A stretch of DNA of 64,000 nucleotides, from assembly GCF_014644295.1 (NCBI RefSeq), contig NZ_BMKK01000001.1, positions 372,001 through 436,000 on the forward strand, read 5' to 3'. The stretch comes from Emticicia aquatilis. GTDB lineage: Bacteria; Bacteroidota; Bacteroidia; Cytophagales; Spirosomataceae. Every line of letters begins with the position of its first letter. Within the stretch, counting starts at the first letter, position 1. The notes under the pieces were generated by a model that did no database searches, was not told the DNA's origin, and saw only the letters and a list, made by a program, of their open reading frames with translations. Positions 1 through 64,000 of the stretch are shown here, piece by piece. Both the position numbers and the translations under genes were made by a program.

Positions 1-1708
1 CAGTTGTGACTTTATCAGCATTCCCGAAATTATCAGTCAGTGTCCCTTCTTCATTATAAGTAAGAATATATTGAAAGCGTTTCCCCTGCAACTTCTGTTC
101 TTCTAAAAACTCATATAGTTTAATGAAATGTGCTTTATCCATTCCATCAAAAATGCCATCATGAACTAAAAATCTTGGGGCATTTATCTTTTTATCAATA
201 GAATTGAGCAATACAGCCAAATCATAAATCAATGTTCGACCTTGATTCCTGCCTTTAGATAACATTTCATTATTTGGCAAAATATTTATTTGCAACTTAG
301 AATCAGCATCCAAATTAGGTGAAATACTAAAAATCGAAGGGTCATTTAAATCTGGGTACAAATAATTATAAATACTCCTAAATAATCTTGAAAATGCTAA
401 TTCTTCTTTTTCATTTTTTAATGAATAATCAAGTATTTTCCCTTCTAATTTTTTTTCTTCTTGTTCAATTTGGTTTTTCTCTCTGATTAAATCTTGATAG
501 ATTTTTGTTTGTGATTCTAAACTTGCTTTTTCGTTTTGCTTGTTAGAAAGGGACTTGAATGCTTCAGTTAAATCAGTAATAGCCTTTTCTGACTCTAACA
601 TAGCAAAAAAGCTTCTACGCTCAATACCTTTCTTTTCAATTTCTAATTCTCTTTCTCTAATAGATTCAACAAGCTGATTTATTTCTTCCTCGATAAACTC
701 CTGCCTTGACGATATCAGTTTTTTCTTAAATTTAATTGCCTCATCAAGGCTCTTTTTAATATTATTTGCTAAAAGACTATTCAGTTCTTCGTACATTCTT
801 TTGATTTTCAAAGGATTCACATTTATCTCCTCATGTACGCTGTCTCGGTAAGCATCAATTTTCTTCCTATCTTGATGATTTAAAAACCACAGTTCTTTTA
901 TTTCAGCTGTCAGTTTATTTGCTCTACTCTCATCAATCTGATATTGTTTGCTTAAATTAAATGATTTTATAGCTTTTTCAATTTCTTCAATTTCAATTAT
1001 TAAAGTTTTTACTCGACTACTTGCTTCTCCAATATCTTGAATTCCATAGGATTCCAAAATGAACTTTTTAATACCTTTGATGGTTGGTTCAATATTTTTT
1101 AAATCAGTCTGTAATTTAAAGTTTTGGTGAGCTAATTTATTATCAATATCCATTAAAAATAGTAAATATTGATTCAGTTCCGCTGCTGTTAACTCTTTAA
1201 TATATTTGACGGGGTCGGTAAATTTTTCTTTTTTGGGCTTTTGGATTTTTAAGAAGAAAAGTAGTAAATACCTTAACCATTTTTCATCAAAATAGCCTTC
1301 ATAATCTTTTTTTAAGAAAATAATTTTGCATAACTTCCTTTTTAAATCATCAACAGAATAATCTTCGAAAGAAGAGTCGTTTATTGAGAATTTTACGCTA
1401 TTAGGTTCTTCAAAGCTTCGACTTATGGCATATTCAATTTGATTTACTTCAAATTCCAAAACAACAGAAAGTCCTTTTAAAATTCCTTTTTGTTGAGCCG
1501 CCATGAGCCTTGGAGAAGTATCACTACGATAAGAAGATAATAGAGCAAAATCTAACAAATCTAAAAATGTAGATTTTCCTATACCATTTAATGATTTTTT
1601 GGTGTCGGTGGATTGTTCCTTTTTCCCAAAAATAAAATTTATCCCGTCAATAAATTTAACGGGTTCAAATAATTGTTTGGGTTCAGTATATATTTTTTTA
1701 AGTATCAC
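1..1708 (-). CDS. ABC-3C system DUF2326-type ATPase (3' end cut by window)
   Basis: This is the last gene of a three-gene operon; at least 569 residues are visible and the C-terminus runs off the window. Translation from GTG at 1708 gives a P-loop at about residues 41-47 (NGIGKST, Lys45), then a long Glu/Lys-rich coiled-coil region (about 150-430), then a signature-like SKGRNQGRT and a Walker B/D-loop around residue 512 (FLVHDGIFDG). This head-coiled-coil-head plan with a late HDG motif is that of SMC/RecN-like ATPases with a DUF2326 C-terminus. These act as the ATPase of ABC-three-component systems, inferred to sense or grip nucleic acid and control the effector. The GTG start lies two bases after the stop of the middle-component gene, so the two are probably translationally coupled. 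Base composition is clearly more AT-rich than most of the window, which suits horizontal transfer. Family assignment is by motif recall, not by search. Confidence 0.8.
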   Translation of the reverse strand, partial: MILKKIYTEPKQLFEPVKFIDGINFIFGKKEQSTDTKKSLNGIGKSTFLDLLDFALLSSYRSDTSPRLMAAQQKGILKGLSVVLEFEVNQIEYAISRSFEEPNSVKFSINDSSFEDYSVDDLKRKLCKIIFLKKDYEGYFDEKWLRYLLLFFLKIQKPKKEKFTDPVKYIKELTAAELNQYLLFLMDIDNKLAHQNFKLQTDLKNIEPTIKGIKKFILESYGIQDIGEASSRVKTLIIEIEEIEKAIKSFNLSKQYQIDESRANKLTAEIKELWFLNHQDRKKIDAYRDSVHEEINVNPLKIKRMYEELNSLLANNIKKSLDEAIKFKKKLISSRQEFIEEEINQLVESIRERELEIEKKGIERRSFFAMLESEKAITDLTEAFKSLSNKQNEKASLESQTKIYQDLIREKNQIEQEEKKLEGKILDYSLKNEKEELAFSRLFRSIYNYLYPDLNDPSIFSISPNLDADSKLQINILPNNEMLSKGRNQGRTLIYDLAVLLNSIDKKINAPRFLVHDGIFDGMDKAHFIKLYEFLEEQKLQGKRFQYILTYNEEGTLTDNFGNADKVTT

Positions 1709-1710
1709 TT

Positions 1711-1935
1711 TTATTCGATAATTGATAATTGATAATCTTCAAACCTTAACATGTCTGAAAGCCATAAAAAAGTCAAAACATCATAGTATTGTTCAGCATT
1801 GATACTTTTATTTTTCTTTAAAATATTATACAAATCGTCAATATTATGTGGCTTTTTCTTTAATTTTTCTAATACGTCAGCCCCGATAACCAACAGGTTA
1901 TTTCTTAAATTTTCATATTTACTTGGTATTAGCAT
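1711..1935 (-). CDS. ABC-3C small middle component
   Basis: A 74-residue protein between the effector and the ATPase. It begins MLIPSKYENLRNNLLVIGAD and is a compact, probably helical protein ending in a hydrophobic WLSDMLRFEDY stretch. It has the size and position of the middle components of ABC-three-component systems, which are thought to bridge the ATPase and the effector; its biochemical role is not established. One base separates its ATG from the effector stop, and two bases separate its stop from the ATPase start, so all three genes should be on one mRNA at matched levels. The call rests mainly on gene order and size, with a weak resemblance of the N-terminus to this group. Confidence 0.7.
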   Translation of the reverse strand: MLIPSKYENLRNNLLVIGADVLEKLKKKPHNIDDLYNILKKNKSINAEQYYDVLTFLWLSDMLRFEDYQLSIIE

Positions 1936-1936
1936 A

Positions 1937-2914
1937 TTAGTCTATTTGATTAAATAAGTCTGTTTGTTCACCCTGATTTTTAGTTCTTTTCCCAAAATTA
2001 CACAGTTCCCAAAAATATAGAACAATTGCTGTACTATTAATAATATATTTGGAGTTTTTGACGTGTTTATTAGGTATTAAAGTGAGTGCTATTTTTTCAA
2101 AAATATGATAATTCCTAACACTCTCATCAATGTAACTTGTTCCTCTGATTTCCAAAAACCTATTTGTAATAAATATCTGAAGAGCTAATACTTCATTTTC
2201 ATCTATTCGACTTTGCTCTTGAACAAATGTTTCTACTAAATTTTTATGCTCCCACAAGTCAGAAACGAGTTTTCTAACTACTTTTTGATTTTCAGAGGAA
2301 AAATTTAATTTTATTTTTTCAAGGATTTCAGTCAGTCGGTTATTTGAAATTTCTCCTCTATAAGTAGTTCCCAGTTTTTTGAAAATGAAATCGAATATCT
2401 CTTCAATTATTCCATAATCCTTTTCTTCCTCAACAGTAATTTGTTCATACTTAATCAGAACTAATCTTCTGTCAATTATGTATTCTACATCACTAATGTC
2501 TAAATCCGATATTTTATCCGCTAACTTCTTGTATTCCCATGTTTCAATATCAATTCCATACTTTCTTCTCAAATCATCTATAAACTTTTCAATCTCTCCA
2601 ATAAGAGTATCATTTGTCAAATAGATAAACTTCTGAACATCTGTTTGTTTATCAAGACAACCTTTTAAGTCAGTTTCTATCTTTGTCTTTATTTTTGAAG
2701 CAGATTCACCTCTTGAAGCATGAGCTTGAAAAAAAACTCTACCTAAATAACGATATCCATCATTCTTCATATCACCATGTGAGCCACCCGCCCGAACTGG
2801 TGTATAATCAGAATATAACTTGATTAACAATCTATCACAAAAACCTTGGAAAAGTTGAGATTCGATACTTCTAATATGGTCTTCTACAATTTTTGCTGTA
2901 TCTGATTTAGTCAT
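1937..2914 (-). CDS. ABC-3C system effector/C-terminal-domain protein, nuclease-like N-terminus
   Basis: First gene of the three-gene operon. I start it at ATG 2914 (MTKSDTAKIVEDH), giving 325 residues; a TTG eight codons upstream overlaps a promoter box and is less likely. The N-terminal 80 residues contain FQGFCDRLLIKLY followed by GGSHGDMKNDGY and VFFQAHA. This resembles the restriction-endonuclease-like domains (G-D...D-G then Q-x-K) used as effectors in conflict systems, although the usual final Lys appears as His, so catalysis is uncertain. The C-terminal half is probably the helical ABC-3C domain that contacts the middle component. The inferred role is the toxic or DNA-cutting arm of an anti-phage or anti-plasmid system. 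The region is strongly AT-rich. Confidence 0.65.
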   Translation of the reverse strand: MTKSDTAKIVEDHIRSIESQLFQGFCDRLLIKLYSDYTPVRAGGSHGDMKNDGYRYLGRVFFQAHASRGESASKIKTKIETDLKGCLDKQTDVQKFIYLTNDTLIGEIEKFIDDLRRKYGIDIETWEYKKLADKISDLDISDVEYIIDRRLVLIKYEQITVEEEKDYGIIEEIFDFIFKKLGTTYRGEISNNRLTEILEKIKLNFSSENQKVVRKLVSDLWEHKNLVETFVQEQSRIDENEVLALQIFITNRFLEIRGTSYIDESVRNYHIFEKIALTLIPNKHVKNSKYIINSTAIVLYFWELCNFGKRTKNQGEQTDLFNQID

Positions 2915-2935
2915 TATAAATTGCTTTATATTTAA

Positions 2936-2943
2936 CAAAAGTA
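2936..2943 (-). promoter_or_regulatory. Candidate -7 box for the ABC-3C operon
   Basis: On the minus strand the octamer TACTTTTG matches the Bacteroidota -7 consensus TAnnTTTG. It lies 21 bases upstream of the ATG at 2914, which supports that start over the TTG at 2938, since the TTG overlaps the box. I see no -33 TTTG at the expected distance. Confidence 0.4.
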
Positions 2944-3017
2944 AAGGATTTTTCTATTTCTACAGTTTACTAATTCAAAAAAACATACATTAGCAATGAG
3001 TTATTATCTTAATCTCT

Positions 3018-5249
3018 CTACTTCTTCAAAACCTCCAAAGCTAAATCAATTTGATTTGTGAAATTATCTAAAGCCTTTGCCGTAATTTTCACTCCTTCTT
3101 CGGCATCTTTCCATTTGCGTTGCTCGATAGACTCACGTACCAAAGGCATCGTTTTCACACCATAACCCGTATAATATCCTGGGGCATAAATCTGATGCTT
3201 GTACCACGGACGCATCGGTAAGCCATCTGTCGATAAAAGCGAACGCTCGGCTTTATACAAAATCTCGTTTAGTTTTTTCAACTCTGCGGCACTCAATTTA
3301 TCTGAGTTCTTCACTGCCAAAGTATAAGCATTAGCACTTTTTTCGAGTCTGAGTAGAGAATTTTTCAATGGTGCAAAATTGATATATGGCACTTCATCGA
3401 GCATTTGTATGGTATATGGCTTTTTAGGGTCGGTAGCTGCGGCATACGTTCCGTCTTTCACCAACTGATTGTTTTCTTCGGTCTTAGCCTTCTGAGATTC
3501 AAGCAATTCTTCTACTTCACTGCCATATTTTTGCATCGTATTGGCAAAACTCTGGAAATCAAACGGTAAAACCTCTGCTTCCGATAAACGCAAAACCGTA
3601 CGTCCCATCGTTTTGGCAAGAGCCACACCATAAGCAAAATCAGGGTCTTTGAATCTGATATACATATCATACGAATCATAAATCGAATGGTATTCTCCGC
3701 CTTCTCCTTCACCACCAAAACCAACATTCATGGCCGAAATACCCAAGTGTTGTAAAAATGGCGTAAAATCAGACCCCGAACCTAACGCACCGATGCGTAA
3801 ATCACCACGAGTTTTGGCCTCCTTTTTACTTTCTGACGAACCATTTACGAGCATATTTGCACGCAAACGCTCAGAAACACTGATATTTTTCTGAGGGTCG
3901 ATTACATTTCGAGTAACTTGGTTGAAGAACTTCTCCAAAGTATGCGAGCCTCCTGCGTATAAAAATCCACGTTCGTTTCCATCAGAATTAAGGTAAACAA
4001 CTGCCTTTTTTTGTAACTCATCTTGGAATGTCTCGGCCCATTCGGTCGAACCTAAAAGTCCTGGTTCTTCGCCATCCCACGCACAAAATACAATTGTACG
4101 TTTAGGTCGCCAGCCTGTTTTGGCCAATTCACCAATCGCTCGGGCTTCTTCCATTTCTGCCACCATGCCACTGAGCGGGTCGGCCGCACCAAAAACCCAA
4201 CCATCGTGGTGGTTTCCTCGTAAAATCCATTGGTCAGGAAACTCCGAGCCTTTCATTACCGCAATCACATTAAATAATGGCTCAACCTTAAAATCAAACT
4301 CTAATTTCAAATGAACTTTTGCAGGCCCTGGCCCAATATGATAAGCAATCGGTAATTGTCCAGCCCAAGATTCGGGAGCAAGTCGGCCACCAATGGCTTT
4401 GAGCAAAGGCAAAGCATCGCCATACGAAATCGGCAATACAGGAATCGTCATGATTGAGGTTGCCTCTTTATAATCTAATTTTTTGGCGTTTTTTGTATGG
4501 CCGTAGTTTGGTGTCAGAGGGTCGCCAGGTTGTATGGGCAAATCTAATACCGAGCCTCTTTGCACGCCATGTTCGTTACGGAATGGGCCCTGCGGATATA
4601 CTTCGCCTTGACCGTAACCATCATCTTTTGGGTCAGAATATATTATGCAGCCAACCGCACCTTTTTCGGCTGCCAATTTTGGTTTTAATCCTCGCCATGA
4701 ATTACCATATTTTACAATCACAATCTTACCTTTTACACTAATCCCCATTTTCTCCAACACTTCATAATCGGCAGGCGTACCGTAATTGACAAACACTAAT
4801 TCTGCTGTTACATCGCCATCGGCCGAAAAACAATTATAAGTAGGTAAATGGTCTTTCAATTGGTTCGAAGTAGCATCTTCTTTTAATGCAGGTTCGACCA
4901 ACGAGGCTTTAAAAATCGTTGGACTAACCAACTCTAATTGTCGAGTTTTGGGCGTTGGAAAGAGTGTGTAAGAAGTATCTATTCGAGCCTCATAACCCCA
5001 CGAACGAAACAAGTCTCGCATATACACGGCATTATCACGGTCGTGCGGCGAACCCACATAATGCGGTTTAGACGACATTTGCTTCATCCATTCTTGCAGA
5101 TTTTTGGCATTCAAACGAGCATCGAATTTGGTTTCTAAATCCAACTGTTTTTGCACATTTTTAGCATCAAAACCGAGCAGGTTTTGTGCAAACGTCAGGG
5201 TATTGGTCAGTAAAATTGTGATAAAAAGAATAGGGAAAACTTTTTTCAT
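3018..5249 (-). CDS. Secreted M28 family metallopeptidase, glutamate carboxypeptidase II-like
   Basis: A 743-residue exported zinc peptidase. The start is placed at MKKVFPILFI, which gives a clean signal peptide ending near FAQ; an upstream Met 11 codons earlier would bury it. The order is signal peptide, protease-associated (PA) domain (ending near GCIIYSDPKDDGYGQG), M28 catalytic domain, and a C-terminal helical transferrin-receptor-like dimerisation region. Metal and catalytic residues are visible in order: HHDGWVFGAADP (His and bridging Asp), DGEEPGLLGS (catalytic Glu then Zn Glu), LNSDGN (Asp), and GGEYHSIYDS (final His). It therefore looks active, probably removing C-terminal residues from peptides in the periplasm or outside the cell. 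The gene stands alone, with a -7 box upstream at 5280-5287. Confidence 0.9.
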   Translation of the reverse strand: MKKVFPILFITILLTNTLTFAQNLLGFDAKNVQKQLDLETKFDARLNAKNLQEWMKQMSSKPHYVGSPHDRDNAVYMRDLFRSWGYEARIDTSYTLFPTPKTRQLELVSPTIFKASLVEPALKEDATSNQLKDHLPTYNCFSADGDVTAELVFVNYGTPADYEVLEKMGISVKGKIVIVKYGNSWRGLKPKLAAEKGAVGCIIYSDPKDDGYGQGEVYPQGPFRNEHGVQRGSVLDLPIQPGDPLTPNYGHTKNAKKLDYKEATSIMTIPVLPISYGDALPLLKAIGGRLAPESWAGQLPIAYHIGPGPAKVHLKLEFDFKVEPLFNVIAVMKGSEFPDQWILRGNHHDGWVFGAADPLSGMVAEMEEARAIGELAKTGWRPKRTIVFCAWDGEEPGLLGSTEWAETFQDELQKKAVVYLNSDGNERGFLYAGGSHTLEKFFNQVTRNVIDPQKNISVSERLRANMLVNGSSESKKEAKTRGDLRIGALGSGSDFTPFLQHLGISAMNVGFGGEGEGGEYHSIYDSYDMYIRFKDPDFAYGVALAKTMGRTVLRLSEAEVLPFDFQSFANTMQKYGSEVEELLESQKAKTEENNQLVKDGTYAAATDPKKPYTIQMLDEVPYINFAPLKNSLLRLEKSANAYTLAVKNSDKLSAAELKKLNEILYKAERSLLSTDGLPMRPWYKHQIYAPGYYTGYGVKTMPLVRESIEQRKWKDAEEGVKITAKALDNFTNQIDLALEVLKK

Positions 5250-5279
5250 AGTGGTAAAATCTAAAATTGATGAGTCAAC

Positions 5280-5287
5280 CAAAATTA
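5280..5287 (-). promoter_or_regulatory. Candidate -7 box upstream of the M28 peptidase
   Basis: The minus-strand octamer TAATTTTG matches TAnnTTTG and lies about 30 bases before the chosen ATG at 5249. A TTTG at 5302-5305 is too close (14 bases) to be a standard -33 element. Confidence 0.35.
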
Positions 5288-5401
5288 AAGATTTTTCGAT
5301 ACAAAAATCTATTAGTCAGCAGAATATTAGTCAATGGTTTTAACACCAAAAACAAAAACCCACAAAAAGGGGTTAAACCTTGAAAGCGAAAACAAAATAG
5401 T

Positions 5402-6202
5402 ATGCCCGAACTTCCAGAAGTAGAAACCTACCGCCGATATTTTGAAGAAACAAGTTTGTATCAGCCCATTGCTGATGTCTATGTGCAAGACACCAAACTT
5501 CTCACAACCGATTATGATGTTCTGGTAGAAAAACTACGAAATAAGCAGTTTATTGGTACCAAACGCATCGGTAAAAACCTTTTTGCTCAACTCGATGCTC
5601 CTTATTGGCTACATTTTCACTTCGGTATGACGGGTGATTTGGCTTATTTCCGAGACGAAGAAGATACCCCACGTTTTGCTCGAATAGTTTTTCGTTTTGC
5701 CAATGGCTTCAAACTCGGATTTTTATGTCCAAGAAAATTTGAAAGAATTGGAATCGTAGAAAACATTGATGAATATCTTACACGAAAGAAAATAAACAAA
5801 GATGCCCTCGAAATTTCAGTGCAAGAATTAAGTAAAACGCTAAAGAAGAAAAACGCACCCATCAAATCTGTTCTACTCGACCAATCGACCGTAGCAGGAA
5901 TTGGTAATTGGATTGTTGATGACGTGTTGTTTCAAGCAAAAATTCATCCCGAACGCATTTCGAGCCAACTAATTGATAATGAAATAGTTGAAATACATGA
6001 AGCCATCAAATTGGTGATTCAAACCGCCATTGATTGCCAAGCAAATTATGATGATTTTCCACGAAACTTCCTCATTCACGCACGAGGTTGGGGAATTCAA
6101 CAACAAGATTTAATAGGAAAATGCCCCGAATGTGGCGAAACAATCAGTATTTCAAAAGTGGGCGGCCGCACTACGTTCTTTTGCAAGAATCGACAGCAGT
6201 AA
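5402..6202 (+). CDS. Fpg/Nei family DNA glycosylase
   Basis: A 266-residue bifunctional base-excision repair glycosylase/AP lyase, expected to remove oxidised bases. The start MPELPEVE is diagnostic: Pro2 becomes the N-terminal nucleophile and Glu3 is catalytic. The body contains the H2TH region around QSTVAGIGNWIVDDVLF with the conserved Asn, and a C-terminal zinc finger. In that finger Cys241, Cys244 and Cys261 are present, but the position of the fourth ligand reads Arg264 (CKNRQQ), so classical Cys4 zinc binding is incomplete. This could be a lineage trait or a recent change; the loop GGRTTFF that contacts DNA is intact. Substrate choice between the Fpg and Nei types cannot be settled by eye. 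Confidence 0.9.
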   Translation: MPELPEVETYRRYFEETSLYQPIADVYVQDTKLLTTDYDVLVEKLRNKQFIGTKRIGKNLFAQLDAPYWLHFHFGMTGDLAYFRDEEDTPRFARIVFRFANGFKLGFLCPRKFERIGIVENIDEYLTRKKINKDALEISVQELSKTLKKKNAPIKSVLLDQSTVAGIGNWIVDDVLFQAKIHPERISSQLIDNEIVEIHEAIKLVIQTAIDCQANYDDFPRNFLIHARGWGIQQQDLIGKCPECGETISISKVGGRTTFFCKNRQQ

Positions 6203-6272
6203 GGCTTAATACAACTTATTCTCATTTACAATTTGATGACCATTACTTAATATTAGGCTAATTTTCGACACT

Positions 6273-6280
6273 TACTTTTG
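6273..6280 (+). promoter_or_regulatory. Candidate -7 box for the choice-of-anchor I lipoprotein gene
   Basis: TACTTTTG, an exact match to TAnnTTTG, ends 17 bases before the ATG at 6298. It predicts a very short leader. No -33 element is evident at the usual spacing. Confidence 0.4.
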
Positions 6281-6297
6281 CCAAAAAACCAAAGTAA

Positions 6298-7809
6298 ATG
6301 AAAAAAATTATCCTATTGGCTTCAGTCATTGCTGCCACACTATTAAGTTGTAATAAAGAAGAAGTTCCTGCTCTGGAATTTACAGTAAACGAAGACCTCA
6401 GCTCTTATACCGAGATTGCTTCACTAAATTTAGGTGGTGCTGGAGCTGCCGAAATCACTACTTTTGACCCTACCACCAAGCGTTTGTTTGCTGTAAATAA
6501 TGGCAAAGAAAACAAAATTGATGTCATTGATTTCTCAAACCCTGCCAGTATTTCGGTCATTCATTCAATTAGTATGACACCTTACGGTGGCTACGTAAAT
6601 AGTGTTTCGGCCTATAACGGAAAAGTAGCCGCTGCAATTGAGTCAACAGATAAACAAGCAGCTGGTAAAATTGTCATTTTCAATGCCTCAACCTATGCTG
6701 AAGAAAAGGTGATTACGGTCGGAGCTTTGCCCGATATGGTTACGTATAGCCCCGATGGAAAATACATTCTTTCGGCCAACGAAGGCGAGCCAAATGCAGC
6801 TTACACTAACGACCCCGATGGTTCGATTTCAATCATTGATGTAGTCAATAATTATGCAGTAAAAACTGTCAATTTCTCCTCATTTGCGAGTCAACTAACC
6901 GACCTAACAAGCAAAGGTTTTAGAGTTTTTGGCCCAAATAAAGATTTTGTAAAAGATATTGAGCCTGAATACATTACGGTTTCTGATGACTCAAAAACTG
7001 CTTGGGTTACACTTCAAGAAAACAATGCCATTGCCGAAATCAATATCTCCACGGGGACTATCACCAAAATTTCTCCACTTGGTTTTAAAGATTATTCAGT
7101 CACCACCAACGCAACCGACATCAGCGACAGAGATAACACTATTGCATTTAATAGTTGGAAGGCTTACGGTATTTATATGCCCGATGCTATTGCCTATACA
7201 AACTATAATGGTACACCCTATTTATTCACGGCTAACGAAGGGGATTCTCGTGAATATACGGCGTTTAGTGAAGTAAAGCGTGTTGGAACATTAAATTTAG
7301 ACCCAACTGCCTTCCCAAATGCAACTATTTTGAAAGGTGATACGCAAATGGGAAGATTGAACGTAACAAGCACACTCGGTGATAAAGATGGCGATGGCGA
7401 CTACGATGCACTTTATAGTTTTGGAGCGAGGTCGTTTTCAGTGTGGAACGCTACTTCGGGGCAACTTGTTTTTGACAGCAAAAACGAATTAGACATCAAA
7501 GCTAAAGACCTCGGTGTTTATGATGATACCCGCAGCGATGATAAATCAGTTGAGCCAGAAGCAATTACTATCGGCAGAGTAGGCTCAAAACTCGTAGCTT
7601 ATGTTGGCCTTGAAAGAGTCGATGCCTTGGCAGTTTATGACATCACAAATCCGACTGCACCCGTATTCATAAAAATGATTAAAACTGGCGATGCACCCGA
7701 AGGTGTTTTGTTTATTTCGGCATCCAAAAGTCCTATTCAACAAAGTTTAATCGTTGTAAGTAGTGAAAACGATGGTTTGATAAAAGTTTATAAAGCAACT
7801 AAGTTATAA
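6298..7809 (+). CDS. Choice-of-anchor I domain lipoprotein (beta-propeller)
   Basis: A 503-residue lipoprotein with a type II signal peptide (MKKIILLASV, lipobox LLSC with Cys18). The rest is a beta-propeller-like protein of the choice-of-anchor I group, related to proteins annotated as alkaline-phosphatase-like. Repeated motifs include ALPDMVTYSPDGKYILSANE, TVSDDSKTAWVTLQENNAI and YLFTANEGDSREY, the last being typical of this family; GDKDGDGDYDALYSFG is an Asp-rich, probably calcium-binding loop. It probably sits on the outer-membrane surface or in the periplasm. The family's actual activity is not firmly known. It is monocistronic, with a promoter box before and a strong terminator after. 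Confidence 0.82.
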   Translation: MKKIILLASVIAATLLSCNKEEVPALEFTVNEDLSSYTEIASLNLGGAGAAEITTFDPTTKRLFAVNNGKENKIDVIDFSNPASISVIHSISMTPYGGYVNSVSAYNGKVAAAIESTDKQAAGKIVIFNASTYAEEKVITVGALPDMVTYSPDGKYILSANEGEPNAAYTNDPDGSISIIDVVNNYAVKTVNFSSFASQLTDLTSKGFRVFGPNKDFVKDIEPEYITVSDDSKTAWVTLQENNAIAEINISTGTITKISPLGFKDYSVTTNATDISDRDNTIAFNSWKAYGIYMPDAIAYTNYNGTPYLFTANEGDSREYTAFSEVKRVGTLNLDPTAFPNATILKGDTQMGRLNVTSTLGDKDGDGDYDALYSFGARSFSVWNATSGQLVFDSKNELDIKAKDLGVYDDTRSDDKSVEPEAITIGRVGSKLVAYVGLERVDALAVYDITNPTAPVFIKMIKTGDAPEGVLFISASKSPIQQSLIVVSSENDGLIKVYKATKL

Positions 7810-7832
7810 TCGGTTTCAAAACAAAATAAACG

Positions 7833-7867
7833 AAAAATGCCCGCTATTTCGTAGCGGGCATTTTTCT
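7833..7867. terminator. Bidirectional intrinsic terminator
   Basis: Perfect inverted repeat: AATGCCCGCT at the left and AGCGGGCATT at the right around a short loop, flanked by A5 on one side and T5 on the other. It lies between convergent genes ending at 7809 (+) and 7885 (-), so it can serve both. Confidence 0.9.
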
Positions 7868-7884
7868 TAACTACCAATCAATTC

Positions 7885-8667
7885 TTAATTGGTAGTTCTG
7901 TAAAGTGTACCATTTTCAACTACATAAAGTCGTCCTCCCATTGCTGCAATCATATTTACGTCTTTGAGTAGTCCTTTCTCTCCAACTTGTTGATAATTAC
8001 CATTTTTATCATTTTTAAACAGTGTGCCATCTTGCTCAACACTCCACAAAAAACCACCCTCAGCCACCATTGCAATCGTTTCGGCAAAATCACCTTCTTT
8101 ACTAATCTGTTCCCATCGCATGGCTTTAATACTTGTGCGGTATAAAGTACCATTTTCAATCGTCCACAAATAACTATCCATTGCTTGGAGCATACTTACT
8201 TCCTTAAATTCACCCTTATTTCCTATCGGACGCCACGAACCATCTTTTGAAGTTTCATAAAGCGTACCATCCGTTTCAATCGTATATAATTTACCATCCA
8301 TTGCTGCTGCGGCCGCTGTATTTTTCCAGTCACCAGATTTTCCAATCTGAATCCAAGCCAATGTGCGGGCATCATTTCGGTATAGATTCCCGTTTTCAAT
8401 TGTCCAAATTTCGCCATCTAAGGCTACTCCAAACTCTACATTGGCAAAGCTTCCTGCTTTCCCAAGTTGTTCGTATCTACCATTTTTATCGGTTCTGAAA
8501 AGTGTACCATCGTGTTCAAGGCTATACAAATAACCATTCATCGAAACAATTCCTGCCGTATTTTTCCAGTCGCCTTCACGCCCAACTTGTTCCCAACCTT
8601 GGGCAAAAATTTGACCGTTCAAGGCCAAATAAAAAACGAATGTAAACAAATAAATACTTTTTTTCAT
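7885..8667 (-). CDS. Secreted six-blade tectonin-like repeat protein
   Basis: A 260-residue protein with a signal peptide (MKKSIYLFTFVFYLALNG... cleaved near FAQ) followed by almost nothing but six repeats of about 38-40 residues. Two repeat types alternate. One carries DGTLF/DGTLY after an 'L(Y/W)S(L/V)E' strand; the other carries ENGTLYR or ENGNLYR after 'WTIE'. The repeats start with W-x-x-(I/V)-G/S-x-x-G-(D/E)-(W/F). This matches tectonin/beta-propeller repeats, often carbohydrate- or LPS-binding lectins, so a six-blade propeller with three A-B pairs is inferred. No catalytic motif is visible. It stands alone, so the ligand cannot be guessed. Confidence 0.75.
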   Translation of the reverse strand: MKKSIYLFTFVFYLALNGQIFAQGWEQVGREGDWKNTAGIVSMNGYLYSLEHDGTLFRTDKNGRYEQLGKAGSFANVEFGVALDGEIWTIENGNLYRNDARTLAWIQIGKSGDWKNTAAAAAMDGKLYTIETDGTLYETSKDGSWRPIGNKGEFKEVSMLQAMDSYLWTIENGTLYRTSIKAMRWEQISKEGDFAETIAMVAEGGFLWSVEQDGTLFKNDKNGNYQQVGEKGLLKDVNMIAAMGGRLYVVENGTLYRTTN

Positions 8668-8874
8668 GACTCTATAATAGCTTAAATAATGCCTACTCTA
8701 TACGTTTTCGGCAATCCGTCCCTACTCACATTATGAGGCTTTTCGGGTTTCGCCTATTATCATTGTACTCAGATAAATCACATTATTTTCTGACAAAAAA
8801 ACTCCAACAATATCATATAATCCATGTGTAAACTATATGATACTGTTGGAGCGAAATCTAAATATTATAAGTCT

Positions 8875-10041
8875 TTATATCTTCTCAGACTTTTTGTCAA
8901 TTACTGTTGTTTTTGCTGCCATATCATGCAAAGTTTGTCTTGCTGGATTTGCCAAAGCTACCAAATATATTAACGGGAAAAAACTGAATATTGATTTTAT
9001 CAGATTTCTAATCAAAAGCGTATTTTGAGTTATTTCTTCGCCTAATTTAGTTGGCGATATAGTTTGCTTAAATATCATTTTTCCTACCGAAGACCCTCTT
9101 AGGAAAATATCACAAGCAGAAAAATAAACAAAACTTGCTCCTACAAATATGACATACACATAATCATTACCCGAAAAAACATACAAAATAGCATACAAAA
9201 TAATGTAGTCAATCACATAAGCTCCAATTCTTTTCCCCATACTTGCTGGTGTAATTCCTTCGAGCGTAACCGTATTTGCGGCTACGTACTCATCCCAAGT
9301 ACCACCAATTCCAGCAAATTTGAGTAAATTATCTTGCGGAATAAAAGTAAGAATAGCTAAAATCCCAACTAAAGCAGCCATTAAAGTCAATAATATAGCA
9401 GTTGGTGTACTCATTCCGCTATCACCACGGTGCAATAAAATCGCATCTTCTTCAATATTAAGTCCTGCATCTGTAAATAGTTTCACAATATCACTACCAA
9501 GTTGACTACCATCAAATTTACCTTCAATAGTAAAATCTGGCGAAGAAAAATACTTACCTGTACTATCCAAATCACTTTCTTGTATGTGCGTATCATGGAT
9601 AACCAACTTTGCATTTATTTTATCCGTGTTTTTAACGAGTGATAATTTTCCAGTTGTATCCACAACAATCTTTGAACCATTTGGCTGAGTCGAAACTCCT
9701 TCTTTATTAAGTTCCGAGAGCGGAATTTTCACATCTTGACTTGGATAAACAGGGTAATAAATCTCTTGAAGGGAATTTGTTTTACCTTTTCTGGTTTCTA
9801 CATAGGAGCCAGCAGGTACAACAGCATCTTTGATTTTCAAATAACGGGGAAGTTGTTCTTTTGGGGTTTTAAATAATTCATCAAGCGTCATCTCAACAGG
9901 TTTGCTTGATGCCATGTTAAATCTAATATCGGGAATTGCTATGCTTGAAATAACAAAATAGGCCATCACGATGCCAACTAATCGATAAAGAAAGCTAATT
10001 CTTTTTAAAAATGAGATTGTGTTCAGGAAAAAGTGTTTCAT
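8875..10041 (-). CDS. RDD family membrane protein with large extracytoplasmic insert
   Basis: A 388-residue membrane protein. An N-terminal hydrophobic segment (about 18-38) precedes a long soluble region (about 45-205) rich in Lys, Asp and Thr, then a transmembrane segment around 210-232. The C-terminal 140 residues form the RDD domain: GKRIGAYVIDYIILYAILYV, a second membrane segment, LRGSSVGKMIFKQ, and a final hydrophobic helix. RDD proteins are widespread and some are ion transporters, but most are uncharacterised. The soluble domain between the first two membrane segments is unlike the minimal RDD proteins and I do not recognise it. No partner gene is adjacent. Confidence 0.75.
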   Translation of the reverse strand: MKHFFLNTISFLKRISFLYRLVGIVMAYFVISSIAIPDIRFNMASSKPVEMTLDELFKTPKEQLPRYLKIKDAVVPAGSYVETRKGKTNSLQEIYYPVYPSQDVKIPLSELNKEGVSTQPNGSKIVVDTTGKLSLVKNTDKINAKLVIHDTHIQESDLDSTGKYFSSPDFTIEGKFDGSQLGSDIVKLFTDAGLNIEEDAILLHRGDSGMSTPTAILLTLMAALVGILAILTFIPQDNLLKFAGIGGTWDEYVAANTVTLEGITPASMGKRIGAYVIDYIILYAILYVFSGNDYVYVIFVGASFVYFSACDIFLRGSSVGKMIFKQTISPTKLGEEITQNTLLIRNLIKSIFSFFPLIYLVALANPARQTLHDMAAKTTVIDKKSEKI

Positions 10042-10163
10042 AAGAACGTGTGCTTAGATTTTTGTTTTAGTGTAGAAAAAGTAAAACTAAAAAATACTTT
10101 TGTAAAACAAACATCCTTATCAATATTTATACCAATCAAGCACCAAACGTTATATTATCAACC

Positions 10164-11012
10164 TCACTTCAAGCCCTCCCAACAAATTTTAGCTAAATCT
10201 CCAATTATTTTTTCGGCAGTTGCTTCTTTGTCGAAGCCTTCAATAAAGATTGACATCACAAAAGGCTGGGTAGTGAAAACAATAGCAGCATCGCCCCTAA
10301 CGTATGCGAGCGTACCAGTTTTATGAGCAATCTCTAAATCTTTAGGTAGCTGACTCGGAATCGTCGTTTCGTCCTCGCAGTTTTTTAACATGCTTATCAT
10401 TTCATCACAAAGTATCGGATTTGCTACTTTCTTATCATAAATCATTCGTAACAAAGCATTGATTTCCAACGCATTAACATAATTTTCACGTCCTTGTTTC
10501 ACGGCTTCTACATCCATCATCACACGATTTAGGCGTGTTTTTGTAGCCCCCCATTTTGTTAGATTTTGGTTAATCGTCTCCATTCCGATTTCACGAATCA
10601 GAATATTAGTAGCTGTATTATCGCTTGTGCGAATCATCTCTTGGGCAATCTCTCGGATTGTCAGCTTTTTTCCTTCCGAAGCATTCATCAAAACACCCGA
10701 GCCACCAGCCTTTTCGGCATTGGTCAAACGATGAACTTTCGATAAATTAATCTCATTCAATTGTGCCTTTTCCATCAAAGACATCAGAATCGGCACTTTT
10801 ATAACACTTGCCGATGGTACTTTTACATCAGTTCTGTGTTCAAAATAAGATTTACCTTCCATGTTCTCCACTGCCATTGTCACCTTTATTCCTGATGGAA
10901 GTTTAGCGAGATAGTCCATTATTTGGACTTTATTAACCTTTTTTTCAGTTGTCTGAGCTATTACGCTATTTACTAACAGGCTCATTATTAAAGTTTTAAA
11001 TATAATTTTCAT
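10164..11012 (-). CDS. Class A beta-lactamase-like serine hydrolase
   Basis: A 282-residue exported protein (signal peptide MKIIFKTLIMSLLVNSVIAQ). The penicillin-recognising serine enzyme motifs are all visible: Ser69-V-I-Lys72, Ser130-Asp-Asn132, Glu169 in the omega-loop region (MDVEAVKQGREN), and Lys231-Thr-Gly233. This is the class A beta-lactamase fold. The group with this omega-loop form is often annotated simply as 'serine hydrolase', and whether it gives real beta-lactam resistance cannot be told from sequence. A DD-peptidase-like or other cell-wall role is the alternative. It is preceded by a very AT-rich spacer of about 200 bases. Confidence 0.85.
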   Translation of the reverse strand: MKIIFKTLIMSLLVNSVIAQTTEKKVNKVQIMDYLAKLPSGIKVTMAVENMEGKSYFEHRTDVKVPSASVIKVPILMSLMEKAQLNEINLSKVHRLTNAEKAGGSGVLMNASEGKKLTIREIAQEMIRTSDNTATNILIREIGMETINQNLTKWGATKTRLNRVMMDVEAVKQGRENYVNALEINALLRMIYDKKVANPILCDEMISMLKNCEDETTIPSQLPKDLEIAHKTGTLAYVRGDAAIVFTTQPFVMSIFIEGFDKEATAEKIIGDLAKICWEGLK

Positions 11013-11219
11013 TTTTTATTGAAACTTCTAAATATATTTTTATTTCAAAATATGCAATATATACAACTAAGACTAATTAAATAATCAATTCAAATACATT
11101 AATATATTCAAAATAAATAGCTCAAATTAAATTTATAAATCAAACTATATATTCAATATATTTAATTTAAATAAGATATATGGAACATTTAAACAAATAG
11201 TTTATTTTGAATTTATAAG
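11013..11219. other. Very AT-rich intergenic spacer
   Basis: About 200 bases of unusually low GC (by eye below 20%), full of recurring ATATTCAA, AAATTAAATTT and ATATATT words on both strands. It separates two minus-strand genes and is the 5' region of the beta-lactamase-like gene. No open reading frame or clean hairpin is visible. It may act as an UP-like or bent promoter region. Confidence 0.5.
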
Positions 11220-12194
11220 TTATTTAGTACGTTCAATAGAAAACAGCACTAAGTCGTGTAATGATTGACGGAAAGCAGAGTCGGGAAATGTAAAGAGGAT
11301 ATCGTTGGCTTCTTGAACGAAGCGTTTCATTACTTCGGTGGTATATTGAATTCCACCTGATTTTTTTACAAAATCAATCACTTCCGCTACTTTTCTAGGA
11401 TTTTCAGAGTGATTTTTTACTAAATTAATAATATTGCGTTTGTCAGACCACGACGCATGATTGAGGGCATAAATCAGCGGCAAAGTCATTTTCTTTTCTT
11501 TTATGTCAATGCCCGTTGGTTTGCCGATTTCAGCATCGCCATAATCAAAAAGGTCATCTTTTATCTGAAAAGCCATGCCGATTTTTTCGCCTAAAAGTTT
11601 GGCTTTGGCCACAACTTCGGCACTTGCACCAACTGAGGCCGCTCCAACTGCACAACAAGAGGCTATCAAAGAGGCTGTTTTTTGGCGAATTACTTCATAA
11701 TACACGTCTTCGGTAATATCGAGTTTGCGAGCTTTTTCGATTTGTAGTAATTCGCCTTCACTCAATTCTTTTACGGCAGTCGAAACAATTTTTAGTAAAT
11801 CATAATCACCATTATCAACGCTTAGAAGTAAACCACGAGAAAGTAGATAGTCGCCCACCAAAACGGCAATTTTATTTTTCCAAAGTGCCTTAATTGAGAA
11901 AAATCCACGGCGGTAGTTTGAATCATCAACCACATCGTCATGCACGAGGGTAGCCGTATGCAAGAGTTCAATAAGGGCTGCACCACGATACGTAGCTTCG
12001 TTGATTTGCCCGATAGTTCCAGCGGTTAGAAATACAAACATCGGACGAATTTGCTTGCCTTTCCGATGAATAATGTATTTCATGATTTGGTCGAGCAACA
12101 TCACGTCGGTCTTCATCGACTGGCGGAATTTCTTCTCGAAAATCTCCAAATCTTGTTCGATTGGGGCTTGTATTTGGTTAATATCTAACGACAT
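11220..12194 (-). CDS. Polyprenyl diphosphate synthase (all-trans, long chain)
   Basis: A 324-residue trans-prenyltransferase that extends allylic diphosphates with IPP, probably making the quinone side chain. The first Asp-rich motif is DDVVD (86-90) and the second is DDLFD (213-217), followed by the IDIKEKKMTLPL region. The early GKQIRP motif binds diphosphate. No bulky aromatic pair lies just before the first motif (LLHTATLVHDD), which fits a long product such as heptaprenyl or octaprenyl rather than farnesyl diphosphate. It is monocistronic in this window. Product length is inference. Confidence 0.9.
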   Translation of the reverse strand: MSLDINQIQAPIEQDLEIFEKKFRQSMKTDVMLLDQIMKYIIHRKGKQIRPMFVFLTAGTIGQINEATYRGAALIELLHTATLVHDDVVDDSNYRRGFFSIKALWKNKIAVLVGDYLLSRGLLLSVDNGDYDLLKIVSTAVKELSEGELLQIEKARKLDITEDVYYEVIRQKTASLIASCCAVGAASVGASAEVVAKAKLLGEKIGMAFQIKDDLFDYGDAEIGKPTGIDIKEKKMTLPLIYALNHASWSDKRNIINLVKNHSENPRKVAEVIDFVKKSGGIQYTTEVMKRFVQEANDILFTFPDSAFRQSLHDLVLFSIERTK

Positions 12195-12492
12195 GAAGAG
12201 GTGAGCAAAATGTTGTTTTGCCCTGCGTGTGCAATTTTACGATTGATTTCTGACTTATTGAGCAGATTAAAGAAAAATATATTATTTTTAATGCTTTTGT
12301 TCAAATTTTTCTTGAATTATATCAATTTTGAAAACTTATTTTTGATATTTTTTGAGTAAAAACGCTCATTTGAATAGTAAACATACTGTCAGACAATAAG
12401 GTTTACTTTTTGAGTAGTGTATTTGCTAAACTTTTTTTCAAAATTAGTTATTTTCGTCGTATTATTGGCGTGATAAAAAAATACTTTTATAA

Positions 12493-13407
12493 ATGAGGGC
12501 ATTAGTTTTAGGTGGTGGCTCACTCAAAGGGGCTTGGCAAGTAGGTGTGATTCATGCAATTTTAGATACGGGTTTCAAGCCAGAAATGATTTATGGAATT
12601 TCGGCGGGAGCTTTAAATGGCTCGTTCATGGTCAATGAAGCGGGCAAACAGCACCTCGAAAAAGGTAAAATCGACTGGGATTTGGTGAATAAAAAACTAC
12701 TACAATTTTGGCTCGAAAATATTACCCAACCTTCGGATATTGGCGTGCTGAAATCGAAGTTTTCGTTGGGAATTGATACCCTTTTGAGTCGATTTGATGG
12801 CTTGATTGATACTAATCCATTACACGAAAAACTTAAAAAATATTTGGATGTAACGACGATGCGAAAAAGCCCCATAAAACTAAAAGTTGGGGCTGTAAAT
12901 ATAAATTCGGGCGAAATGCACTACACCGACCCGCTCGAACAGCATTTTTTGGATTATCTGCGTGCCAGTAGTTCGTTGCCGTTTATTATGCCAGCCATTC
13001 AGATTGGCGGCGACCACCGTCAGGCGTACATGGATGGAGGATTGCGAGAAGTTGTGCCGCTCCGCAAAGCCATTGAAGATGGAGCAACCGAAATTTATTG
13101 TGTGGCTACTCACCCGAAAAACCGTCCATTAGAGCATTTTAATTATCGTAGTTTTTTTAGCCTGATTGAGCGTATAAAAGATATTACGGTCAATCAGTTT
13201 GAGAATAGTGATATTGAATGGGCCGAAAATTATGCCCAAAACTATGCGAGTATTGGGCCGTTTAGTATTACGAAGAAAATCAAACTTACGGTTATTCGAC
13301 CAAAAGAACCACTGCATATTGAACTAACCGATTTTACGACCAAAGATGTAAAGGAAATCATCAAACAAGGCTACGAATATGGGCATCAGACTTTGTTTGG
13401 GCATTAA
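12493..13407 (+). CDS. Patatin-like phospholipase
   Basis: A 304-residue acyl hydrolase of the patatin/RssA family. The oxyanion-hole glycine motif GGGSLKGAW (7-15), the nucleophile elbow GISAG (Ser37) and the catalytic DGG (Asp181) are all present. There is no signal peptide, so it probably acts in the cytoplasm or at the inner membrane on phospholipids or lysophospholipids. It has its own terminator at 13412-13447. Substrate is not predictable from sequence. Confidence 0.88.
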   Translation: MRALVLGGGSLKGAWQVGVIHAILDTGFKPEMIYGISAGALNGSFMVNEAGKQHLEKGKIDWDLVNKKLLQFWLENITQPSDIGVLKSKFSLGIDTLLSRFDGLIDTNPLHEKLKKYLDVTTMRKSPIKLKVGAVNINSGEMHYTDPLEQHFLDYLRASSSLPFIMPAIQIGGDHRQAYMDGGLREVVPLRKAIEDGATEIYCVATHPKNRPLEHFNYRSFFSLIERIKDITVNQFENSDIEWAENYAQNYASIGPFSITKKIKLTVIRPKEPLHIELTDFTTKDVKEIIKQGYEYGHQTLFGH

Positions 13408-13411
13408 AACA

Positions 13412-13447
13412 AGAGCGGTACATCACAAAGATGTGCCGCTCTTTATA
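13412..13447. terminator. Intrinsic terminator after the patatin-like gene
   Basis: Inverted repeat AGAGCGGTACATC / GATGTGCCGCTCT (one mismatch) with a five-base loop and a TTTATAT tail, five bases after the stop at 13407. It also faces the convergent gene ending at 13470. Confidence 0.85.
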
Positions 13448-13469
13448 TCTGACTCCTCTTAGCAAATTC

Positions 13470-14741
13470 CTACGCCAGAGTTATTTCCTTGCTTTCTTCT
13501 CGAATCTCAAACCATACAAAATAAAACGTAACGGCCGTTGAAAGTACAAAGTAAGCCATCATCACGGCCGAAGCCCACGGATATTTAGCACTACTACCAA
13601 ACCAATCGCCCATTTGGTATATTAAAGCAAAACCTATGATATTTTTGAGCACTTCCCAAGCGAGTGCGTAAGGGTTTCTGTCCATCAATTCGGTATAAGC
13701 AAAAATAGTTAGGTAGATAAATCCGCCGTAAACAAACATATTTGGCACACCAAATTTGGCGATATTCCCAAAGAAATAATACAACATTCCAAAAGTAAAC
13801 AAAAACTGAAACCATATCCAAACCAGCATTGGTTTAGAAGTTTTAGGAGCGTATTTCTCGAAATTATACGGGTCTTCTATTTTTTTATCAGGAAAACGTG
13901 CTGCTACATCGGCTGGTCGCCAGCCTGTGGGCATAAACCAAATTCTGAATTTATCTTTCAAACTATTTGTACGATAAGCATCTTTTATCAGAAACCACAA
14001 ATGCTGAAAATTTATCTTTATCGGATTCCAAGTACTGGCGGGGCGAGTGATACCATAAACTGGCGGAACGTCGGGTAATTCTTCTTGAAAAGTACCAAAA
14101 AGTTTATCCCAAATAATAAAAATCTGTCCGTGGTTTTTATCTAAATACTCAGGGTTGATGGCATGATGTACTCGGTGGTGCGAGGGCGTAACGATGATTT
14201 TTTCAAGGATTCCCATCTTGCCAATATAAACCGTATGATACCAAAACTGTGCAAAAAGATGCAATGGAGCCACAATGGCTATCACCTTTGGTTCTACGCC
14301 CAGCAATGCAGCAGGTAGCAAAAAAATCGTAAACAAGCTTACAAACGACGAAATACTTTGGCGTAAAGCACAGGCCAAATTAAACTCTTCGCTACTGTGG
14401 TGAATGGCGTGTTTATTCCAAAAGAAATTAATTGAATGAGCCATCCGATGCACCAAATAGCCAGTCAAATCGAGAGAAACGAAGGCAATGATATAAACCC
14501 AAATCGTTGACTCAATTTTGTAGAGTGTCCAATGTCTTACCATCCATTCGTAAGAAAGAATCGAAACACTCAGCCCCAAAACATCTTTCACCGAATTGGT
14601 ATAACCCGAAGTCAAGCTCGAAATCATATCCATTGCCTTAAATGAATCTTTTCGGGCAAAGTGACCATACGCCTTTTCGATAAGCACTAAAAGTAAAAAT
14701 AGCGGACTGGCAATCGTAAGAATTTTACCGTAGGTTTCCAT
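13470..14741 (-). CDS. Sterol desaturase / fatty acid hydroxylase superfamily membrane protein
   Basis: A 423-residue integral-membrane di-iron enzyme; start METYGKILTI at 14741 (a TTG four codons earlier is less likely). Histidine motifs for two irons are present: HRMAH, HAIHH and the later HHRVHH within PSHHRVHHAINPEY. About eight hydrophobic segments are seen, including a C-terminal extension after the conserved domain (MLVWIWFQFLFTFGMLYYFF onwards). Proteins like this include alkylglycerol monooxygenase (TMEM195) relatives and bacterial lipid hydroxylases; the lipid substrate here is unknown. It stands alone. Confidence 0.85.
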   Translation of the reverse strand: METYGKILTIASPLFLLLVLIEKAYGHFARKDSFKAMDMISSLTSGYTNSVKDVLGLSVSILSYEWMVRHWTLYKIESTIWVYIIAFVSLDLTGYLVHRMAHSINFFWNKHAIHHSSEEFNLACALRQSISSFVSLFTIFLLPAALLGVEPKVIAIVAPLHLFAQFWYHTVYIGKMGILEKIIVTPSHHRVHHAINPEYLDKNHGQIFIIWDKLFGTFQEELPDVPPVYGITRPASTWNPIKINFQHLWFLIKDAYRTNSLKDKFRIWFMPTGWRPADVAARFPDKKIEDPYNFEKYAPKTSKPMLVWIWFQFLFTFGMLYYFFGNIAKFGVPNMFVYGGFIYLTIFAYTELMDRNPYALAWEVLKNIIGFALIYQMGDWFGSSAKYPWASAVMMAYFVLSTAVTFYFVWFEIREESKEITLA

Positions 14742-14751
14742 TTGCTGACGC

Positions 14752-14787
14752 AATTAAGAATTTAGAATTTAAAATTAAGAATTAAAG
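14752..14787. repeat. Stutter repeat of AATTAAGAATTTAGAATT type
   Basis: Short words AATTAAGAA, TTTAGAATT, TAAAATTAAGAATT follow one another just upstream of the desaturase-family start. The same AATT-GA/AA-AATT vocabulary recurs at 18567, 31730 and 55929. Confidence 0.5.
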
Positions 14788-14914
14788 TTTTTCAAAAGAA
14801 CTTGAAAAGTAATTCTTCTGACAAAAGCTTAATTTAGTATGCTTGCATACTGAATATTGTACAAATTTATGAAAAAGTATTTTGATTTTTATAAAAGAAC
14901 AAAATTTTGAGCAT

Positions 14915-14947
14915 AAAAAAATCCTGCGGAGATTTCGGCAGGATTTT
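14915..14947 (-). terminator. Intrinsic terminator after the porin gene
   Basis: Arms AAAATCCTGC (14917-14926) and GCAGGATTTT (14938-14947), followed on the minus strand by a T-run. It lies 21 bases beyond the porin stop at 14968. Confidence 0.8.
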
Positions 14948-14967
14948 CTTCTTTGTTTTATATTTCC

Positions 14968-16284
14968 TCAGAAACGATATTGTACACGACAAGTAAAGTT
15001 ATTGTCTTTTATATCGGTTGAATAATCTGTCAAGCTTGTTTTTTCGTTTTTGGGCATTTCGTACCAAAACGTAACTCTCAGGTTATCGTTAGGATAAACC
15101 ACATAGCCTACACCTAAAGTATTGAATCGGACATCGGCTGCAGTAAATGCTTTGCCGATTTCTGTGCCTTTCACTTTTTTATTTGGGTCATACCAATCAT
15201 ATTTTGCTACAAACTGATGTTTTTTGCTTCCTAAATGCTGCAAGAAATAAAAATATGCACCATCAAAATTACGAATGTATAGTGGAGCATTTTTACCGTT
15301 TGATGTTGGAATTACTGCTGGAGTTTCGCTTGAACTCTGTGTGGCTGTTTGTGTTCCTCTGATATACTCTGCTCTAAATTCGGTCTGCCCTACTCGGTTT
15401 GGTATTTTTATCTGTACATCAGCACCGTAGTATTTTCGTGGAGCAATTTTACCGACATTTGATGCCGATGAATCAACCATAAAAGATTGATTGTTCGACA
15501 TTTTGTAGATGTACTTTGTAAACTGCTCCATGCCCCCGAATAAACCAGAAACACTTCCACTGACAATTAATTTTGGAGAAACCTTGTAAGGTTTAATTGA
15601 AAAACGAGTAATGAGGTCTTTGTGGTTATCAAAATCAGTCGTAGCTGTCAGGCCTTGACCATTAAAAGCTCCAATATCGAATTTCAAATATTTGGCAAAC
15701 GACTGTTTTGTACGAGGCTCTAATGAAATCATTGCTCCCATATCTCGCTCAACTTTCATTAGTATCTGTGACATACGACCACGTTCGAGCGATTCACGGT
15801 CGGCAGAACCATAATTTACTTCAAAACCGAACGGTCGGGCAAACATACCAGTCGTAACCGAGAACAAATTCAATTTATTCTCATAGAAACGTCCCCAAAA
15901 ATCTCTAATCACAACACCACGTTCTGTTCCATCAAACTGAAAAACAAAATTTATCTGAGGTAGATTATTTTTATCAAAACGAGCATAATCGAAACGAAGA
16001 CGGCCACGACGAAGCGTAAAACGATTATTTGTATTGGCCGTGTAATCGCCACCATTAAATGATTTAGCTCCTTCGGTCTGAATGAATTGATATTGCGGCT
16101 GTATATACCCACTAATGCCCACATATTCATATTTTTTGAGCGTTGATATGAGCTTTTTTACGACTGTGGTATCAAAGTCCATTAATGAGCCTTTTTGTTG
16201 CCCATAGCTAACTGCAGAAATGCTAAACATAAGCATAGCAAGTGTCAGCACTCTCAATGAGAGTGATTTTTGGAAGAATTTCAT
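14968..16284 (-). CDS. Outer-membrane phosphate-selective porin O/P-like protein
   Basis: A 438-residue outer-membrane protein with a signal peptide ending near SYGQ and a C-terminal aromatic residue (CRVQYRF), typical of beta-barrel insertion. The Lys/Arg-rich strands and pattern RFTLRRGRLRFDYARFDK with later DFWGRFYENKLNLF match the OprP/OprO porin group. It lies downstream of the PiT phosphate transporter on the same strand. The pair is therefore inferred to move phosphate across the outer and then the inner membrane. A hairpin between the two genes may tune expression. Phosphate selectivity is inferred from family and neighbour. Confidence 0.82.
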   Translation of the reverse strand: MKFFQKSLSLRVLTLAMLMFSISAVSYGQQKGSLMDFDTTVVKKLISTLKKYEYVGISGYIQPQYQFIQTEGAKSFNGGDYTANTNNRFTLRRGRLRFDYARFDKNNLPQINFVFQFDGTERGVVIRDFWGRFYENKLNLFSVTTGMFARPFGFEVNYGSADRESLERGRMSQILMKVERDMGAMISLEPRTKQSFAKYLKFDIGAFNGQGLTATTDFDNHKDLITRFSIKPYKVSPKLIVSGSVSGLFGGMEQFTKYIYKMSNNQSFMVDSSASNVGKIAPRKYYGADVQIKIPNRVGQTEFRAEYIRGTQTATQSSSETPAVIPTSNGKNAPLYIRNFDGAYFYFLQHLGSKKHQFVAKYDWYDPNKKVKGTEIGKAFTAADVRFNTLGVGYVVYPNDNLRVTFWYEMPKNEKTSLTDYSTDIKDNNFTCRVQYRF

Positions 16285-16384
16285 ATTGGTGTTTTGGTAA
16301 ATACGAGGTATTAGGTCGTATCGTAATATAAATAAGTTAGTATTCCTTGATAGTATTATTGGTAAACTATACAGGATAATGGAC

Positions 16385-16428
16385 TAACAGAGATACCCCC
16401 TCTTGGCGGTATCTCTGTTATTTTTTTT
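16385..16428. terminator. Hairpin between transporter and porin genes
   Basis: Arms TAACAGAGATACC (16385-16397) and GGTATCTCTGTTA (16408-16420) are perfect, followed by T8 on the plus strand only. Both flanking genes are on the minus strand, where the T-run precedes the hairpin as an A-run. It would work as a textbook terminator for plus-strand transcription, and on the minus strand is better seen as an intercistronic stem-loop. Confidence 0.6.
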
Positions 16429-16462
16429 AATCTTAATATTATTGATTGTAAGACTCCCTTGA

Positions 16463-17878
16463 TTATAACAACCAACGGAAGAATACGAATAATGAAGCCG
16501 AAAGAATGATGGCTACTGGTAAGGTCAATACCCAAGCTAAGAGAATATTTTTGATTGTTCCTGCCTGTAAGTTTTTGATACCTTTGCTGGCTACCATCGT
16601 ACCTGCAATACCCGAAGATAATGCGTGTGTTGTACTTACTGGAAGCTTGAACCAAGAAGCTAAACCGATTGTAGTTGCAGCAACGAGTTCGGCCGAGGCA
16701 CCTTGTGCATACGTAAGGTGAGATTTACCGATTTTTTCACCAACTGTTACTACGATACGTTTCCAACCAATCATTGTACCAAGACCCAATGATAACGAAA
16801 TCATTAAGATAACCCACATTGGAGCGTGGTCGGTGAAACGACGGATTCCTTTTTCTTCTTTAGTTGCAAGGTTTTTTAAAATTGTTTTGCTGTTATCGCT
16901 CAATACAATTTCGTCGTCCTCTACTAATTTCTTAGTATTGCTACTGATTGTCAACAAAGCCTTACGAATATCCAAAGCATTTGTTTTCTCGACTTTACCA
17001 CTATCAGCAACTGAATTTAAGAATTTAATGCTCTTATTTACTTTAGCGATTTTCTCTTTTTCGGCAGTTGAGGCGTGAGTTGTATCAATCAGAGCAATTT
17101 GGCTCGAAATTGTAGCTAACTCAGGCTTTAATGTATTGAAATCAACTGTTTTATTAATAGCAAAATAGGTTGGCAATACTCCAATCAAAATCAACATTAC
17201 AAGACCAATTCCCTTTTGTCCATCATTACGGCCGTGGAAGAAACTCACCAACGTACAAGTAGAAATCAAGATTGCACGAATCCAAAATGGTGGAGCTTCA
17301 TCTTTGTTTGGCTCTTCAAAAACTTGTTTTCTGATTGGCTTACTTAATAAACGACGTAAAGCAAACATCAAGAAAACTGCCATCGCAAAACCTACCATCG
17401 GCGATAATAATAATGCCGAGAAGATTTCTTTAGCTTTATCCCAGTTTACGGCTGCAATACCCATTTTATTATCAGGTAATAGAGCATAGCCTAAGCCTAC
17501 TCCTAAGATTGCACCGATTAATGTATGTGAGCTTGACGCAGGAATACCAAAATACCAAGTACCGAAGTTCCAGATGATTGCACTAAACAAAAGAGCAAGC
17601 ACCATTGCAATACTATGATAAACATTTTGGTCGATTAGTAGTTCTACTGGAAGAAGGTTTACGATACTCATTCCGACGCCTACACCGCCAGTGACAACTC
17701 CAATGAAATTGACAAGGCCCGACCACACAACCGCCTGAGTTGGCTTGAGTGAGTTGGTATAAATTACGGTTGCAACGGCATTGGCAGTATCATGAAATCC
17801 ATTGATAAATTCAAATGCACAAGCGGCTAAAATGCAGAATGACAGTAATAGGAAAATGTCGGTTTCTAAGCCAAACAT
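16463..17878 (-). CDS. Inorganic phosphate transporter, PiT family
   Basis: A 471-residue inner-membrane transporter coupling phosphate uptake to protons or sodium. The two inverted PiT signatures are visible: GFHDTANAVATVIYTNSLKP near residue 27 with VVWSGLVNFIGV, and AELVAATTIGLASWFKLPVS with STTHALSSGIAG near the C-terminus. Between the two halves is a soluble, mainly helical loop of about 110 residues (DFNTLKPELA onwards), as in other Bacteroidota members. Its OprP-like porin partner lies 178 bases downstream. No DUF47/PhoU-like gene accompanies it, unlike many PiT operons. Confidence 0.93.
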   Translation of the reverse strand: MFGLETDIFLLLSFCILAACAFEFINGFHDTANAVATVIYTNSLKPTQAVVWSGLVNFIGVVTGGVGVGMSIVNLLPVELLIDQNVYHSIAMVLALLFSAIIWNFGTWYFGIPASSSHTLIGAILGVGLGYALLPDNKMGIAAVNWDKAKEIFSALLLSPMVGFAMAVFLMFALRRLLSKPIRKQVFEEPNKDEAPPFWIRAILISTCTLVSFFHGRNDGQKGIGLVMLILIGVLPTYFAINKTVDFNTLKPELATISSQIALIDTTHASTAEKEKIAKVNKSIKFLNSVADSGKVEKTNALDIRKALLTISSNTKKLVEDDEIVLSDNSKTILKNLATKEEKGIRRFTDHAPMWVILMISLSLGLGTMIGWKRIVVTVGEKIGKSHLTYAQGASAELVAATTIGLASWFKLPVSTTHALSSGIAGTMVASKGIKNLQAGTIKNILLAWVLTLPVAIILSASLFVFFRWLL

Positions 17879-18047
17879 AAGATTTAGAGTTTAGTTAAAG
17901 ATTAATTGATTCTATTGGTGTTTATAATTTTAGTACAAAATTGAGTATTTTTGATTATTCCAAGAAAAATCCAATGTTATGAAATTGTTAAGACTTGCGT
18001 AATATTGAAATAATTTGCACATTTTCAAGTAAAATTTACATTAAATA

Positions 18048-18551
18048 ATGACAAAACAAACAACTATTTCATTAATTGCTGCTATGAGTGAAAATCGTGC
18101 AATTGGATTGAACAATGCCCTGCCCTGGGAACCTATTGCTGCCGATTGGGATAATCTTAAAAAAGTAACAAAAGGCAAAAAAATGATAATGGGGCGTAAA
18201 AGCTACGATAATCCGCACCGAATTTGGTCAGAAGTAGGCAATTACGTAATTACTCGTCAAGCCGATTATGTAGCGGATGAGGGCTTTGAAGTTGTAAGCA
18301 GTTTGGAAGAAGCCTTTGAAAAGTGCAAATCTGACGATGAGGTATTTGTGTTGGGCGGCGAAGAAATATTCAGACTCTCGATTCCGTATGCCGATAAGAT
18401 TTATCTCACGCTCGTTCACGAAACCTTTGAAGGAGATGCCTTTTTCCCTGAGTTTGATGAAAGCGAATTCACTATTACCGAACGTAAGGAGTTTTCAGCA
18501 GGACAAAATACTCCCTACGATATTTCGATTTTGACTTATGTGCGAAAGTAA
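18048..18551 (+). CDS. folA: Dihydrofolate reductase
   Basis: A 167-residue enzyme reducing dihydrofolate to tetrahydrofolate with NADPH. Seen motifs: AIGLNNALPW (Met20-loop region), the active-site Asp in AADWDNLKKVT, the NADPH-binding MIMGRKSYD, and VFVLGGEEIF. Length and order fit the family. The residue after the active-site Asp that packs on folate is Leu rather than the common Phe, and the LP(G) stretch after the MGRK motif is diverged (NPHRIWSEV), so it is an atypical member. No thymidylate synthase gene is nearby. Confidence 0.9.
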   Translation: MTKQTTISLIAAMSENRAIGLNNALPWEPIAADWDNLKKVTKGKKMIMGRKSYDNPHRIWSEVGNYVITRQADYVADEGFEVVSSLEEAFEKCKSDDEVFVLGGEEIFRLSIPYADKIYLTLVHETFEGDAFFPEFDESEFTITERKEFSAGQNTPYDISILTYVRK

Positions 18552-18566
18552 TTAAGTGCTGACGCA

Positions 18567-18599
18567 CAATTAAAAATGGATAATTGAGAATGAATAATG
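18567..18599. repeat. Stutter repeat of CAATTAAAAATGGATAATTG type
   Basis: A run of near-identical words (AATTAAAAATGGATAATTGA, GAATGAATAATG) after the dihydrofolate reductase gene. Its reverse complement closely matches the stretch at 31730-31767 before panD. Confidence 0.5.
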
Positions 18600-18657
18600 C
18601 TGTTTATCAGCAAGTCACTTTTTGTTTTTATTCTATAATTTTGGTCTTTACACCTGA

Positions 18658-19443
18658 TTACTTTCCTTTATAATAGAGCATTTTTTTGCCAGTATTTACA
18701 TCAGTTAGCAGTAATGCCCCTTTTTCTATATAATATTTTGAATTAGGAACATCGGTGATTTTACCATTGATATTTACTCGCCAGTAAAGAATATTTCCCT
18801 TCGTAAACCACCTTGCTCCCATTGCTTTTACTTGGGCAATATCCGAATTTCCTCCACCCGAAGAATTACCAGAGCTATTTGGGCCGCTCACATACGAACT
18901 TGAGGCTCCATCGTCAATCGTGCCATCAGCATTCAAGATAATAGACGTGCTACTGCCACCATAAAAACCACCATTCGATGAATAATTTTCTTGATGAGTC
19001 CATTTCCCAACTAAATTTGGGTCACGTGGCAAGCCGTCGGCTTTAACGGCGGTGTTGGTCGTGGGCGACGAAACAGGCGTTCCTGCTTTTGCAAAACTAC
19101 CCTCTAAAATCACTTGATTATTATAACTGATTTTCTGCTGAATGGCATTATTTTGTAACTGCATCGAAAACGTAAATACCGTTCCATCATTGTAAGTGAG
19201 TGTGCCAGTGGCAGTGTTACCCGTGGAAACTCCTTTGATTTGATAAGCGTTTGTTTCTCCACTCGAAAACACCAACATTTGCCCCGTTATTTGATTGGTA
19301 TTGGCTGTTTTTAAAGATAATTCAGCTTTCAAACTTCCATTGCTTCCTTTTACCTGACCTTGCCAGTTGCCGAGAAATGATTGAGCAAAAATTGGGGTTT
19401 CCATCAAAATTAAAAGTGTATATAACAAAAAGGGGTTCTTCAT
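18658..19443 (-). CDS. Secreted protein of unknown function, two beta-rich halves
   Basis: A 261-residue exported protein; start MKNPFLLYTL at 19443 gives a proper signal peptide ending near FAQ. The N-terminal half (SFLGNWQGQVKG to LEGSFAKAG) reads like a small lipocalin-like beta-barrel. After a Thr/Ser linker, a second half starts GKWTHQENYSS and contains a Gly/Ser-rich insert (YVSGPNSSGNSSGGGNS). The paired 'GNW/GKW' openings suggest two related lipocalin-like domains, with no recognised function. No partner genes adjoin it. Confidence 0.6.
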   Translation of the reverse strand: MKNPFLLYTLLILMETPIFAQSFLGNWQGQVKGSNGSLKAELSLKTANTNQITGQMLVFSSGETNAYQIKGVSTGNTATGTLTYNDGTVFTFSMQLQNNAIQQKISYNNQVILEGSFAKAGTPVSSPTTNTAVKADGLPRDPNLVGKWTHQENYSSNGGFYGGSSTSIILNADGTIDDGASSSYVSGPNSSGNSSGGGNSDIAQVKAMGARWFTKGNILYWRVNINGKITDVPNSKYYIEKGALLLTDVNTGKKMLYYKGK

Positions 19444-19717
19444 GGCAAAATGAGTGTTTGTGGTATTAGAGTTCAAATAACGTATTTTTTAGCAAAAGAT
19501 GGATTTCAAAGTCGGAATTTATTGATTCTTTCCTTATAAAAATAAATATAATTCCAGACACAATGGTATGATATACGGCATCAAAAAGGAATTGAATTAT
19601 TCAATACTACCGATATTAAATCCCTACGGGATAAAATAAAATCTCGCTTTATGGTCTGTAAAGATTTCATTACTTATGGTTTTTCTATATTTTTAGGTCA
19701 AATTGATTCAAACCTAC

Positions 19718-21418
19718 ATGAAACCCCATAAACTACTCTTTTTTAGCAGCCTGCTGTTGCTATTTTCCTGCAATCAGAATAAATATGACCTCATCATCAA
19801 GAATGGTCTTATCTTCGACGGCAACGGAACTACTCCTATTTTGGCCGATATTGCCATTAAAAATGATACGATTGCCTTTGTGGGAAACTTAAGTTATTAT
19901 GCTGACGCCGACGAAGTAGTTGATGCGAAAGGCATGGCAGTTGCCCCTGGCTTTGTAAATATGCTGAGTTGGAGTACCGAAAGTTTGATTGAAGATGGGC
20001 GTTCGATGGGCGAAATCATGCAGGGCGTTACGCTCGAAGTAATGGGCGAAGGCGATTCGATGGGGCCAATCAGCGATGCAATGAAGGTCGATGCAAAAAA
20101 ATCGCAAGGAAATATTAAGTACGATATTCCGTGGAATACATTGGGCGAATATCTTGCTTACTTAGAAAAACGTGGAGTTTCGACCAATGTGGCTTCGTTT
20201 GTTGGAGCATCGACCGTTAGAGCAATGGAACTGGGCTATGCCAACCGTCCGCCTAAACCTGATGAACTCGAACGTATGAAAAAACACGTAAAACTGGCAA
20301 TGGAAGAAGGTGCAATGGGCGTGGCATCGGCATTGATTTATACTCCAGGAACATACTCTAATACGCACGAACTTATCGAATTATCGAAAGTAGCTTCCGA
20401 ATATGGCGGTACCTATATTTCTCACATGAGAAGCGAAGGAAACAAACTAGAAGAAGCCACTGATGAGCTAATAAGAATTGCAAAAGAGGCCAATATTCAC
20501 GCTGAAATTTATCATTTAAAGGCCGCAGGTAAAAACAACTGGTATAAAATAGATAAAGTAATTGCTAAAATTGACAGTGCCAGAAAAGCAGGAATTAATA
20601 TAACTGCCGATATGTACAACTACATTGCAGGAGCTACTGGACTTGATGCCGCAATGCCACCGTGGGTACAAGAAGGGGGCTTCGACCAATGGAGCAGACG
20701 ACTACAATCTGGTACAATTAGAGAGCAAGTTGGGCGTGAAATGAGTTCGCCACAAAATGATTGGGAAAATTTGTGTTTGGCAGCGGGAGCAGACAAAACC
20801 CTTCTGATTGGTTTTAAGCAAGATTCGCTCAGAAAATATATTGGTAAAACGCTGGCCGAAGTAGCAACCATCAAGGAAAAAACTTGGTACGAAACAGCTA
20901 TGGATTTGGTGGTTTCGGATGGTTCAAGAGTTGATGTGGTGTATTTCTTGATGAGCGAAGAAAACATAAAGAAACAGATACAATTACCGTACATGAGCTT
21001 CTGCTCCGATGCTGCCTCGATGAATCCTTCGGGCGTATTTTTGAAATCAAGCAATCATCCGAGAGCTTACGGCAATTTTGCTCGACTTTTGGGAAAATAC
21101 GTGCGTGAAGAAAAAGTGATTACGCTTCAAGAAGCCATCCGAAAACTGACTTCACTGCCTTGTGATAACCTCAAGATTCAGAAAAGAGGACGTTTAGTAG
21201 TCGGTAATTATGCCGACATTGTGATTTTCGACCCTAATAAGATTCAAGATAAAGCAACTTTCGAGAAACCCCATCAGCTTTCAGAAGGTATGATTCATGT
21301 GTTTGTTAATGGAAAGCAAGTGGTTAAAAATGGCCAACACACCGGCGTAAAATCGGGGAGATTTGTAAAAGGGCCAGGTTGGAAAAGTGAGAAAGAAAGT
21401 CCACGGTCCACAGATTAG
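19718..21418 (+). CDS. N-acyl-D-amino-acid deacylase-like amidohydrolase lipoprotein
   Basis: A 566-residue lipoprotein (start MKPHKLLFFS; lipobox LFSC, Cys18). It aligns by motif with D-aminoacylases: YDLIIKNGLIFDGNG at the start, ISHMRSEGN and IYHLKAAGKNNW with their His residues, ADMYNYIAGATGLDA, and SFCSDAAS near the late Asp. The usual first metal motif H-x-H is absent: the PGF segment reads NMLSWSTES (Leu83-Ser-Trp85). A related form with NMLSW occurs in other Bacteroidota members as I recall, so it is probably a subfamily with altered metal chemistry. Cleavage of N-acyl amino acids or peptides is inferred. The last codons and the stop lie in a stutter repeat (21398-21419). Confidence 0.8.
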   Translation: MKPHKLLFFSSLLLLFSCNQNKYDLIIKNGLIFDGNGTTPILADIAIKNDTIAFVGNLSYYADADEVVDAKGMAVAPGFVNMLSWSTESLIEDGRSMGEIMQGVTLEVMGEGDSMGPISDAMKVDAKKSQGNIKYDIPWNTLGEYLAYLEKRGVSTNVASFVGASTVRAMELGYANRPPKPDELERMKKHVKLAMEEGAMGVASALIYTPGTYSNTHELIELSKVASEYGGTYISHMRSEGNKLEEATDELIRIAKEANIHAEIYHLKAAGKNNWYKIDKVIAKIDSARKAGINITADMYNYIAGATGLDAAMPPWVQEGGFDQWSRRLQSGTIREQVGREMSSPQNDWENLCLAAGADKTLLIGFKQDSLRKYIGKTLAEVATIKEKTWYETAMDLVVSDGSRVDVVYFLMSEENIKKQIQLPYMSFCSDAASMNPSGVFLKSSNHPRAYGNFARLLGKYVREEKVITLQEAIRKLTSLPCDNLKIQKRGRLVVGNYADIVIFDPNKIQDKATFEKPHQLSEGMIHVFVNGKQVVKNGQHTGVKSGRFVKGPGWKSEKESPRSTD

Positions 21419-21419
21419 G
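21398..21419. repeat. GTC-phrase stutter repeat containing a stop codon
   Basis: AGTCCACGGTCCACAGATTA encodes the end of the amidohydrolase (S-P-R-S-T-D) and its TAG stop overlaps the last bases. It shares the GTC(G/C)AC-GGTC-ACAG vocabulary with copies at 21828, 28711 and 53576. Confidence 0.6.
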
Positions 21420-21503
21420 TCAGCAAAAAATAATTAAAGTTACTGTGGCACAATTTTTTAGTCTAAACGTAAATAATTTTAAAATTCATTAAACCCAAAC
21501 AAC

Positions 21504-21827
21504 ATGAGATTTGTATTAGAAATTCTACTTAATGCGGGCGTTTTGCTCGGAATCGCTTATTTGTGGCCTAAAGTACACGTAAAAAGCTATGTTTTTGCCA
21601 TTGTAGTAGCATTAATTCTTGGTATTCTGAATGCAACAATTGGCTTTCTGATTCGAGTACCACTCAATTTCATCACTTTAGGCATGCTCACTTTTATTAT
21701 TCGTATGCTCGTAACGGCCTTTCTTCTAAAAGTTATTGACTCGTTTACCGATGACCTCACGATTGACGGTTATCTGCCAGCGGTGGTGATTGCCGTAGCC
21801 ATGGCAGCTGCGAGTAGTATTTTGTAA
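21504..21827 (+). CDS. Holin-4-superfamily small membrane protein
   Basis: A 107-residue protein with four predicted transmembrane helices and short loops. The segment NATIGFLIRVPLNFITLGML is typical of the 'phage holin family 4' (YvlD-like) proteins, which despite the name are common chromosomal membrane proteins of unknown role. No lysis genes are nearby, so a phage function is not supported. It sits between the amidohydrolase and a convergent terminator. Confidence 0.75.
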   Translation: MRFVLEILLNAGVLLGIAYLWPKVHVKSYVFAIVVALILGILNATIGFLIRVPLNFITLGMLTFIIRMLVTAFLLKVIDSFTDDLTIDGYLPAVVIAVAMAAASSIL

Positions 21828-21859
21828 ATAGTCGACGGTCAATAGTCGGCAGTCAATAG
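21828..21859. repeat. 14-base tandem GTC-phrase repeat
   Basis: ATAGTCGACGGTCA is followed directly by ATAGTCGGCAGTCA and then ATAG: two 14-base units with two differences, beginning at the last base of the preceding stop codon (21827) plus one. Confidence 0.75.
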
Positions 21860-21914
21860 AAAAGTAAGTAATTAAAAATCAAATACTTACAGCAAAATCA
21901 ATAATAAGGCTGAA

Positions 21915-21958
21915 TATAAAAAATGGTGAGCTTGCAAGCAGGCTCACCATTTTTTATA
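21915..21958. terminator. Bidirectional intrinsic terminator
   Basis: A perfect 17-base inverted repeat: TATAAAAAATGGTGAGC (21915-21931) and its complement (21942-21958) around a 10-base loop. A- and T-runs on both sides serve the convergent genes ending at 21827 and 21972. Confidence 0.9.
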
Positions 21959-21971
21959 TCTATTGCTCAAA

Positions 21972-22562
21972 TTATTTACCAAATAATTTACTCCAAAAAC
22001 CTTTGGCTTTTTGAGTCACTTCGGCAACTGTTTCGCTTGCTTCGGCTGCAATTTCTTGTGCTTTTGCTTTGGCTGCTTCTACTGCTTCAGCTGCTTCTTC
22101 TTTCAAATCTTCGATTTTCTCAGCAGCTTGTGCTTTTACTTCGCTGATTTTCTCATCGCTCACTAACTCCGATGCTTTTGCTTTCAAATCACCGATTGTT
22201 GCCGATGCTTCAGCTGCCAATTCTTGTGCTTTTGCTTTTGCCGCTTCTACTGCCTCGGCTGCATCTTCTTTCAAATCTGCAATTTTTTCGCTTGCACCCG
22301 CAGCTACTTCCTGTGCTTTTGCTTTAGCTGCTTCTACTGCTTCGGTTGCATCTTCTTTCAAATCTGCAATTTTTTCAGCCGCTTGTGCTTTTACTTCATT
22401 GATTTTTTCGTCACTAACTAACTCCGATGCTTTTGCTTTCAAATCACCGATTGCTTCAGCAGCATCAGCTTTCAAATCGTTCAATTTTTCGGTTGCTGCG
22501 GCTTTTGCCTCTCCAGCCAATTCAGTTGCTTTATCTGTAACGCTTTTTTCGTTCTCTGCCAT
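21972..22562 (-). CDS. Alanine-rich amphipathic coiled-coil repeat protein (LEA-like)
   Basis: A 196-residue soluble protein starting MAENEKSVTD at 22562; longer readings upstream have non-coding-like composition. It is almost entirely Ala, Glu, Lys and Asp in amphipathic helical repeats such as DLKEDA-EAVEAAKAKAQE. An 85-residue unit is duplicated: IGDLKAKASELVSDEKI at about 38 recurs at about 123, and EVKAQAAEKI at about 56 recurs at about 141. It ends in an aromatic-basic tail (GFWSKLFGK). This style resembles group 3 LEA or apolipoprotein-like stress proteins, with a possible desiccation or membrane-protective role. That role is inference. Confidence 0.7.
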   Translation of the reverse strand: MAENEKSVTDKATELAGEAKAAATEKLNDLKADAAEAIGDLKAKASELVSDEKINEVKAQAAEKIADLKEDATEAVEAAKAKAQEVAAGASEKIADLKEDAAEAVEAAKAKAQELAAEASATIGDLKAKASELVSDEKISEVKAQAAEKIEDLKEEAAEAVEAAKAKAQEIAAEASETVAEVTQKAKGFWSKLFGK

Positions 22563-22774
22563 AATAATTTTATGATTAAAGGTAAGACTTTTTAATGATG
22601 CCGTAAAAATACAATTTTTGTTTGTACAAATAAATACTAAAGAACTGATATTTAAGCTATTGCAATGTTTTTTTATTGTTAATCTTCGCAAAATACCATA
22701 ATTTTTAAATTTTGAGGTTTACACAACTTTTAGAGGCTCTTTTTCGTAGTAATAGAAAGGATAATCTGCTACCC

Positions 22775-25222
22775 ATGATAAAAAAAATACAAGTAGTTTT
22801 AGTACTGTTTTCTATTCTAAGCCATACAATTTTTGCTCAACGAACCTTTACCGTCAGCGGATATATACGTGAAAAAGGCAGTCAAGAGCAACTCATAGGC
22901 GTAAACGTTTACGTACCCAATAGTTCTTTCGGCACGAGCAGCAATAATTATGGTTTTTATTCTATCACACTTCCAGCCAATGATGCCGCTACTTTAGTTT
23001 TTTCGTTTGTGGGCTACGAACGCATCGAGAAAACGTTCGTGCTGAACAAAAATATCGAAATGAACATAGAGTTAGCATCGGCCAATCAGCTCAACGAAGT
23101 TGTAGTTTCATCAAAACGTCAAGAAGAACGAGTGAGCGAGTCGGTGGAGATGAGTAAAATTGATGTACCCATCAATCAAATCAAGAAAATACCAGCTTTC
23201 ATGGGCGAAAAAGATGTTTTGAAGGTGCTTCAACTCCTGCCAGGTGTACAGAAAGGCTCGGAAGGACAGTCGGGAATTTATGTGCGTGGTGGCGGACCTG
23301 ACCAAAACTTGATAATTTTAGATGATGCCGTGGTATATAATGCCAATCACCTATTTGGATTTTTCTCGGTTTTCAATGGCGATGCCCTCAAAAGCGTAGA
23401 ACTCACCAAAGGAGGTTTTCCTGCTCGTTTCGGCGGCCGACTTTCGTCGGTGATTGAAATGAATATGAAAGAAGGAAACAAAGAAAAACTGCATGGTGAA
23501 GGCGGAATCGGACTGATTTCTTCAAGATTAACACTCGAAGGGCCGATTAAGACCAAAAAGCAGGAAACGGCAAAATCATCTTTCATTATTTCTGCCCGAC
23601 GTACTTACTTAGATATTGTCGCTTCGCCACTCATTAAGGCTTCGCAGAAAGATGCTATCGAACAAACTACGGGTGGTTATTATTTTTATGACTTGAACGC
23701 CAAAATGAATTATGATTTTGGGCAAAAGGATAAGGTTTATTTAAGCGGATATTTTGGACAAGATAAATTTCACACTAAAACCACAAGTCCAGATAATTTA
23801 TCGTCGAATGGGTTAAACTGGGGCAACGAAACAGCCACTTTGCGTTGGAATCACCTTTATTCACAGAAGCTTTTTGGCAATTTATCACTCATTTATAGTC
23901 GCTATCGCTTTAATATTAGCTCTACCCAAAATGCTACTGATACCCAAACTAACACAACTTCGGTGTATAATCTAAAATACGATTCAGGTATTAGAGATTA
24001 TTCGGTCAAATACGATTTTGATTATTTTCCGAATCCAAAACACGCCCTAAAGCTTGGAATCCAATCGACATTTCATCGTTTTACACCGAGTGCCGTGGTG
24101 TTGCAAGACTCTGATATCAGCAAATACGAAACAAAAATCGATAATATAGACGTAATAGAATCTGGAATTTATGCCGAAGACGTATGGCAAGCTACTGAGC
24201 GATTAAAAATGAATCTTGGCCTACGGGTGAGCAATTATCATGTTTCGAGCATAGATTATTTGCGTCCAGAGCCACGTTTTTCGGCAGCTTATAAACTTAG
24301 CAAAGATTTGGCTTTTAAGGCTTCTTATGCCATGATGAACCAATATGTGCATTTGCTCACTAACACCGGTATTGGCTTACCAACCGACCTCTGGGTGCCA
24401 AGCACCGATAAAGTTGCTCCGCAACAATCACAGCAAGTGGCGGCGGGTTTTGCCAAAGATTTAGATAAAAAGGGCTTAACTCTTACGATTGAAGGGTATT
24501 ATAAAAAGATGGATAAACTCATCAATTATAAAGAAGGGGCAAGTTTTCTGCTTGTCAACGACCCCACGAGTAATACTCGGGTGCGTTGGGAAGATAATGT
24601 AACGGCTGGGCAAGGGTGGTCGTACGGAGCGGAGTTTTTATTGCAGAAAAAAGTTGGCAAGTTTTCGGGCTGGGCTGGGTACACGCTTTCGTGGACAAAA
24701 TGGCAATTTGATGAACTAAATTTTGGCAAAGAATTTTTCCCTCGATACGACCGCCGACATGATATATCGCTGGTAGGTATTTATGATATAAAACCAAGCA
24801 TTACGGTTTCGGCAGTTTGGGTTTATGGTACGGGTAATGCACTGACGATGCCGCTTTCAAGATATAATGGTTACAGCAATTACAATACTCGTTTTGGGGC
24901 AAATAATGCCATCAATAATTCTAACACGCCTGTAAGCCCACTTTTTGCGGGCAGAGCTGTACAGGAATATGGTGAGAAAAATACTTTCCGAGCCGAGCCG
25001 TATCATAGACTTGATTTGGGAGTGCAGTTTCACAAAAAGAAACTCCGACATGAACGTACTTGGGAAATAAGCATTTATAATGCTTATAATCGTAAGAATC
25101 CGTTTTTTTATCAACTCAATTCAAAAGTTGACCCAAGTAATAGCAGTCAGTCTATCACGATTTTACAGCGTTATTCAATTTTCCCGATTATACCTTCTTT
25201 TAGTTATAATTTTAAGTTTTAG
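22775..25222 (+). CDS. TonB-dependent receptor with carboxypeptidase-regulatory domain
   Basis: An 815-residue outer-membrane receptor; start MIKKIQVVLV at 22775 yields a signal peptide ending near FAQ, while a TTG further upstream would mask it. After the signal comes a CarboxypepD_reg-like Ig-fold domain (SGYIREKGSQEQLIGVNVYV), then the plug (ERVSESVEMSKIDVP to GGFPARFGGRLSSVIE, with IYVRGGGPDQNLIILDDAVV), then the barrel ending YSFNYNFKF-like in an aromatic residue. It imports an unknown ligand using TonB energy. The DUF4249 lipoprotein gene follows after 54 bases and probably forms a receptor-lipoprotein pair with it. Confidence 0.9.
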   Translation: MIKKIQVVLVLFSILSHTIFAQRTFTVSGYIREKGSQEQLIGVNVYVPNSSFGTSSNNYGFYSITLPANDAATLVFSFVGYERIEKTFVLNKNIEMNIELASANQLNEVVVSSKRQEERVSESVEMSKIDVPINQIKKIPAFMGEKDVLKVLQLLPGVQKGSEGQSGIYVRGGGPDQNLIILDDAVVYNANHLFGFFSVFNGDALKSVELTKGGFPARFGGRLSSVIEMNMKEGNKEKLHGEGGIGLISSRLTLEGPIKTKKQETAKSSFIISARRTYLDIVASPLIKASQKDAIEQTTGGYYFYDLNAKMNYDFGQKDKVYLSGYFGQDKFHTKTTSPDNLSSNGLNWGNETATLRWNHLYSQKLFGNLSLIYSRYRFNISSTQNATDTQTNTTSVYNLKYDSGIRDYSVKYDFDYFPNPKHALKLGIQSTFHRFTPSAVVLQDSDISKYETKIDNIDVIESGIYAEDVWQATERLKMNLGLRVSNYHVSSIDYLRPEPRFSAAYKLSKDLAFKASYAMMNQYVHLLTNTGIGLPTDLWVPSTDKVAPQQSQQVAAGFAKDLDKKGLTLTIEGYYKKMDKLINYKEGASFLLVNDPTSNTRVRWEDNVTAGQGWSYGAEFLLQKKVGKFSGWAGYTLSWTKWQFDELNFGKEFFPRYDRRHDISLVGIYDIKPSITVSAVWVYGTGNALTMPLSRYNGYSNYNTRFGANNAINNSNTPVSPLFAGRAVQEYGEKNTFRAEPYHRLDLGVQFHKKKLRHERTWEISIYNAYNRKNPFFYQLNSKVDPSNSSQSITILQRYSIFPIIPSFSYNFKF

Positions 25223-25243
25223 CCTCGGCTCCGCTCGGCTACC
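25222..25243. repeat. Fragment of a palindromic GGCTCCGCTC element
   Basis: GCCTCGGCTCCGCTCGGCTACC directly abuts the stop codon of the TonB receptor. It shares the CGGCTCCGCTC core with the larger element inside the amidotransferase gene at 37206-37305. Confidence 0.5.
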
Positions 25244-25276
25244 TACAAGCCTCAAAGGGGAGTCTAAGAAAAATTT

Positions 25277-26212
25277 ATGATGATGAAAAAAATATTTTTA
25301 TATAGTTTATTTATAATTGGACAGTTTTTTCTGCTTTCGTGTGAAAGTTTGGTAAAAGAAATTGACCCATCGATTTTACCCGAAACTGATTCTAAATTAG
25401 TTGTGGCTTGCTTTATTTCGCCACAAGATACGATTTTGGCAGCTAAAGTAACCGAAACGAAAGTACTTATTGGCACTACGGGCGACGTCCGAGACGACAT
25501 CACGAACGCAAGTGTTAGTCTATCAGATGGAAGTAAGACAATCCAACTGATTTATAATGCAAAATTGGGTTATTACCGTGCTTTACCTACTGCTTTGCCG
25601 ATTTCGGTAGGAAAAACTTATACAATTACCGTAAGTACGCCAGACGGTAGAAAAGTAAATGCCTCGACTACTGTTCCGAATAATATTCCGATAAAAGAAG
25701 TAAAAATTGATTCAACAGCAGTCAATGATTTTCAACGTGGCAATACAGTTACCAATACCGAATATGACGTAAAAGTGATTTGGCAAGATAAAGCAGGCGA
25801 AAATAATTACTATCGGGCTATCAGTGAATTTATTATAACTTATGGAATTCCCGACCCAAAGAATGGCAAAAACATCATTTATACACCAATTTCTACAATC
25901 GTTGATTTACGTACAATTGATGATAAAGATACGGATGGTCAACTGCTTTCATTGAATAGAAATTATTTACCAACTAATATTGGAGCAAATATTCAAGGTC
26001 AACAATTAGACCTAAGTAAACGCTTAGATAAAATAAGAGTAGGCTTGTTTCAGACCGATATACATTATTATAATTATCATACATCGCTCCGCCGACAACG
26101 AGAAAACAATAATCCATTTGCTGAGCCAGTGCTGCTCTACACCAACATCAATGGTGGTTTTGGCTGCTTTGGTGCTTATAATGCTACTTGGCAGGAGTTT
26201 AATGCGAAATAA
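25277..26212 (+). CDS. DUF4249 family surface lipoprotein
   Basis: A 311-residue lipoprotein (MMMKKIFLYSLFIIGQFFLLSC; lipobox Cys about residue 22). The body opens with the typical DUF4249 strands: SKLVVACFISPQDTILAAKV, followed by ITNASVSLSDGSKTIQLIY and VGKTYTITVSTPDGRKVNAS. Genes of this family are regularly downstream of a TonB-dependent receptor, as here, and the protein probably caps the receptor like a SusD-type partner. The substrate is unknown. A terminator at 26232-26282 closes the operon. Confidence 0.85.
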   Translation: MMMKKIFLYSLFIIGQFFLLSCESLVKEIDPSILPETDSKLVVACFISPQDTILAAKVTETKVLIGTTGDVRDDITNASVSLSDGSKTIQLIYNAKLGYYRALPTALPISVGKTYTITVSTPDGRKVNASTTVPNNIPIKEVKIDSTAVNDFQRGNTVTNTEYDVKVIWQDKAGENNYYRAISEFIITYGIPDPKNGKNIIYTPISTIVDLRTIDDKDTDGQLLSLNRNYLPTNIGANIQGQQLDLSKRLDKIRVGLFQTDIHYYNYHTSLRRQRENNNPFAEPVLLYTNINGGFGCFGAYNATWQEFNAK

Positions 26213-26231
26213 ATATTTCTTCTAATCGACT

Positions 26232-26282
26232 AACGCTGGCAAGGTTTTAACCCCCGAACTGCTTGCCAGCGTTTATTTTTTC
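26232..26282 (+). terminator. Intrinsic terminator after the receptor/DUF4249 operon
   Basis: Arms AACGCTGGCAAG (26232-26243) and CTTGCCAGCGTT (26262-26273) with an 18-base loop, followed by TATTTTTTCTC. Confidence 0.85.
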
Positions 26283-26565
26283 TCTTTTCTTCACAATTCT
26301 TAGACATATTTTATACTTATCAAATTTTTATTATAACTAAAACAAGTATTTTATTCAAAATAATATTTGGCTTGTTACCTCCTACATTCGCCATAGTCAA
26401 AATATAAAAGTTTAAAACGAAGCCTATGAACTAAGATATTTTGAACTACAAACTGCAATTATAACTCTCCCAAAAATTAAAAATTTTCATAAAAACGTGC
26501 TTTCCTAATCATCAAAAACGAAGTTTCTTGAAGAGTATGATTATGTATTTTTTTAAACAATAGCA
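26283..26565. other. Gene-free AT-rich stretch
   Basis: Together with the terminator before it this forms a gap of 353 bases without a gene. It is AT-rich, with no convincing open frame or hairpin. It probably holds the promoter of the small gene at 26566, although no clear TAnnTTTG box was found. Confidence 0.4.
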
Positions 26566-26865
26566 ATGGAAACGTTAGCAAAAAAACAGATTATTTATGA
26601 TTATGTAGCGAATTGTTTGTCGGCCAACGACAAGGCTGATTTTGAAGCAGAGATGCAGATGAACCAAGAATTAAAGCAGGAAGTAGCACAACTAATTTTG
26701 AAAAGACTACAAAACGAGCAACGAGTGAGAAAACATATCGAGAAGGCAGAAATAGAGCGAATTGAAGCACAAAAGGCAGCATTGAAAAAGGAAAATAATA
26801 TCTCTTTCAAAGATGCAATCAAACAGAAATGGGGGAAACTATTAGAAAACCTTTCGAGTAATTGA
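26566..26865 (+). CDS. Small coiled-coil protein with anti-sigma-like N-terminus
   Basis: A 99-residue soluble protein. Its first 45 residues (IYDYVANCLSANDKADFEAE and following) have the helical pattern 'Y-hydrophobic-x-(G/N)-x-L-S-x-x-(D/E)-x-x-x-F-E' seen in the N-terminal helices of RskA-type and related anti-sigma factors. The remainder is a charged helix (RKHIEKAEIERIEAQKAAL) with no transmembrane segment. No sigma factor gene is adjacent, so the resemblance may be only to the fold. Function unknown. It ends before the shared terminator at 26923-26965. Confidence 0.55.
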   Translation: METLAKKQIIYDYVANCLSANDKADFEAEMQMNQELKQEVAQLILKRLQNEQRVRKHIEKAEIERIEAQKAALKKENNISFKDAIKQKWGKLLENLSSN

Positions 26866-26922
26866 AGGTAGTTTTTGTCAGGAAACAACGCATTTAATAT
26901 ACAACATCGTAACCACTAAAAA

Positions 26923-26965
26923 CAAATACCCCGCTGGGCTTGATTCCAACGGGGTTATTTTTTTC
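26923..26965. terminator. Bidirectional intrinsic terminator
   Basis: AATACCCCG... / CGGGGTTATT arms with an imperfect GCTGG/CCAAC inner stem and a T7 run on the plus strand. It lies between convergent genes ending at 26865 and 26965. Confidence 0.8.
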
Positions 26966-28683
26966 TACAAATTTCCTTTCTTAAACTCTTTCACTGCGTA
27001 ATCGGCAGCACGAGCCGTGATGGCCATGAAAGTAAGCGACGGATTTTGTGTTGAATTGGATGTCATACAAGCACCATCAGTCACGAAAACATTTTTGCAA
27101 TTATGAAACTGATTCCACTTATTGAGCATTGATGTTTTTGGGTCTTTACCCATTCGTACACCACCCATTTCGTGAATATCCAAACCTGGGGCTTTTGCAG
27201 GGTTATCATGCGTTTTGATGTTCGTAAAGCCAGCTTTGGTGTACATTTCGGTGAGTTGCTCATGAAAATCTTTTATCATTTTCTCGTCGTTGTCATCATA
27301 AGCTACCGAAACTTTCAGCTGCGGAATTCCCCACGGGTCAAGCAAATTCTTGTCAAGTGCCACATAATTACTTTCTTTCGGAATCGTCTCACCCATCATG
27401 TGCGAGCCAACTCTCCAATTACCATATTTAGTCTGATTGAGGCTCTCTTTCAAATCCTCCCCAATGCCTGACGTATCTCGATAAGTCATGCGGCTGGCAC
27501 TAAAACCTGCGGCATATCCACGCAAAAAGTCGGTTTCCTGTTTGAAAACATTGCGGAAACGAGGAATATAACTACCATTGGGGCGAATACCTTCGGTAGT
27601 CGTATCCAAAAAACCTTCGTACTCTCCCGAAATCGTTGTACGGAAATTATGGAACGCAATATATTTACCTAAAAGTCCATTATCATTGCCCAAACCATTC
27701 TGAAAACGATTTGATGTAGAATTCAATAAAATCAAGTTCGTGTTGAGTGTGGCAGCATTCAAGAAAATTACCCGAGCATAATATTCGGTCATTTGTTTGG
27801 TGTGAGCATCAATCACACGCACGCCTGTGGCTTTGCCTTTTTGTTCATCATAAATGATTGAGTGAACCACCGAGTCAGTTTTCATAGTCAATTTTCCTGT
27901 ACGCATTGCCCACGGAATTGTTGATGAATTACTGCTAAAATAACCACCATACGGACACCCACGTTGACAAAGGTTTCGGTTTTGGCATTGTCCTCTACCT
28001 TGCTGATAATGAATCGGTTGAGGCTTGGTTAGGTGAGCACAACGCCCGATGATAATCGGACGAGTACCGTTATAATGTTTAGCCATTTCTTTGGTGAAAT
28101 GCTTTTCTACGCACGACTGCTCATGAGGGGGTAAAAACTCTCCATCAGGCAACTGCGGAAGTCCATCTTTATTTCCAGAAATACCCGCAAACTTTTCTAC
28201 GTAGCTATACCACGGAGCAATATCTGCGTAGTTTATCGGCCATTCTACCGCAAAACCGTCACGTGCGGGGCCTTCAAAATCGTATTGCGACCAACGTTGT
28301 GTACCTCTGGCCCACATCAACGACTTTCCACCAACCTGATAGCCACGAATCCAATCGAATGGCTTTTCTTGCACGTACGGATGCTCGGCATCTTTCACAA
28401 AAAAATGAGCGGCATCTTCGTTGAATGCGTAGCATCGGCTCGCAATTGGATTAGCATCTTTGAGCTCTTTTGTGATTTGTCCGAGGTGGTCAAACTCCCA
28501 CGGATTCATCATTGTGGTTGGGTAGTCGGTTACGTGCTTTACGTCACGCCCACGCTCCAATAACAATGTACGTAAACCTTTACCTGTCAACTCTTTAGCT
28601 GACCAACCACCGCTAATTCCTGAGCCAACTACGATGGCATCGAATGTGCGTTCTTTTACTGAATCTATATTAAAATTTGGCAT
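26965..28683 (-). CDS. GMC family FAD-dependent oxidoreductase (catalytic subunit)
   Basis: A 572-residue flavoenzyme. The FAD Rossmann motif is at the N-terminus (DAIVVGSGISGG, then a Glu in LLLERG). The GMC signature follows (RGYQVGGKSLMWARGTQRW), and near the end HEMGGVRMG and the catalytic-site segment NVFVTDGACMTSNSTQNPSL appear. A Cys cluster (CQNRNLCQRGCPYGG) is typical of the gluconate/sorbitol/cellobiose dehydrogenase-like branch. The gene upstream encodes the small Tat-exported subunit 3, so this enzyme is inferred to be carried to the periplasm with it and to oxidise a sugar or polyol. The substrate is not known. Confidence 0.88.
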   Translation of the reverse strand: MPNFNIDSVKERTFDAIVVGSGISGGWSAKELTGKGLRTLLLERGRDVKHVTDYPTTMMNPWEFDHLGQITKELKDANPIASRCYAFNEDAAHFFVKDAEHPYVQEKPFDWIRGYQVGGKSLMWARGTQRWSQYDFEGPARDGFAVEWPINYADIAPWYSYVEKFAGISGNKDGLPQLPDGEFLPPHEQSCVEKHFTKEMAKHYNGTRPIIIGRCAHLTKPQPIHYQQGRGQCQNRNLCQRGCPYGGYFSSNSSTIPWAMRTGKLTMKTDSVVHSIIYDEQKGKATGVRVIDAHTKQMTEYYARVIFLNAATLNTNLILLNSTSNRFQNGLGNDNGLLGKYIAFHNFRTTISGEYEGFLDTTTEGIRPNGSYIPRFRNVFKQETDFLRGYAAGFSASRMTYRDTSGIGEDLKESLNQTKYGNWRVGSHMMGETIPKESNYVALDKNLLDPWGIPQLKVSVAYDDNDEKMIKDFHEQLTEMYTKAGFTNIKTHDNPAKAPGLDIHEMGGVRMGKDPKTSMLNKWNQFHNCKNVFVTDGACMTSNSTQNPSLTFMAITARAADYAVKEFKKGNL

Positions 28684-28710
28684 TTTCTTAGTTGAATGAT
28701 AGAATTTGAT

Positions 28711-28740
28711 TAGTCAACGGACGGCAGTCGATAGTCCACA
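28711..28740. repeat. GTC-phrase stutter repeat
   Basis: TAGTCAACGGACGGCAGTCG then ATAGTCCACA, in the 95-base gap of the GMC operon. It shares GACGGC(A/G)GTCGATAG with 53576-53606. Confidence 0.6.
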
Positions 28741-28778
28741 TAAATAGCCTATTCATCAAACAGTCGTCATTATTAACA

Positions 28779-29294
28779 TTATTTTTTTACAGGAACACAG
28801 CCATGATAAAAACCTGGAGCCATGACGTATTTCTGAACATTGACCATGTAATATTCAGAGTTTGTGTAGCCACGAATCGTTAGATTTTTAATCATTTCCG
28901 CAAACTTTTTGCTTGCTTCATCGGCTTTGCTTAGCTGCAAGATAGTATCCTTACGTTGCTGAGCATCACATTCAACAAAAGATTTGTTGAATGTTTTTTT
29001 AGCCAATTCTTCAGTTTTGGCAAGGCCTTGTTGAAGATTTTTCTGAGCTGCTTCTCCGTAGCAATCATTAATCATTCGTAAAGCAAATTGATGCACTTTT
29101 AGCGATTTTGCCCCTGGAGTTTTTGTTTCGGGAATAATAGTCTCTACGATTTCGGCTAAAATAGCCTCGTCGCTGGCAGATAAAGATTTGTCGTTGCCGA
29201 TTGAGTCGGGAGTCCAACATGAAGCCCAAGCGGGCATGGACACCAAACCACCGAGAGCCACCGATAGGCTTTTCAGTGCGGTGCGTCTTTGCAT
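28779..29294 (-). CDS. Gluconate 2-dehydrogenase subunit 3 family protein, Tat-exported
   Basis: A 171-residue small subunit. The N-terminus MQRRTALKSLSVALGG carries a twin-arginine signal, with cleavage near PAWAS. The mature part has the family's helical pattern (EAILAEIVETIIPETKTPGA, a conserved Pro-Glu-T-x-T-P-G-A). It sits 95 bases upstream of the GMC oxidoreductase on the same strand. In known systems this subunit assists export and assembly of the flavin subunit, which has no signal of its own; the same is inferred here. Confidence 0.88.
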   Translation of the reverse strand: MQRRTALKSLSVALGGLVSMPAWASCWTPDSIGNDKSLSASDEAILAEIVETIIPETKTPGAKSLKVHQFALRMINDCYGEAAQKNLQQGLAKTEELAKKTFNKSFVECDAQQRKDTILQLSKADEASKKFAEMIKNLTIRGYTNSEYYMVNVQKYVMAPGFYHGCVPVKK

Positions 29295-29352
29295 AGTTTT
29301 GCTGATTTTAGGTTGAATAAATTATATTGTCGTTGAATATTCTACTGTTTTT

Positions 29353-29386
29353 AAACCTGTAAGGTCTTGAAGACCTTACAGGTTTT
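29353..29386. terminator. Bidirectional intrinsic terminator
   Basis: AAACCTGTAAGGTCTT and its exact complement, separated by a single G, flanked by T and A runs. It sits six bases beyond the stop of the minus-strand gene ending at 29392. Confidence 0.85.
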
Positions 29387-29391
29387 AGCTT

Positions 29392-31611
29392 TTAAAACTG
29401 CTTCAAATAACTGATTTTTGCAATCACATGATTTTCTTTTTCGTAACGAATATCGCTCGGCTCACTTACATTATTAAATCCTCGGCGATTCAAAACCACA
29501 TAAATATACGACAGCGGTTGGTATTCCCACGATAAACGAATATTATAATTTTTAGAATTATTCTCTGAGTTTTGCTGATAAAAACCTATCAACTGTACTC
29601 TTGGGTTTAAAGCAAAACGCCCTTCAATTGAATATAAATCTACTTTTTTAACATCAAGTACATCTCCAACTCCTTTAAAGCCATTCCGATTGTATCGACC
29701 CGAGACAGAAATATGCGGAATCGGTGCAAATTGCAGCCTAATATCAGTAGAATTTAGTTTTCCATCAAAATACGTTCCCCAACTGTGGTCAACAACTAAA
29801 TTAAGGATTTTTGATGGGTCGGAGCTCGCAAAAATTTGGTGACGAACATAGTTAAAATCGCCCACGTTGATTGTTACGCCTAATGGCTGAAATGGCTCAG
29901 TCAAGCGTTGGAAAGTTGGATTAACCAAATACCCAAAAAAACCACCATTCTGGAAGTTAAACCAAATAGGGTTAATATTAATTTGGCGTTCTATCAGCTG
30001 TCCTGTTGAAGCTTGGTGATAAAACTCCGTCATAATTCCTGGCTCAAAGGCACGAATGTACTTTTTAGGCAACCAATTTCCACGATTATAAATAAAAATA
30101 CCAGGTGTTGTGCCAATCACATCGGTACGAGACACAAAGCCCATTTCGGGATTATAATCTTTTGTAACAACCGACTGAGTCCACCAAACTTTAAATTGAT
30201 TATTGGTAAAGAAATATTGAGCAAAACCCGAAAAACCCTGCTGACCAGTATTAGTCGTTTTTGAATAAGTTGCCATTGTATTAACCGAATGCGACTGATT
30301 CAAACGAAAAAATCCATCAACTGTACCTACAATATTTGAGCCTTCTGGACGATTTTTCACTGTTATGAGTCCTCCTATACGGCTTTGTTCGCCAAAGTTT
30401 TCTGAAAAACGTCCTACAAAAAAGTTCGTAGCGGGTGTGTCTCCTACCCCACGCTGACGCATTGCAATTACGCCAAAATTTCGCTTCAATGAACGATACA
30501 CAAAACGTCCACCTGCATCAATCGAAATTGGTCGGTTATTATCATCTAAACCAATTCTTCTACTAAAGAAGGGTTGTACACGCATCGTTCCACCCGAAAA
30601 ATCATCATTTGGGCCAACTCCTACACCAAAAAGCGAAGCATTCTCAAGAAAAAATTGACGTCTTTCGGGAAAAAATACCGAAAAACGGGTAACATTATTC
30701 ACTTGTCGGTCGGCATCGGCTTGGGCAAAATCAGTATTTGTCGTTAGGTCTAAAACAGCATTTGAGTTGATTGCCCATTTCAATTCACCGCCTAATTTAA
30801 AATTAGTTTCGGTTGGTTTTGGCACTTTCTGACCACTATAATGGTCAAAAGATGTCAAAAAATAAGGTTGGATTCTAATATTGGTCGATGGTGGTGGTGG
30901 TTGAAGATTTTTCAATTCACCCGCATAAGTCATACGTAAATTAGAAAAAATTCGAGGATACGGCGAAAAAGCGGTCTGCTCGTTGCTCATACGACGGCTA
31001 CGAAAAATATTAAAACCCCATGTGTGTAGGCTATCCAATGTTTTTGGATAACGTAATGTTTGCCACGGAATTGCCATTTCGGCTACCCAACCCGAATCGG
31101 TTCGTGAGGTACGCACACGCCAAAGGCCGTCCCAATCAACATCGTAGTAGAGGTCATCGAACGAAAGCAAATCTCGCTGCACGCCATACGGGTTTGTTAC
31201 CAAAACCATCGCATTGCGTTTATCGTTAAACCCATCGAACGATAAAGCTACCATATCATGCTGGCGAAAGCTAAAATCACGCTTAAAATCAGTGGCACGA
31301 ATGGCTTTTTTACCTAAAGAATCCTTAGCGAAAATGCCAAAATACAAATATTGTTTATTGTAAAGTACCTTTACTTCGGTATCTTGAGTAGGCTTTTTGC
31401 CTTGAAATGGTTCGATTTGAATAAAACCCGATGTTGGTTTTACCTTTCGCCATTCGACGTCATTCATTACTCCATCAATGCGTAGTGAAGAATTAATTTG
31501 CGTTGCTTCGATTTTCTTTTTGACAGAATCGGGTTCAAAAATATTGGCATCTTGACCAAAGGCTACAGAGGTGGTGGCTACTAAAAAAAAGAGGAGTAGT
31601 TTTTTTATCAT
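29392..31611 (-). CDS. DUF5916 protein with CBM9-like N-terminal domain
   Basis: A 739-residue exported protein with a signal peptide ending near AFGQ. Residues about 35-240 form a carbohydrate-binding-family-9-like domain (LRIDGVMNDVEWRKVKPTSG, then LYFGIFAKDS and GWVAEMAIPWQTLRYP). The rest is the DUF5916 beta-barrel-like region (VTRFSVFFPERRQFFLENAS is highly typical) ending at a C-terminal SYLKQF. It is thus a surface or outer-membrane protein; the family has no firm biochemical role. It is monocistronic. Confidence 0.85.
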   Translation of the reverse strand: MIKKLLLFFLVATTSVAFGQDANIFEPDSVKKKIEATQINSSLRIDGVMNDVEWRKVKPTSGFIQIEPFQGKKPTQDTEVKVLYNKQYLYFGIFAKDSLGKKAIRATDFKRDFSFRQHDMVALSFDGFNDKRNAMVLVTNPYGVQRDLLSFDDLYYDVDWDGLWRVRTSRTDSGWVAEMAIPWQTLRYPKTLDSLHTWGFNIFRSRRMSNEQTAFSPYPRIFSNLRMTYAGELKNLQPPPPSTNIRIQPYFLTSFDHYSGQKVPKPTETNFKLGGELKWAINSNAVLDLTTNTDFAQADADRQVNNVTRFSVFFPERRQFFLENASLFGVGVGPNDDFSGGTMRVQPFFSRRIGLDDNNRPISIDAGGRFVYRSLKRNFGVIAMRQRGVGDTPATNFFVGRFSENFGEQSRIGGLITVKNRPEGSNIVGTVDGFFRLNQSHSVNTMATYSKTTNTGQQGFSGFAQYFFTNNQFKVWWTQSVVTKDYNPEMGFVSRTDVIGTTPGIFIYNRGNWLPKKYIRAFEPGIMTEFYHQASTGQLIERQININPIWFNFQNGGFFGYLVNPTFQRLTEPFQPLGVTINVGDFNYVRHQIFASSDPSKILNLVVDHSWGTYFDGKLNSTDIRLQFAPIPHISVSGRYNRNGFKGVGDVLDVKKVDLYSIEGRFALNPRVQLIGFYQQNSENNSKNYNIRLSWEYQPLSYIYVVLNRRGFNNVSEPSDIRYEKENHVIAKISYLKQF

Positions 31612-31701
31612 TTGTGATGAGCTTTTTCACCACAAAACTAATTAAAAATTTTAATCTGAATTTTATTGTTGTGCCAAATGTTTCTTTCACAAGCAATTTT
31701 A

Positions 31702-31709
31702 TAATTTTG
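31702..31709 (+). promoter_or_regulatory. Candidate -7 box for panD
   Basis: TAATTTTG matches TAnnTTTG and ends 55 bases before the panD ATG. No -33 element is at the right spacing. Confidence 0.35.
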
Positions 31710-31729
31710 CAGTCCGTTTATTGTAGCAT

Positions 31730-31767
31730 CATTCTCAATTATTCATTTTGCATTTTCAATTATAATG
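31730..31767. repeat. Stutter repeat CATTCTCAATTATTCATTTT type
   Basis: Words CATTCTCAATTATT, CATTTTG, CATTTTCAATTATAATG run up to and include the panD start codon. The reverse complement is close to 18567-18599. Confidence 0.55.
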
Positions 31768-32115
31768 TTAGTCAATATTTTCAAATCAAAAATCCACCGA
31801 GTGAAAGTCACTCAAGCCGAACTCAACTACGTAGGAAGCATCACTATCGACGAAGATTTGCTCGATGCCGCAGGAATCATGGAAAATGAGCGAGTACAAG
31901 TCGTAAACAACAATAATGGTGAGCGTCTGGAAACTTATGCTATCAAAGGTAAACGTGGCTCAGGTATTATTTGTCTGAACGGAGCAGCCGCTCGCAAAGC
32001 TGAAGTGGGCGACATTGTAATTATTATTTCTTATGCTTGGATGACCCAAGAAGAAGCAAAAACTCACAAACCAATGATTGTTTTTCCTGACGAAAATAAC
32101 TTGGTAGTAAAATAA
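31765..32115 (+). CDS. panD: Aspartate 1-decarboxylase
   Basis: A 116-residue pyruvoyl enzyme that makes beta-alanine for pantothenate and coenzyme A. The self-cleavage site Gly24-Ser25 is in the exact canonical place ([17 protein letters not shown]). Also present are the conserved [19 protein letters not shown] and the [12 protein letters not shown] motif near Arg/Ala-rich helix 3. Length is normal. A further gene on the same strand follows after 43 bases. No maturation factor gene is nearby. Confidence 0.97.
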
Positions 32116-32158
32116 TTGTAGCACAATTCTCCAGAATTGTACATAAAACCTCTTTTTA

Positions 32159-33145
32159 ATGAAAAAAACACTCCAGTACCTTATCTCACTGACAGTTGCC
32201 GCTGTTTTGGTTTGGTTTACGTTCAAAGACATTGACCTAAACACCCTCTGGGAAAAAATAAAACAAGCCGATTATCGTTGGGTAGCCCTTTCGGCCGTAA
32301 TGGCTTTGGTGGCACACTGGAGTAGAGCTTATCGTTGGGTTTTGATGCTTGAGCAGATGGGCTATAAACCTTCGGTTTTTCGTACAACACTGGCGGTTTT
32401 AGTAGGTTATGGAGCAAATTTAATATTTCCAAGAGCGGGCGAAGTGGCTCGCTGCGGAACGCTTAATAAATTAGAAGATATTCCTTTTGAAAAATCGTTC
32501 GGAGCAGTAATAGCTGAGCGTTTAATTGATGTTTTGGTACTTTTATTATTGATTTTCTTGAATTTTATTTTCGAATTCGACCGACTAAAAGATGTTTTCT
32601 TTAATTTTTTTGGCGAAAAATTCAAAAATCCCCTCCTACTCGGCAGCTATGCTTTAGTGGGAATTAGCTTACTTGTGGCGGCTTATTTTTTATTCAAGAA
32701 AAATCAAGAAAAAATCGCACAAAATACTATTTATCAGAAAGTTGCTAAAATAATCGGAGGTTTTGCCAGTGGTTTTATGAGTGTCAGAAACCTTAAAAAC
32801 CCTTCAGCATTTATCTTTCATACGATTCTGATTTGGACAATGTACTTCGTAATGACTTATGTTCTTTGCTTTGCATTGCCCGAAACCGCTAATCTTTCAC
32901 CTTTGGCTGCACTTTCAATCTTTGTAATGGGGTCAATCGGAATGGCAGCACCAACGCAAGGCGGTATAGGAAGTTATCACTTTTTAGTAGGAAGTATTGT
33001 AGTGCTTTACGGGCTTTCTCAACAAGATGGTATTACGCTCGCTACATTTCTGCATGCCATGCAAGGAATGGTCTTTGTAGCTATTTTTGGTATTATTGCT
33101 TTTTTACTAACATTGGTTTTGCCGAAAAGAGGAGTTAGGATTTAG
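32159..33145 (+). CDS. Flippase-like membrane protein (UPF0104/LPG synthase TM domain family)
   Basis: A 328-residue integral-membrane protein with about eight hydrophobic segments. It resembles the transmembrane domain of lysylphosphatidylglycerol synthase and AglD-like proteins: the motifs ALVAHWSRAYRWVLML, NLIFPRAGEVARCGTL (conserved P-R-A-G-E) and AAPTQGGIGSYHFLVGSIV are visible. Such proteins are inferred to handle or flip lipid-linked molecules. It follows panD by 43 bases, which may be an operon without functional link. Its last codons and TAG stop lie inside a stutter repeat (33131 onwards). Confidence 0.85.
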   Translation: MKKTLQYLISLTVAAVLVWFTFKDIDLNTLWEKIKQADYRWVALSAVMALVAHWSRAYRWVLMLEQMGYKPSVFRTTLAVLVGYGANLIFPRAGEVARCGTLNKLEDIPFEKSFGAVIAERLIDVLVLLLLIFLNFIFEFDRLKDVFFNFFGEKFKNPLLLGSYALVGISLLVAAYFLFKKNQEKIAQNTIYQKVAKIIGGFASGFMSVRNLKNPSAFIFHTILIWTMYFVMTYVLCFALPETANLSPLAALSIFVMGSIGMAAPTQGGIGSYHFLVGSIVVLYGLSQQDGITLATFLHAMQGMVFVAIFGIIAFLLTLVLPKRGVRI

Positions 33146-33230
33146 GTTTTAGGAGTTAGGTAAATCCTAATTTTCTAAATCTAAATCACTAAAACTCAAT
33201 TTCTAACACCTAATTTCTTATACCTAAAAA
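33131..33230. repeat. TTAGG stutter array with inverted tail
   Basis: GGAGTTAGGATTTAGG and TTTTAGGAGTTAGG, then TAAATCCTAATTTTCTAAATC and CTAACACCTAATTTCTTATACC in the opposite sense. The array supplies the last codons and stop of the membrane-protein gene and runs to the next start at 33233. Confidence 0.65.
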
Positions 33231-33232
33231 AA

Positions 33233-33718
33233 ATGACCGAATCAAAAATATTAAGTCTAACAGAAGCCAAACAGCAAATCGAACAATGGCAATCTGAAGG
33301 TAAAAAAATCGTTTTTACTAACGGATGCTTCGATATTGTGCATCTCGGACATATTGATTACCTCGAAAAAGCCAGAAATTTAGGCGATAAACTCGTACTT
33401 GGCCTAAATACCGATGCTTCAGTGAGACGTTTGAAAGGAGAAAGTCGTCCTGTGATAAATGAATACGCACGTTCACGCATGATGGCAGCGATGAGTTTTA
33501 TTGATGCTGTCATTTTGTTCGACGAACCAACGCCAAAGGAGCTAATTGAGACACTTTGTCCGAATATTTTGGTTAAAGGTGATGATTATACGGTCGAAAA
33601 TATCGTTGGTTCAGATTTTGTGATAGCCAATGGAGGCGAGGTAAAAACTATTTCATTGGTGAAAGGTTACTCAACCAGCTCAATTATTCAGAAAATAAAA
33701 TTAATTTCGAATGATTGA
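33233..33718 (+). CDS. rfaE2: D-glycero-beta-D-manno-heptose 1-phosphate adenylyltransferase-like cytidylyltransferase
   Basis: A 161-residue nucleotidyltransferase corresponding to the separate second half of HldE. The HIGH-type motif lies in FTNGCFDIVHLGHIDYLEKA. Also seen are LVLGLNTDASVRRLKG, the KGDDYT segment and the ISxxGYSTS-like LVKGYSTSSII near the end. It should transfer AMP to heptose 1-phosphate to give ADP-heptose for lipopolysaccharide. The kinase half is not in the window. The stop codon is inside an inverted-repeat hairpin. Confidence 0.9.
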   Translation: MTESKILSLTEAKQQIEQWQSEGKKIVFTNGCFDIVHLGHIDYLEKARNLGDKLVLGLNTDASVRRLKGESRPVINEYARSRMMAAMSFIDAVILFDEPTPKELIETLCPNILVKGDDYTVENIVGSDFVIANGGEVKTISLVKGYSTSSIIQKIKLISND

Positions 33719-33774
33719 ATGATAGCATGAGCGAATGATGCTCTAAGATTATTTACTCTATCATTCAATCATTC
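33709..33774. repeat. 17-base inverted repeat spanning a stop codon
   Basis: GAATGATTGAATGATAG (33709-33725) and its exact complement (33758-33774). The left arm contains the stop TGA of the gene ending at 33718. A smaller AGCAT/ATGCT pair lies inside. No T-run follows, so it is not a classical terminator. Confidence 0.75.
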
Positions 33775-33797
33775 ACACATTCAAAATTAGTAATAAT

Positions 33798-34499
33798 ATG
33801 GTAATAATTATTGGTATCGTCTTTATGGTACTGGGCATGATAGTATCAGGACGTTTGAAAAGTAAATTTGCTCAATACTCTCAAATACGTTTACGTAATG
33901 GTATGACTGGTGCAGAAATCGCACAAAGAATGCTACATGACAACGGAATTTATGATGTAAGAATCACACAAGTTGAGGGTCAATTAACTGACCACTATAA
34001 CCCACTTGATAAAACCGTAAACCTCAGCTATGATGTTTACACGGGTTCGAGTGCGGCTTCGGCAGCGGTAGCCGCTCACGAATGTGGACACGCCGTGCAA
34101 CACGCCATGGCTTACGCTCCTTTAAAAATGCGTTCGACATTAGTTCCAGCCGTAAATGTGGCTACTAACGTTATGAACTTTGCCAATATGTTTTTGATGT
34201 TCGGAGGAGTATATATGCTTTCTCGTGGTAGCTCGTTTGGCAATATGCTATTGATGATTTTAATTGTGGCAAATGCTGCTTTGGCAATATTCTCGCTCAT
34301 TACATTACCCGTAGAATATGATGCAAGTAACCGTGCCTTGAAATGGATGGAAACTCGCTCAATAGTAACAACAGGCGAACACGATATGGCAAAAGATGCT
34401 CTCAAATGGGCAGCTTTAACGTACGTAGTAGCTGCCGCAGGTGCAGTAGCCAATTTACTTTACTATGTAAGTATTTTCTTAGGTAGAAGAGACGATTAA
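33798..34499 (+). CDS. Membrane-bound zinc metallopeptidase (YugP-like)
   Basis: A 233-residue integral-membrane protease. The zinc motif is HECGH (His94-Glu95-His98) in AAVAAHECGHAVQHAMAY, between an N-terminal hydrophobic segment (1-20) and three further membrane segments. The pattern LSYDVYTGSSAASAAVAAHE and the later LPVEYDASNRALKWM fits the Zn_peptidase_2/YugP family, whose substrates are unknown. It is followed by a strong terminator. Confidence 0.9.
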   Translation: MVIIIGIVFMVLGMIVSGRLKSKFAQYSQIRLRNGMTGAEIAQRMLHDNGIYDVRITQVEGQLTDHYNPLDKTVNLSYDVYTGSSAASAAVAAHECGHAVQHAMAYAPLKMRSTLVPAVNVATNVMNFANMFLMFGGVYMLSRGSSFGNMLLMILIVANAALAIFSLITLPVEYDASNRALKWMETRSIVTTGEHDMAKDALKWAALTYVVAAAGAVANLLYYVSIFLGRRDD

Positions 34500-34529
34500 G
34501 CCTTTCTGATAATTCAGGAGAATTGTTCT

Positions 34530-34576
34530 AAAAAACCACGAATTTAACAGACCTTTTGTTGAATTCGTGGTTTTTT
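34530..34576 (+). terminator. Intrinsic terminator after the zinc peptidase gene
   Basis: AAAAAACCACGAATT (34530-34544) and AATTCGTGGTTTTTT (34562-34576) are exact complements. The loop carries TAAC...GTTG that can extend the stem. Confidence 0.9.
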
Positions 34577-34617
34577 GTTGTATTTTCGTCACTCTCAAAC
34601 TAATAAAAGCCAACAAA

Positions 34618-35754
34618 GTGATTTCTCAATTCAATTTTCCTACTAAAATCCGATTCGGTGCAGGTGTGGTGTCTGAACTTCCTGCTTATCTAAAAGACAA
34701 TAACCTTTCAAAACCTTTGGTCGTGACCGACCCAAATGTAGCCAATTTGCCATTTTTCAAGCAAATTGTTCAAGATTTATCATCGAAAGGCGTCAGCGTT
34801 GAAGTTTTCAGCGATATTCATAAAAACCCAGTAAAATCAGATGTCTATAAAGGCGATGAAGCCTATTATAGCACTGACCGTGATAGCATCATTGGCATCG
34901 GTGGCGGTGCAGCAATTGATGTAGCGAGAGCGATTTTATTGAGAATCAATCACCGAGAAGATTTATTCAAATACGATGATTTGATTGGTGGCGATGTTTA
35001 CGTAACCAACGATGTTCCGCATTTTATAACGATTCCGACAACGGCAGGAACGGGCAGCGAAGTTGGCCGCAGTGCCATCATTGCTGACGACGAAACGCAT
35101 CAGAAAAAAATTCTTTTTTCGCCAAAATTGCTCGCTAAAATCATCTTTGCCGACCCATTACTTACGATGGATTTGCCACCATTTATCACCGCAGCTACGG
35201 GAATGGATGCTCTCACGCACAATATGGAAGCATTTTTAGCAAAAAACTGGCATCCAATGTGCGATGGCATTGCATTGGAAGGAATTGCATTGATACATGA
35301 GTCTTTAGAAAAAGCCGTCAACAAACCCGACTTAGAATCTCGGAGTAAAATGTTAATTGCTTCATTGATGGGTGCGGTAGCTTTTCAGAAAGGTTTGGGC
35401 GTAGTACATTCATTGGCTCACCCTTTATCATCTTTGCTCGATACACATCATGGTTTGGCCAATGCCGTAAACATTCCGTACGGAATGAAGTTTAATATTG
35501 CAGGTTTTGAAGATAAATTCCGCCGAATTGCTCGTACCCTTGATTTGAAAGATGAATCAGGCGAGGCGGTTGTGCAGTATTTGTTTGAGCTAAATACTAA
35601 AGTAAATATTCCACACCGTTTGCGAGATATTGGTGTAAAATCAGAGCATATAGAAACATTGGCCGATTTAGCGATTGCAGATTTTGCTCACCCAAATAAT
35701 CCAAAACCTGTCACGAGAGAAGACTTCAAAAATCTTTACCTCGAAGCATTATAA
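34618..35754 (+). CDS. Iron-containing alcohol dehydrogenase
   Basis: A 378-residue group III alcohol dehydrogenase. I place the start at GTG 34618 (ISQFNFPTKIRFGAG follows); the longer open frame begins inside the terminator hairpin. The NAD-binding glycine motif is IGIGGGAAIDVARA. The iron ligands are seen as Asp and His in GMDALTHNMEAF, His in VHSLAHPL and His in DTHHGLANAV. It probably interconverts a primary alcohol and aldehyde; the substrate is not clear. It stands alone, with a weak hairpin at 35800-35831. Confidence 0.9.
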   Translation: MISQFNFPTKIRFGAGVVSELPAYLKDNNLSKPLVVTDPNVANLPFFKQIVQDLSSKGVSVEVFSDIHKNPVKSDVYKGDEAYYSTDRDSIIGIGGGAAIDVARAILLRINHREDLFKYDDLIGGDVYVTNDVPHFITIPTTAGTGSEVGRSAIIADDETHQKKILFSPKLLAKIIFADPLLTMDLPPFITAATGMDALTHNMEAFLAKNWHPMCDGIALEGIALIHESLEKAVNKPDLESRSKMLIASLMGAVAFQKGLGVVHSLAHPLSSLLDTHHGLANAVNIPYGMKFNIAGFEDKFRRIARTLDLKDESGEAVVQYLFELNTKVNIPHRLRDIGVKSEHIETLADLAIADFAHPNNPKPVTREDFKNLYLEAL

Positions 35755-35799
35755 TTTATCAAAAAACTATACATTTGTTTTAAAAATTCATTAATTATA

Positions 35800-35831
35800 C
35801 CACAAATACACAAAGAATAGTGTGTTTGTGG
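35800..35831 (+). terminator. Weak hairpin after the alcohol dehydrogenase gene
   Basis: CCACAAATACAC and GTGTGTTTGTGG can pair with one G-T wobble around an eight-base loop. There is no T-run after it. Confidence 0.45.
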
Positions 35832-35886
35832 CTATCTATATTTCGTAAAACTCCTTTTATTTATGTAACTCTAAACTTTTACTGTC

Positions 35887-36630
35887 ATGAAACTCTCTTT
35901 GACTTTTATGCTCTTATTTTTATTTTCCAGCCAAGTTTTTGGACAAATAACCAATAATAAATATGATTATTTTTTGAGAAAGATGCAAATTGCGGGAAGT
36001 AGCGATAGTAAAATAGTTGTAAATAAAAAAAACGGGGATACGACCTTTCAGGCGTATTACAATTCGAGAGATGTGGTAAATAATACGCATCAGGAATTTA
36101 CAAAAACTTACAAAGGAACACCATTTTTCAAAAACGGCTGGTACAAAGGAAAAATAAGCACTGAAAGTGGAAAAGATATGGAGTTTTTGATGGCTTTCAA
36201 TGTACAGAAAAACGAACTTTATATTGTAGAAGACATCAACAAAGATGCCATTGCTATCAAACCCGAAGCATTTACAATAATGGGACATCATTTCAGTAAG
36301 TTTGAAAATGCTTATTATGAGGTTATTCATATCAGTAAAAATACACTTCTGAAAGAGCATTCGTGTATTCTGCACAGCAGTAGCACCGACAAAACTGGCT
36401 ATGAAGCATCTGGTGATTACGAAGGAGAATTCGTAAAGTCTTCCAAGTTTTTTATTCTAAAAGATGAGTCGGTGATTCAACTGCCGAGAAGCAAAAATTT
36501 TCTTAATCTTTTTGGAGACAAAAAGCCTTTAGTTGAGCAGTATGTAAAGGCAAACAATATTAATCTTAAAACAGAAAACGGACTCGTAAGTACTTTCAAA
36601 TACTACGATTCACTCGAAAATCCACAATGA
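35887..36630 (+). CDS. Secreted protein of unknown function, first gene of overlapping trio
   Basis: A 247-residue protein with a signal peptide (MKLSLTFMLLFLFSSQVFGQ). I do not recognise the mature part. It is rich in Lys, Asn and aromatic residues, with beta-like strands such as TFQAYYNSRDVV and ELYIVEDINK and one Cys pair-less body; no catalytic motif stands out. Its stop overlaps the start of the amidotransferase gene in ATGA, and the third gene (HopJ) overlaps that one in TAATG, so the three proteins should be made together. Confidence 0.6.
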   Translation: MKLSLTFMLLFLFSSQVFGQITNNKYDYFLRKMQIAGSSDSKIVVNKKNGDTTFQAYYNSRDVVNNTHQEFTKTYKGTPFFKNGWYKGKISTESGKDMEFLMAFNVQKNELYIVEDINKDAIAIKPEAFTIMGHHFSKFENAYYEVIHISKNTLLKEHSCILHSSSTDKTGYEASGDYEGEFVKSSKFFILKDESVIQLPRSKNFLNLFGDKKPLVEQYVKANNINLKTENGLVSTFKYYDSLENPQ

Positions 36631-37448
36631 AAATAGGTATTACAGATTGCGGAGAAAAACATCCAATCTATGAAAAATGGATTTTGTCGCAAAATGCTTT
36701 GGTCGGAAATTCGCACATCGAAGTAGTCAAACTTGGCTATAAACTCAACAATCTACACGAAATAGAGCAGTGTGATGGTATTATTTTGTCGGGAGGCGAA
36801 GATGTGCATCCAAGTTTATACAACCGTCCTGAGTTTTTGAGTTTATGCAATCCAAATTTCATGGACGAACGCCGTGATGAATTTGAATGGAAAGTATGCG
36901 AATATATTTTCAAAAATCACATCCCTGTTTTAGGAATTTGCCGAGGCTTACAATTTGTGAATGTATTTCTTGGTGGCACGCTAATTCCAGATTTACCGAC
37001 TGCTGGAAAAGAAAATCATTCAAAGTATTTTGAAGGAAAAGACCGTTATCATAATATAGAAATCATACACGATTCCGAACTTTCAAAAATTACCAATATT
37101 GTATTTGGAGATGTCAATTCGGCACATCACCAATCGGCTGATATTATTGCCAAACCGCTAAAAATCAATGCGTTATCTGATGATAGAGTTGTTGAAGGTT
37201 TAGAGTTCGACTTCGCTCACTCACCAAATTTCGACTTCGCCGATTCTGTTAGGTTCGGCTCCGCTCACCCAACAGAACCAGATTCGGTGGCTGAGCGAAG
37301 TCGAAGCCAGCGAATCTTAAGCCAACAAAATCACTATTTAATGCTCGTACAATGGCATCCCGAACGCATCATTAATGCCGAACAAAATAATTTTTCTTAT
37401 AAAATTCGACAAAATTTCGTCGAAAACATTCAATCAAAAATTCAATAA
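36627..37448 (+). CDS. Class I glutamine amidotransferase, gamma-glutamyl-GABA hydrolase-like, with in-frame insertion
   Basis: A 273-residue enzyme of the PuuD/peptidase C26 type. Visible are IILSGGEDVHPSLY (oxyanion region), the nucleophile in GICRGLQ (Cys105), AHHQSAD, and the late catalytic VQWHPER (His244 with Glu246). Between Glu193 and about Gln234 lies a foreign-looking stretch (DFAHSPNFDFADSVRFGSAH and on) coded by a palindromic DNA element; the normal family sequence resumes at NHYLMLVQWHPER. The frame is kept, so the enzyme may still fold with an extra surface loop. Hydrolysis of gamma-glutamyl amides is inferred from family. It overlaps both neighbours. Confidence 0.85.
   Translation: MKIGITDCGEKHPIYEKWILSQNALVGNSHIEVVKLGYKLNNLHEIEQCDGIILSGGEDVHPSLYNRPEFLSLCNPNFMDERRDEFEWKVCEYIFKNHIPVLGICRGLQFVNVFLGGTLIPDLPTAGKENHSKYFEGKDRYHNIEIIHDSELSKITNIVFGDVNSAHHQSADIIAKPLKINALSDDRVVEGLEFDFAHSPNFDFADSVRFGSAHPTEPDSVAERSRSQRILSQQNHYLMLVQWHPERIINAEQNNFSYKIRQNFVENIQSKIQ
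37206..37305. repeat. Palindromic element inserted in frame in a coding region
   Basis: Outer arms TTCGACTTCGCTCA (37206-37219) and TGAGCGAAGTCGAA (37292-37305) are exact complements. Inside are a second TTCGACTTCGCC copy, GGTTCGGCTCCGCTCACCC, and an inner CTGTTAGG/CCCAACAG pair. The left arm starts exactly at codon 194. The full insertion may reach about 37325. A related fragment is at 25222-25243. Confidence 0.8.
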
Positions 37449-37792
37449 TGACACTCGATTCTTTTCTAAAAAAACTCAACAAAACCCCTAAAGAAGTAGC
37501 ATTTACAGATACTATGGCCGTTGTGGAAGCACTCTATGATTTTACGCCAACGGCTTTCCAAAATGGAGATTTACACAACGAAGCTGGACAAAACTCTGGC
37601 TCATGCAAATTATTTTCATTCGCAAAACTTCAAAGTTTTTCGGTAGAACAAACCCTTGCTTGCTTTGGTGATTTTTACCGCAAAGATGTACTCGAAAACC
37701 CCGATGCAACGAACCATCAAAATATCAGAAACTTTATGAAAACTGGTTGGGAAGGAATTTCTTTTGAAGGAACAGCACTGACGGAGAAATAA
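37448..37792 (+). CDS. HopJ-family protein
   Basis: A 114-residue protein of the HopJ type III effector family. The diagnostic block is NEAGQNSGSCKLFSFAKLQS, followed by ACFGDFYRKDVLENPDA and NIRNFMKTGWEGISFEG. Although named for a Pseudomonas effector, the family is widespread in bacteria without type III secretion and its function is unknown. Here it begins within the stop of the amidotransferase gene (TAATG), which points to a shared task with that enzyme. Confidence 0.88.
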   Translation: MTLDSFLKKLNKTPKEVAFTDTMAVVEALYDFTPTAFQNGDLHNEAGQNSGSCKLFSFAKLQSFSVEQTLACFGDFYRKDVLENPDATNHQNIRNFMKTGWEGISFEGTALTEK

Positions 37793-37806
37793 ACATAAAA
37801 TCTACA

Positions 37807-37842
37807 ATGCGTGGCACATTTGAGTGTGCCACGCATATTTTT
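37807..37842. terminator. Bidirectional intrinsic terminator
   Basis: ATGCGTGGCAC (37807-37817) and GTGCCACGCAT (37826-37836), followed by ATTTTT. It separates the HopJ gene from the convergent MutS-like gene, whose stop it overlaps by a base or two. Confidence 0.85.
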
Positions 37843-39649
37843 AGAGTTTCTCGCCAATCGGCAAACCAATAGACTTCAATAAAAGCGAGGCATTAAAACT
37901 TTTACAAACGCCTTCTTTTATCAAATAATCGAATAATAATTCGCCATTTTCCGTGGCGTACTCGAAGTAATAATTTTTTACTACATCGGGATACTGCTCC
38001 GAAATTTCGGTCATACGCAAATCGTGAGTAGCCACCATTGCATAAGCATTTGAGTTGACAATTTTCTCTAACAAAGCCATCGAGCCCGCCAATTTATCTT
38101 CCGAATTTGTTCCTCTCAACATTTCGTCAATCAAAAATAAGGCATTTTCATTATTATTAATTGCCGCCAAAACGAGCTTAATTCGCTCAATTTCTGCCTT
38201 AAAAGTTGAAGCATTTTGCTGAATAGAATCTTTGATTCGCATATAACAAATCAGTTTTATACCATCACTTACACTCATTTTCTTGGCAAAAACTGGGCAG
38301 CCAGTATACGCCAAAATGATATTTAGCCCAACCGTACGCAAAAATGTACTTTTACCCGACATATTTGAGCCAGTAATGAGCGTCAGTCGATTTTTTTCGT
38401 CAAAATCAAAACTATTACAAACTACATTTTTGGTATTGATGAGTGGATGCCCCATTTCTACACCATTTAATTGAAATGTTTTACTATCATTTATTTCTGG
38501 AAAACACCAATCTGGCTTATTGAAATGTAGGTTTCCGATGCTGGCATAGAGCTCAAAAATACCAATTACGTCAAAAATTTTCTCAAAAAAATCAGGGTTT
38601 TCTTTCAGCCACGCCCTCAGTTTAATTAACTGAACTGGCTGAAAGGGAGTAGCCAAAGTCAAGAAAAGCGAAGCCAACATATTGCGTCGCATATCAAGTT
38701 TTTTAAGAATCACCACAAAATCATCAATCGGATTTTTAGTATTTAGTTTTGAAATCGGCAATCGTTTGTGAGCTGTTTTCAGAATTTCTGACTGCCAATT
38801 TTCTTGAGCGATAAGCCCAGTTGCAACACCAAATTTTTCCATCAAACGCCCCGCTCCTGCAACCGTTTCAAAATATTCTTCCGTGTGATTGCGGTTAATG
38901 CCAGTAAGTCTGAAATTTATCAAAGCCAAAGCTGCCACACCATAACCAGCAAAAGATGGCGACACAAAATAGGCAGAAGCAAAGACCGCTACCCACAAAA
39001 AAGGTAAGATTTTGGCATAAATCGCAATGAATTTCTCCAATTTCAACACTGGCGGATGCTCAATTTGGTTAAGCACTTTGCTCACGCCTCGCTCCTCGTT
39101 AGAAATCTTAAACATCGAAGCAAAAAAGCTCAAACGCCAGTCAGTTTTGGCCGCCATTTCTTTGGCAGCTTCTTGTTTTTGGCCAATTGAAAAAGTTTGA
39201 TTTTCACCCAAAAGCTGTTGAGCCAAGTAATCACTTCCCGACTTACTTTTTGTTCGGTTTATCAGATGAAAAAGCGTTCCTTCGCCGAAAACATCTAAAT
39301 CTTCACTAAAATTATGCGTTGGTCGGCTGTATTCTTGACCATTGTAATACATTCCCGAAATTCCCTCCAAACACGTCAATTCATTTTTAATCACGGCGAG
39401 CGTTGTTTCTTTTAAATCAACCTCGGCATCAATTTTTTCGTGATGTTTTACTAAATAATAGAAACCTAAAATGCCGCCAATAATTGATAGTCCTCCAAGT
39501 ATTTCATTGAGTTTAAAAAGCTGATATACCACAATTAATAATCCAATTATCAGCAATAATCGGTACATCGAAATCTGGTCGCTTTTCTTTTTTAAGGTGG
39601 CTATTTCGGTAAGTAATGTGGCTATTTTTTCTTGATAAGTCTTTTCCAT
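37841..39649 (-). CDS. Membrane-anchored MutS-like ATPase
   Basis: A 602-residue protein; start MEKTYQEKIA at 39649, supported by a -7 box 24 bases upstream. The C-terminal third is a MutS domain V: Walker A GSNMSGKST, the Q-loop-like region, Walker B FLIDEMLRGTNSEDK and VATHDLRM. The middle is a MutS core/lever region. Unlike MutS1, there is no mismatch-recognition domain, and two pairs of hydrophobic segments are present (about 45-80 and about 220-255). This marks the membrane-bound MutS homologues of Bacteroidota, which have no proven repair role. It is divergently arranged with the aldehyde dehydrogenase gene. Confidence 0.82.
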   Translation of the reverse strand: MEKTYQEKIATLLTEIATLKKKSDQISMYRLLLIIGLLIVVYQLFKLNEILGGLSIIGGILGFYYLVKHHEKIDAEVDLKETTLAVIKNELTCLEGISGMYYNGQEYSRPTHNFSEDLDVFGEGTLFHLINRTKSKSGSDYLAQQLLGENQTFSIGQKQEAAKEMAAKTDWRLSFFASMFKISNEERGVSKVLNQIEHPPVLKLEKFIAIYAKILPFLWVAVFASAYFVSPSFAGYGVAALALINFRLTGINRNHTEEYFETVAGAGRLMEKFGVATGLIAQENWQSEILKTAHKRLPISKLNTKNPIDDFVVILKKLDMRRNMLASLFLTLATPFQPVQLIKLRAWLKENPDFFEKIFDVIGIFELYASIGNLHFNKPDWCFPEINDSKTFQLNGVEMGHPLINTKNVVCNSFDFDEKNRLTLITGSNMSGKSTFLRTVGLNIILAYTGCPVFAKKMSVSDGIKLICYMRIKDSIQQNASTFKAEIERIKLVLAAINNNENALFLIDEMLRGTNSEDKLAGSMALLEKIVNSNAYAMVATHDLRMTEISEQYPDVVKNYYFEYATENGELLFDYLIKEGVCKSFNASLLLKSIGLPIGEKL

Positions 39650-39672
39650 GCAAGCAATTTTTGTATCTGTCG

Positions 39673-39680
39673 CAAAAATA
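39673..39680 (-). promoter_or_regulatory. Candidate -7 box for the MutS-like gene
   Basis: TATTTTTG on the minus strand matches TAnnTTTG, 23 bases before the ATG at 39649. It supports the shorter start over the Met 12 codons upstream. Confidence 0.4.
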
Positions 39681-39756
39681 GGCAACTATGTCGGAGTTTT
39701 AGATGAAATATAAAAGTTTATCCACCTGAATGCTTATTTTTGTGTGATAACCACAA

Positions 39757-39789
39757 AACGTCGGCAAGGCTTTGAGCCTTGCCGACGTT
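39757..39789. repeat. Inverted repeat in a divergent promoter region
   Basis: AACGTCGGCAAGGCT and AGCCTTGCCGACGTT can form a 15-base stem with a three-base loop. It lies between divergent genes (starts 39649 - and 39821 +), so it is not placed to terminate either; it could be a terminator relic, a protein-binding site or a 5' leader stem of the aldehyde dehydrogenase mRNA. Confidence 0.6.
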
Positions 39790-39820
39790 ATTCAGTCGAT
39801 ATTAAACGTAAAAAATTCAT

Positions 39821-41185
39821 ATGCAAATCATCAATCCAGCTACCGAAGAAATCATTGCTACTTTACAAGAAGATTCGGACGAAAGCCTTAAAAACAAACT
39901 AAAAACCTTACAAAAAGGGCAAAAATCTTGGGCAAAAGTGAATCTAAAAAAACGTATCGCTATCATCGCCAAATTCTCTGAATTATTGGCCGAAAATATA
40001 GAAGAATTGGCCGAAACGCTCACTTCTGAAATGGGGAAACCACTTCAACAAGCCCGTAATGAAGTAAACGGAGCAAGAGGAAGAATCAAGTTTTTTGTTG
40101 AAAACTCACAAAAATACTTGAAAGATGAAGTAATGACCAAGCAAGAAGGACTTACCGAACGTATTTCATATGAACCGCTGGGCGTAGTTTGTAATATCTC
40201 GGCATGGAATTATCCGTTTTTGGTGGGTGTAAATGTTTTTATCCCTGCTTTGATTGGTGGAAATGCCGTTTTCTACAAACCATCTGAGTTTTCGACTTTG
40301 ACTGGTTTAAAAATTGAAAAGTTTTTGAAAGCTGCGGGCGTTCCAGAAGATGTTTTTGCGGTGGCAGTTGGTGCAAAAGAAGTAGGTGAACAACTTTTGG
40401 CAATGCCACTCGATGGCTATTTCTTCACAGGTTCTTACCGAACTGGACTTTATATTTATGAAAAAGTAGCACCTAAAATGGTGCCTTGCCAACTCGAATT
40501 AGGCGGTAAAGACCCACTCTATGTGGCTGATGATGTAGCTGATATTCAGTCAGTTGCAGCAGGAACTGCCGATGGAGCTTTCTATAATAATGGGCAAAGT
40601 TGTTGTGCCGTTGAGCGTATTTATGTCCACGAAAAAGTATATGACCGCTACGTTGAGGAATTTGTGAAAGAGGTAAAAAGCTACAAAATTGGTCAGCCAA
40701 CCGAAGACGGTGTTTACATCGGTGCTTTGAGCCGAAAATCTCAGTTAGATTTTCTCGAAAAACAAGTAAATGATGCCGTAAAAAAAGGTGCAACGCTACT
40801 TACTGGTGGTAAAAGAATTGAAGGAAATGGATATTTCTTCGAGCCAACGGTTTTGACCAACGTCAACCACAAAATGGATGTTATGCAGGCGGAATCTTTC
40901 GGGCCAATTATTGGTATTATGAAAGTAAAAGATGACAAAGAAGCCACAAAATTGATGCAAGATACTGAATACGGCCTCACAGCGGCAGTTTATACGCCCG
41001 ATAAAAAGCGTGCCGAAAGAATATTGAAACAAGTAAATGCGGGAAGCGGTTATTGGAATTGTTGCGACCGTGTTTCGGCTCCACTTCCTTGGAGTGGACG
41101 CAAGCATTCTGGCTTTGGAGCCACGCTCTCGCATGCAGGTATTCGTGCATTCGTAAAGCCAAAGGCTTGGCATTTAAGAGGCTAA
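39821..41185 (+). CDS. NAD(P)-dependent aldehyde dehydrogenase
   Basis: A 454-residue aldehyde dehydrogenase. Catalytic Cys261 lies in FYNNGQSCCAVER and the general-base Glu226 in QLELGGKDP. The NAD-binding Asn is in NISAWNYPF, and the GSYRTG segment follows FFTG. The absence of a CoA-binding extension and the length match succinate-semialdehyde or similar medium-chain aldehyde dehydrogenases. The substrate is uncertain. A large repeat region follows the gene. Confidence 0.92.
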   Translation: MQIINPATEEIIATLQEDSDESLKNKLKTLQKGQKSWAKVNLKKRIAIIAKFSELLAENIEELAETLTSEMGKPLQQARNEVNGARGRIKFFVENSQKYLKDEVMTKQEGLTERISYEPLGVVCNISAWNYPFLVGVNVFIPALIGGNAVFYKPSEFSTLTGLKIEKFLKAAGVPEDVFAVAVGAKEVGEQLLAMPLDGYFFTGSYRTGLYIYEKVAPKMVPCQLELGGKDPLYVADDVADIQSVAAGTADGAFYNNGQSCCAVERIYVHEKVYDRYVEEFVKEVKSYKIGQPTEDGVYIGALSRKSQLDFLEKQVNDAVKKGATLLTGGKRIEGNGYFFEPTVLTNVNHKMDVMQAESFGPIIGIMKVKDDKEATKLMQDTEYGLTAAVYTPDKKRAERILKQVNAGSGYWNCCDRVSAPLPWSGRKHSGFGATLSHAGIRAFVKPKAWHLRG

Positions 41186-41211
41186 TTTTTAATTGACTAA
41201 TGAAGATTAAA

Positions 41212-41402
41212 AATCCTGAAAGGATTAAACACGAATAGCCGTAGGTAACGCCTACGGAAACAAGAAATGAAGGTAGCAAATAACCCTGAAGGGGTTAAAC
41301 AAAATACAATAATATGTTCAACTCCTTCAGAGTTGCATCATCACATTATAAATATTCCGTAGGCGTTGCCTACGGCTATTCAAGTTTAAGCCTTACAGGC
41401 TT
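41212..41402. repeat. Symmetric composite palindromic element
   Basis: Two 27-base arms (41233-41259 and 41355-41381) are inverted copies with one mismatch; each is itself a hairpin around CCGTAGG..CCTACGG. Four 15-base mini-hairpins sit around them: AATCCTGAAAGGATT (41212), AACCCTGAAGGGGTT (41282), AACTCCTTCAGAGTT (41320) and AAGCCTTACAGGCTT (41388). The first two are followed by AAAC. There is no open frame inside. It fills most of a 359-base gene-free gap. Confidence 0.85.
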
Positions 41403-41419
41403 TTTCTTAGACAAGAGAA

Positions 41420-41540
41420 TTTACAGATAACCAGTCCACCAATTTACCAGTAACCAATTTTCCAATAACCAATTCACAAGTTTACCAGTAACCAGTTTTC
41501 CAATAACTAATCAACCATTTCACCAATCAACAAATAACCA
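41420..41540. repeat. ACCAGTAACCAATTT stutter array, 38-base period
   Basis: Imperfect units built on TTTACCAGTAACCA at 41443 and 41481 (period 38), with TTTTCCAATAACC(A)ATT between, and decayed copies on both sides up to 41540. It lies directly before the S9 peptidase start at 41545. Confidence 0.75.
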
Positions 41541-41544
41541 AAGC

Positions 41545-43524
41545 ATGAAAAAAACAGTACTATTTGCAGTTTTAGCGATCAGTTTGGGTACTTTTGCACA
41601 AACAACTCCTGCCAAAAGACAACTCAAACCCTCTGATGTTTATCGTTTACAAAGCTTGAGCGACCCGCAAATTTCACCCGAAGGTAATTGGGTAGCCTAT
41701 TCGCTTTCAAGTGTTGATTCGGTAAAAAACAAGAGAAATTCTGATATTTGGATGCAATCATGGGATGGAAAAGAATCTATCCAACTTACCTTTTCGCCCG
41801 ATGGAGAATCAAAACCTCGTTGGAGTCCCGATGGGAAATATTTATCATTTACTTCTTCAAGAAATGGCCTAACGGGTAGCCAAATCTGGCTCATGGACCG
41901 CCGTGGCGGAGAAGCCAAGCAATTAACCGATATTAAAAAAGGTGATTTATCGGATTATGCGTGGTCGCCCGATGGTAAAAAAATTGCCTTAGTAATCACC
42001 AATGATGCCGATACCACAAAGTCGAAATCACCAAAACCGATTGTCATCGACCGTTTTCATTTCAAGCAAGATGTGGAAGGTTATTTAATGAAAAAAACTA
42101 CGCATTTATACCTTTATAACCTCGAAACCAAGAAAATTGACACACTTACGAAGGGGATTTATGATGAAACTTCACCAAAATGGTCGCCCGATGGAACGCA
42201 AATCGCTTTTATCAGCAATCGCACCGAAGACCCCGACCGCAATGAAAACACTGATATTTGGGTAATTGATGCGAAACCAAACGCAACAATGAAACAAATC
42301 ACGACTTTTACTGGTCAAGATTATGCCCACGAATGGAGTCCAGACGGCAAACAAATTGCTTATTTACGCACCACTTCGGCCGAAAGTTATATTATGTACG
42401 ACCAGTCGATTTTATGTACGGTATCGAAAGATGGTGGCGAACCAAAACTCTTGAGTAAATCTTTAGACCGCCCAGTTAATAGCCCAAGATGGAGCAAAGA
42501 CGGAACTTCGATATTCGCCATTGTTTCCGACGACCGTACGAGATACATTGCTAATTTTTCGGCGGTAGATGGCAAAATGACCAAGTTTGTAGGCGGAAAC
42601 AGAAGTTTTACGGGTATAGAAAGACATACTTCTGGAAACTTGCTTGCAAGCATGAGCGACCCACAAACACCGAACGAACTATATGCTATTGAAGCAGCAG
42701 TTGTCAGAAAACTCACCAAACACCAAGATGCGTTTTTGGCACCATTAGCATTGGCAACGGTTGAAGGTTTTACCTCAAAAAGTAAAGATGGAGCTTCGGT
42801 TTCAAACTTGCTTTATTTGCCTGCGATGGCTCAAAAAGGTCAGAAATTACCAACTTTGATGTTTATTCACGGAGGACCAGTGGCACAAGATGAATTTAGT
42901 TATGATATGTCTCGTCAAATGTTGGCGGCAGCGGGTTATGCCGTTGTTGCAGTTAATTACCGTGGTTCGAGTGGCCGAGGCTTAGATTTTTGTAAAATTA
43001 TTTCGGCCGATTGGGGTAATAAAGAAGTATTGGATATTTTGGGGGCAACCGATTATGTAGTTCAAAATGGTATTGCTGACCCCGAAAAACTGGGCATTGG
43101 TGGTTGGAGTTATGGTGGAATCTTGACAAACTACACGATTGCAACTGATACTCGTTTCAAAGCAGCTTCCAGCGGTGCGGGAGTGTCGTTGATTTCTTCA
43201 TTATATGGTGTTGACCAATATATTTTGCAATATGAGCATGAATTAGGCTCTCCGTGGAAGAATTTCGACAAATATATTGCCCTTTCATATCCATTCTTAA
43301 AAGCTGACCGTATCAAAACTCCTACTCAGTTTATGGTTGGACAAAGCGACTTTAATGTTCCTTCGGTGGGTAGCGAGCAAATGTATCAAGCATTCCGTTC
43401 ATTGGGGATTCCGACTGAATTGATTATTTATCCTGACCAATTTCATGGAATTACGAATCCAAGTTATCAAAAAGACCGTTTTGAGCGATACATCAATTGG
43501 TTTAATAAATATTTGAAGAAATAA
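41545..43524 (+). CDS. S9 family serine peptidase (prolyl oligopeptidase fold)
   Basis: A 659-residue exported peptidase with a signal peptide ending near FAQ. An N-terminal beta-propeller shows repeated W-S-P-D-G motifs (RWSPDGKYLSF, WSPDGKKIAL, WSPDGTQIAF, WSPDGKQIAY). The C-terminal alpha/beta hydrolase domain holds Ser522 (GGWSYGG), Asp602 (VGQSDFNVP) and His634 (QFHGI). It resembles acylaminoacyl- or dipeptidyl-peptidase types. It probably acts in the periplasm in peptide use. Upstream DNA is filled with repeats, and the promoter is not visible. Confidence 0.93.
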   Translation: MKKTVLFAVLAISLGTFAQTTPAKRQLKPSDVYRLQSLSDPQISPEGNWVAYSLSSVDSVKNKRNSDIWMQSWDGKESIQLTFSPDGESKPRWSPDGKYLSFTSSRNGLTGSQIWLMDRRGGEAKQLTDIKKGDLSDYAWSPDGKKIALVITNDADTTKSKSPKPIVIDRFHFKQDVEGYLMKKTTHLYLYNLETKKIDTLTKGIYDETSPKWSPDGTQIAFISNRTEDPDRNENTDIWVIDAKPNATMKQITTFTGQDYAHEWSPDGKQIAYLRTTSAESYIMYDQSILCTVSKDGGEPKLLSKSLDRPVNSPRWSKDGTSIFAIVSDDRTRYIANFSAVDGKMTKFVGGNRSFTGIERHTSGNLLASMSDPQTPNELYAIEAAVVRKLTKHQDAFLAPLALATVEGFTSKSKDGASVSNLLYLPAMAQKGQKLPTLMFIHGGPVAQDEFSYDMSRQMLAAAGYAVVAVNYRGSSGRGLDFCKIISADWGNKEVLDILGATDYVVQNGIADPEKLGIGGWSYGGILTNYTIATDTRFKAASSGAGVSLISSLYGVDQYILQYEHELGSPWKNFDKYIALSYPFLKADRIKTPTQFMVGQSDFNVPSVGSEQMYQAFRSLGIPTELIIYPDQFHGITNPSYQKDRFERYINWFNKYLKK

Positions 43525-43552
43525 AAACCATAATGTAATTTTCTCTACTCAG

Positions 43553-43582
43553 CGAAATGTGGTCTTAAAGGGCCACATTTCG
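43553..43582 (+). terminator. Hairpin after the S9 peptidase gene
   Basis: CGAAATGTGG (43553-43562) and CCACATTTCG (43573-43582) pair perfectly over a 10-base loop. The following TATTATC is a poor T-run. Confidence 0.6.
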
Positions 43583-43741
43583 TATTATCAATTCTACAAT
43601 ATATATTTGCTTAAAATTAAACCAAAAAAAACGTAACACTACTTAATTCAAATTAGGCAATAACATCTCAGCCATACCACGTTTTTTACTAATTAATCAT
43701 CACTAAACCTTAACTTAATATTAAGCTATATAACCGCATAA

Positions 43742-45466
43742 ATGGAGCCTAAAATTATTGATTTCCCTGGAGTATTTTATAATTTATTAAGCAGTATATA
43801 TTATCACTTAGATGACAAGTACTACATTTTAAATGCTCTCACTTTCATCGGATATATCTACTTAATTTGGTATAAAAAAAGCGATAAAAACTTTCTTTTT
43901 TTTGCTTCTTTAGTCGTTCTGTATAATATCAATAGATTCCCTTCTTATTTATATTCTGAAATAAATGGAGATGAAGGTGAGTGGTTGACTGGAGCAGCTA
44001 ATCTTGTGAAAGAATTTAAACCGTGGAAATCAATTGATAATAATACTTCTGGCTATTTTTCTTCTTGGTTATTGACTATCTTATATTATTTCAAAGTAGG
44101 GTTAAATTATACAACCATGCGTCTTTTCTTGAGCAATGTATTAATTTTACCATCTTTTTTCCTAAACTACTATGTCCTTTGTAAGTTTTTCAATGAAAAA
44201 CATGTTAGAATATTAACCGTTTTTACGATTGCTTTTTTGGGTGCAGGTCGAGTTGGTAGAGAAACCGCTGAATTAGATTTTATCATATTTTCAAGCGAAT
44301 GTCTGCCCTTTTTATTATTATCTATAATATTCTCTACCACGCTTTATCTCATTAATGGCTCAAGAGTAAGCATATTCTTACTATTTTTCTCTGGCCTTTT
44401 GGTTGGAATAACCCCTTTCGCAAAACTGCAATCGGTTGTGTTAGCGGCTTTTTATTCATTATATATTTTATTTCTGTTAGTAAGAGATAAAGAATGGAAA
44501 AAGATTGCCTTCTTTTCTTTAGGAGTCTTAGTTATTCCGTTCATTACTTTTATTTCTATTTATCAAAACAATGCTTTTGAATATTTTCTAAATGCTTATT
44601 TATTCAATAATCTGAAACATCTGAATCGTAATTATAGTTTTTTAGGCATTATCTATCACTTTTTTGTAGAGGTTCCTTATCTATCCCCTTTCTTATCTTT
44701 ATTTATCGCCCTATTTTTGGGTCAGTTTATTTATTTTCTTTATACCAAAAATAATATTATCCAACAAAACAAAACTTTATCTATTTTCTTACTCTTAAAT
44801 CTACTCGTTAGTATTTATACAATAGCTAAGCCTCAATATCCTTATTATCACTATGCTTGGTTTTTGTTAATACCCATCATCTCTTGCTTTTCTTGGTCGT
44901 TTTCTTTCTTTCAAAACTCAAAAATTCAGATACTACCTAAAGCTATATTTTCAATCATGATTGTATTTTTTTGGGTACGTAGTTTTAATCTTGATAAAGA
45001 AGTAAACGACCTAAAACACAATGGAGTTTTGGCAATTGATAGAAGGAGTTTTTTTCTAAAAAATGACCCATTTTGTCAAAAATTAGATAAATACACAGTT
45101 CCCAATGAACGCTTAGCTATATGGGGGTGGGAAAAAGGTGAATATTTTGGATTCTTTTCTTTACTCAGGGGTACCAGATTATTTCATTCGTCCCATACGA
45201 TATACTCAAATACTGAAAAAGCCCAATCTATCTACCGTAAGGCATATCTTGAAGATATTACCACCTATAAACCTGTTGCTTTTATTAAAAATGAAAACAT
45301 ATCTCTAACATTTTTGAAATTATCGGAGGGTGATTTTCAAGTGAAACCATTCAATGAGCTTTGGCAATATCTACACAATAATTATACGTTGGTAGAAACA
45401 GATACCACATTTGCTTCGCCACGAGAACTATGGATTAGAAACGATAGATTTGCTTCAAAAGAATAA
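43742..45466 (+). CDS. Multi-pass membrane protein, GT39/PMT-like glycosyltransferase
   Basis: A 574-residue protein with about ten to twelve hydrophobic segments and a C-terminal soluble domain of about 150 residues. After the second membrane segment there is an acidic luminal motif (EINGDEGEWLTGAANL), as in dolichyl-phosphate-mannose-type and ArnT-like transferases that use a polyprenyl-phosphate sugar. I infer a glycosyltransferase of that fold, but sugar and acceptor are unknown. The gene is visibly more AT-rich (about 30% GC by eye) than its neighbours and stands alone, which hints at separate origin. Confidence 0.65.
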   Translation: MEPKIIDFPGVFYNLLSSIYYHLDDKYYILNALTFIGYIYLIWYKKSDKNFLFFASLVVLYNINRFPSYLYSEINGDEGEWLTGAANLVKEFKPWKSIDNNTSGYFSSWLLTILYYFKVGLNYTTMRLFLSNVLILPSFFLNYYVLCKFFNEKHVRILTVFTIAFLGAGRVGRETAELDFIIFSSECLPFLLLSIIFSTTLYLINGSRVSIFLLFFSGLLVGITPFAKLQSVVLAAFYSLYILFLLVRDKEWKKIAFFSLGVLVIPFITFISIYQNNAFEYFLNAYLFNNLKHLNRNYSFLGIIYHFFVEVPYLSPFLSLFIALFLGQFIYFLYTKNNIIQQNKTLSIFLLLNLLVSIYTIAKPQYPYYHYAWFLLIPIISCFSWSFSFFQNSKIQILPKAIFSIMIVFFWVRSFNLDKEVNDLKHNGVLAIDRRSFFLKNDPFCQKLDKYTVPNERLAIWGWEKGEYFGFFSLLRGTRLFHSSHTIYSNTEKAQSIYRKAYLEDITTYKPVAFIKNENISLTFLKLSEGDFQVKPFNELWQYLHNNYTLVETDTTFASPRELWIRNDRFASKE

Positions 45467-45547
45467 TGTATAATATGCAAAACAAACAGCTTTTGTAGAA
45501 CCGAAAATTGTATAAATCGCTTTGATTTTAAAGTAGTTGTTGCCAAA

Positions 45548-46075
45548 TTACGGTACAAATTTTTCATAAATAGCTTCGCCCGTAGAAAGGTTTTTACCAA
45601 AAAGTTCGATGTATTTTACGGTTGGTTTTAAAGCATCTTCGTTTTCGAGTTGTACAAAGACCTTACATAATTGCCCTTCAATTCCATTTATTTGCATTGT
45701 TGCAATTGGCTTCCCTGAGTCATTGATTTTCACTTTCAGCGTTCGTTTTTTCAGTGCCACAATTTTTACATCAAAACTATCCTTTTCTTTGGCATTTCGC
45801 TCAACTTCTACACCGTAAGCAAGTGCTTTTTCTACTGCATTTAGCTTTTGTGTATGCGTTGTTTCATCATATCTAATCCAATATACATTTACAGGGTTTT
45901 CATGATGAAATGTCTTAGCGTTTACAAAATTGGCATCATAAACAACTGTATGAGCATTATTACTCCGTTGAATATAAAACAAACGATTGGGCGATGCAGG
46001 TGGTGAAGGGTACTTCTGGGCCAATAGCTGTAAACTACTGACTATCAATATGATAAATATTTTTATTTGTTTCAT
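45548..46075 (-). CDS. DUF4833 family secreted protein
   Basis: A 175-residue exported protein (start MKQIKIFIIL at 46075, signal ending near LLAQ). The mature N-terminus RLFYIQRSNNAHTVVYDANF and VNVYWIRYDE are typical of DUF4833. No function is known for the family. It starts 36 bases after the SDR gene on the same strand, so the two may be cotranscribed. Confidence 0.82.
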   Translation of the reverse strand: MKQIKIFIILIVSSLQLLAQKYPSPPASPNRLFYIQRSNNAHTVVYDANFVNAKTFHHENPVNVYWIRYDETTHTQKLNAVEKALAYGVEVERNAKEKDSFDVKIVALKKRTLKVKINDSGKPIATMQINGIEGQLCKVFVQLENEDALKPTVKYIELFGKNLSTGEAIYEKFVP

Positions 46076-46111
46076 AGAGTAGCTTTTCAAGAGACTGATA
46101 AAGTAATTTTA

Positions 46112-46909
46112 TTAAGAAGCTGATACCACTAATTCGCGGCGAATAATTCGACTGACGAGTGGCTCGATGAAATACCACGGAACGAGCTTAAATATCCAAT
46201 AATTAAACCAATTTACCAAACCTGGAACTATAATTGTTTTACCAGAAAAAACCCCTTCTATGGCTTTTTCGGCCACATATTCGGTACTGGTTATGCTGAT
46301 GCGGCCAAGCCAACCTTGTGTTTTTATTCTTCTTCGAATATCCTCGTTGGTAGGCATAGCCCCCGGATTGACCACACAAACTTTTACACCCTTTTCTTTC
46401 AATTCAGAACCTAAACTCAACGAAAACGAATAAATAAAAGCCTTAGTGGCAGGATACACCATTTTATAAGGAAGCGGTGAAAAAGCCGCAATGCTTGCAA
46501 CGTTTAAAATATAAGAGTTAGTATTTTGAAGCAAAAAAGGCAATAAACTTCGAGTCAGAATTGCCGTTCCTTTTACATTTACTTGAATGATTCTGTCGAG
46601 TTGCTCAGTTTCAGATTCTTGGAAAGATTTTGAGCCACCAATACCTGCATTATTTACCAAAACATTAACACATATCTCGTTGTTTTTCAGCCAATTAGCA
46701 AAATTTTCAATCATCGAAAAATTACTCAAATCGGCTTCAAAATATTCGACATTTATACCATAATCTTTGTGTAAATCTGCAGTAAATTCAGAGAGATTTT
46801 CGTTTGGTAAAGCCACTAAAACAAGATGATGTCCACGCTTGGCAAAGGCAATAGCAAAGGCTCGACCAAGCCCCGAGCTTGCCCCTGTAATAACTATATG
46901 CTTTTTCAT
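46112..46909 (-). CDS. Short-chain dehydrogenase/reductase (SDR)
   Basis: A 265-residue classical SDR. The cofactor motif is TGASSGLG at the N-terminus, NNAG appears near residue 90 (VNNAGIGGS), and the catalytic Ser and Tyr-x-x-x-Lys lie in LNVASIAAF and VYPATKAF. The C-terminal PWYFIEP region is longer and hydrophobic, as in SDRs acting on lipids. The substrate is not known. DUF4833 follows it. Confidence 0.9.
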   Translation of the reverse strand: MKKHIVITGASSGLGRAFAIAFAKRGHHLVLVALPNENLSEFTADLHKDYGINVEYFEADLSNFSMIENFANWLKNNEICVNVLVNNAGIGGSKSFQESETEQLDRIIQVNVKGTAILTRSLLPFLLQNTNSYILNVASIAAFSPLPYKMVYPATKAFIYSFSLSLGSELKEKGVKVCVVNPGAMPTNEDIRRRIKTQGWLGRISITSTEYVAEKAIEGVFSGKTIIVPGLVNWFNYWIFKLVPWYFIEPLVSRIIRRELVVSAS

Positions 46910-47044
46910 AATTTTGTGTAAAGTGTCTTGGCTTTTGAGCCATTTTAATCAAGACAACTCTTTTTTAGCTTTCCCCCATCTTACACCAGATTTTTGTTTC
47001 AATAAGCACTATCGTCCTGTTTTTTATGCTCTATATCTATATAA

Positions 47045-47076
47045 TTTGTCTTTGTTCGGATAATAAAATATATTTG
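47045..47076 (+). promoter_or_regulatory. Complete Bacteroidota-type promoter
   Basis: A -33 TTTG (47045-47048), exactly 20 bases, then the -7 box TATATTTG (47069-47076). The spacing and both boxes fit the Bacteroidota housekeeping consensus. Transcription should start a few bases later and give a leader of about 35 bases before the ATG at 47120. Confidence 0.6.
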
Positions 47077-47119
47077 GATAATACAATTCGTATCATATTC
47101 AATCCTCTATAAAAAACAA

Positions 47120-48487
47120 ATGGAAACCCTTAATCTCAATCGCCGAAAATTCATTCAGGGAGTTTCGGCCACGATTGCCTTATCGACACTTGGCACGAAG
47201 GCCAACCCTGTTTTTACTCCTGTCAAAACCTATAAAGTTGCCTTAATCGGTACAGGTTGGTATGGCAAAAGTGACCTTTTCCGACTCATACAAGTAGCCT
47301 CAGTCGATGTAGTTGCTCTCTGCGACCCTGACCAAAATATACTGAAAGCAGCGGGAGATTTGGTAGCCAAAAGACAAGAATCGAAGCAAATTCCGAAACT
47401 TTACGGTGATTACAGAAAACTATTGGCCGAAAACAAACTCGATATTGTATTGGTAGGTTCGCCCGACCATTGGCATGCTCTGCACGCTATCGAAGCCATG
47501 AAATCGGGGGCTCATGTTTATGTGCAGAAACCAATCAGTGTTGATATTATTGAAGGAGAAGCAATGATAGCGGCTGCCCGAAAATATAATAAGGTAGTGC
47601 AAGTTGGTACACAACGCAAAAGCACACCACACTTGATTGAAGCAAAGAAAAACATCGTTGATGCTGGACTTTTGGGGAAAGTTTCGCACGTAGAAATGTG
47701 CTGTTACTACCACATGAGAAACAACGGAAACCCGCCAGTTGAGCCAGTTCCAGCATTTTTCGATTACGAAATGTGGACAGGCCCAGCTCCGATGCGTCCG
47801 TATGATGGTTTGCCGCACATTCGTTGGTGGAGAACTTTTAATGAATACGGCAATGGTATCGTGGGCGATATGTGCGTTCACATGCTTGATACCGTAAGAT
47901 GGATGCTCAAACTCGGTTGGCCAAAACGTGTGAGTTCGCAAGGAGGAATTTATGTACAAAAAGAAGGAAAATCGAATATTTCTGATACACAATCGGCAGT
48001 TTTTGAATATGATGAACTGAACTGTGTTTGGCAACACCGCTCGTGGGGAACGCCTGCTAATAATGATTATCCTTGGGCATTTATACTTTATGGTGATAAA
48101 GGAACACTTTTTGGTAGCACCATGAAATACAGGTTCGTACCGCAAGGTAAAGGCGAAAAAATAGAAAGAGATGTAGTTTACGAAAAAGAGAAATATCCAG
48201 AAGATTTGACCGAAGAACGCATAGAATTGAATGCCGCACCTGCTACTCGTCTGCACATGTTGGACTTCTTGAATGCCATCGAAAATAATTCACGCCCGAT
48301 TGCCGATATTGAAGAAGGACATATTTCAACTGCCAGTTGTATTTTGGCCAATATGTCAATGAAATTAGGTCGTCCGTTAGTTTATGACCCGAAAAAAAGA
48401 GAAGTTGTCAACGACAAAGAAGCCAATACGCTACTCAGAAGACCATACCGTGGGCCATGGAAACACCCCGAAGTTGGGAATGTGTAA
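47120..48487 (+). CDS. Gfo/Idh/MocA family oxidoreductase with Tat signal
   Basis: A 455-residue oxidoreductase. The N-terminus METLNLNRRKFIQG is a twin-arginine signal (RRKFIQG), so the protein is exported folded. After it comes the NAD-binding fold (VALIGTGWYGKSDLF), then GSPDHWHALHAIEAMKSGAH and VQKPIS, the classical EKP-like motif with Gln in place of Glu. A longer C-terminal domain follows (IRWWRTFNEYGNGIVGD, HMLDTVRWML). This is the periplasmic, glycosidase- or sugar-modifying type common in Bacteroidota. A full promoter lies upstream. The sulfatase gene follows after 217 bases. Confidence 0.9.
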   Translation: METLNLNRRKFIQGVSATIALSTLGTKANPVFTPVKTYKVALIGTGWYGKSDLFRLIQVASVDVVALCDPDQNILKAAGDLVAKRQESKQIPKLYGDYRKLLAENKLDIVLVGSPDHWHALHAIEAMKSGAHVYVQKPISVDIIEGEAMIAAARKYNKVVQVGTQRKSTPHLIEAKKNIVDAGLLGKVSHVEMCCYYHMRNNGNPPVEPVPAFFDYEMWTGPAPMRPYDGLPHIRWWRTFNEYGNGIVGDMCVHMLDTVRWMLKLGWPKRVSSQGGIYVQKEGKSNISDTQSAVFEYDELNCVWQHRSWGTPANNDYPWAFILYGDKGTLFGSTMKYRFVPQGKGEKIERDVVYEKEKYPEDLTEERIELNAAPATRLHMLDFLNAIENNSRPIADIEEGHISTASCILANMSMKLGRPLVYDPKKREVVNDKEANTLLRRPYRGPWKHPEVGNV

Positions 48488-48500
48488 AATCTGTTAGTCA

Positions 48501-48581
48501 CAATTGAAGATTAAAGATTTCAGATTGAAGATTTGAAAATAATTTTCTTGCAAAAATCTTCAATTAATCATTCTTAATCGC
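48501..48581. repeat. AAGATT stutter array
   Basis: CAATTGAAGATTAAAGATTT, CAGATTGAAGATTTG, then the inverted AAAATCTTCAATTAATCATT. The repeated word is (A)GATTGAAGATT in direct and inverted copies. Confidence 0.55.
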
Positions 48582-48614
48582 AAAGGCGACCCAACATCAA
48601 TCTGAAATTAATCC

Positions 48615-48648
48615 AACTTGATGTTAGTGAGTACACTGACATCAAGTT
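48615..48648. promoter_or_regulatory. Nested palindrome upstream of the sulfatase gene
   Basis: AACTTGATGT (48615-48624) and ACATCAAGTT (48639-48648) are exact complements; inside, AGTG and CACT pair around AGTA. The nearly perfect 34-base palindrome lies 56 bases before the ATG at 48705. It could be an operator or a 5' leader hairpin. Confidence 0.55.
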
Positions 48649-48704
48649 TCTTGAAATTTACAGCTTTCGGGAAGCTTTTTTTACACTTTAAAGTAAAATA
48701 ATCT

Positions 48705-50144
48705 ATGAAAAAAATCTTCTTGTCGCTTCTCGCCATCATATTACTACAAAGTAGTAGCCCCAAAAAAGAGCAAACGCCCAATATCATTTTGATTTTCATG
48801 GACGATATGGGCTATGGCGATTTAAGTTGCTACGGTGCTGTCAATTATCGCACGCCAAATATTGATAAAATGGCCTCCGAGGGCATCAGATTTACTAATT
48901 TTTTGGCAGCTCAAGCAGTTTGTAGTGCTTCACGAGTGGCATTGCTTACAGGTTGTTATCCTAATCGAGTTGGTATTTCAGGAGCTTTGATGACATATAG
49001 CAAAAATGGAATCAATGCTAACGAAACCACGATTGCCGAAATGCTCAAACAAAAAGGTTATGCCACAGGAATTTTCGGTAAATGGCATTTGGGCTATCAA
49101 AAGCAGTTTTTGCCATTGCAACATGGCTTTGATGAATACGTTGGGCTACCCTATTCAAACGATATGTGGCCTGTAAATTTTGATGGTACTCCTGCACAAC
49201 CGAATCAAAATAAATTTGTTTATCCTGTGCTTCTGTTGATTCAGAATAATGATAAAAAAGAGGAAATAAAAACCCTCGATGACCAAGCAAAACTTACGAC
49301 ACTTTACACCGAAAAAGCGGTAGAATTTATCAGAAAAAACAAAAAAAGTCCATTTTTCTTGTATTTACCTCATTCGATGCCCCACGTGCCAATTGCAGTT
49401 TCGGATAAATTTAAAGGCAAAAGTCAGCAAGGTCTTTACGCCGATTTGATGATGGAAATTGATTGGTCGGTAGGAGAGATAATGAAAACTTTGAAAGAAA
49501 ATGGTTTGGATAAAAATACGCTGGTGATTTTTACGAGTGATAATGGTCCATGGCTAAACTTTGGCAATCATGCAGGTTCGTCGGGTGGATTGCGAGAAGG
49601 AAAAGGAACAAGTTTTGAAGGAGGTCAACGAGTACCGTGCATTATGCGATGGAAAGGTATAACGCCCGAAGGAGTGGTTTGCAATCAGCTTGCTTCAACG
49701 ATTGATATTCTGCCAACAATTGCACGTATATCTGGTACAAAATTACCAAACCAGAAGATAGATGGAGTTGATATTTCATCATTATTAGAAGGATATTTAG
49801 GTGAAAGCCCACGAAAAATATTCTACTATTATTACCGCAAAAATTCGTTGGAAGCCGTGAGAATGGGCAATTGGAAATTAGTTTTTGAGCATAAAGGTCG
49901 CTCGTACATGAATCAATTGCCAGGAAATGATGGTTTTGCAGGCAATGCCCCCGAAGATGTACTTACACCAATGGCACTCTACGACCTTCGCCGTGACCCA
50001 TCGGAGCAATATGATGTACAAAAACTATATCCAGAAATTATAGCTGAACTACAAAAAATTGCCGAAGAAGCCAGAGAAGACCTCGGTGATGACCTTACTA
50101 ATAGAAAAGGAAAAAATGTGAGAGCGAGTGGGTTGGTTGAGTAA
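48705..50144 (+). CDS. Sulfatase (arylsulfatase-type, formylglycine-dependent)
   Basis: A 479-residue exported sulfatase with a signal peptide but no lipobox Cys. Metal ligands are FMDDMGYGD (Asp33, Asp34) and, later, FTSDNGP. The nucleophile signature reads CSASR (Cys73 to Arg77 in AVCSASRVALLTGCYPNR). The Pro of the usual C-x-P-x-R is Ala, a form also accepted by maturases. FGKWHLG and LPHSMPHVP supply further active-site Lys and His residues. It needs a formylglycine-generating enzyme or anSME from outside the window. It probably desulfates a sugar, perhaps together with the Gfo/Idh/MocA enzyme upstream. Confidence 0.92.
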   Translation: MKKIFLSLLAIILLQSSSPKKEQTPNIILIFMDDMGYGDLSCYGAVNYRTPNIDKMASEGIRFTNFLAAQAVCSASRVALLTGCYPNRVGISGALMTYSKNGINANETTIAEMLKQKGYATGIFGKWHLGYQKQFLPLQHGFDEYVGLPYSNDMWPVNFDGTPAQPNQNKFVYPVLLLIQNNDKKEEIKTLDDQAKLTTLYTEKAVEFIRKNKKSPFFLYLPHSMPHVPIAVSDKFKGKSQQGLYADLMMEIDWSVGEIMKTLKENGLDKNTLVIFTSDNGPWLNFGNHAGSSGGLREGKGTSFEGGQRVPCIMRWKGITPEGVVCNQLASTIDILPTIARISGTKLPNQKIDGVDISSLLEGYLGESPRKIFYYYYRKNSLEAVRMGNWKLVFEHKGRSYMNQLPGNDGFAGNAPEDVLTPMALYDLRRDPSEQYDVQKLYPEIIAELQKIAEEAREDLGDDLTNRKGKNVRASGLVE

Positions 50145-50151
50145 AATAATA

Positions 50152-50234
50152 TTAGAACGCAGATTTAGCGGATTTTTATGATTAATTATGATTATCATAC
50201 ATCATCATAAAAATCTTAATAATCTGCGTTCTAA
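50152..50234. terminator. Long convergent hairpin
   Basis: TTAGAACGCAGATT (50152-50165) and AATCTGCGTTCTAA (50221-50234) are exact complements, and an inner GGATTTTTATGAT/ATCATAAAAATC pair continues the stem. It fills the gap between convergent genes ending at 50144 and 50243, so it probably ends transcription from both sides. Confidence 0.75.
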
Positions 50235-50242
50235 CACTTATA

Positions 50243-52411
50243 TCATCTCCCACCAGGAGGGCAGTTTTGCTTCAAATAATTAGTAAAGAGCGTATTTAAG
50301 TGCTTACGAGTACCTTCGCCTTCATAAATCCCGTGACTACGATTTGGGTAAGGCATAAACTGAAACTGGCGGTTATGCTTAATTAGTTCATTGACAAGCA
50401 TTTCGGCATTTTGATAATGAACATTATCATCACCCGTTCCGTGAATATACAATAGATTTCCGACCAAATTTTTAGCATACGTAATGGGTGAACCATTCAC
50501 AAAATCTTCACGGTTTTCTTGTGGAAGTCCCATGTAGCGTTCTTGATAGATATTATCATAACAAAGTTGATTTCCAACGGCCGCCACAGAAATACCAGTC
50601 TGATAAAACTGAGGATATTGGAAAAGTAAATTCAAGGTCGAAGAACCTCCCCCACTCCAGCCATGCACCGCCACACGAGTAGTATCAACGTATTTCCATT
50701 TTCTGATTTCTTTCACCGCCATCGCTTGGTCACGGATATTCACTACACCGATTTTGCGATAAATAGCTTTTCTCCATGCACGTCCACGAGGTAGTGGCGT
50801 TCCACGGTTATCAACCGAAGCGTAGATGTAGCCATCTTTCGCCATATCGCCATTATAAAGTCCATTCATGCCCGTTCCGTAAGAATCTTTTACAGTAGCT
50901 GCGGCTGGTTCGCCATAAACATTAAATACAATCGGGTAACGCTTCGTAGAATCGAAATTGACAGGTTTCACCATCCAACCCTCAATATCAATTCCATCTT
51001 CGGTTTTTACTTTAAAAAACTCTACTCGCTTGTTTATTTTCAGATTAGCCAATTTTGAAACAATACTCTCTTTTTCGTTCAATGGCGAATGGTCAGCTAA
51101 AGTTATCCATTCGGTCATTGGGGCAATATTCGCACTTGAAAATGAATGTCGAGCAAATTTTCCGTTAGGCGAAAGCACATAATTGTGTGTTCCTGAAGGA
51201 GCATTTGGTAAAACTGGCTGCATTTCGGCACTACCATCTAATTTGATGCGGAAAAGATAATTTTGTAGAGCATTTTGTGGTGAACCAGTGAAATATACAT
51301 AGCCATTAGCTTCATCAATCAACGGAATATGCACGATGTCATAATTGCCTTTCGTAAGCAATGTTTCTTTTCCATTCAAATCCATTTTATAGATATGTCT
51401 CCAGCCATCTTTTTCACTTACCCACAAAAACTCTTTACCACCTTTTAGCCATTCCCAGCCTTCTTGTTCATCGGCCCAACGCTCTTTTGTGTCAATCCAA
51501 GCCTCGTCTGATTCGGTAGAAATGGTTTTAGTTTTGCCTGTAAATGCCTGACAGATAATGATTTTACTCTGATTTTGCTTACGATTCAATTGTTGAATAA
51601 TAATATCATTCGTGTTTGGCACCCACTCCATGCGTGGCACGTAGGTTTGTTGCGGGTCACCGTCGATACTCATCTGTAAAGTTTTTCCAGTAGCTATATT
51701 TGCCACTAAAATCTTATATGGCGATGGGCTCTCTCCCACTTTTGGGTACTCAACTGGCACGTTATACGAATAAATCGAGTCGGTATTATTTATCATCAAG
51801 AAATCACGAATCTTGGTGGCATCAATTTGCCAGTAAGCAATACTTTTCCCATCTGGACTCCAACGAAAGCCATCACGGCACGCAAATTCTTCTTCATACA
51901 CCCAATCGAAAGTACCGTTTATCATTCGGCGAGTGCCGTTGGTGGTCAAGGCTTTGATTTTTTTTGTTGCCAAATCTTCCACAAACAAATTATGTTCGCT
52001 CACATAAGCTACTTTCGAGCCATCGGGCGAAAATTTCGCAAACATCAACGACGAAGCAGGTTTACCTTGCCCAAGTTGATATAAAGCGTTGGTTTTGAGG
52101 TCTAAAACCCAATAATCGCCACGAGTATCGTATCGCCAAACTTGTTTTGTGTTGGTATAAATCAAGGCTTTTGAATCGTCATTGCTGAGCGTATAGCTTC
52201 TTACATTCAAAGGTTTTTCGGCACCTTTGGGCGTGAGTTGGGCTTTGGTAATTAAAGTAGTTTTTTGTTGCGTTGGCAAAGTATAAGCTACCACTTCGCC
52301 ACCTTCGGTGCGTGTGTAAGCATTGCCATCTTTCGTCCATCTGATTTGTTGGGCTTGGGCGAGGGTTGTTAGAATTAGGAATGAGAGTAATAAGAGTTTT
52401 TTGTTTTTCAT
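50243..52411 (-). CDS. S9B family dipeptidyl peptidase IV-like
   Basis: A 722-residue exported peptidase (signal ending near AQAQ). The N-terminal beta-propeller carries the double-Glu motif that binds the free N-terminus of the substrate (DWVYEEEFACRDGFRWSPDG), the mark of DPP-IV. The hydrolase domain has Ser586 in HGWSGGGSS, Asp at about 661 in GTGDDNVHYQ, and His693 in NRSHGIYEG. It should release X-Pro/X-Ala dipeptides in the periplasm. It is monocistronic, with the shared hairpin behind it. Confidence 0.94.
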   Translation of the reverse strand: MKNKKLLLLSFLILTTLAQAQQIRWTKDGNAYTRTEGGEVVAYTLPTQQKTTLITKAQLTPKGAEKPLNVRSYTLSNDDSKALIYTNTKQVWRYDTRGDYWVLDLKTNALYQLGQGKPASSLMFAKFSPDGSKVAYVSEHNLFVEDLATKKIKALTTNGTRRMINGTFDWVYEEEFACRDGFRWSPDGKSIAYWQIDATKIRDFLMINNTDSIYSYNVPVEYPKVGESPSPYKILVANIATGKTLQMSIDGDPQQTYVPRMEWVPNTNDIIIQQLNRKQNQSKIIICQAFTGKTKTISTESDEAWIDTKERWADEQEGWEWLKGGKEFLWVSEKDGWRHIYKMDLNGKETLLTKGNYDIVHIPLIDEANGYVYFTGSPQNALQNYLFRIKLDGSAEMQPVLPNAPSGTHNYVLSPNGKFARHSFSSANIAPMTEWITLADHSPLNEKESIVSKLANLKINKRVEFFKVKTEDGIDIEGWMVKPVNFDSTKRYPIVFNVYGEPAAATVKDSYGTGMNGLYNGDMAKDGYIYASVDNRGTPLPRGRAWRKAIYRKIGVVNIRDQAMAVKEIRKWKYVDTTRVAVHGWSGGGSSTLNLLFQYPQFYQTGISVAAVGNQLCYDNIYQERYMGLPQENREDFVNGSPITYAKNLVGNLLYIHGTGDDNVHYQNAEMLVNELIKHNRQFQFMPYPNRSHGIYEGEGTRKHLNTLFTNYLKQNCPPGGR

Positions 52412-52441
52412 ATAACTTTGGGATGGGTGATGAAGTAAAAA

Positions 52442-52861
52442 TTATAGTTTATTGAGCAAAATTTTAAAATCTTCTGCATTAATAACAGGAATAGTTGGAA
52501 AATCAATATCTTTCAAAACTTTGAAGTGTTTATCGTCGGTAACAATATAATGAGCATTGGCTGAAAAAGCACAATCAACAAATTTATTATCGTCAACATC
52601 ATTTGTGATAAGGTTCAACTGAAAAAAAGGTTCTATTCGCAGAGTATTGGGAAGAATTATTAGAAACTCAAGAAAAGTTTTTGCGATAGTTTGTCCATAG
52701 AAGTGAGTTATTTTCTCCTCATATTCAAGTATAATTTCAGTGCTTACAACTGCTTCATATTCTTCGCTATATAATTTATCTAATAGTTTCGCTAAATTTG
52801 ATTTGCTCGAAATGGCTCGCAAGACCACATTTGTATCTAAAACAACTCTTAACTTGGGCAT
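52442..52861 (-). CDS. PIN-domain toxin (COG1569 type)
   Basis: A 139-residue predicted ribonuclease. The PIN acidic residues are in VVLDTNVVLRA (Asp9), EYEEKI, NDVDDNKFVDCA and VTDDKHF. Its ATG overlaps the stop of the upstream small gene by one base (TAATG), the usual order for an antitoxin-toxin pair. By analogy it cuts RNA when freed from its partner. RNA targets cannot be deduced. Confidence 0.88.
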   Translation of the reverse strand: MPKLRVVLDTNVVLRAISSKSNLAKLLDKLYSEEYEAVVSTEIILEYEEKITHFYGQTIAKTFLEFLIILPNTLRIEPFFQLNLITNDVDDNKFVDCAFSANAHYIVTDDKHFKVLKDIDFPTIPVINAEDFKILLNKL

Positions 52862-53061
52862 TATTCTAATGTTTTGAAGGTATCATCCGAATACTTCTTT
52901 TCTACCCAAATCGCATCAGCTTGCGAACGTAAACGTTTCAAGAAAAAAAGAGCCATTTCTTTTTTCAATTCTTTGAGTGTTTGCTCATCAACTCCTACCG
53001 AATATAGTTTGAGCAATTCCATCTGTATATTAGATAACGGAGGTTTGACTTCCTTGACCAT
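52861..53061 (-). CDS. Antitoxin partner of the PIN toxin
   Basis: A 66-residue acidic/basic helical protein (MVKEVKPPLSNIQMELLKLY, then EEQTLKEL-like VDEQTLKELKKEMALFFLKR and WVEKKYSDDTF). It matches the short helical antitoxins found upstream of COG1569 PIN toxins. It overlaps the toxin start by one base. It probably binds and inhibits the toxin and represses the operon. Confidence 0.85.
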   Translation of the reverse strand: MVKEVKPPLSNIQMELLKLYSVGVDEQTLKELKKEMALFFLKRLRSQADAIWVEKKYSDDTFKTLE

Positions 53062-53117
53062 TTGACAAGTGATTTTTGATTGATTATACTCTGAACAAAT
53101 CTACAAAAAGTTTTATT

Positions 53118-53570
53118 TCAAATCCTATTCTTAGAATCAATAATAATCGTTACGGGACCATCATTGAGCAGCGAAACCTTCATATCAGCACCAAAAGTGC
53201 CAGTTTCGATTGGTTTTCCTAAATCAAACTCCAATTGGGCAATCATTTTTTCGTAGAGTGGAATGGCAATTTCAGGGCGAGCGGCTTCAATAAACGAAGG
53301 TCTATTTCCTTTTTTTGTACTGGCGTGAAGTGTGAATTGACTAATAAGCAGGATATTTCCATCAACTGATTTAATATCTAAATTCATTTTGCCTTCTTCA
53401 TCGCCAAATACTCGTAGGCCTACGATTTTCTTCGATAACCACTCAATATCTTCTTGATTATCTGAGTGAGTTATCCCCAATAAAATCATAAATCCCAAGC
53501 CAATTTGGCCTTTTATTTCATTATCAATCGTTACTGATGCTTGAGTGACTCTTTGTATTACTGCAATCAT
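53118..53570 (-). CDS. dtd: D-aminoacyl-tRNA deacylase
   Basis: A 150-residue enzyme that removes D-amino acids (and Gly from mischarged tRNA) for translation fidelity. It starts MIAVIQRVTQASVTID, carries LLISQFTLHASTKKGNRPSF, and ends with the cross-subunit Gly-cisPro site in NDGPVTI. Length is normal. It sits among housekeeping genes on the same strand. Confidence 0.95.
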   Translation of the reverse strand: MIAVIQRVTQASVTIDNEIKGQIGLGFMILLGITHSDNQEDIEWLSKKIVGLRVFGDEEGKMNLDIKSVDGNILLISQFTLHASTKKGNRPSFIEAARPEIAIPLYEKMIAQLEFDLGKPIETGTFGADMKVSLLNDGPVTIIIDSKNRI

Positions 53571-53575
53571 AATCT

Positions 53576-53606
53576 TAGTCCACTGTCCACAGACGGCGGT
53601 CGATAG
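53576..53606. repeat. GTC-phrase stutter repeat
   Basis: TAGTCCACTGTCCACAGACG then GCGGTCGATAG, just upstream of the dtd start. It shares GACGGC(A/G)GTCGATAG with 28711-28740 and GTCCAC-GTCCACAG with 21398-21419. Confidence 0.6.
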
Positions 53607-53651
53607 TTTTATATTTTAAAAATCTATTGTCTTACTTCTTTTGTCAAAAAC

Positions 53652-55007
53652 CTACAAATGCAAGAGCAAATTAGCAATCATCAAGTAAGTACCAATACCG
53701 ATAATATCGTTGGCTGTTGTGATAAATGGTCCTGAAGCAATGGCAGGATTTATACCCAATCTATCCAATAAAAGTGGCGTGACTGTACCCGTAAAAGAAG
53801 CCAAAACCACCACCGAAAGTAGCGATAAACACACAACAAAAAACAGTTGTGTTTCGCCACTGACATAAATATAAAGTCCTGCTAATGAGCCAATTATAAT
53901 GCCGTTTACAAGTGCAACCAAAATAATTTTAAACAAACGTTGCCCCAAACTGGTCGTTAGACCTGATTTTTCGGCCAAACTCTGCACAATTAAAGAGGAG
54001 GTCTGAATGCCCACATTTCCGCCCGTCGAACCCATGATTGGAATAAAAGCCGCCAGTGCCGCTACTTTTTTGAACTCATCTTCAAAACTCCCGATAACTG
54101 TGGCGGCCAATAAACTACCTATTACGCCCACTATCAACCAAGGCAAACGAGCTTTTGCCAATTGCCACACACTATCGTCTTCCTCGGCTTCGCCCGTGAT
54201 ACCCGCCATTACCTGAATATCTTCTTCGGCTTTATCAGTAATAAAATCGACCACGTCATCAATCGTGATTCGACCCAACAAACGCCCCAAAGTATTCACG
54301 ACAGGAATTGCGTCAAGGTCATAGCGTTGCATGATTTCGGCTACTTCTTCGGCTGGGCGAGTGGTTTCTACGTAAACTATTTCTTCATCAAAAATATTTT
54401 CAATTTTGGTGTTTTTACGAGCTAAAATAATACGTTTTAATGATACAATTCCTTTTAATTTCTGCTCGTCATCAACCACGTAAACGGCATAAACTTTTTC
54501 GACATCTTCGGCTTGCCGACGAATCTCTTCCACACAGTCACTGACCGTCCAATTGGCATTTACTTTTATCAACTCTTTTTGCATCAAACCGCCCGCCACG
54601 TCTTCCGGATAATGCAACATATCCAAGATAAATCGTGCTTGCTCACGGTCTTCGATGAGGGCAATTACTTTTTCACGTACTTCAATAGTTTGTTCGTTGA
54701 GTAAGTCAACGGCATCATCGGAATCAAAAAGATTGACGTATTTGGCAATTTCTTCGACCGTAAAACGCTCTTTGATAAATCGTTTGCGGTCGTCTGGCTC
54801 AATGTGCGACAAGATTTCGGCCCCCATCTCGGTATCGACGAGTGTCATTAAATAGTGAGCGGGTTCACCATCAAGTTCGAGCAATATACTGGCAATATCG
54901 GCAGGATACAACTCTTCCATCTCGGCCTTGAGCAAGGTTTCGTCTTTTTGCTCAATGGCAGTTTCTATTTTCTCTAAATACTCTTTGGTTAGCTCGAAAG
55001 TTGTCAT
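53652..55007 (-). CDS. mgtE: Magnesium transporter MgtE
   Basis: A 451-residue magnesium channel. Residues about 1-130 are the acidic superhelical N domain, 135-255 two CBS domains, then the plug helix and five transmembrane segments. The channel motifs are visible: FIPIMGSTGGNVGIQTSSLI and, near the end, LLLDRLGINPAIASGPFITT and TTANDIIGIGTY with the pore Asp. Family members close when cytosolic Mg is high by binding it in the N and CBS domains. The gene lies 72 bases after rsmA on the same strand. Confidence 0.95.
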   Translation of the reverse strand: MTTFELTKEYLEKIETAIEQKDETLLKAEMEELYPADIASILLELDGEPAHYLMTLVDTEMGAEILSHIEPDDRKRFIKERFTVEEIAKYVNLFDSDDAVDLLNEQTIEVREKVIALIEDREQARFILDMLHYPEDVAGGLMQKELIKVNANWTVSDCVEEIRRQAEDVEKVYAVYVVDDEQKLKGIVSLKRIILARKNTKIENIFDEEIVYVETTRPAEEVAEIMQRYDLDAIPVVNTLGRLLGRITIDDVVDFITDKAEEDIQVMAGITGEAEEDDSVWQLAKARLPWLIVGVIGSLLAATVIGSFEDEFKKVAALAAFIPIMGSTGGNVGIQTSSLIVQSLAEKSGLTTSLGQRLFKIILVALVNGIIIGSLAGLYIYVSGETQLFFVVCLSLLSVVVLASFTGTVTPLLLDRLGINPAIASGPFITTANDIIGIGTYLMIANLLLHL

Positions 55008-55079
55008 TTTCAGTCTTTCAGTTTACAATTCTTATGTAGGCTGTGTATGTATTTTTAGTCTTTGAGTTCGAGACTTTTA

Positions 55080-55859
55080 CTAAGCATTTTCGGCAAACAA
55101 ATTAGTCAATAAAATAAAATCAGCCACGCCCAGTTGTTCGGCACGTTTGTTTAGCAAATCATGCTCAAAATTCAAACCCAGCGGCTTGAGTGCATTGCGG
55201 AGTGTCTTGCGTCGTTGATTAAAACCAGCCTTTACAACCTGCACAAATTTCTTTTCGTTGCAGTCCAGTTTCTCTACGCTATTTCTCTTCAAACGAATAA
55301 TGCCCGAATCAACCTTTGGTGGTGGAATAAAGGCTTCTGGGTAAACCGTAAAACTATATTCAATATCATAATAAGCCTGTAAAAACACGCTCAAAATACC
55401 ATAATCTTTTTTCCCCGGCCCAGAAGCAATGCGTTGAGCCACCTCTTTTTGAAGCATACATACAATTTCTTGCACCAAATCTTTATGCTCTAAAACCTTG
55501 AAGAATATCTGCGAAGAAATGTTATACGGCAAGTTTCCGATGATGCCAAAAGGCTCGTTTTCGGTACCGAAAATCTTACTCAGATTCATTTGCAAGAAAT
55601 CTTCCGAGAAGATACGGCCTCTGAGCATCGGAAAATGCTCGTTGAGATAAGTCACAGACTCACGGTCAATTTCTACTACAAAAGTCTCGCAGTCAGTTCT
55701 TTGTAATAAATATTGGGTCAAAACTCCCATTCCTGGGCCTATTTCCAATACTTTTTTGTATCCACCATGCAGCGATTGCAGATTGACGATTTTCTGAGCA
55801 GCATCTAAATCTTTCAAGAAATGCTGGCCGAGGTGTTTTTTTGCTTTTACTTTTTCCAT
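55080..55859 (-). CDS. rsmA: 16S rRNA (adenine(1518)-N6/adenine(1519)-N6)-dimethyltransferase
   Basis: A 259-residue KsgA/RsmA enzyme methylating two adjacent adenines near the 3' end of 16S rRNA during small-subunit maturation. Motifs in order: KHLGQHFLKD at the N-terminus, SAM-binding EIGPGMGVLTQ, acidic FVVEIDRE, catalytic GNLPYNISSQIFF, and the late NQRRKTLRNAL. Its probable promoter box ends only four bases before the start, suggesting a leaderless or nearly leaderless mRNA. Confidence 0.96.
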   Translation of the reverse strand: MEKVKAKKHLGQHFLKDLDAAQKIVNLQSLHGGYKKVLEIGPGMGVLTQYLLQRTDCETFVVEIDRESVTYLNEHFPMLRGRIFSEDFLQMNLSKIFGTENEPFGIIGNLPYNISSQIFFKVLEHKDLVQEIVCMLQKEVAQRIASGPGKKDYGILSVFLQAYYDIEYSFTVYPEAFIPPPKVDSGIIRLKRNSVEKLDCNEKKFVQVVKAGFNQRRKTLRNALKPLGLNFEHDLLNKRAEQLGVADFILLTNLFAENA

Positions 55860-55863
55860 AGGT

Positions 55864-55871
55864 CAAAATTA
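55864..55871 (-). promoter_or_regulatory. Candidate -7 box abutting the rsmA start
   Basis: TAATTTTG on the minus strand matches TAnnTTTG and ends four bases before the ATG at 55859. If used, transcription would begin at or within a few bases of the start codon. Confidence 0.4.
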
Positions 55872-55928
55872 CGTCTTTCTTTTTATACTTACCTCAAATT
55901 TTTTATTTAGGTTTTGTGATATTTTTAA

Positions 55929-55972
55929 TCAATTTTCAATTTACAATTCTCCATTTTAAATTCTTAATCACT
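55929..55972. repeat. TCAATTTTCAATTTACAATT stutter array
   Basis: Words TCAATTTTCAATTTACAATT, CTCCATTTTAAATTCTTAATC run through the divergent gap between rsmA and the DUF3500 gene. It belongs to the same AATT-phrase family as 14752, 18567 and 31730. Confidence 0.5.
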
Positions 55973-56007
55973 TATCTTTATAGATTATTCAACCTCAAAT
56001 TTTAACA

Positions 56008-57030
56008 ATGAAAAATCTTATTTTTGTTATTTTATTTTACACCTGTTTTAACACCATTTCTTTTGCACAAAACAGTTCGGCAGGTTCTTTGGCTGCTGCA
56101 AAAGCATTTTTGGCTACTTTAGATAAAGAGCAACTCGCCATCATCAATTATCCTTACGAATCGGAAGAGCGAAGCAATTGGTATTTTATTCCGAAAGAAC
56201 GCAATGGTTTATGGTTAAAATCAATGACTGATGTACAAAAAGCGGCAGCCATGAATTTATTAAAGTCAACTTTAAGTGAGCAAGGTCAAGAAAAAGCCAT
56301 TGCTATTATTCAATTGGAAATTATCTTGAAAGAACTTGAAAATATACCCAACAGCGACCGTCGAAATCCATTGAAATATTATTTTACGATTTTTGGAAAA
56401 CCAGATGCTAAAAGCTTTTGGGGATGGCGTGTAGAAGGACATCATTTATCACTCAATTTTACTTCTGAAAACAATAAAATTGTATCAGGAACACCGCTTT
56501 TCATGGGAAATAATCCTGCGATTGTGCCAAGTGGAGAACAAAAAGGTTATCAAATTTTAAAGAACGAATGTAATTTTGCTTTTGAATTATTAAATTCATT
56601 TGATGAAAAACAATTAAAAAAAGCGATTGCCTCACCAGTTGCTCCTTATGATATGTTTACACTTAATAGTAAGCAATTTGGCAGATTACCCGAAGAAGGT
56701 ATTTTATACACAGATATGACCAAAGAGCAACAAATAAAATTGATGCAAATAGTTAGTCTTTATGTAAAAAATTATCCTTTTGGTTTTGCTGATGAATTTA
56801 TGAATAAAATTGAAAAAGCGGGCTTAGATAAATTGCGTTTTGTTTGGATGGGCGAAAAGCAATATGGAGGCAAAGGGCATTATTACAGAATTCAGAATGA
56901 TGTACTTTTGATTGAATATGACAATACGCAAAACAATGCCAATCATGTGCATACAGTTGTCCGAGATTTTACGAATGATTTTGGCGAAGATATGCTCAGA
57001 AGACATTATGCACTGGAGCATAAAAAGTAA
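56008..57030 (+). CDS. DUF3500 family secreted protein
   Basis: A 340-residue exported protein (signal ending near SFAQ). DUF3500 features are visible: WYFIPKERNGLWLKSMTDVQ, YYFTIFGKPDAKSFWGWRVE and GHHLSLNFT, GTPLFMGNNPA, and, near the end, YYRIQNDVLLIEYDNTQNNA, HVHTVVRDFTNDFGEDMLR. The conserved His and Asn/Asp residues suggest an enzyme, but none is established for the family. It is monocistronic, with a terminator hairpin after it. Confidence 0.88.
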   Translation: MKNLIFVILFYTCFNTISFAQNSSAGSLAAAKAFLATLDKEQLAIINYPYESEERSNWYFIPKERNGLWLKSMTDVQKAAAMNLLKSTLSEQGQEKAIAIIQLEIILKELENIPNSDRRNPLKYYFTIFGKPDAKSFWGWRVEGHHLSLNFTSENNKIVSGTPLFMGNNPAIVPSGEQKGYQILKNECNFAFELLNSFDEKQLKKAIASPVAPYDMFTLNSKQFGRLPEEGILYTDMTKEQQIKLMQIVSLYVKNYPFGFADEFMNKIEKAGLDKLRFVWMGEKQYGGKGHYYRIQNDVLLIEYDNTQNNANHVHTVVRDFTNDFGEDMLRRHYALEHKK

Positions 57031-57070
57031 TAAATCAATCTATTAACTATCAAATATTTAAAAAATCAAT

Positions 57071-57125
57071 AAATTGGTTAAGATAAATCTAAGCCTATAA
57101 ACTTAGTTTTTCTTAACCAATTTTA
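57071..57125 (+). terminator. Two-part hairpin after the DUF3500 gene
   Basis: AAATTGGTTAAG (57071-57082) and CTTAACCAATTT (57112-57123) are exact complements, with a CTAAG/CTTAG pair nested inside, followed by a short T-run. Confidence 0.75.
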
Positions 57126-57408
57126 ATTTAAAGCAAGCCAATATTCTGAAGGAAGAATCATTATTATTGAAACGTAAAATTTGAGTTTATTTACCACGGA
57201 AGCACTGATTTTAAGATTTACACAGAATGAATCGCCGTGAAAATCTATGCAAACAGCGAACTACTTCTCTATGCCTACTTGACAAACAAAATAGTCGAGT
57301 AATTCTACCAATTTATAGGATTTTAAGTCTCAGATGTATATTTATTAATAAAATATCACCTTTCATGCCTTAATTTGTACTATCCTATCTATTCAAAACT
57401 CAATCTAA
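57126..57408. other. Gene-free stretch before the outer-membrane receptor gene
   Basis: With the hairpin before it this is a gap of 378 bases. It holds an ACCACGGAAGC...CACAGAATGAATCGCCGTGAA patch that looks like a decayed copy of a dispersed repeat, and a TTAATTTG (57370-57377) that misses the -7 consensus by one base. No gene was found. Confidence 0.4.
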
Positions 57409-59829
57409 ATGAAATCGTTTTTACTGTCTTTAAGTCTGCTTTTTGTTGTCGAAAACTTGCTCTTTGCCCAAGCCAATACGAAAGCACAAGTAAAGGGAAT
57501 TATTGTTGATGCTACCACAAGCGAGCCATTGAGCTTTGCGAGTATTCGTATTTCCAATAGCTCTGATAATAAGCTCGTTACAGGAAATATCACAAACGAT
57601 AAAGGCGAATTTTCGATTCCTGCACCTTACGGAAATTATGTGGTTGAGATTGAATACATGGGTTATAAAAATGCCAAAACTGCCAGTTTTTCGGTTACTA
57701 AAGAAAACCCAACGCATGATTTTGGAAAAATAAAATTAGAGTCATCGGCCAATGCCTTGAAAGAAGTTGTGGTGCAAGCCGAGAAGAGTTCGATGGAAAT
57801 GAAACTCGACAAGAGGGTTTTCAATGTCGGAAAAGATTTGGCGAATGCGGGTGGGTCTGCTTCGGATATTCTGACCAATATTCCATCGGTTTCGGTTGAC
57901 CCAGATGGTGGCGTAAAGCTCCGTGGAAGCGATAACGTAAGAATTTTGATTGATGGAAAACCATCAGGTTTAGTAAGTTTCAAAGGCGGTGCAGGATTAC
58001 AATCGCTACAAGCAAGCATGATTGAGCGAGTGGAAGTAATTACCAATCCATCGGCACGTTATGAGGCCGAAGGTATGGCAGGAATTATTAATATTGTCTT
58101 GAAAAAAGACCAAAAACAAGGATTTAATGGTTCTTTTGATATAATTACGGGACAACCAGTAAATTATGGCGGAGCGGCAAACATCAATTATCGTCACCGA
58201 AAAGTTAACTTTTTTGTCAATTATAGTATCGCTTATAATATTCGTCCCAATGTTTCGTCCATTAATCAAGAGCGTCGAAGTAACGATACAACATTTTTTC
58301 TAAAACAAAAAAATAATGGCGAACTCTTGGGTTTCAATACCAACATCAGAGGCGGGCTTGATTATTTTTTCAATGATAAAAACACGCTTACGGCCTCTTA
58401 CCTTTATCGCCGAAGCAAGGCTCGCCGAATCACCAATTTACGCTACGAAGATTATACCTTTACCAATACAAATCTGACGGGCATTAGCAAGCGTAAGCAA
58501 GACGAACGAGAAACCGAACCAAACTCAGAATATGTACTGAGTTACAAGAAAACTTACGCAAAAAAAGGCCAAGAATTCAACGCCGAAGTACGTTTCTTAG
58601 ATAACTGGGAAAGCTCTAACCAACTTTTCACCCAAGAATATTTCACGCCAAGCGAAACACCGATTGCCTCGAAATCATTGGTTCAGAATTCCTTAAATGA
58701 TGAATACGAAAAACAATGGTTGTTTCAGATTGATTATGTGCAGCCCATTGGAAAAGAGGGAAAATTTGAGACAGGTGCAAGAAGTAGTTTCCGAAACATG
58801 GTGAATGATTATGTTGTAAATCAAAAAAACGAACAAGGGCAGTTTGTGGTTGTACCAGGACTAAAAAACTACTTTATTTATGATGAAAACATTCATGCCG
58901 CTTATGCCATTTTGGGAAATAAAACTAAGCAGTTTTCGTATCAAGCAGGGTTACGTGCCGAATGGACAGATGTAAAAACAACCCTCCGAGAAACCAACGA
59001 AGTAAACCCACGTAAATACGCAAATTTGTTTCCGAGTGTGCATTTGACGTATGCTTTACCGCAAGAAAATTCACTCCAAATCGGTTATAGTCGCCGTGTT
59101 CGTCGTCCATTTTATAATGATTTGAGTCCGTTTTCAACGTTTTCTGATAATCGAAATTTCTTTAGCGGAAATCCAAATCTAAATCCTGAATTTAGCAATG
59201 TTTACGAAATCGGACACATCAAATACTTCGATAAAGGCTCACTTGGCTCGTCGGTTTACTACCGAGATACAGATGGAAAAATCGAGCGTATCCGTCAAGT
59301 AAATGCGTCAGGATTTGCAAGCACTCGACCAGAAAACTTATTGGGCGAACAAGCCTACGGCGTAGAATTTACGAGCCAGTATAATCTTGCCAAATGGTGG
59401 AAATTTGATTTCAATTTTAACCTTTTCCATGCCGAAATTGATGGTAGTAATATTGACAAAACCTACAAACGTGAAACCAACAGTTGGTTTGTGCGTCAGA
59501 CCTCACGTTTTTCGCTTCCAAAAGGCTTAGATATGCAGTTAAGAGCCAACTACGAAGCCAAACAAAAGACCGTACAAGGCACTCGCCTACCACTTTATTA
59601 TTTCGATTTATCGGCCAGTAAAGATATTCTGAAAGGTAACGGAACACTCAATTTTAGCGTACTTGATGTATTTAATACCCGCAAATTTAGAAGCATTACC
59701 GAAGGCACAACCTTCCGTACCGAAGGCAGTTCACAATTCAGAAGACGCCAATTTAACCTAACGCTCAACTACCGCATCAAACAATCGAAAGGTGCAGGTA
59801 AAGGTAAGAAATTGGAATTGGAGGGTTGA
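57409..59829 (+). CDS. Outer-membrane beta-barrel receptor (TonB-dependent-like, OMP_b-brl_3 type)
   Basis: An 806-residue outer-membrane protein with signal peptide (ending near LFAQ). A CarboxypepD_reg-like domain follows (VKGIIVDATTSEPLSFASIR to GYKNAKTASF), then a plug region (VGKDLANAGGSASDILTNIP, GGVKLRGSDNVRILIDGKPS, MIERVEVITNPSARYEAEGM). The barrel carries the family marker YSRRVRRPFYNDLSPF. It ends in a Lys-rich tail after FNLTLNYRI rather than in a terminal aromatic residue. The imported ligand is unknown. No lipoprotein partner follows; the AlbA_2 gene is convergent. Confidence 0.88.
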   Translation: MKSFLLSLSLLFVVENLLFAQANTKAQVKGIIVDATTSEPLSFASIRISNSSDNKLVTGNITNDKGEFSIPAPYGNYVVEIEYMGYKNAKTASFSVTKENPTHDFGKIKLESSANALKEVVVQAEKSSMEMKLDKRVFNVGKDLANAGGSASDILTNIPSVSVDPDGGVKLRGSDNVRILIDGKPSGLVSFKGGAGLQSLQASMIERVEVITNPSARYEAEGMAGIINIVLKKDQKQGFNGSFDIITGQPVNYGGAANINYRHRKVNFFVNYSIAYNIRPNVSSINQERRSNDTTFFLKQKNNGELLGFNTNIRGGLDYFFNDKNTLTASYLYRRSKARRITNLRYEDYTFTNTNLTGISKRKQDERETEPNSEYVLSYKKTYAKKGQEFNAEVRFLDNWESSNQLFTQEYFTPSETPIASKSLVQNSLNDEYEKQWLFQIDYVQPIGKEGKFETGARSSFRNMVNDYVVNQKNEQGQFVVVPGLKNYFIYDENIHAAYAILGNKTKQFSYQAGLRAEWTDVKTTLRETNEVNPRKYANLFPSVHLTYALPQENSLQIGYSRRVRRPFYNDLSPFSTFSDNRNFFSGNPNLNPEFSNVYEIGHIKYFDKGSLGSSVYYRDTDGKIERIRQVNASGFASTRPENLLGEQAYGVEFTSQYNLAKWWKFDFNFNLFHAEIDGSNIDKTYKRETNSWFVRQTSRFSLPKGLDMQLRANYEAKQKTVQGTRLPLYYFDLSASKDILKGNGTLNFSVLDVFNTRKFRSITEGTTFRTEGSSQFRRRQFNLTLNYRIKQSKGAGKGKKLELEG

Positions 59830-59835
59830 TAAAAG

Positions 59836-60837
59836 TTAAGTAAGTTCAAATGATATATTTTGAATTAAAGAACCTTTTATAAAATCATCGCTTCTCACAG
59901 TAATAGTTGCATCAACTTTACATGGTTTGCTATTTACAGGAATGTAAATTAAATGTTGATAAAAGACGTCCTTCTTAATCGAATTTTGAGCTATTCGAAT
60001 TGCAGAAGCTTCATTTTTTCGTTTTTTCAATTTGACAAAAACCTCAAATTCTAAATTTTTATAGGTAACATTAAAAATATCTGCGTCCATAGTCTCAAAA
60101 CCTATTGAATAAGGAGTAAAGAGAGATGAAGAATTCTTCCTTTCTTTTGTTTTTAGATACCTTTTAAGGTCAACTTTTGAAAGTAACTCGCAGTCTTTAT
60201 TTTTATAAACCCTCATTTCTACATCACAACAAATTGATTTATTAGAATTGTTTATTATATCTAAATCAATACATTTATATCCCGATAAGTACTCATCTGT
60301 TGTCTCTCTTATTGTAGGAACTACAACTATGTCACTTTTTCTATCTTTTGAATGGTATTTATAATTATAGATATCATCTATTTCCTTCCTGCCAATTTTT
60401 GTTGTTGATGAGCCAATTCTAACATATCCATCACCACGCTTGAATTGTTGTACGTTGTTTTCTATTTTAAAATCTTTTTTAAAGAGATATGGTTTATCTG
60501 CATTATCATAGATTCTAAAATAAGCTATCAACTTATCACCATACTTTATCGACCTATACTCAAAATTAATAGCTGGTTCAATATACTCTCTGATAAATTC
60601 TTGGTATTTGGCATCGTCAATAGGATTATCTACTTCAAGAATTGTTTTCTCTACCCCATCTTTAACACCAATAATTATATACTTATCATCATCTGAAAGA
60701 TGGTTTGCAAAAGCCATAATATCTTTGAGTAATTCTCCTTTTTTGGGATTTTTACCTAATTGATATTGTTCTGTTTTATAATCTAATTTGAAACTTTCCG
60801 ATTCATATTCAATCAATCGTTTTATGACATCTTCCAT
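59836..60837 (-). CDS. AlbA_2 (Schlafen-type) DNA-binding-domain protein
   Basis: A 333-residue protein. Residues about 1-150 match the AlbA_2 domain: the Glu and Lys of ESFKLDYKTEQ, KGELLKDIMAFANHLSDDDK, YIIIGVKDGVEKTI, and GYVRIGSSTTKI. This domain is used in transcription regulators and in defence-linked Schlafen-like proteins. The C-terminal half (about 165-333) is beta-rich and not recognised. The usual ATPase or winged-helix C-terminus of the family is missing. The gene is clearly AT-rich (about 28% GC by eye) compared with neighbours, suggesting acquisition. Confidence 0.78.
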   Translation of the reverse strand: MEDVIKRLIEYESESFKLDYKTEQYQLGKNPKKGELLKDIMAFANHLSDDDKYIIIGVKDGVEKTILEVDNPIDDAKYQEFIREYIEPAINFEYRSIKYGDKLIAYFRIYDNADKPYLFKKDFKIENNVQQFKRGDGYVRIGSSTTKIGRKEIDDIYNYKYHSKDRKSDIVVVPTIRETTDEYLSGYKCIDLDIINNSNKSICCDVEMRVYKNKDCELLSKVDLKRYLKTKERKNSSSLFTPYSIGFETMDADIFNVTYKNLEFEVFVKLKKRKNEASAIRIAQNSIKKDVFYQHLIYIPVNSKPCKVDATITVRSDDFIKGSLIQNISFELT

Positions 60838-60996
60838 ATTTTTAAAGATTATATTGCTCGCAACATAACATATTCTCTCTTAATCTCAAAGATTTTATTT
60901 TTAAACAGCCAAGTAAACCTATATTATACTTGAAAATTTCTATACTCCTCCTTTCTTCTTATATTTACCGCATTATTAATTCTATTGTTTTGCGGT

Positions 60997-63900
60997 ATGC
61001 TCACAGAAAAATCCAACGAAGAACTTTTGTTCGAAATCGAAAAGCTAAAAGTACAACTTTCACAAACCGAACACCAACAAAGCATCGACCAGCTACAAGA
61101 TTTGGTAGATAATACCTCCGAAATCATCATGTTGCTATCGTTGAGTGGGCGTTTTTTGTTTGTAAATACTGCTTTTCGTGAAGCTTTTGGATATTCTGAT
61201 GCCGAACTTTCGCAACTTACGCTTCGAGAGATGCTTCATCCGCAATTTGCTGATGAAACCCTCGACACACTCCAACGCATCAAAGATGGAGACGAACAAG
61301 TAGTTGATTTTCAGACAGTTGTACGAAACAAAGAAGGAAAAAGAGTTTATTTACTGGGTGATATTAGTTGTAGATTTGAGAACGGCAAACCCACGGCGTT
61401 CCGTTGCTTGTTTCGTGACATTACCCAACGAAGACGTGCCGAAAAAGCTCAACAGCTTTATTATACTATCGCACAGCTTAACCTCAATACGCCAAATCTG
61501 CAAGAATTCTTGACACAAGTTCATGCCGAATTGCAGAAAAATATGCAGGCCAATAACTTTTTCGTGGCTCTTTTTGAACCCGACGAAGGTACGATTCATT
61601 TTCCCTATTTTATTGATGAATACTCCGAAACCGAAGAAAATTATCACCGTCGGAAACTCGGAAATGGAATCGTAGAGTATTCAATGGTGCAAAATAAACC
61701 ATTGTTTTTGTCGAATGAAGACATCAAGAAACTCGTCGAAGTTGATAAAATTTACTTCTATGGTTCGTCACTCCCCGAAGTCATGCTTTGCGTACCGCTT
61801 CATGTAGGAGACCGCACAACGGGCGTTATCGGCGTAAAGTCGTACAGCGACCGTAACAAATTCAATATCAGAGACTTAGAGTTGCTCGAATTCGTTTCGG
61901 GGCAAGTAGCAGTTGCCCTCGTTCGTAAACAAAAAGAAGAAGATTTACTTCGCCAAACTTCTCGCCTGAATGCAGTTTTTGATAGTGGTTCACACGTAAT
62001 CTGGACCGTAAATCAGAAGCGACAGCTAAGTTCTTTCAACAAAAACTACGTCAATCTGATTCAGCGAAACTTGGGAACTTTACCCGAAATCAACATGAGC
62101 ATCGAAAAGCTCGGTTGGAAACTTATTTCGCCCGAAGACCGCCCAATTTTACGTGAAAAATACAACGAGGCTTTCACAGGAAAACCACAGTATTTTGAAA
62201 TGCACTGGGGAAATATTGACGGTGGCGACGATTGGTATGAGTTTTTTTTGAATCCAATTCTTTCGTCAGAAAGTGGACAAGTGGAAGAGGTTTCTGGCAT
62301 TGCCCAAAACATCACTGATAAGAAAAATTCGACGATAACGCTCCAAAAAAGTGAGCAGAAGTTTAGAGATACCATCGAATCATTCATTGATATTTATTAT
62401 CGAACCGATTTGGGCGGAAATATCACCATGATTTCTCCGTCGGTGCTAACTCACACGGGATACAGCGTGGGCGAAGTAATGGGCAATAAAGTGGACAAGT
62501 TTTTTGAAAATGCCATTGATAGCTCGAAAAATATCAAAGGTTTACTAAAAGCGGGTAGTATTACAAACTTTGAGGTAGTTGTAAAGCGTAAAAATGGCGA
62601 ACTCCGCCAGTTTATGCTTAATATACGAATGATTAAGGACTCAAAAGGCATTCCTATTGAGGTAGAAGGTGTGGCTCGTGATATTTCGGAATTAAAGAAA
62701 ACTGCCGAAGAATTACTCATAGCCAAAGACGAGGCCGAACGCTCGCTCAAAGTGAAAGAAAGATTCTTGGCAAATATGAGCCACGAGATTCGTACGCCAA
62801 TGAATGGAGTAATCGGTATGATAGATTTGATGTACGAAACGCCACTCAACCCTGAGCAGAAAGACTATGTACAGACCATCAAAAAATCGTCGGAGACTTT
62901 GCTTACAATTCTAAACGATATTCTTGATTTATCGAAAATCGAAGCGGGAAAAATGGATTTACACAATGCTCCGCTCGATATTAAGGAAATCTTGGAGCGA
63001 TTAGTAGCACTTTTCCGCCAACGAGCCATCGAAAAAAACAACAAAGTCAGCTACCACATAGCCGAAGATGTGCCTGCCTATCTGATAGCCGACCAAACTC
63101 GTTTGTTGCAGATTTTCTCAAATCTTACTTCAAATGCTCTCAAATTCACCGAAAATGGCAGTGTAACTATCTCACTATCAAAGGTCTCTTCCAACGGTAA
63201 AATCCACGTTTTGCGAGGCGAAATTACGGATACAGGTATCGGTATTTCGGAAGCAGACCAAAAACTTTTGTTTGGGGCCTTCCAGCAAGTAGATAATTCG
63301 ACCAAAAAATCATTTGGTGGAACGGGACTCGGTTTAGCTATTTCTCGTGAACTTTGCCGATTGATGAAAGGCGATATGGGTGTGATTTCTGAGCAAGGCA
63401 AAGGCAGCACCTTCTGGTTTACGATTGAGGTTCGCTCAACAACCATCAGCCCAAGCGTGAGCGAAAACAACGAAAACGAAATCAAACTGACCGATTTCTT
63501 CAGTAGTCATACACCAAAAATATTGTTGGTAGATGATAATCAAGTAAACCGTAAGGTTGCCTCCGAGATTCTGATAAAAGCTGGTTGTGAGGTAATTACG
63601 GCCGATAGCGGAGCAAAAGCCATTGAAGTTTTTGGCGAAAAGCACAACTTCGACGTAATTTTTATGGATATTCAAATGCCTGAGATGGATGGTATTGAAA
63701 CTACCAAACGCTTGCGTGAATTATACGGAAGTTCGTTGCCGAAGATAGTTGCCATGACGGCCTACTCAATGCAGCACGACCGAGAAAGATTCTTGAACGA
63801 AGGCATGGACGACTATGTTCCGAAGCCAATTCGTGCATCAATTCTAATTCAGAAAGTGAATGAAATTGTGCCAAACGCAAAGACAAAAACAGAAACCATA

Positions 63901-64000
63901 GTAGAAACGCCAAAACCAGTCGAAGTATCGGTAGCTCAAAATACGAATAGCCCGATAAATCCTTCATTACCAACTTTTGATATGGAAGTGGTGAATCAAC
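60997..64000 (+). CDS. Hybrid sensor histidine kinase (3' end cut by window)
   Basis: At least 1001 residues from ATG at 60997 and open to the window end. There is no signal peptide or membrane helix, so it is a soluble sensor. Domains in order: short coiled coil, PAS (about 30-155), GAF (about 165-320, ending VSGQVAVALVR), PAS (about 325-445), PAS (about 455-565), HisKA with His596 in MSHEIRTPMNG, HATPase (N box near SNLTSNALKF, GTGLGLAIS), then a receiver domain with phospho-acceptor Asp891 in VIFMDIQMPEMDG. A linker rich in Thr, Pro and Val follows and may lead to an Hpt domain outside the window. The signal is unknown. Confidence 0.9.
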   Translation, partial: MLTEKSNEELLFEIEKLKVQLSQTEHQQSIDQLQDLVDNTSEIIMLLSLSGRFLFVNTAFREAFGYSDAELSQLTLREMLHPQFADETLDTLQRIKDGDEQVVDFQTVVRNKEGKRVYLLGDISCRFENGKPTAFRCLFRDITQRRRAEKAQQLYYTIAQLNLNTPNLQEFLTQVHAELQKNMQANNFFVALFEPDEGTIHFPYFIDEYSETEENYHRRKLGNGIVEYSMVQNKPLFLSNEDIKKLVEVDKIYFYGSSLPEVMLCVPLHVGDRTTGVIGVKSYSDRNKFNIRDLELLEFVSGQVAVALVRKQKEEDLLRQTSRLNAVFDSGSHVIWTVNQKRQLSSFNKNYVNLIQRNLGTLPEINMSIEKLGWKLISPEDRPILREKYNEAFTGKPQYFEMHWGNIDGGDDWYEFFLNPILSSESGQVEEVSGIAQNITDKKNSTITLQKSEQKFRDTIESFIDIYYRTDLGGNITMISPSVLTHTGYSVGEVMGNKVDKFFENAIDSSKNIKGLLKAGSITNFEVVVKRKNGELRQFMLNIRMIKDSKGIPIEVEGVARDISELKKTAEELLIAKDEAERSLKVKERFLANMSHEIRTPMNGVIGMIDLMYETPLNPEQKDYVQTIKKSSETLLTILNDILDLSKIEAGKMDLHNAPLDIKEILERLVALFRQRAIEKNNKVSYHIAEDVPAYLIADQTRLLQIFSNLTSNALKFTENGSVTISLSKVSSNGKIHVLRGEITDTGIGISEADQKLLFGAFQQVDNSTKKSFGGTGLGLAISRELCRLMKGDMGVISEQGKGSTFWFTIEVRSTTISPSVSENNENEIKLTDFFSSHTPKILLVDDNQVNRKVASEILIKAGCEVITADSGAKAIEVFGEKHNFDVIFMDIQMPEMDGIETTKRLRELYGSSLPKIVAMTAYSMQHDRERFLNEGMDDYVPKPIRASILIQKVNEIVPNAKTKTETIVETPKPVEVSVAQNTNSPINPSLPTFDMEVVNQ

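What the first reader, a model, noticed from the sequence alone, without database searches (positions are those of the whole stretch)
37206..37325. Palindromic repeat inserted in frame between catalytic residues of an enzyme
A roughly 100-120 base element with 14-base perfect terminal arms (TTCGACTTCGCTCA and its complement) lies in the amidotransferase gene. It starts at codon 194 and adds about 40 codons without breaking the frame, between the Cys105 nucleophile and the VQWHPER His. This is like the coding palindromic elements described in Rickettsia. A related fragment abuts the stop at 25222.
Basis: partly seen in the sequence, partly recalled or inferred. Interest (0 to 1): 0.7.

Follow-up and report, generated by a model that had tools for sequence, protein, structure and literature searches.

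The report
Coding palindromic repeats in Emticicia enzymes
A small hairpin-forming DNA repeat has lodged, without breaking the reading frame, in loops of several ordinary enzymes of an Emticicia bacterium, and comparison with related species suggests that it keeps being rewritten and sometimes flipped in place.

Summary
Window 37206-37325 is a 40-codon, in-frame, lineage-specific insert in a class C26 glutamine amidotransferase of an Emticicia species. It is not one 120-base element with terminal arms. It is a cluster of four short units, each a 14-base core (TTCGRCTNCGCTCA) between arms that vary but stay complementary. The exact core occurs 57 times in the genome (control 0); by my reading 14 lie inside 11 genes. 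Five genes were compared across the genus: only species of one Emticicia clade carry core-derived residues, the outgroups none. The net gain is 33-36 residues in the amidotransferase but only 2 in AtuA. All five stop-free frames of the core are used, so the DNA, not a peptide, is what spreads. AlphaFold2 gives the window insert as a disordered loop outside a confident core. At three of six orthologous sites the core is inverted between kept arms, as template switching between inverted repeats would do. Intragenic REPs and Rickettsia RPEs are known. This family has neither tag (GTAG, CGTC), and no Y1 transposase was found beside it. Verdict: a new variant of a known kind, most likely selfish or neutral DNA tolerated in loops.

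The parts
36627..37448 (+). Host gene: class C26 glutamine amidotransferase (PuuD/SpuA/lin1909-like), 273 aa; Cys105 nucleophile, His244 and Glu246 in VQWHPE (residue roles recalled from the family)
   Evidence: Pfam PF07722; Foldseek 3fij, 6vtv, 7d53; Cys105, His244, Glu246 invariant in 35 of 35
37206..37325 (+). Insert of 40 codons (194-233); net gain 33 residues over the G007 orthologue and 36 over G001, G002, G003, G008
   Evidence: Orthologue comparison; pLDDT below 50 for residues 200-232
37203..37222 (+). Unit 1: GAG arm, core 37206-37219, CTC arm
37230..37243 (+). Unit 2: decayed core (2 mismatches); the stretch is missing in the shorter loops of G005, G009 and G010
37245..37276 (+). 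Unit 3: arm 37245-37253, core 37254-37267, arm 37268-37276
37281..37316 (-). Unit 4: arm 37281-37291, core 37292-37305 on the - strand, arm 37306-37316; the core is the other way round in orthologue G006
25220..25241 (+). Isolated unit of the same family at the end of the preceding ORF; its left arm includes the stop codon TAG; core 25224-25237 with a C...G end pair

Best explanation
The insert is a cluster of units of a REP-like palindromic repeat family that entered a loop of the amidotransferase in the ancestor of one Emticicia clade. It persisted because the core has no stop in five of its six frames and because the loop tolerates extra residues. Shown: repetition, in-frame insertion, clade restriction, complementary but variable arms, changes in unit number, and in-place inversion of the core in relatives. 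Inferred: after arrival the hairpins are remodelled by polymerase template switching between the inverted arms, which keeps the arms complementary and flips the core; the extra peptide has no catalytic role; the first spread needed some mobilising activity that is not identified.
For: Core: 57 exact copies in the genome, reversed-pattern control 0. Arms: the inner three positions pair in 86.5% of cells against at most 51.8% when slid by 1-3 bases; positions 4-12 pair in 55.9% against at most 34.9%; 40 of 57 copies have perfectly complementary inner triplets, of 12 kinds. In the 77 copies with up to 1 mismatch, positions 1-3 each exceed the largest of 500 shuffles. Amidotransferase loop between GLE and LVQWHPE: 46, 46, 33, 33, 27 residues in G000, G006, G009, G005, G010; 13 in G007; 10 in G001, G002, G003, G008; no match in G004. 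The insert-bearing species are split from G007 and the rest with support 100. Core-derived residues absent from the outgroups in four more genes. AtuA loop: a 33-base segment of G010 matches G006 at 31 of 33 inverted and 18 of 33 direct. Intergenic hairpin: core one way in G009 and G004, the other way in G000, shortened in G006, absent in G007. Amidotransferase unit 4 against G006: 13 of 14 inverted, 4 of 14 direct. Residues 200-232 predicted disordered.
Against: Inversion was seen at 3 of 6 orthologous sites; the aminopeptidase, altronate-dehydratase-like and Kdo transferase sites show none, and opposite insertions at one site are not strictly excluded for the amidotransferase. Not every compared gene is a clean insertion: AtuA gains only 2 residues in G000 and G010 (7 in G004 and G006), and in the Kdo transferase G005, G009 and G010 have core-like residues with no gain over G007. 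The altronate-dehydratase-like loop is as long or longer without any core in G009 (25) and G004 (33) as with it in G000 (26), so loops of this kind also grow by other means. No transposase is linked (0 of 39 loci), and no target-site duplication was defined. The core was what I searched for, so its conservation is partly by construction. Lack of function of the added peptide is untested. Most branches inside the clade are weakly supported (48-66).
Confidence: 0.8

Rival explanations
1. The units are REP sequences mobilised by an IS200/IS605-type Y1 transposase (RAYT), and each insert is a separate transposition.
For: Short imperfect palindromes, sometimes in opposite pairs; 10 Y1_Tnp matches in the genome. 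Four genus members with 14 or more copies have many Y1 matches (G000 10, G006 9, G005 8, G009 8).
Against: 0 of 39 fetched Y1_Tnp loci (2670-3360 bases each) hold the exact core YTCGRCTNCGCTCR; with two mismatches allowed, one hit in the own ten. Not every Y1 match was fetched. G004 and G010 have 20 and 18 copies with 4 and 3 Y1 matches; G034, with 148 copies, has one weak Y1 match. No consistent GTAG tag. Variable arms are not what copying of one fixed palindrome gives.
Confidence: 0.3
2. The core is a conserved loop of intrinsic terminators (an RNA-level signal), and the genic copies are strays of it.
For: Several intergenic copies sit in long hairpins flanked by A and T tracts; one such hairpin holds the core where G007 has a hairpin without it.
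Against: The core lies in both orientations in the same hairpin in different species, which a strand-specific RNA signal would hardly tolerate; 14 of 57 exact cores lie inside genes by my reading; copy number varies from 0 to 47 within the genus.
Confidence: 0.2
3. The added peptide is a selected, functional loop of the enzyme (for instance a partner-binding site).
For: Kept in all five clade genomes in which the gene was found.
Against: Loop length 27-46 residues, different residues, changed unit number and an inverted unit among close relatives; predicted disorder; core-derived residues in unrelated enzymes in all five open frames.
Confidence: 0.06

Closest known systems
RPE (Rickettsia palindromic elements)
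   Same: Palindromic repeats in frame inside unrelated, apparently functional proteins (PMC3733652, passages read)
   Different: PMC3733652 files intragenic R. conorii repeats (RPE-4, RPE-6) under CGTC-tagged repeats; the present core is untagged, with variable arms, in a Bacteroidota genus (free-living by recall)
REP / BIME with RAYT transposases (GTAG family)
   Same: Short imperfect palindromes in many copies, mostly outside genes; intragenic copies reported in several species (PMC3733652, passages read)
   Different: No consistent GTAG tag; arms vary; no Y1 gene found beside the copies
Template switching between inverted repeats (yeast coding genes, PMC8604942, abstract and outline seen)
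   Same: Arm homogenisation and spacer inversion inside coding DNA, changing several residues at once
   Different: There up to five neighbouring residues in yeast genes; here a repeated cassette in a loop, with larger changes; the mechanism is inferred here
PuuD / SpuA / lin1909 amidotransferases (PDB 6vtv, 7d4r, 3fij)
   Same: Fold of the host enzyme
   Different: 3fij and 7d4r have only a few residues where the insert lies (alignments; their second aligned piece is weak)

Membership tests
GTAG REP family | Terminal GTAG tetranucleotide | tested here: not met
   GTAG within 20 bases in 0 left and 4 right flanks, CTAC in 3 and 2, of 57 copies
GTAG REP family | RAYT (Y1) transposase gene flanked by the repeat | tested here: not met
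   0 of 39 fetched Y1_Tnp loci (L009-L018, L214-L242) have the exact core; not every Y1 match was fetched
CGTC REP family / RPE-4 and RPE-6 | Terminal CGTC tetranucleotide and conserved 8-9 base stem | tested here: not met
   CGTC in 0 left and 1 right, GACG in 1 and 0, of 57; 12 kinds of complementary inner triplet
REP in the broad sense (definition in PMC12306157) | Short palindrome with a shared motif in multiple copies | tested here: met
   57 exact cores, arms complementary
REP in the broad sense (definition in PMC12306157) | Seldom overlaps coding regions | tested here: inconclusive
   By my reading, 14 of 57 exact cores lie inside 11 ORFs of 200 aa or more; 5 of the 11 were compared with orthologues
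Coding palindromic element of the RPE kind | In-frame, repeat-derived residues absent from outgroup orthologues | tested here: met
   5 of 5 genes compared; gain over G007: amidotransferase 33, Kdo transferase 20, aminopeptidase 13, altronate-dehydratase-like 11, AtuA 2. For the altronate-dehydratase-like gene G007 is the only outgroup; G001, G002, G003, G008 gave only distant homologues
Coding palindromic element of the RPE kind | Host protein made and active | not testable with these tools
   No expression or activity data
Rfam RNA family | Match to a curated family | tested here: not met
   No match up to E 1 in window 36000-38000

The most novel reading that the evidence does not exclude
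An untagged palindrome family in which the loop, not the stem, is the conserved and heritable part. The core would enter hairpins or loops already present, take over or rebuild its arms by template switching, and flip in place, so that inside genes it acts as a small invertible cassette that swaps one peptide for another (in the AtuA loop RGFDFAQPPIS in G000 against WWLSEAEAPIP in G010) without breaking the frame. Its distribution is patchy over the phylum Bacteroidota.
Probability: 0.3. Interest if true: 0.68.

Novelty: new variant of a known kind. Interest (0 to 1): 0.52.

Why it matters
Coding palindromes are best known from Rickettsia (recalled), and intragenic REPs in other bacteria are listed in PMC3733652. 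Here several enzymes of an Emticicia species carry them, and its relatives form a series: no core, one unit, several units, flipped unit. That makes two questions testable: how new loops are added to enzymes, and whether template switching keeps repeat hairpins perfect and rewrites peptides in steps of several residues.

Tried and rejected
Single-element reading (120 bases with 14-base terminal arms): rejected, because the 14-mer is the core of each unit and two more cores lie inside. RAYT-mobilised REP: not supported, kept as a rival. RNA family: no Rfam match. The one-mismatch match at 54183 is in coding sequence of a 451-aa ORF that looks MgtE-like (name recalled), without arms: taken as chance. 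L125 (AraC-like by recall) holds an exact core in what looks like ordinary conserved sequence and was left out of the genic count; L077:1518, L105 and L113 lie at ORF ends and were also left out. L092 and L107 were counted but lack complementary arms and may be chance. Full-text searches: six spellings of the core found 0 papers; 'Emticicia' with 'palindrom' found 3 papers, seen as a listing only, none on repeats by title.

Full report
What is there. The window lies in contig 1 (372001-436000) of a 6.75-Mb genome. The closest relatives of its amidotransferase in the named collection are Emticicia and Cytophagaceae metagenome genomes at 83-86% identity in the best segment, then named Emticicia isolates. 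The gene at 36627-37448 encodes a 273-residue class C26 glutamine amidotransferase, closest in fold to lin1909, PuuD and SpuA. From codon 194 to 233 it carries residues that 30 of 35 aligned sequences lack.

Anatomy. The 14-mer occurs 19 times in the genome, TTCGRCTYCGCTCA with up to one mismatch 77 times against 8 for the reversed control, and exact TTCGRCTNCGCTCA 57 times against 0. I read the surroundings of all 77 (three lie in the window). The bases on either side differ from copy to copy yet pair with each other. In the 57 exact copies the inner three positions are Watson-Crick in 86.5% of cells, at best 51.8% after sliding; positions 4-12 are 55.9% against at best 34.9%; 40 of 57 have perfectly complementary inner triplets, in 12 kinds. 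In the 77-copy set positions 1-3 each exceed the largest of 500 shuffles; position 4 does not. Two cautions: the core was the search key, so its constancy is partly by construction; and the arms are not wholly free, with A at right position 4 in 61 of 77 and C at right position 6 in 57 of 77. Three hairpins reach at least 16 pairs, G-T allowed, the longest that I scored (L073, L100, L109); L073 and L100 carry A and T tracts and look like terminators. The window insert is four such units, one decayed and one on the other strand.

Other genes. By my reading, 14 of the 57 exact cores lie inside 11 ORFs of at least 200 residues (3 of them in the window gene). I left out L125, which looks like ordinary conserved sequence, and L077:1518, L105 and L113 at ORF ends; L092 and L107 are counted but have no complementary arms. 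All ten ORFs besides the window's match Pfam families. Five of the eleven genes were compared across 11 genomes of the genus: amidotransferase, M17 aminopeptidase (L124), altronate-dehydratase-like (L115), Kdo transferase (L079) and AtuA (L122). In all five the own genome and some relatives of one clade carry core-derived residues and the outgroups do not. The details differ. Aminopeptidase: G000, G006 and G010 carry them (30-36 residues); G005, G009 and G007 have 17, four outgroups 20. Altronate-dehydratase-like: only G000 and G006 carry cores (26); G007, the only outgroup with an orthologue, has 15; but G009 (25) and G004 (33) have long loops without a core. Kdo transferase: G000 and G006 47, G004 31, outgroups 27-30; G005, G009 and G010 have core-like residues with no gain over G007 (27). 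AtuA: 18 in G000 and G010, 23 in G004 and G006, 16 in the five outgroups; G005 and G009 gave no match. So the core can also stand in for loop residues rather than only add to them. The other six genes were not compared. The peptides read FDFA, STSL, RLRS, ERSR and SEAE, that is every frame of the core without a stop, which says that the DNA is what spreads.

History. A tree from four of these proteins splits G000, G004, G005, G006, G009 and G010 from G007 and G001/G002/G003/G008 with support 100; inside the clade support is 48-66 except for G005 with G009 at 100 (partial data for G004, G005, G009, G010). The amidotransferase loop has 10 residues in four outgroups, 13 in G007, and 27, 33, 33, 46 and 46 in G010, G005, G009, G006 and G000; G004, 81% complete, gave no match. 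One old insertion followed by remodelling is the simplest account for this gene.

Remodelling. At three of six orthologous sites the core is flipped. AtuA: a 33-base segment of G010 agrees with G006 at 31 of 33 inverted and 18 of 33 direct, with the unequal inner arms swapped. Amidotransferase: unit 4 of the window is inverted in G006 with similar arms in place (9 of 11 and 8 of 11). Hairpin at L100: G009 and G004 hold the core one way, G000 the other way with perfect arms, G006 a shortened core, G007 a hairpin without core, G010 a different hairpin; G005 was cut by a contig end and G001, G002, G003 and G008 matched on one side only, so were not read. At the aminopeptidase, altronate-dehydratase-like and Kdo transferase sites I saw no flip. 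Arm homogenisation with spacer inversion is what template switching between inverted repeats does (PMC8604942, abstract and outline seen). That this is the mechanism here is inference.

Effect on the enzyme. AlphaFold2 from 35 aligned sequences gives mean pLDDT 85, with residues 200-232 below 50, between strands 189-194 and 238-241. Cys105, His244 and Glu246 are invariant. I infer a tolerated floppy loop; activity is untested.

Spread and mobilisation. Of 198 Bacteroidota genomes 101 have at least one exact core; many have one or two, which can be chance, but some have many (195, 148, 94 and 92 in G039, G034, G053 and G210); the control is at most 2 in any genome. In the genus, copies of TTCGRCTYCGCTCA range from 0 (G003, G007) to 47 (G006). 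Y1 transposase genes are present, but none of the 39 loci fetched holds the exact core, and G034 has 148 copies with one weak Y1 match. What spreads the core is unknown.

What is known. PMC3733652 (passages read) describes GTAG and CGTC REPs, reports intragenic copies in several species, and identifies intragenic R. conorii repeats as RPE-4 and RPE-6. Its held text has no 'inversion' or 'template switch'. PMC12306157 (passages read) defines REPs as seldom overlapping genes and tabulates two Flavobacterium species. Six spellings of the core occur in no paper of the library. The phenomenon is thus known; the family, its loop-conserved build and the in-frame flips are, as far as these searches reach, not described.

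Noticed in passing
G021 contig C40:220803-222177: 17 exact cores in about 1.4 kb, mostly 43-44 bases apart: a tandem array of the same core in another genus of the family.
   Followed up: no
G006 C5:1010423-1010528: Five cores spaced exactly 23 bases, which looks like a tandem expansion of a unit.
   Followed up: no
L124 (G000 C12:161092-162618): The aminopeptidase insert lies a few residues before the conserved KGVTFDTGG stretch, near the catalytic part of the enzyme (role recalled).
   Followed up: partly
L116:2-2509: Units reading ERSR and SEAE sit just before the Pyr_redox match that starts at residue 515; orthologues not compared.
   Followed up: no
L159 (G004, altronate-dehydratase-like gene): At the same loop G004 has 33 residues with no core but a repetitive TNNQS-like stretch, so this loop also grows by another repeat.
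   Followed up: no
window 37448-37792: The next gene is a 114-aa HopJ-family protein (PF08888, E 1.8e-51); the Pfam name says effector, which need not hold in this host.
   Followed up: no
L071, L089: Longer relatives of the unit (TGAGCGAATCGGAC... type) stand opposite ordinary units at two intergenic sites.
   Followed up: no
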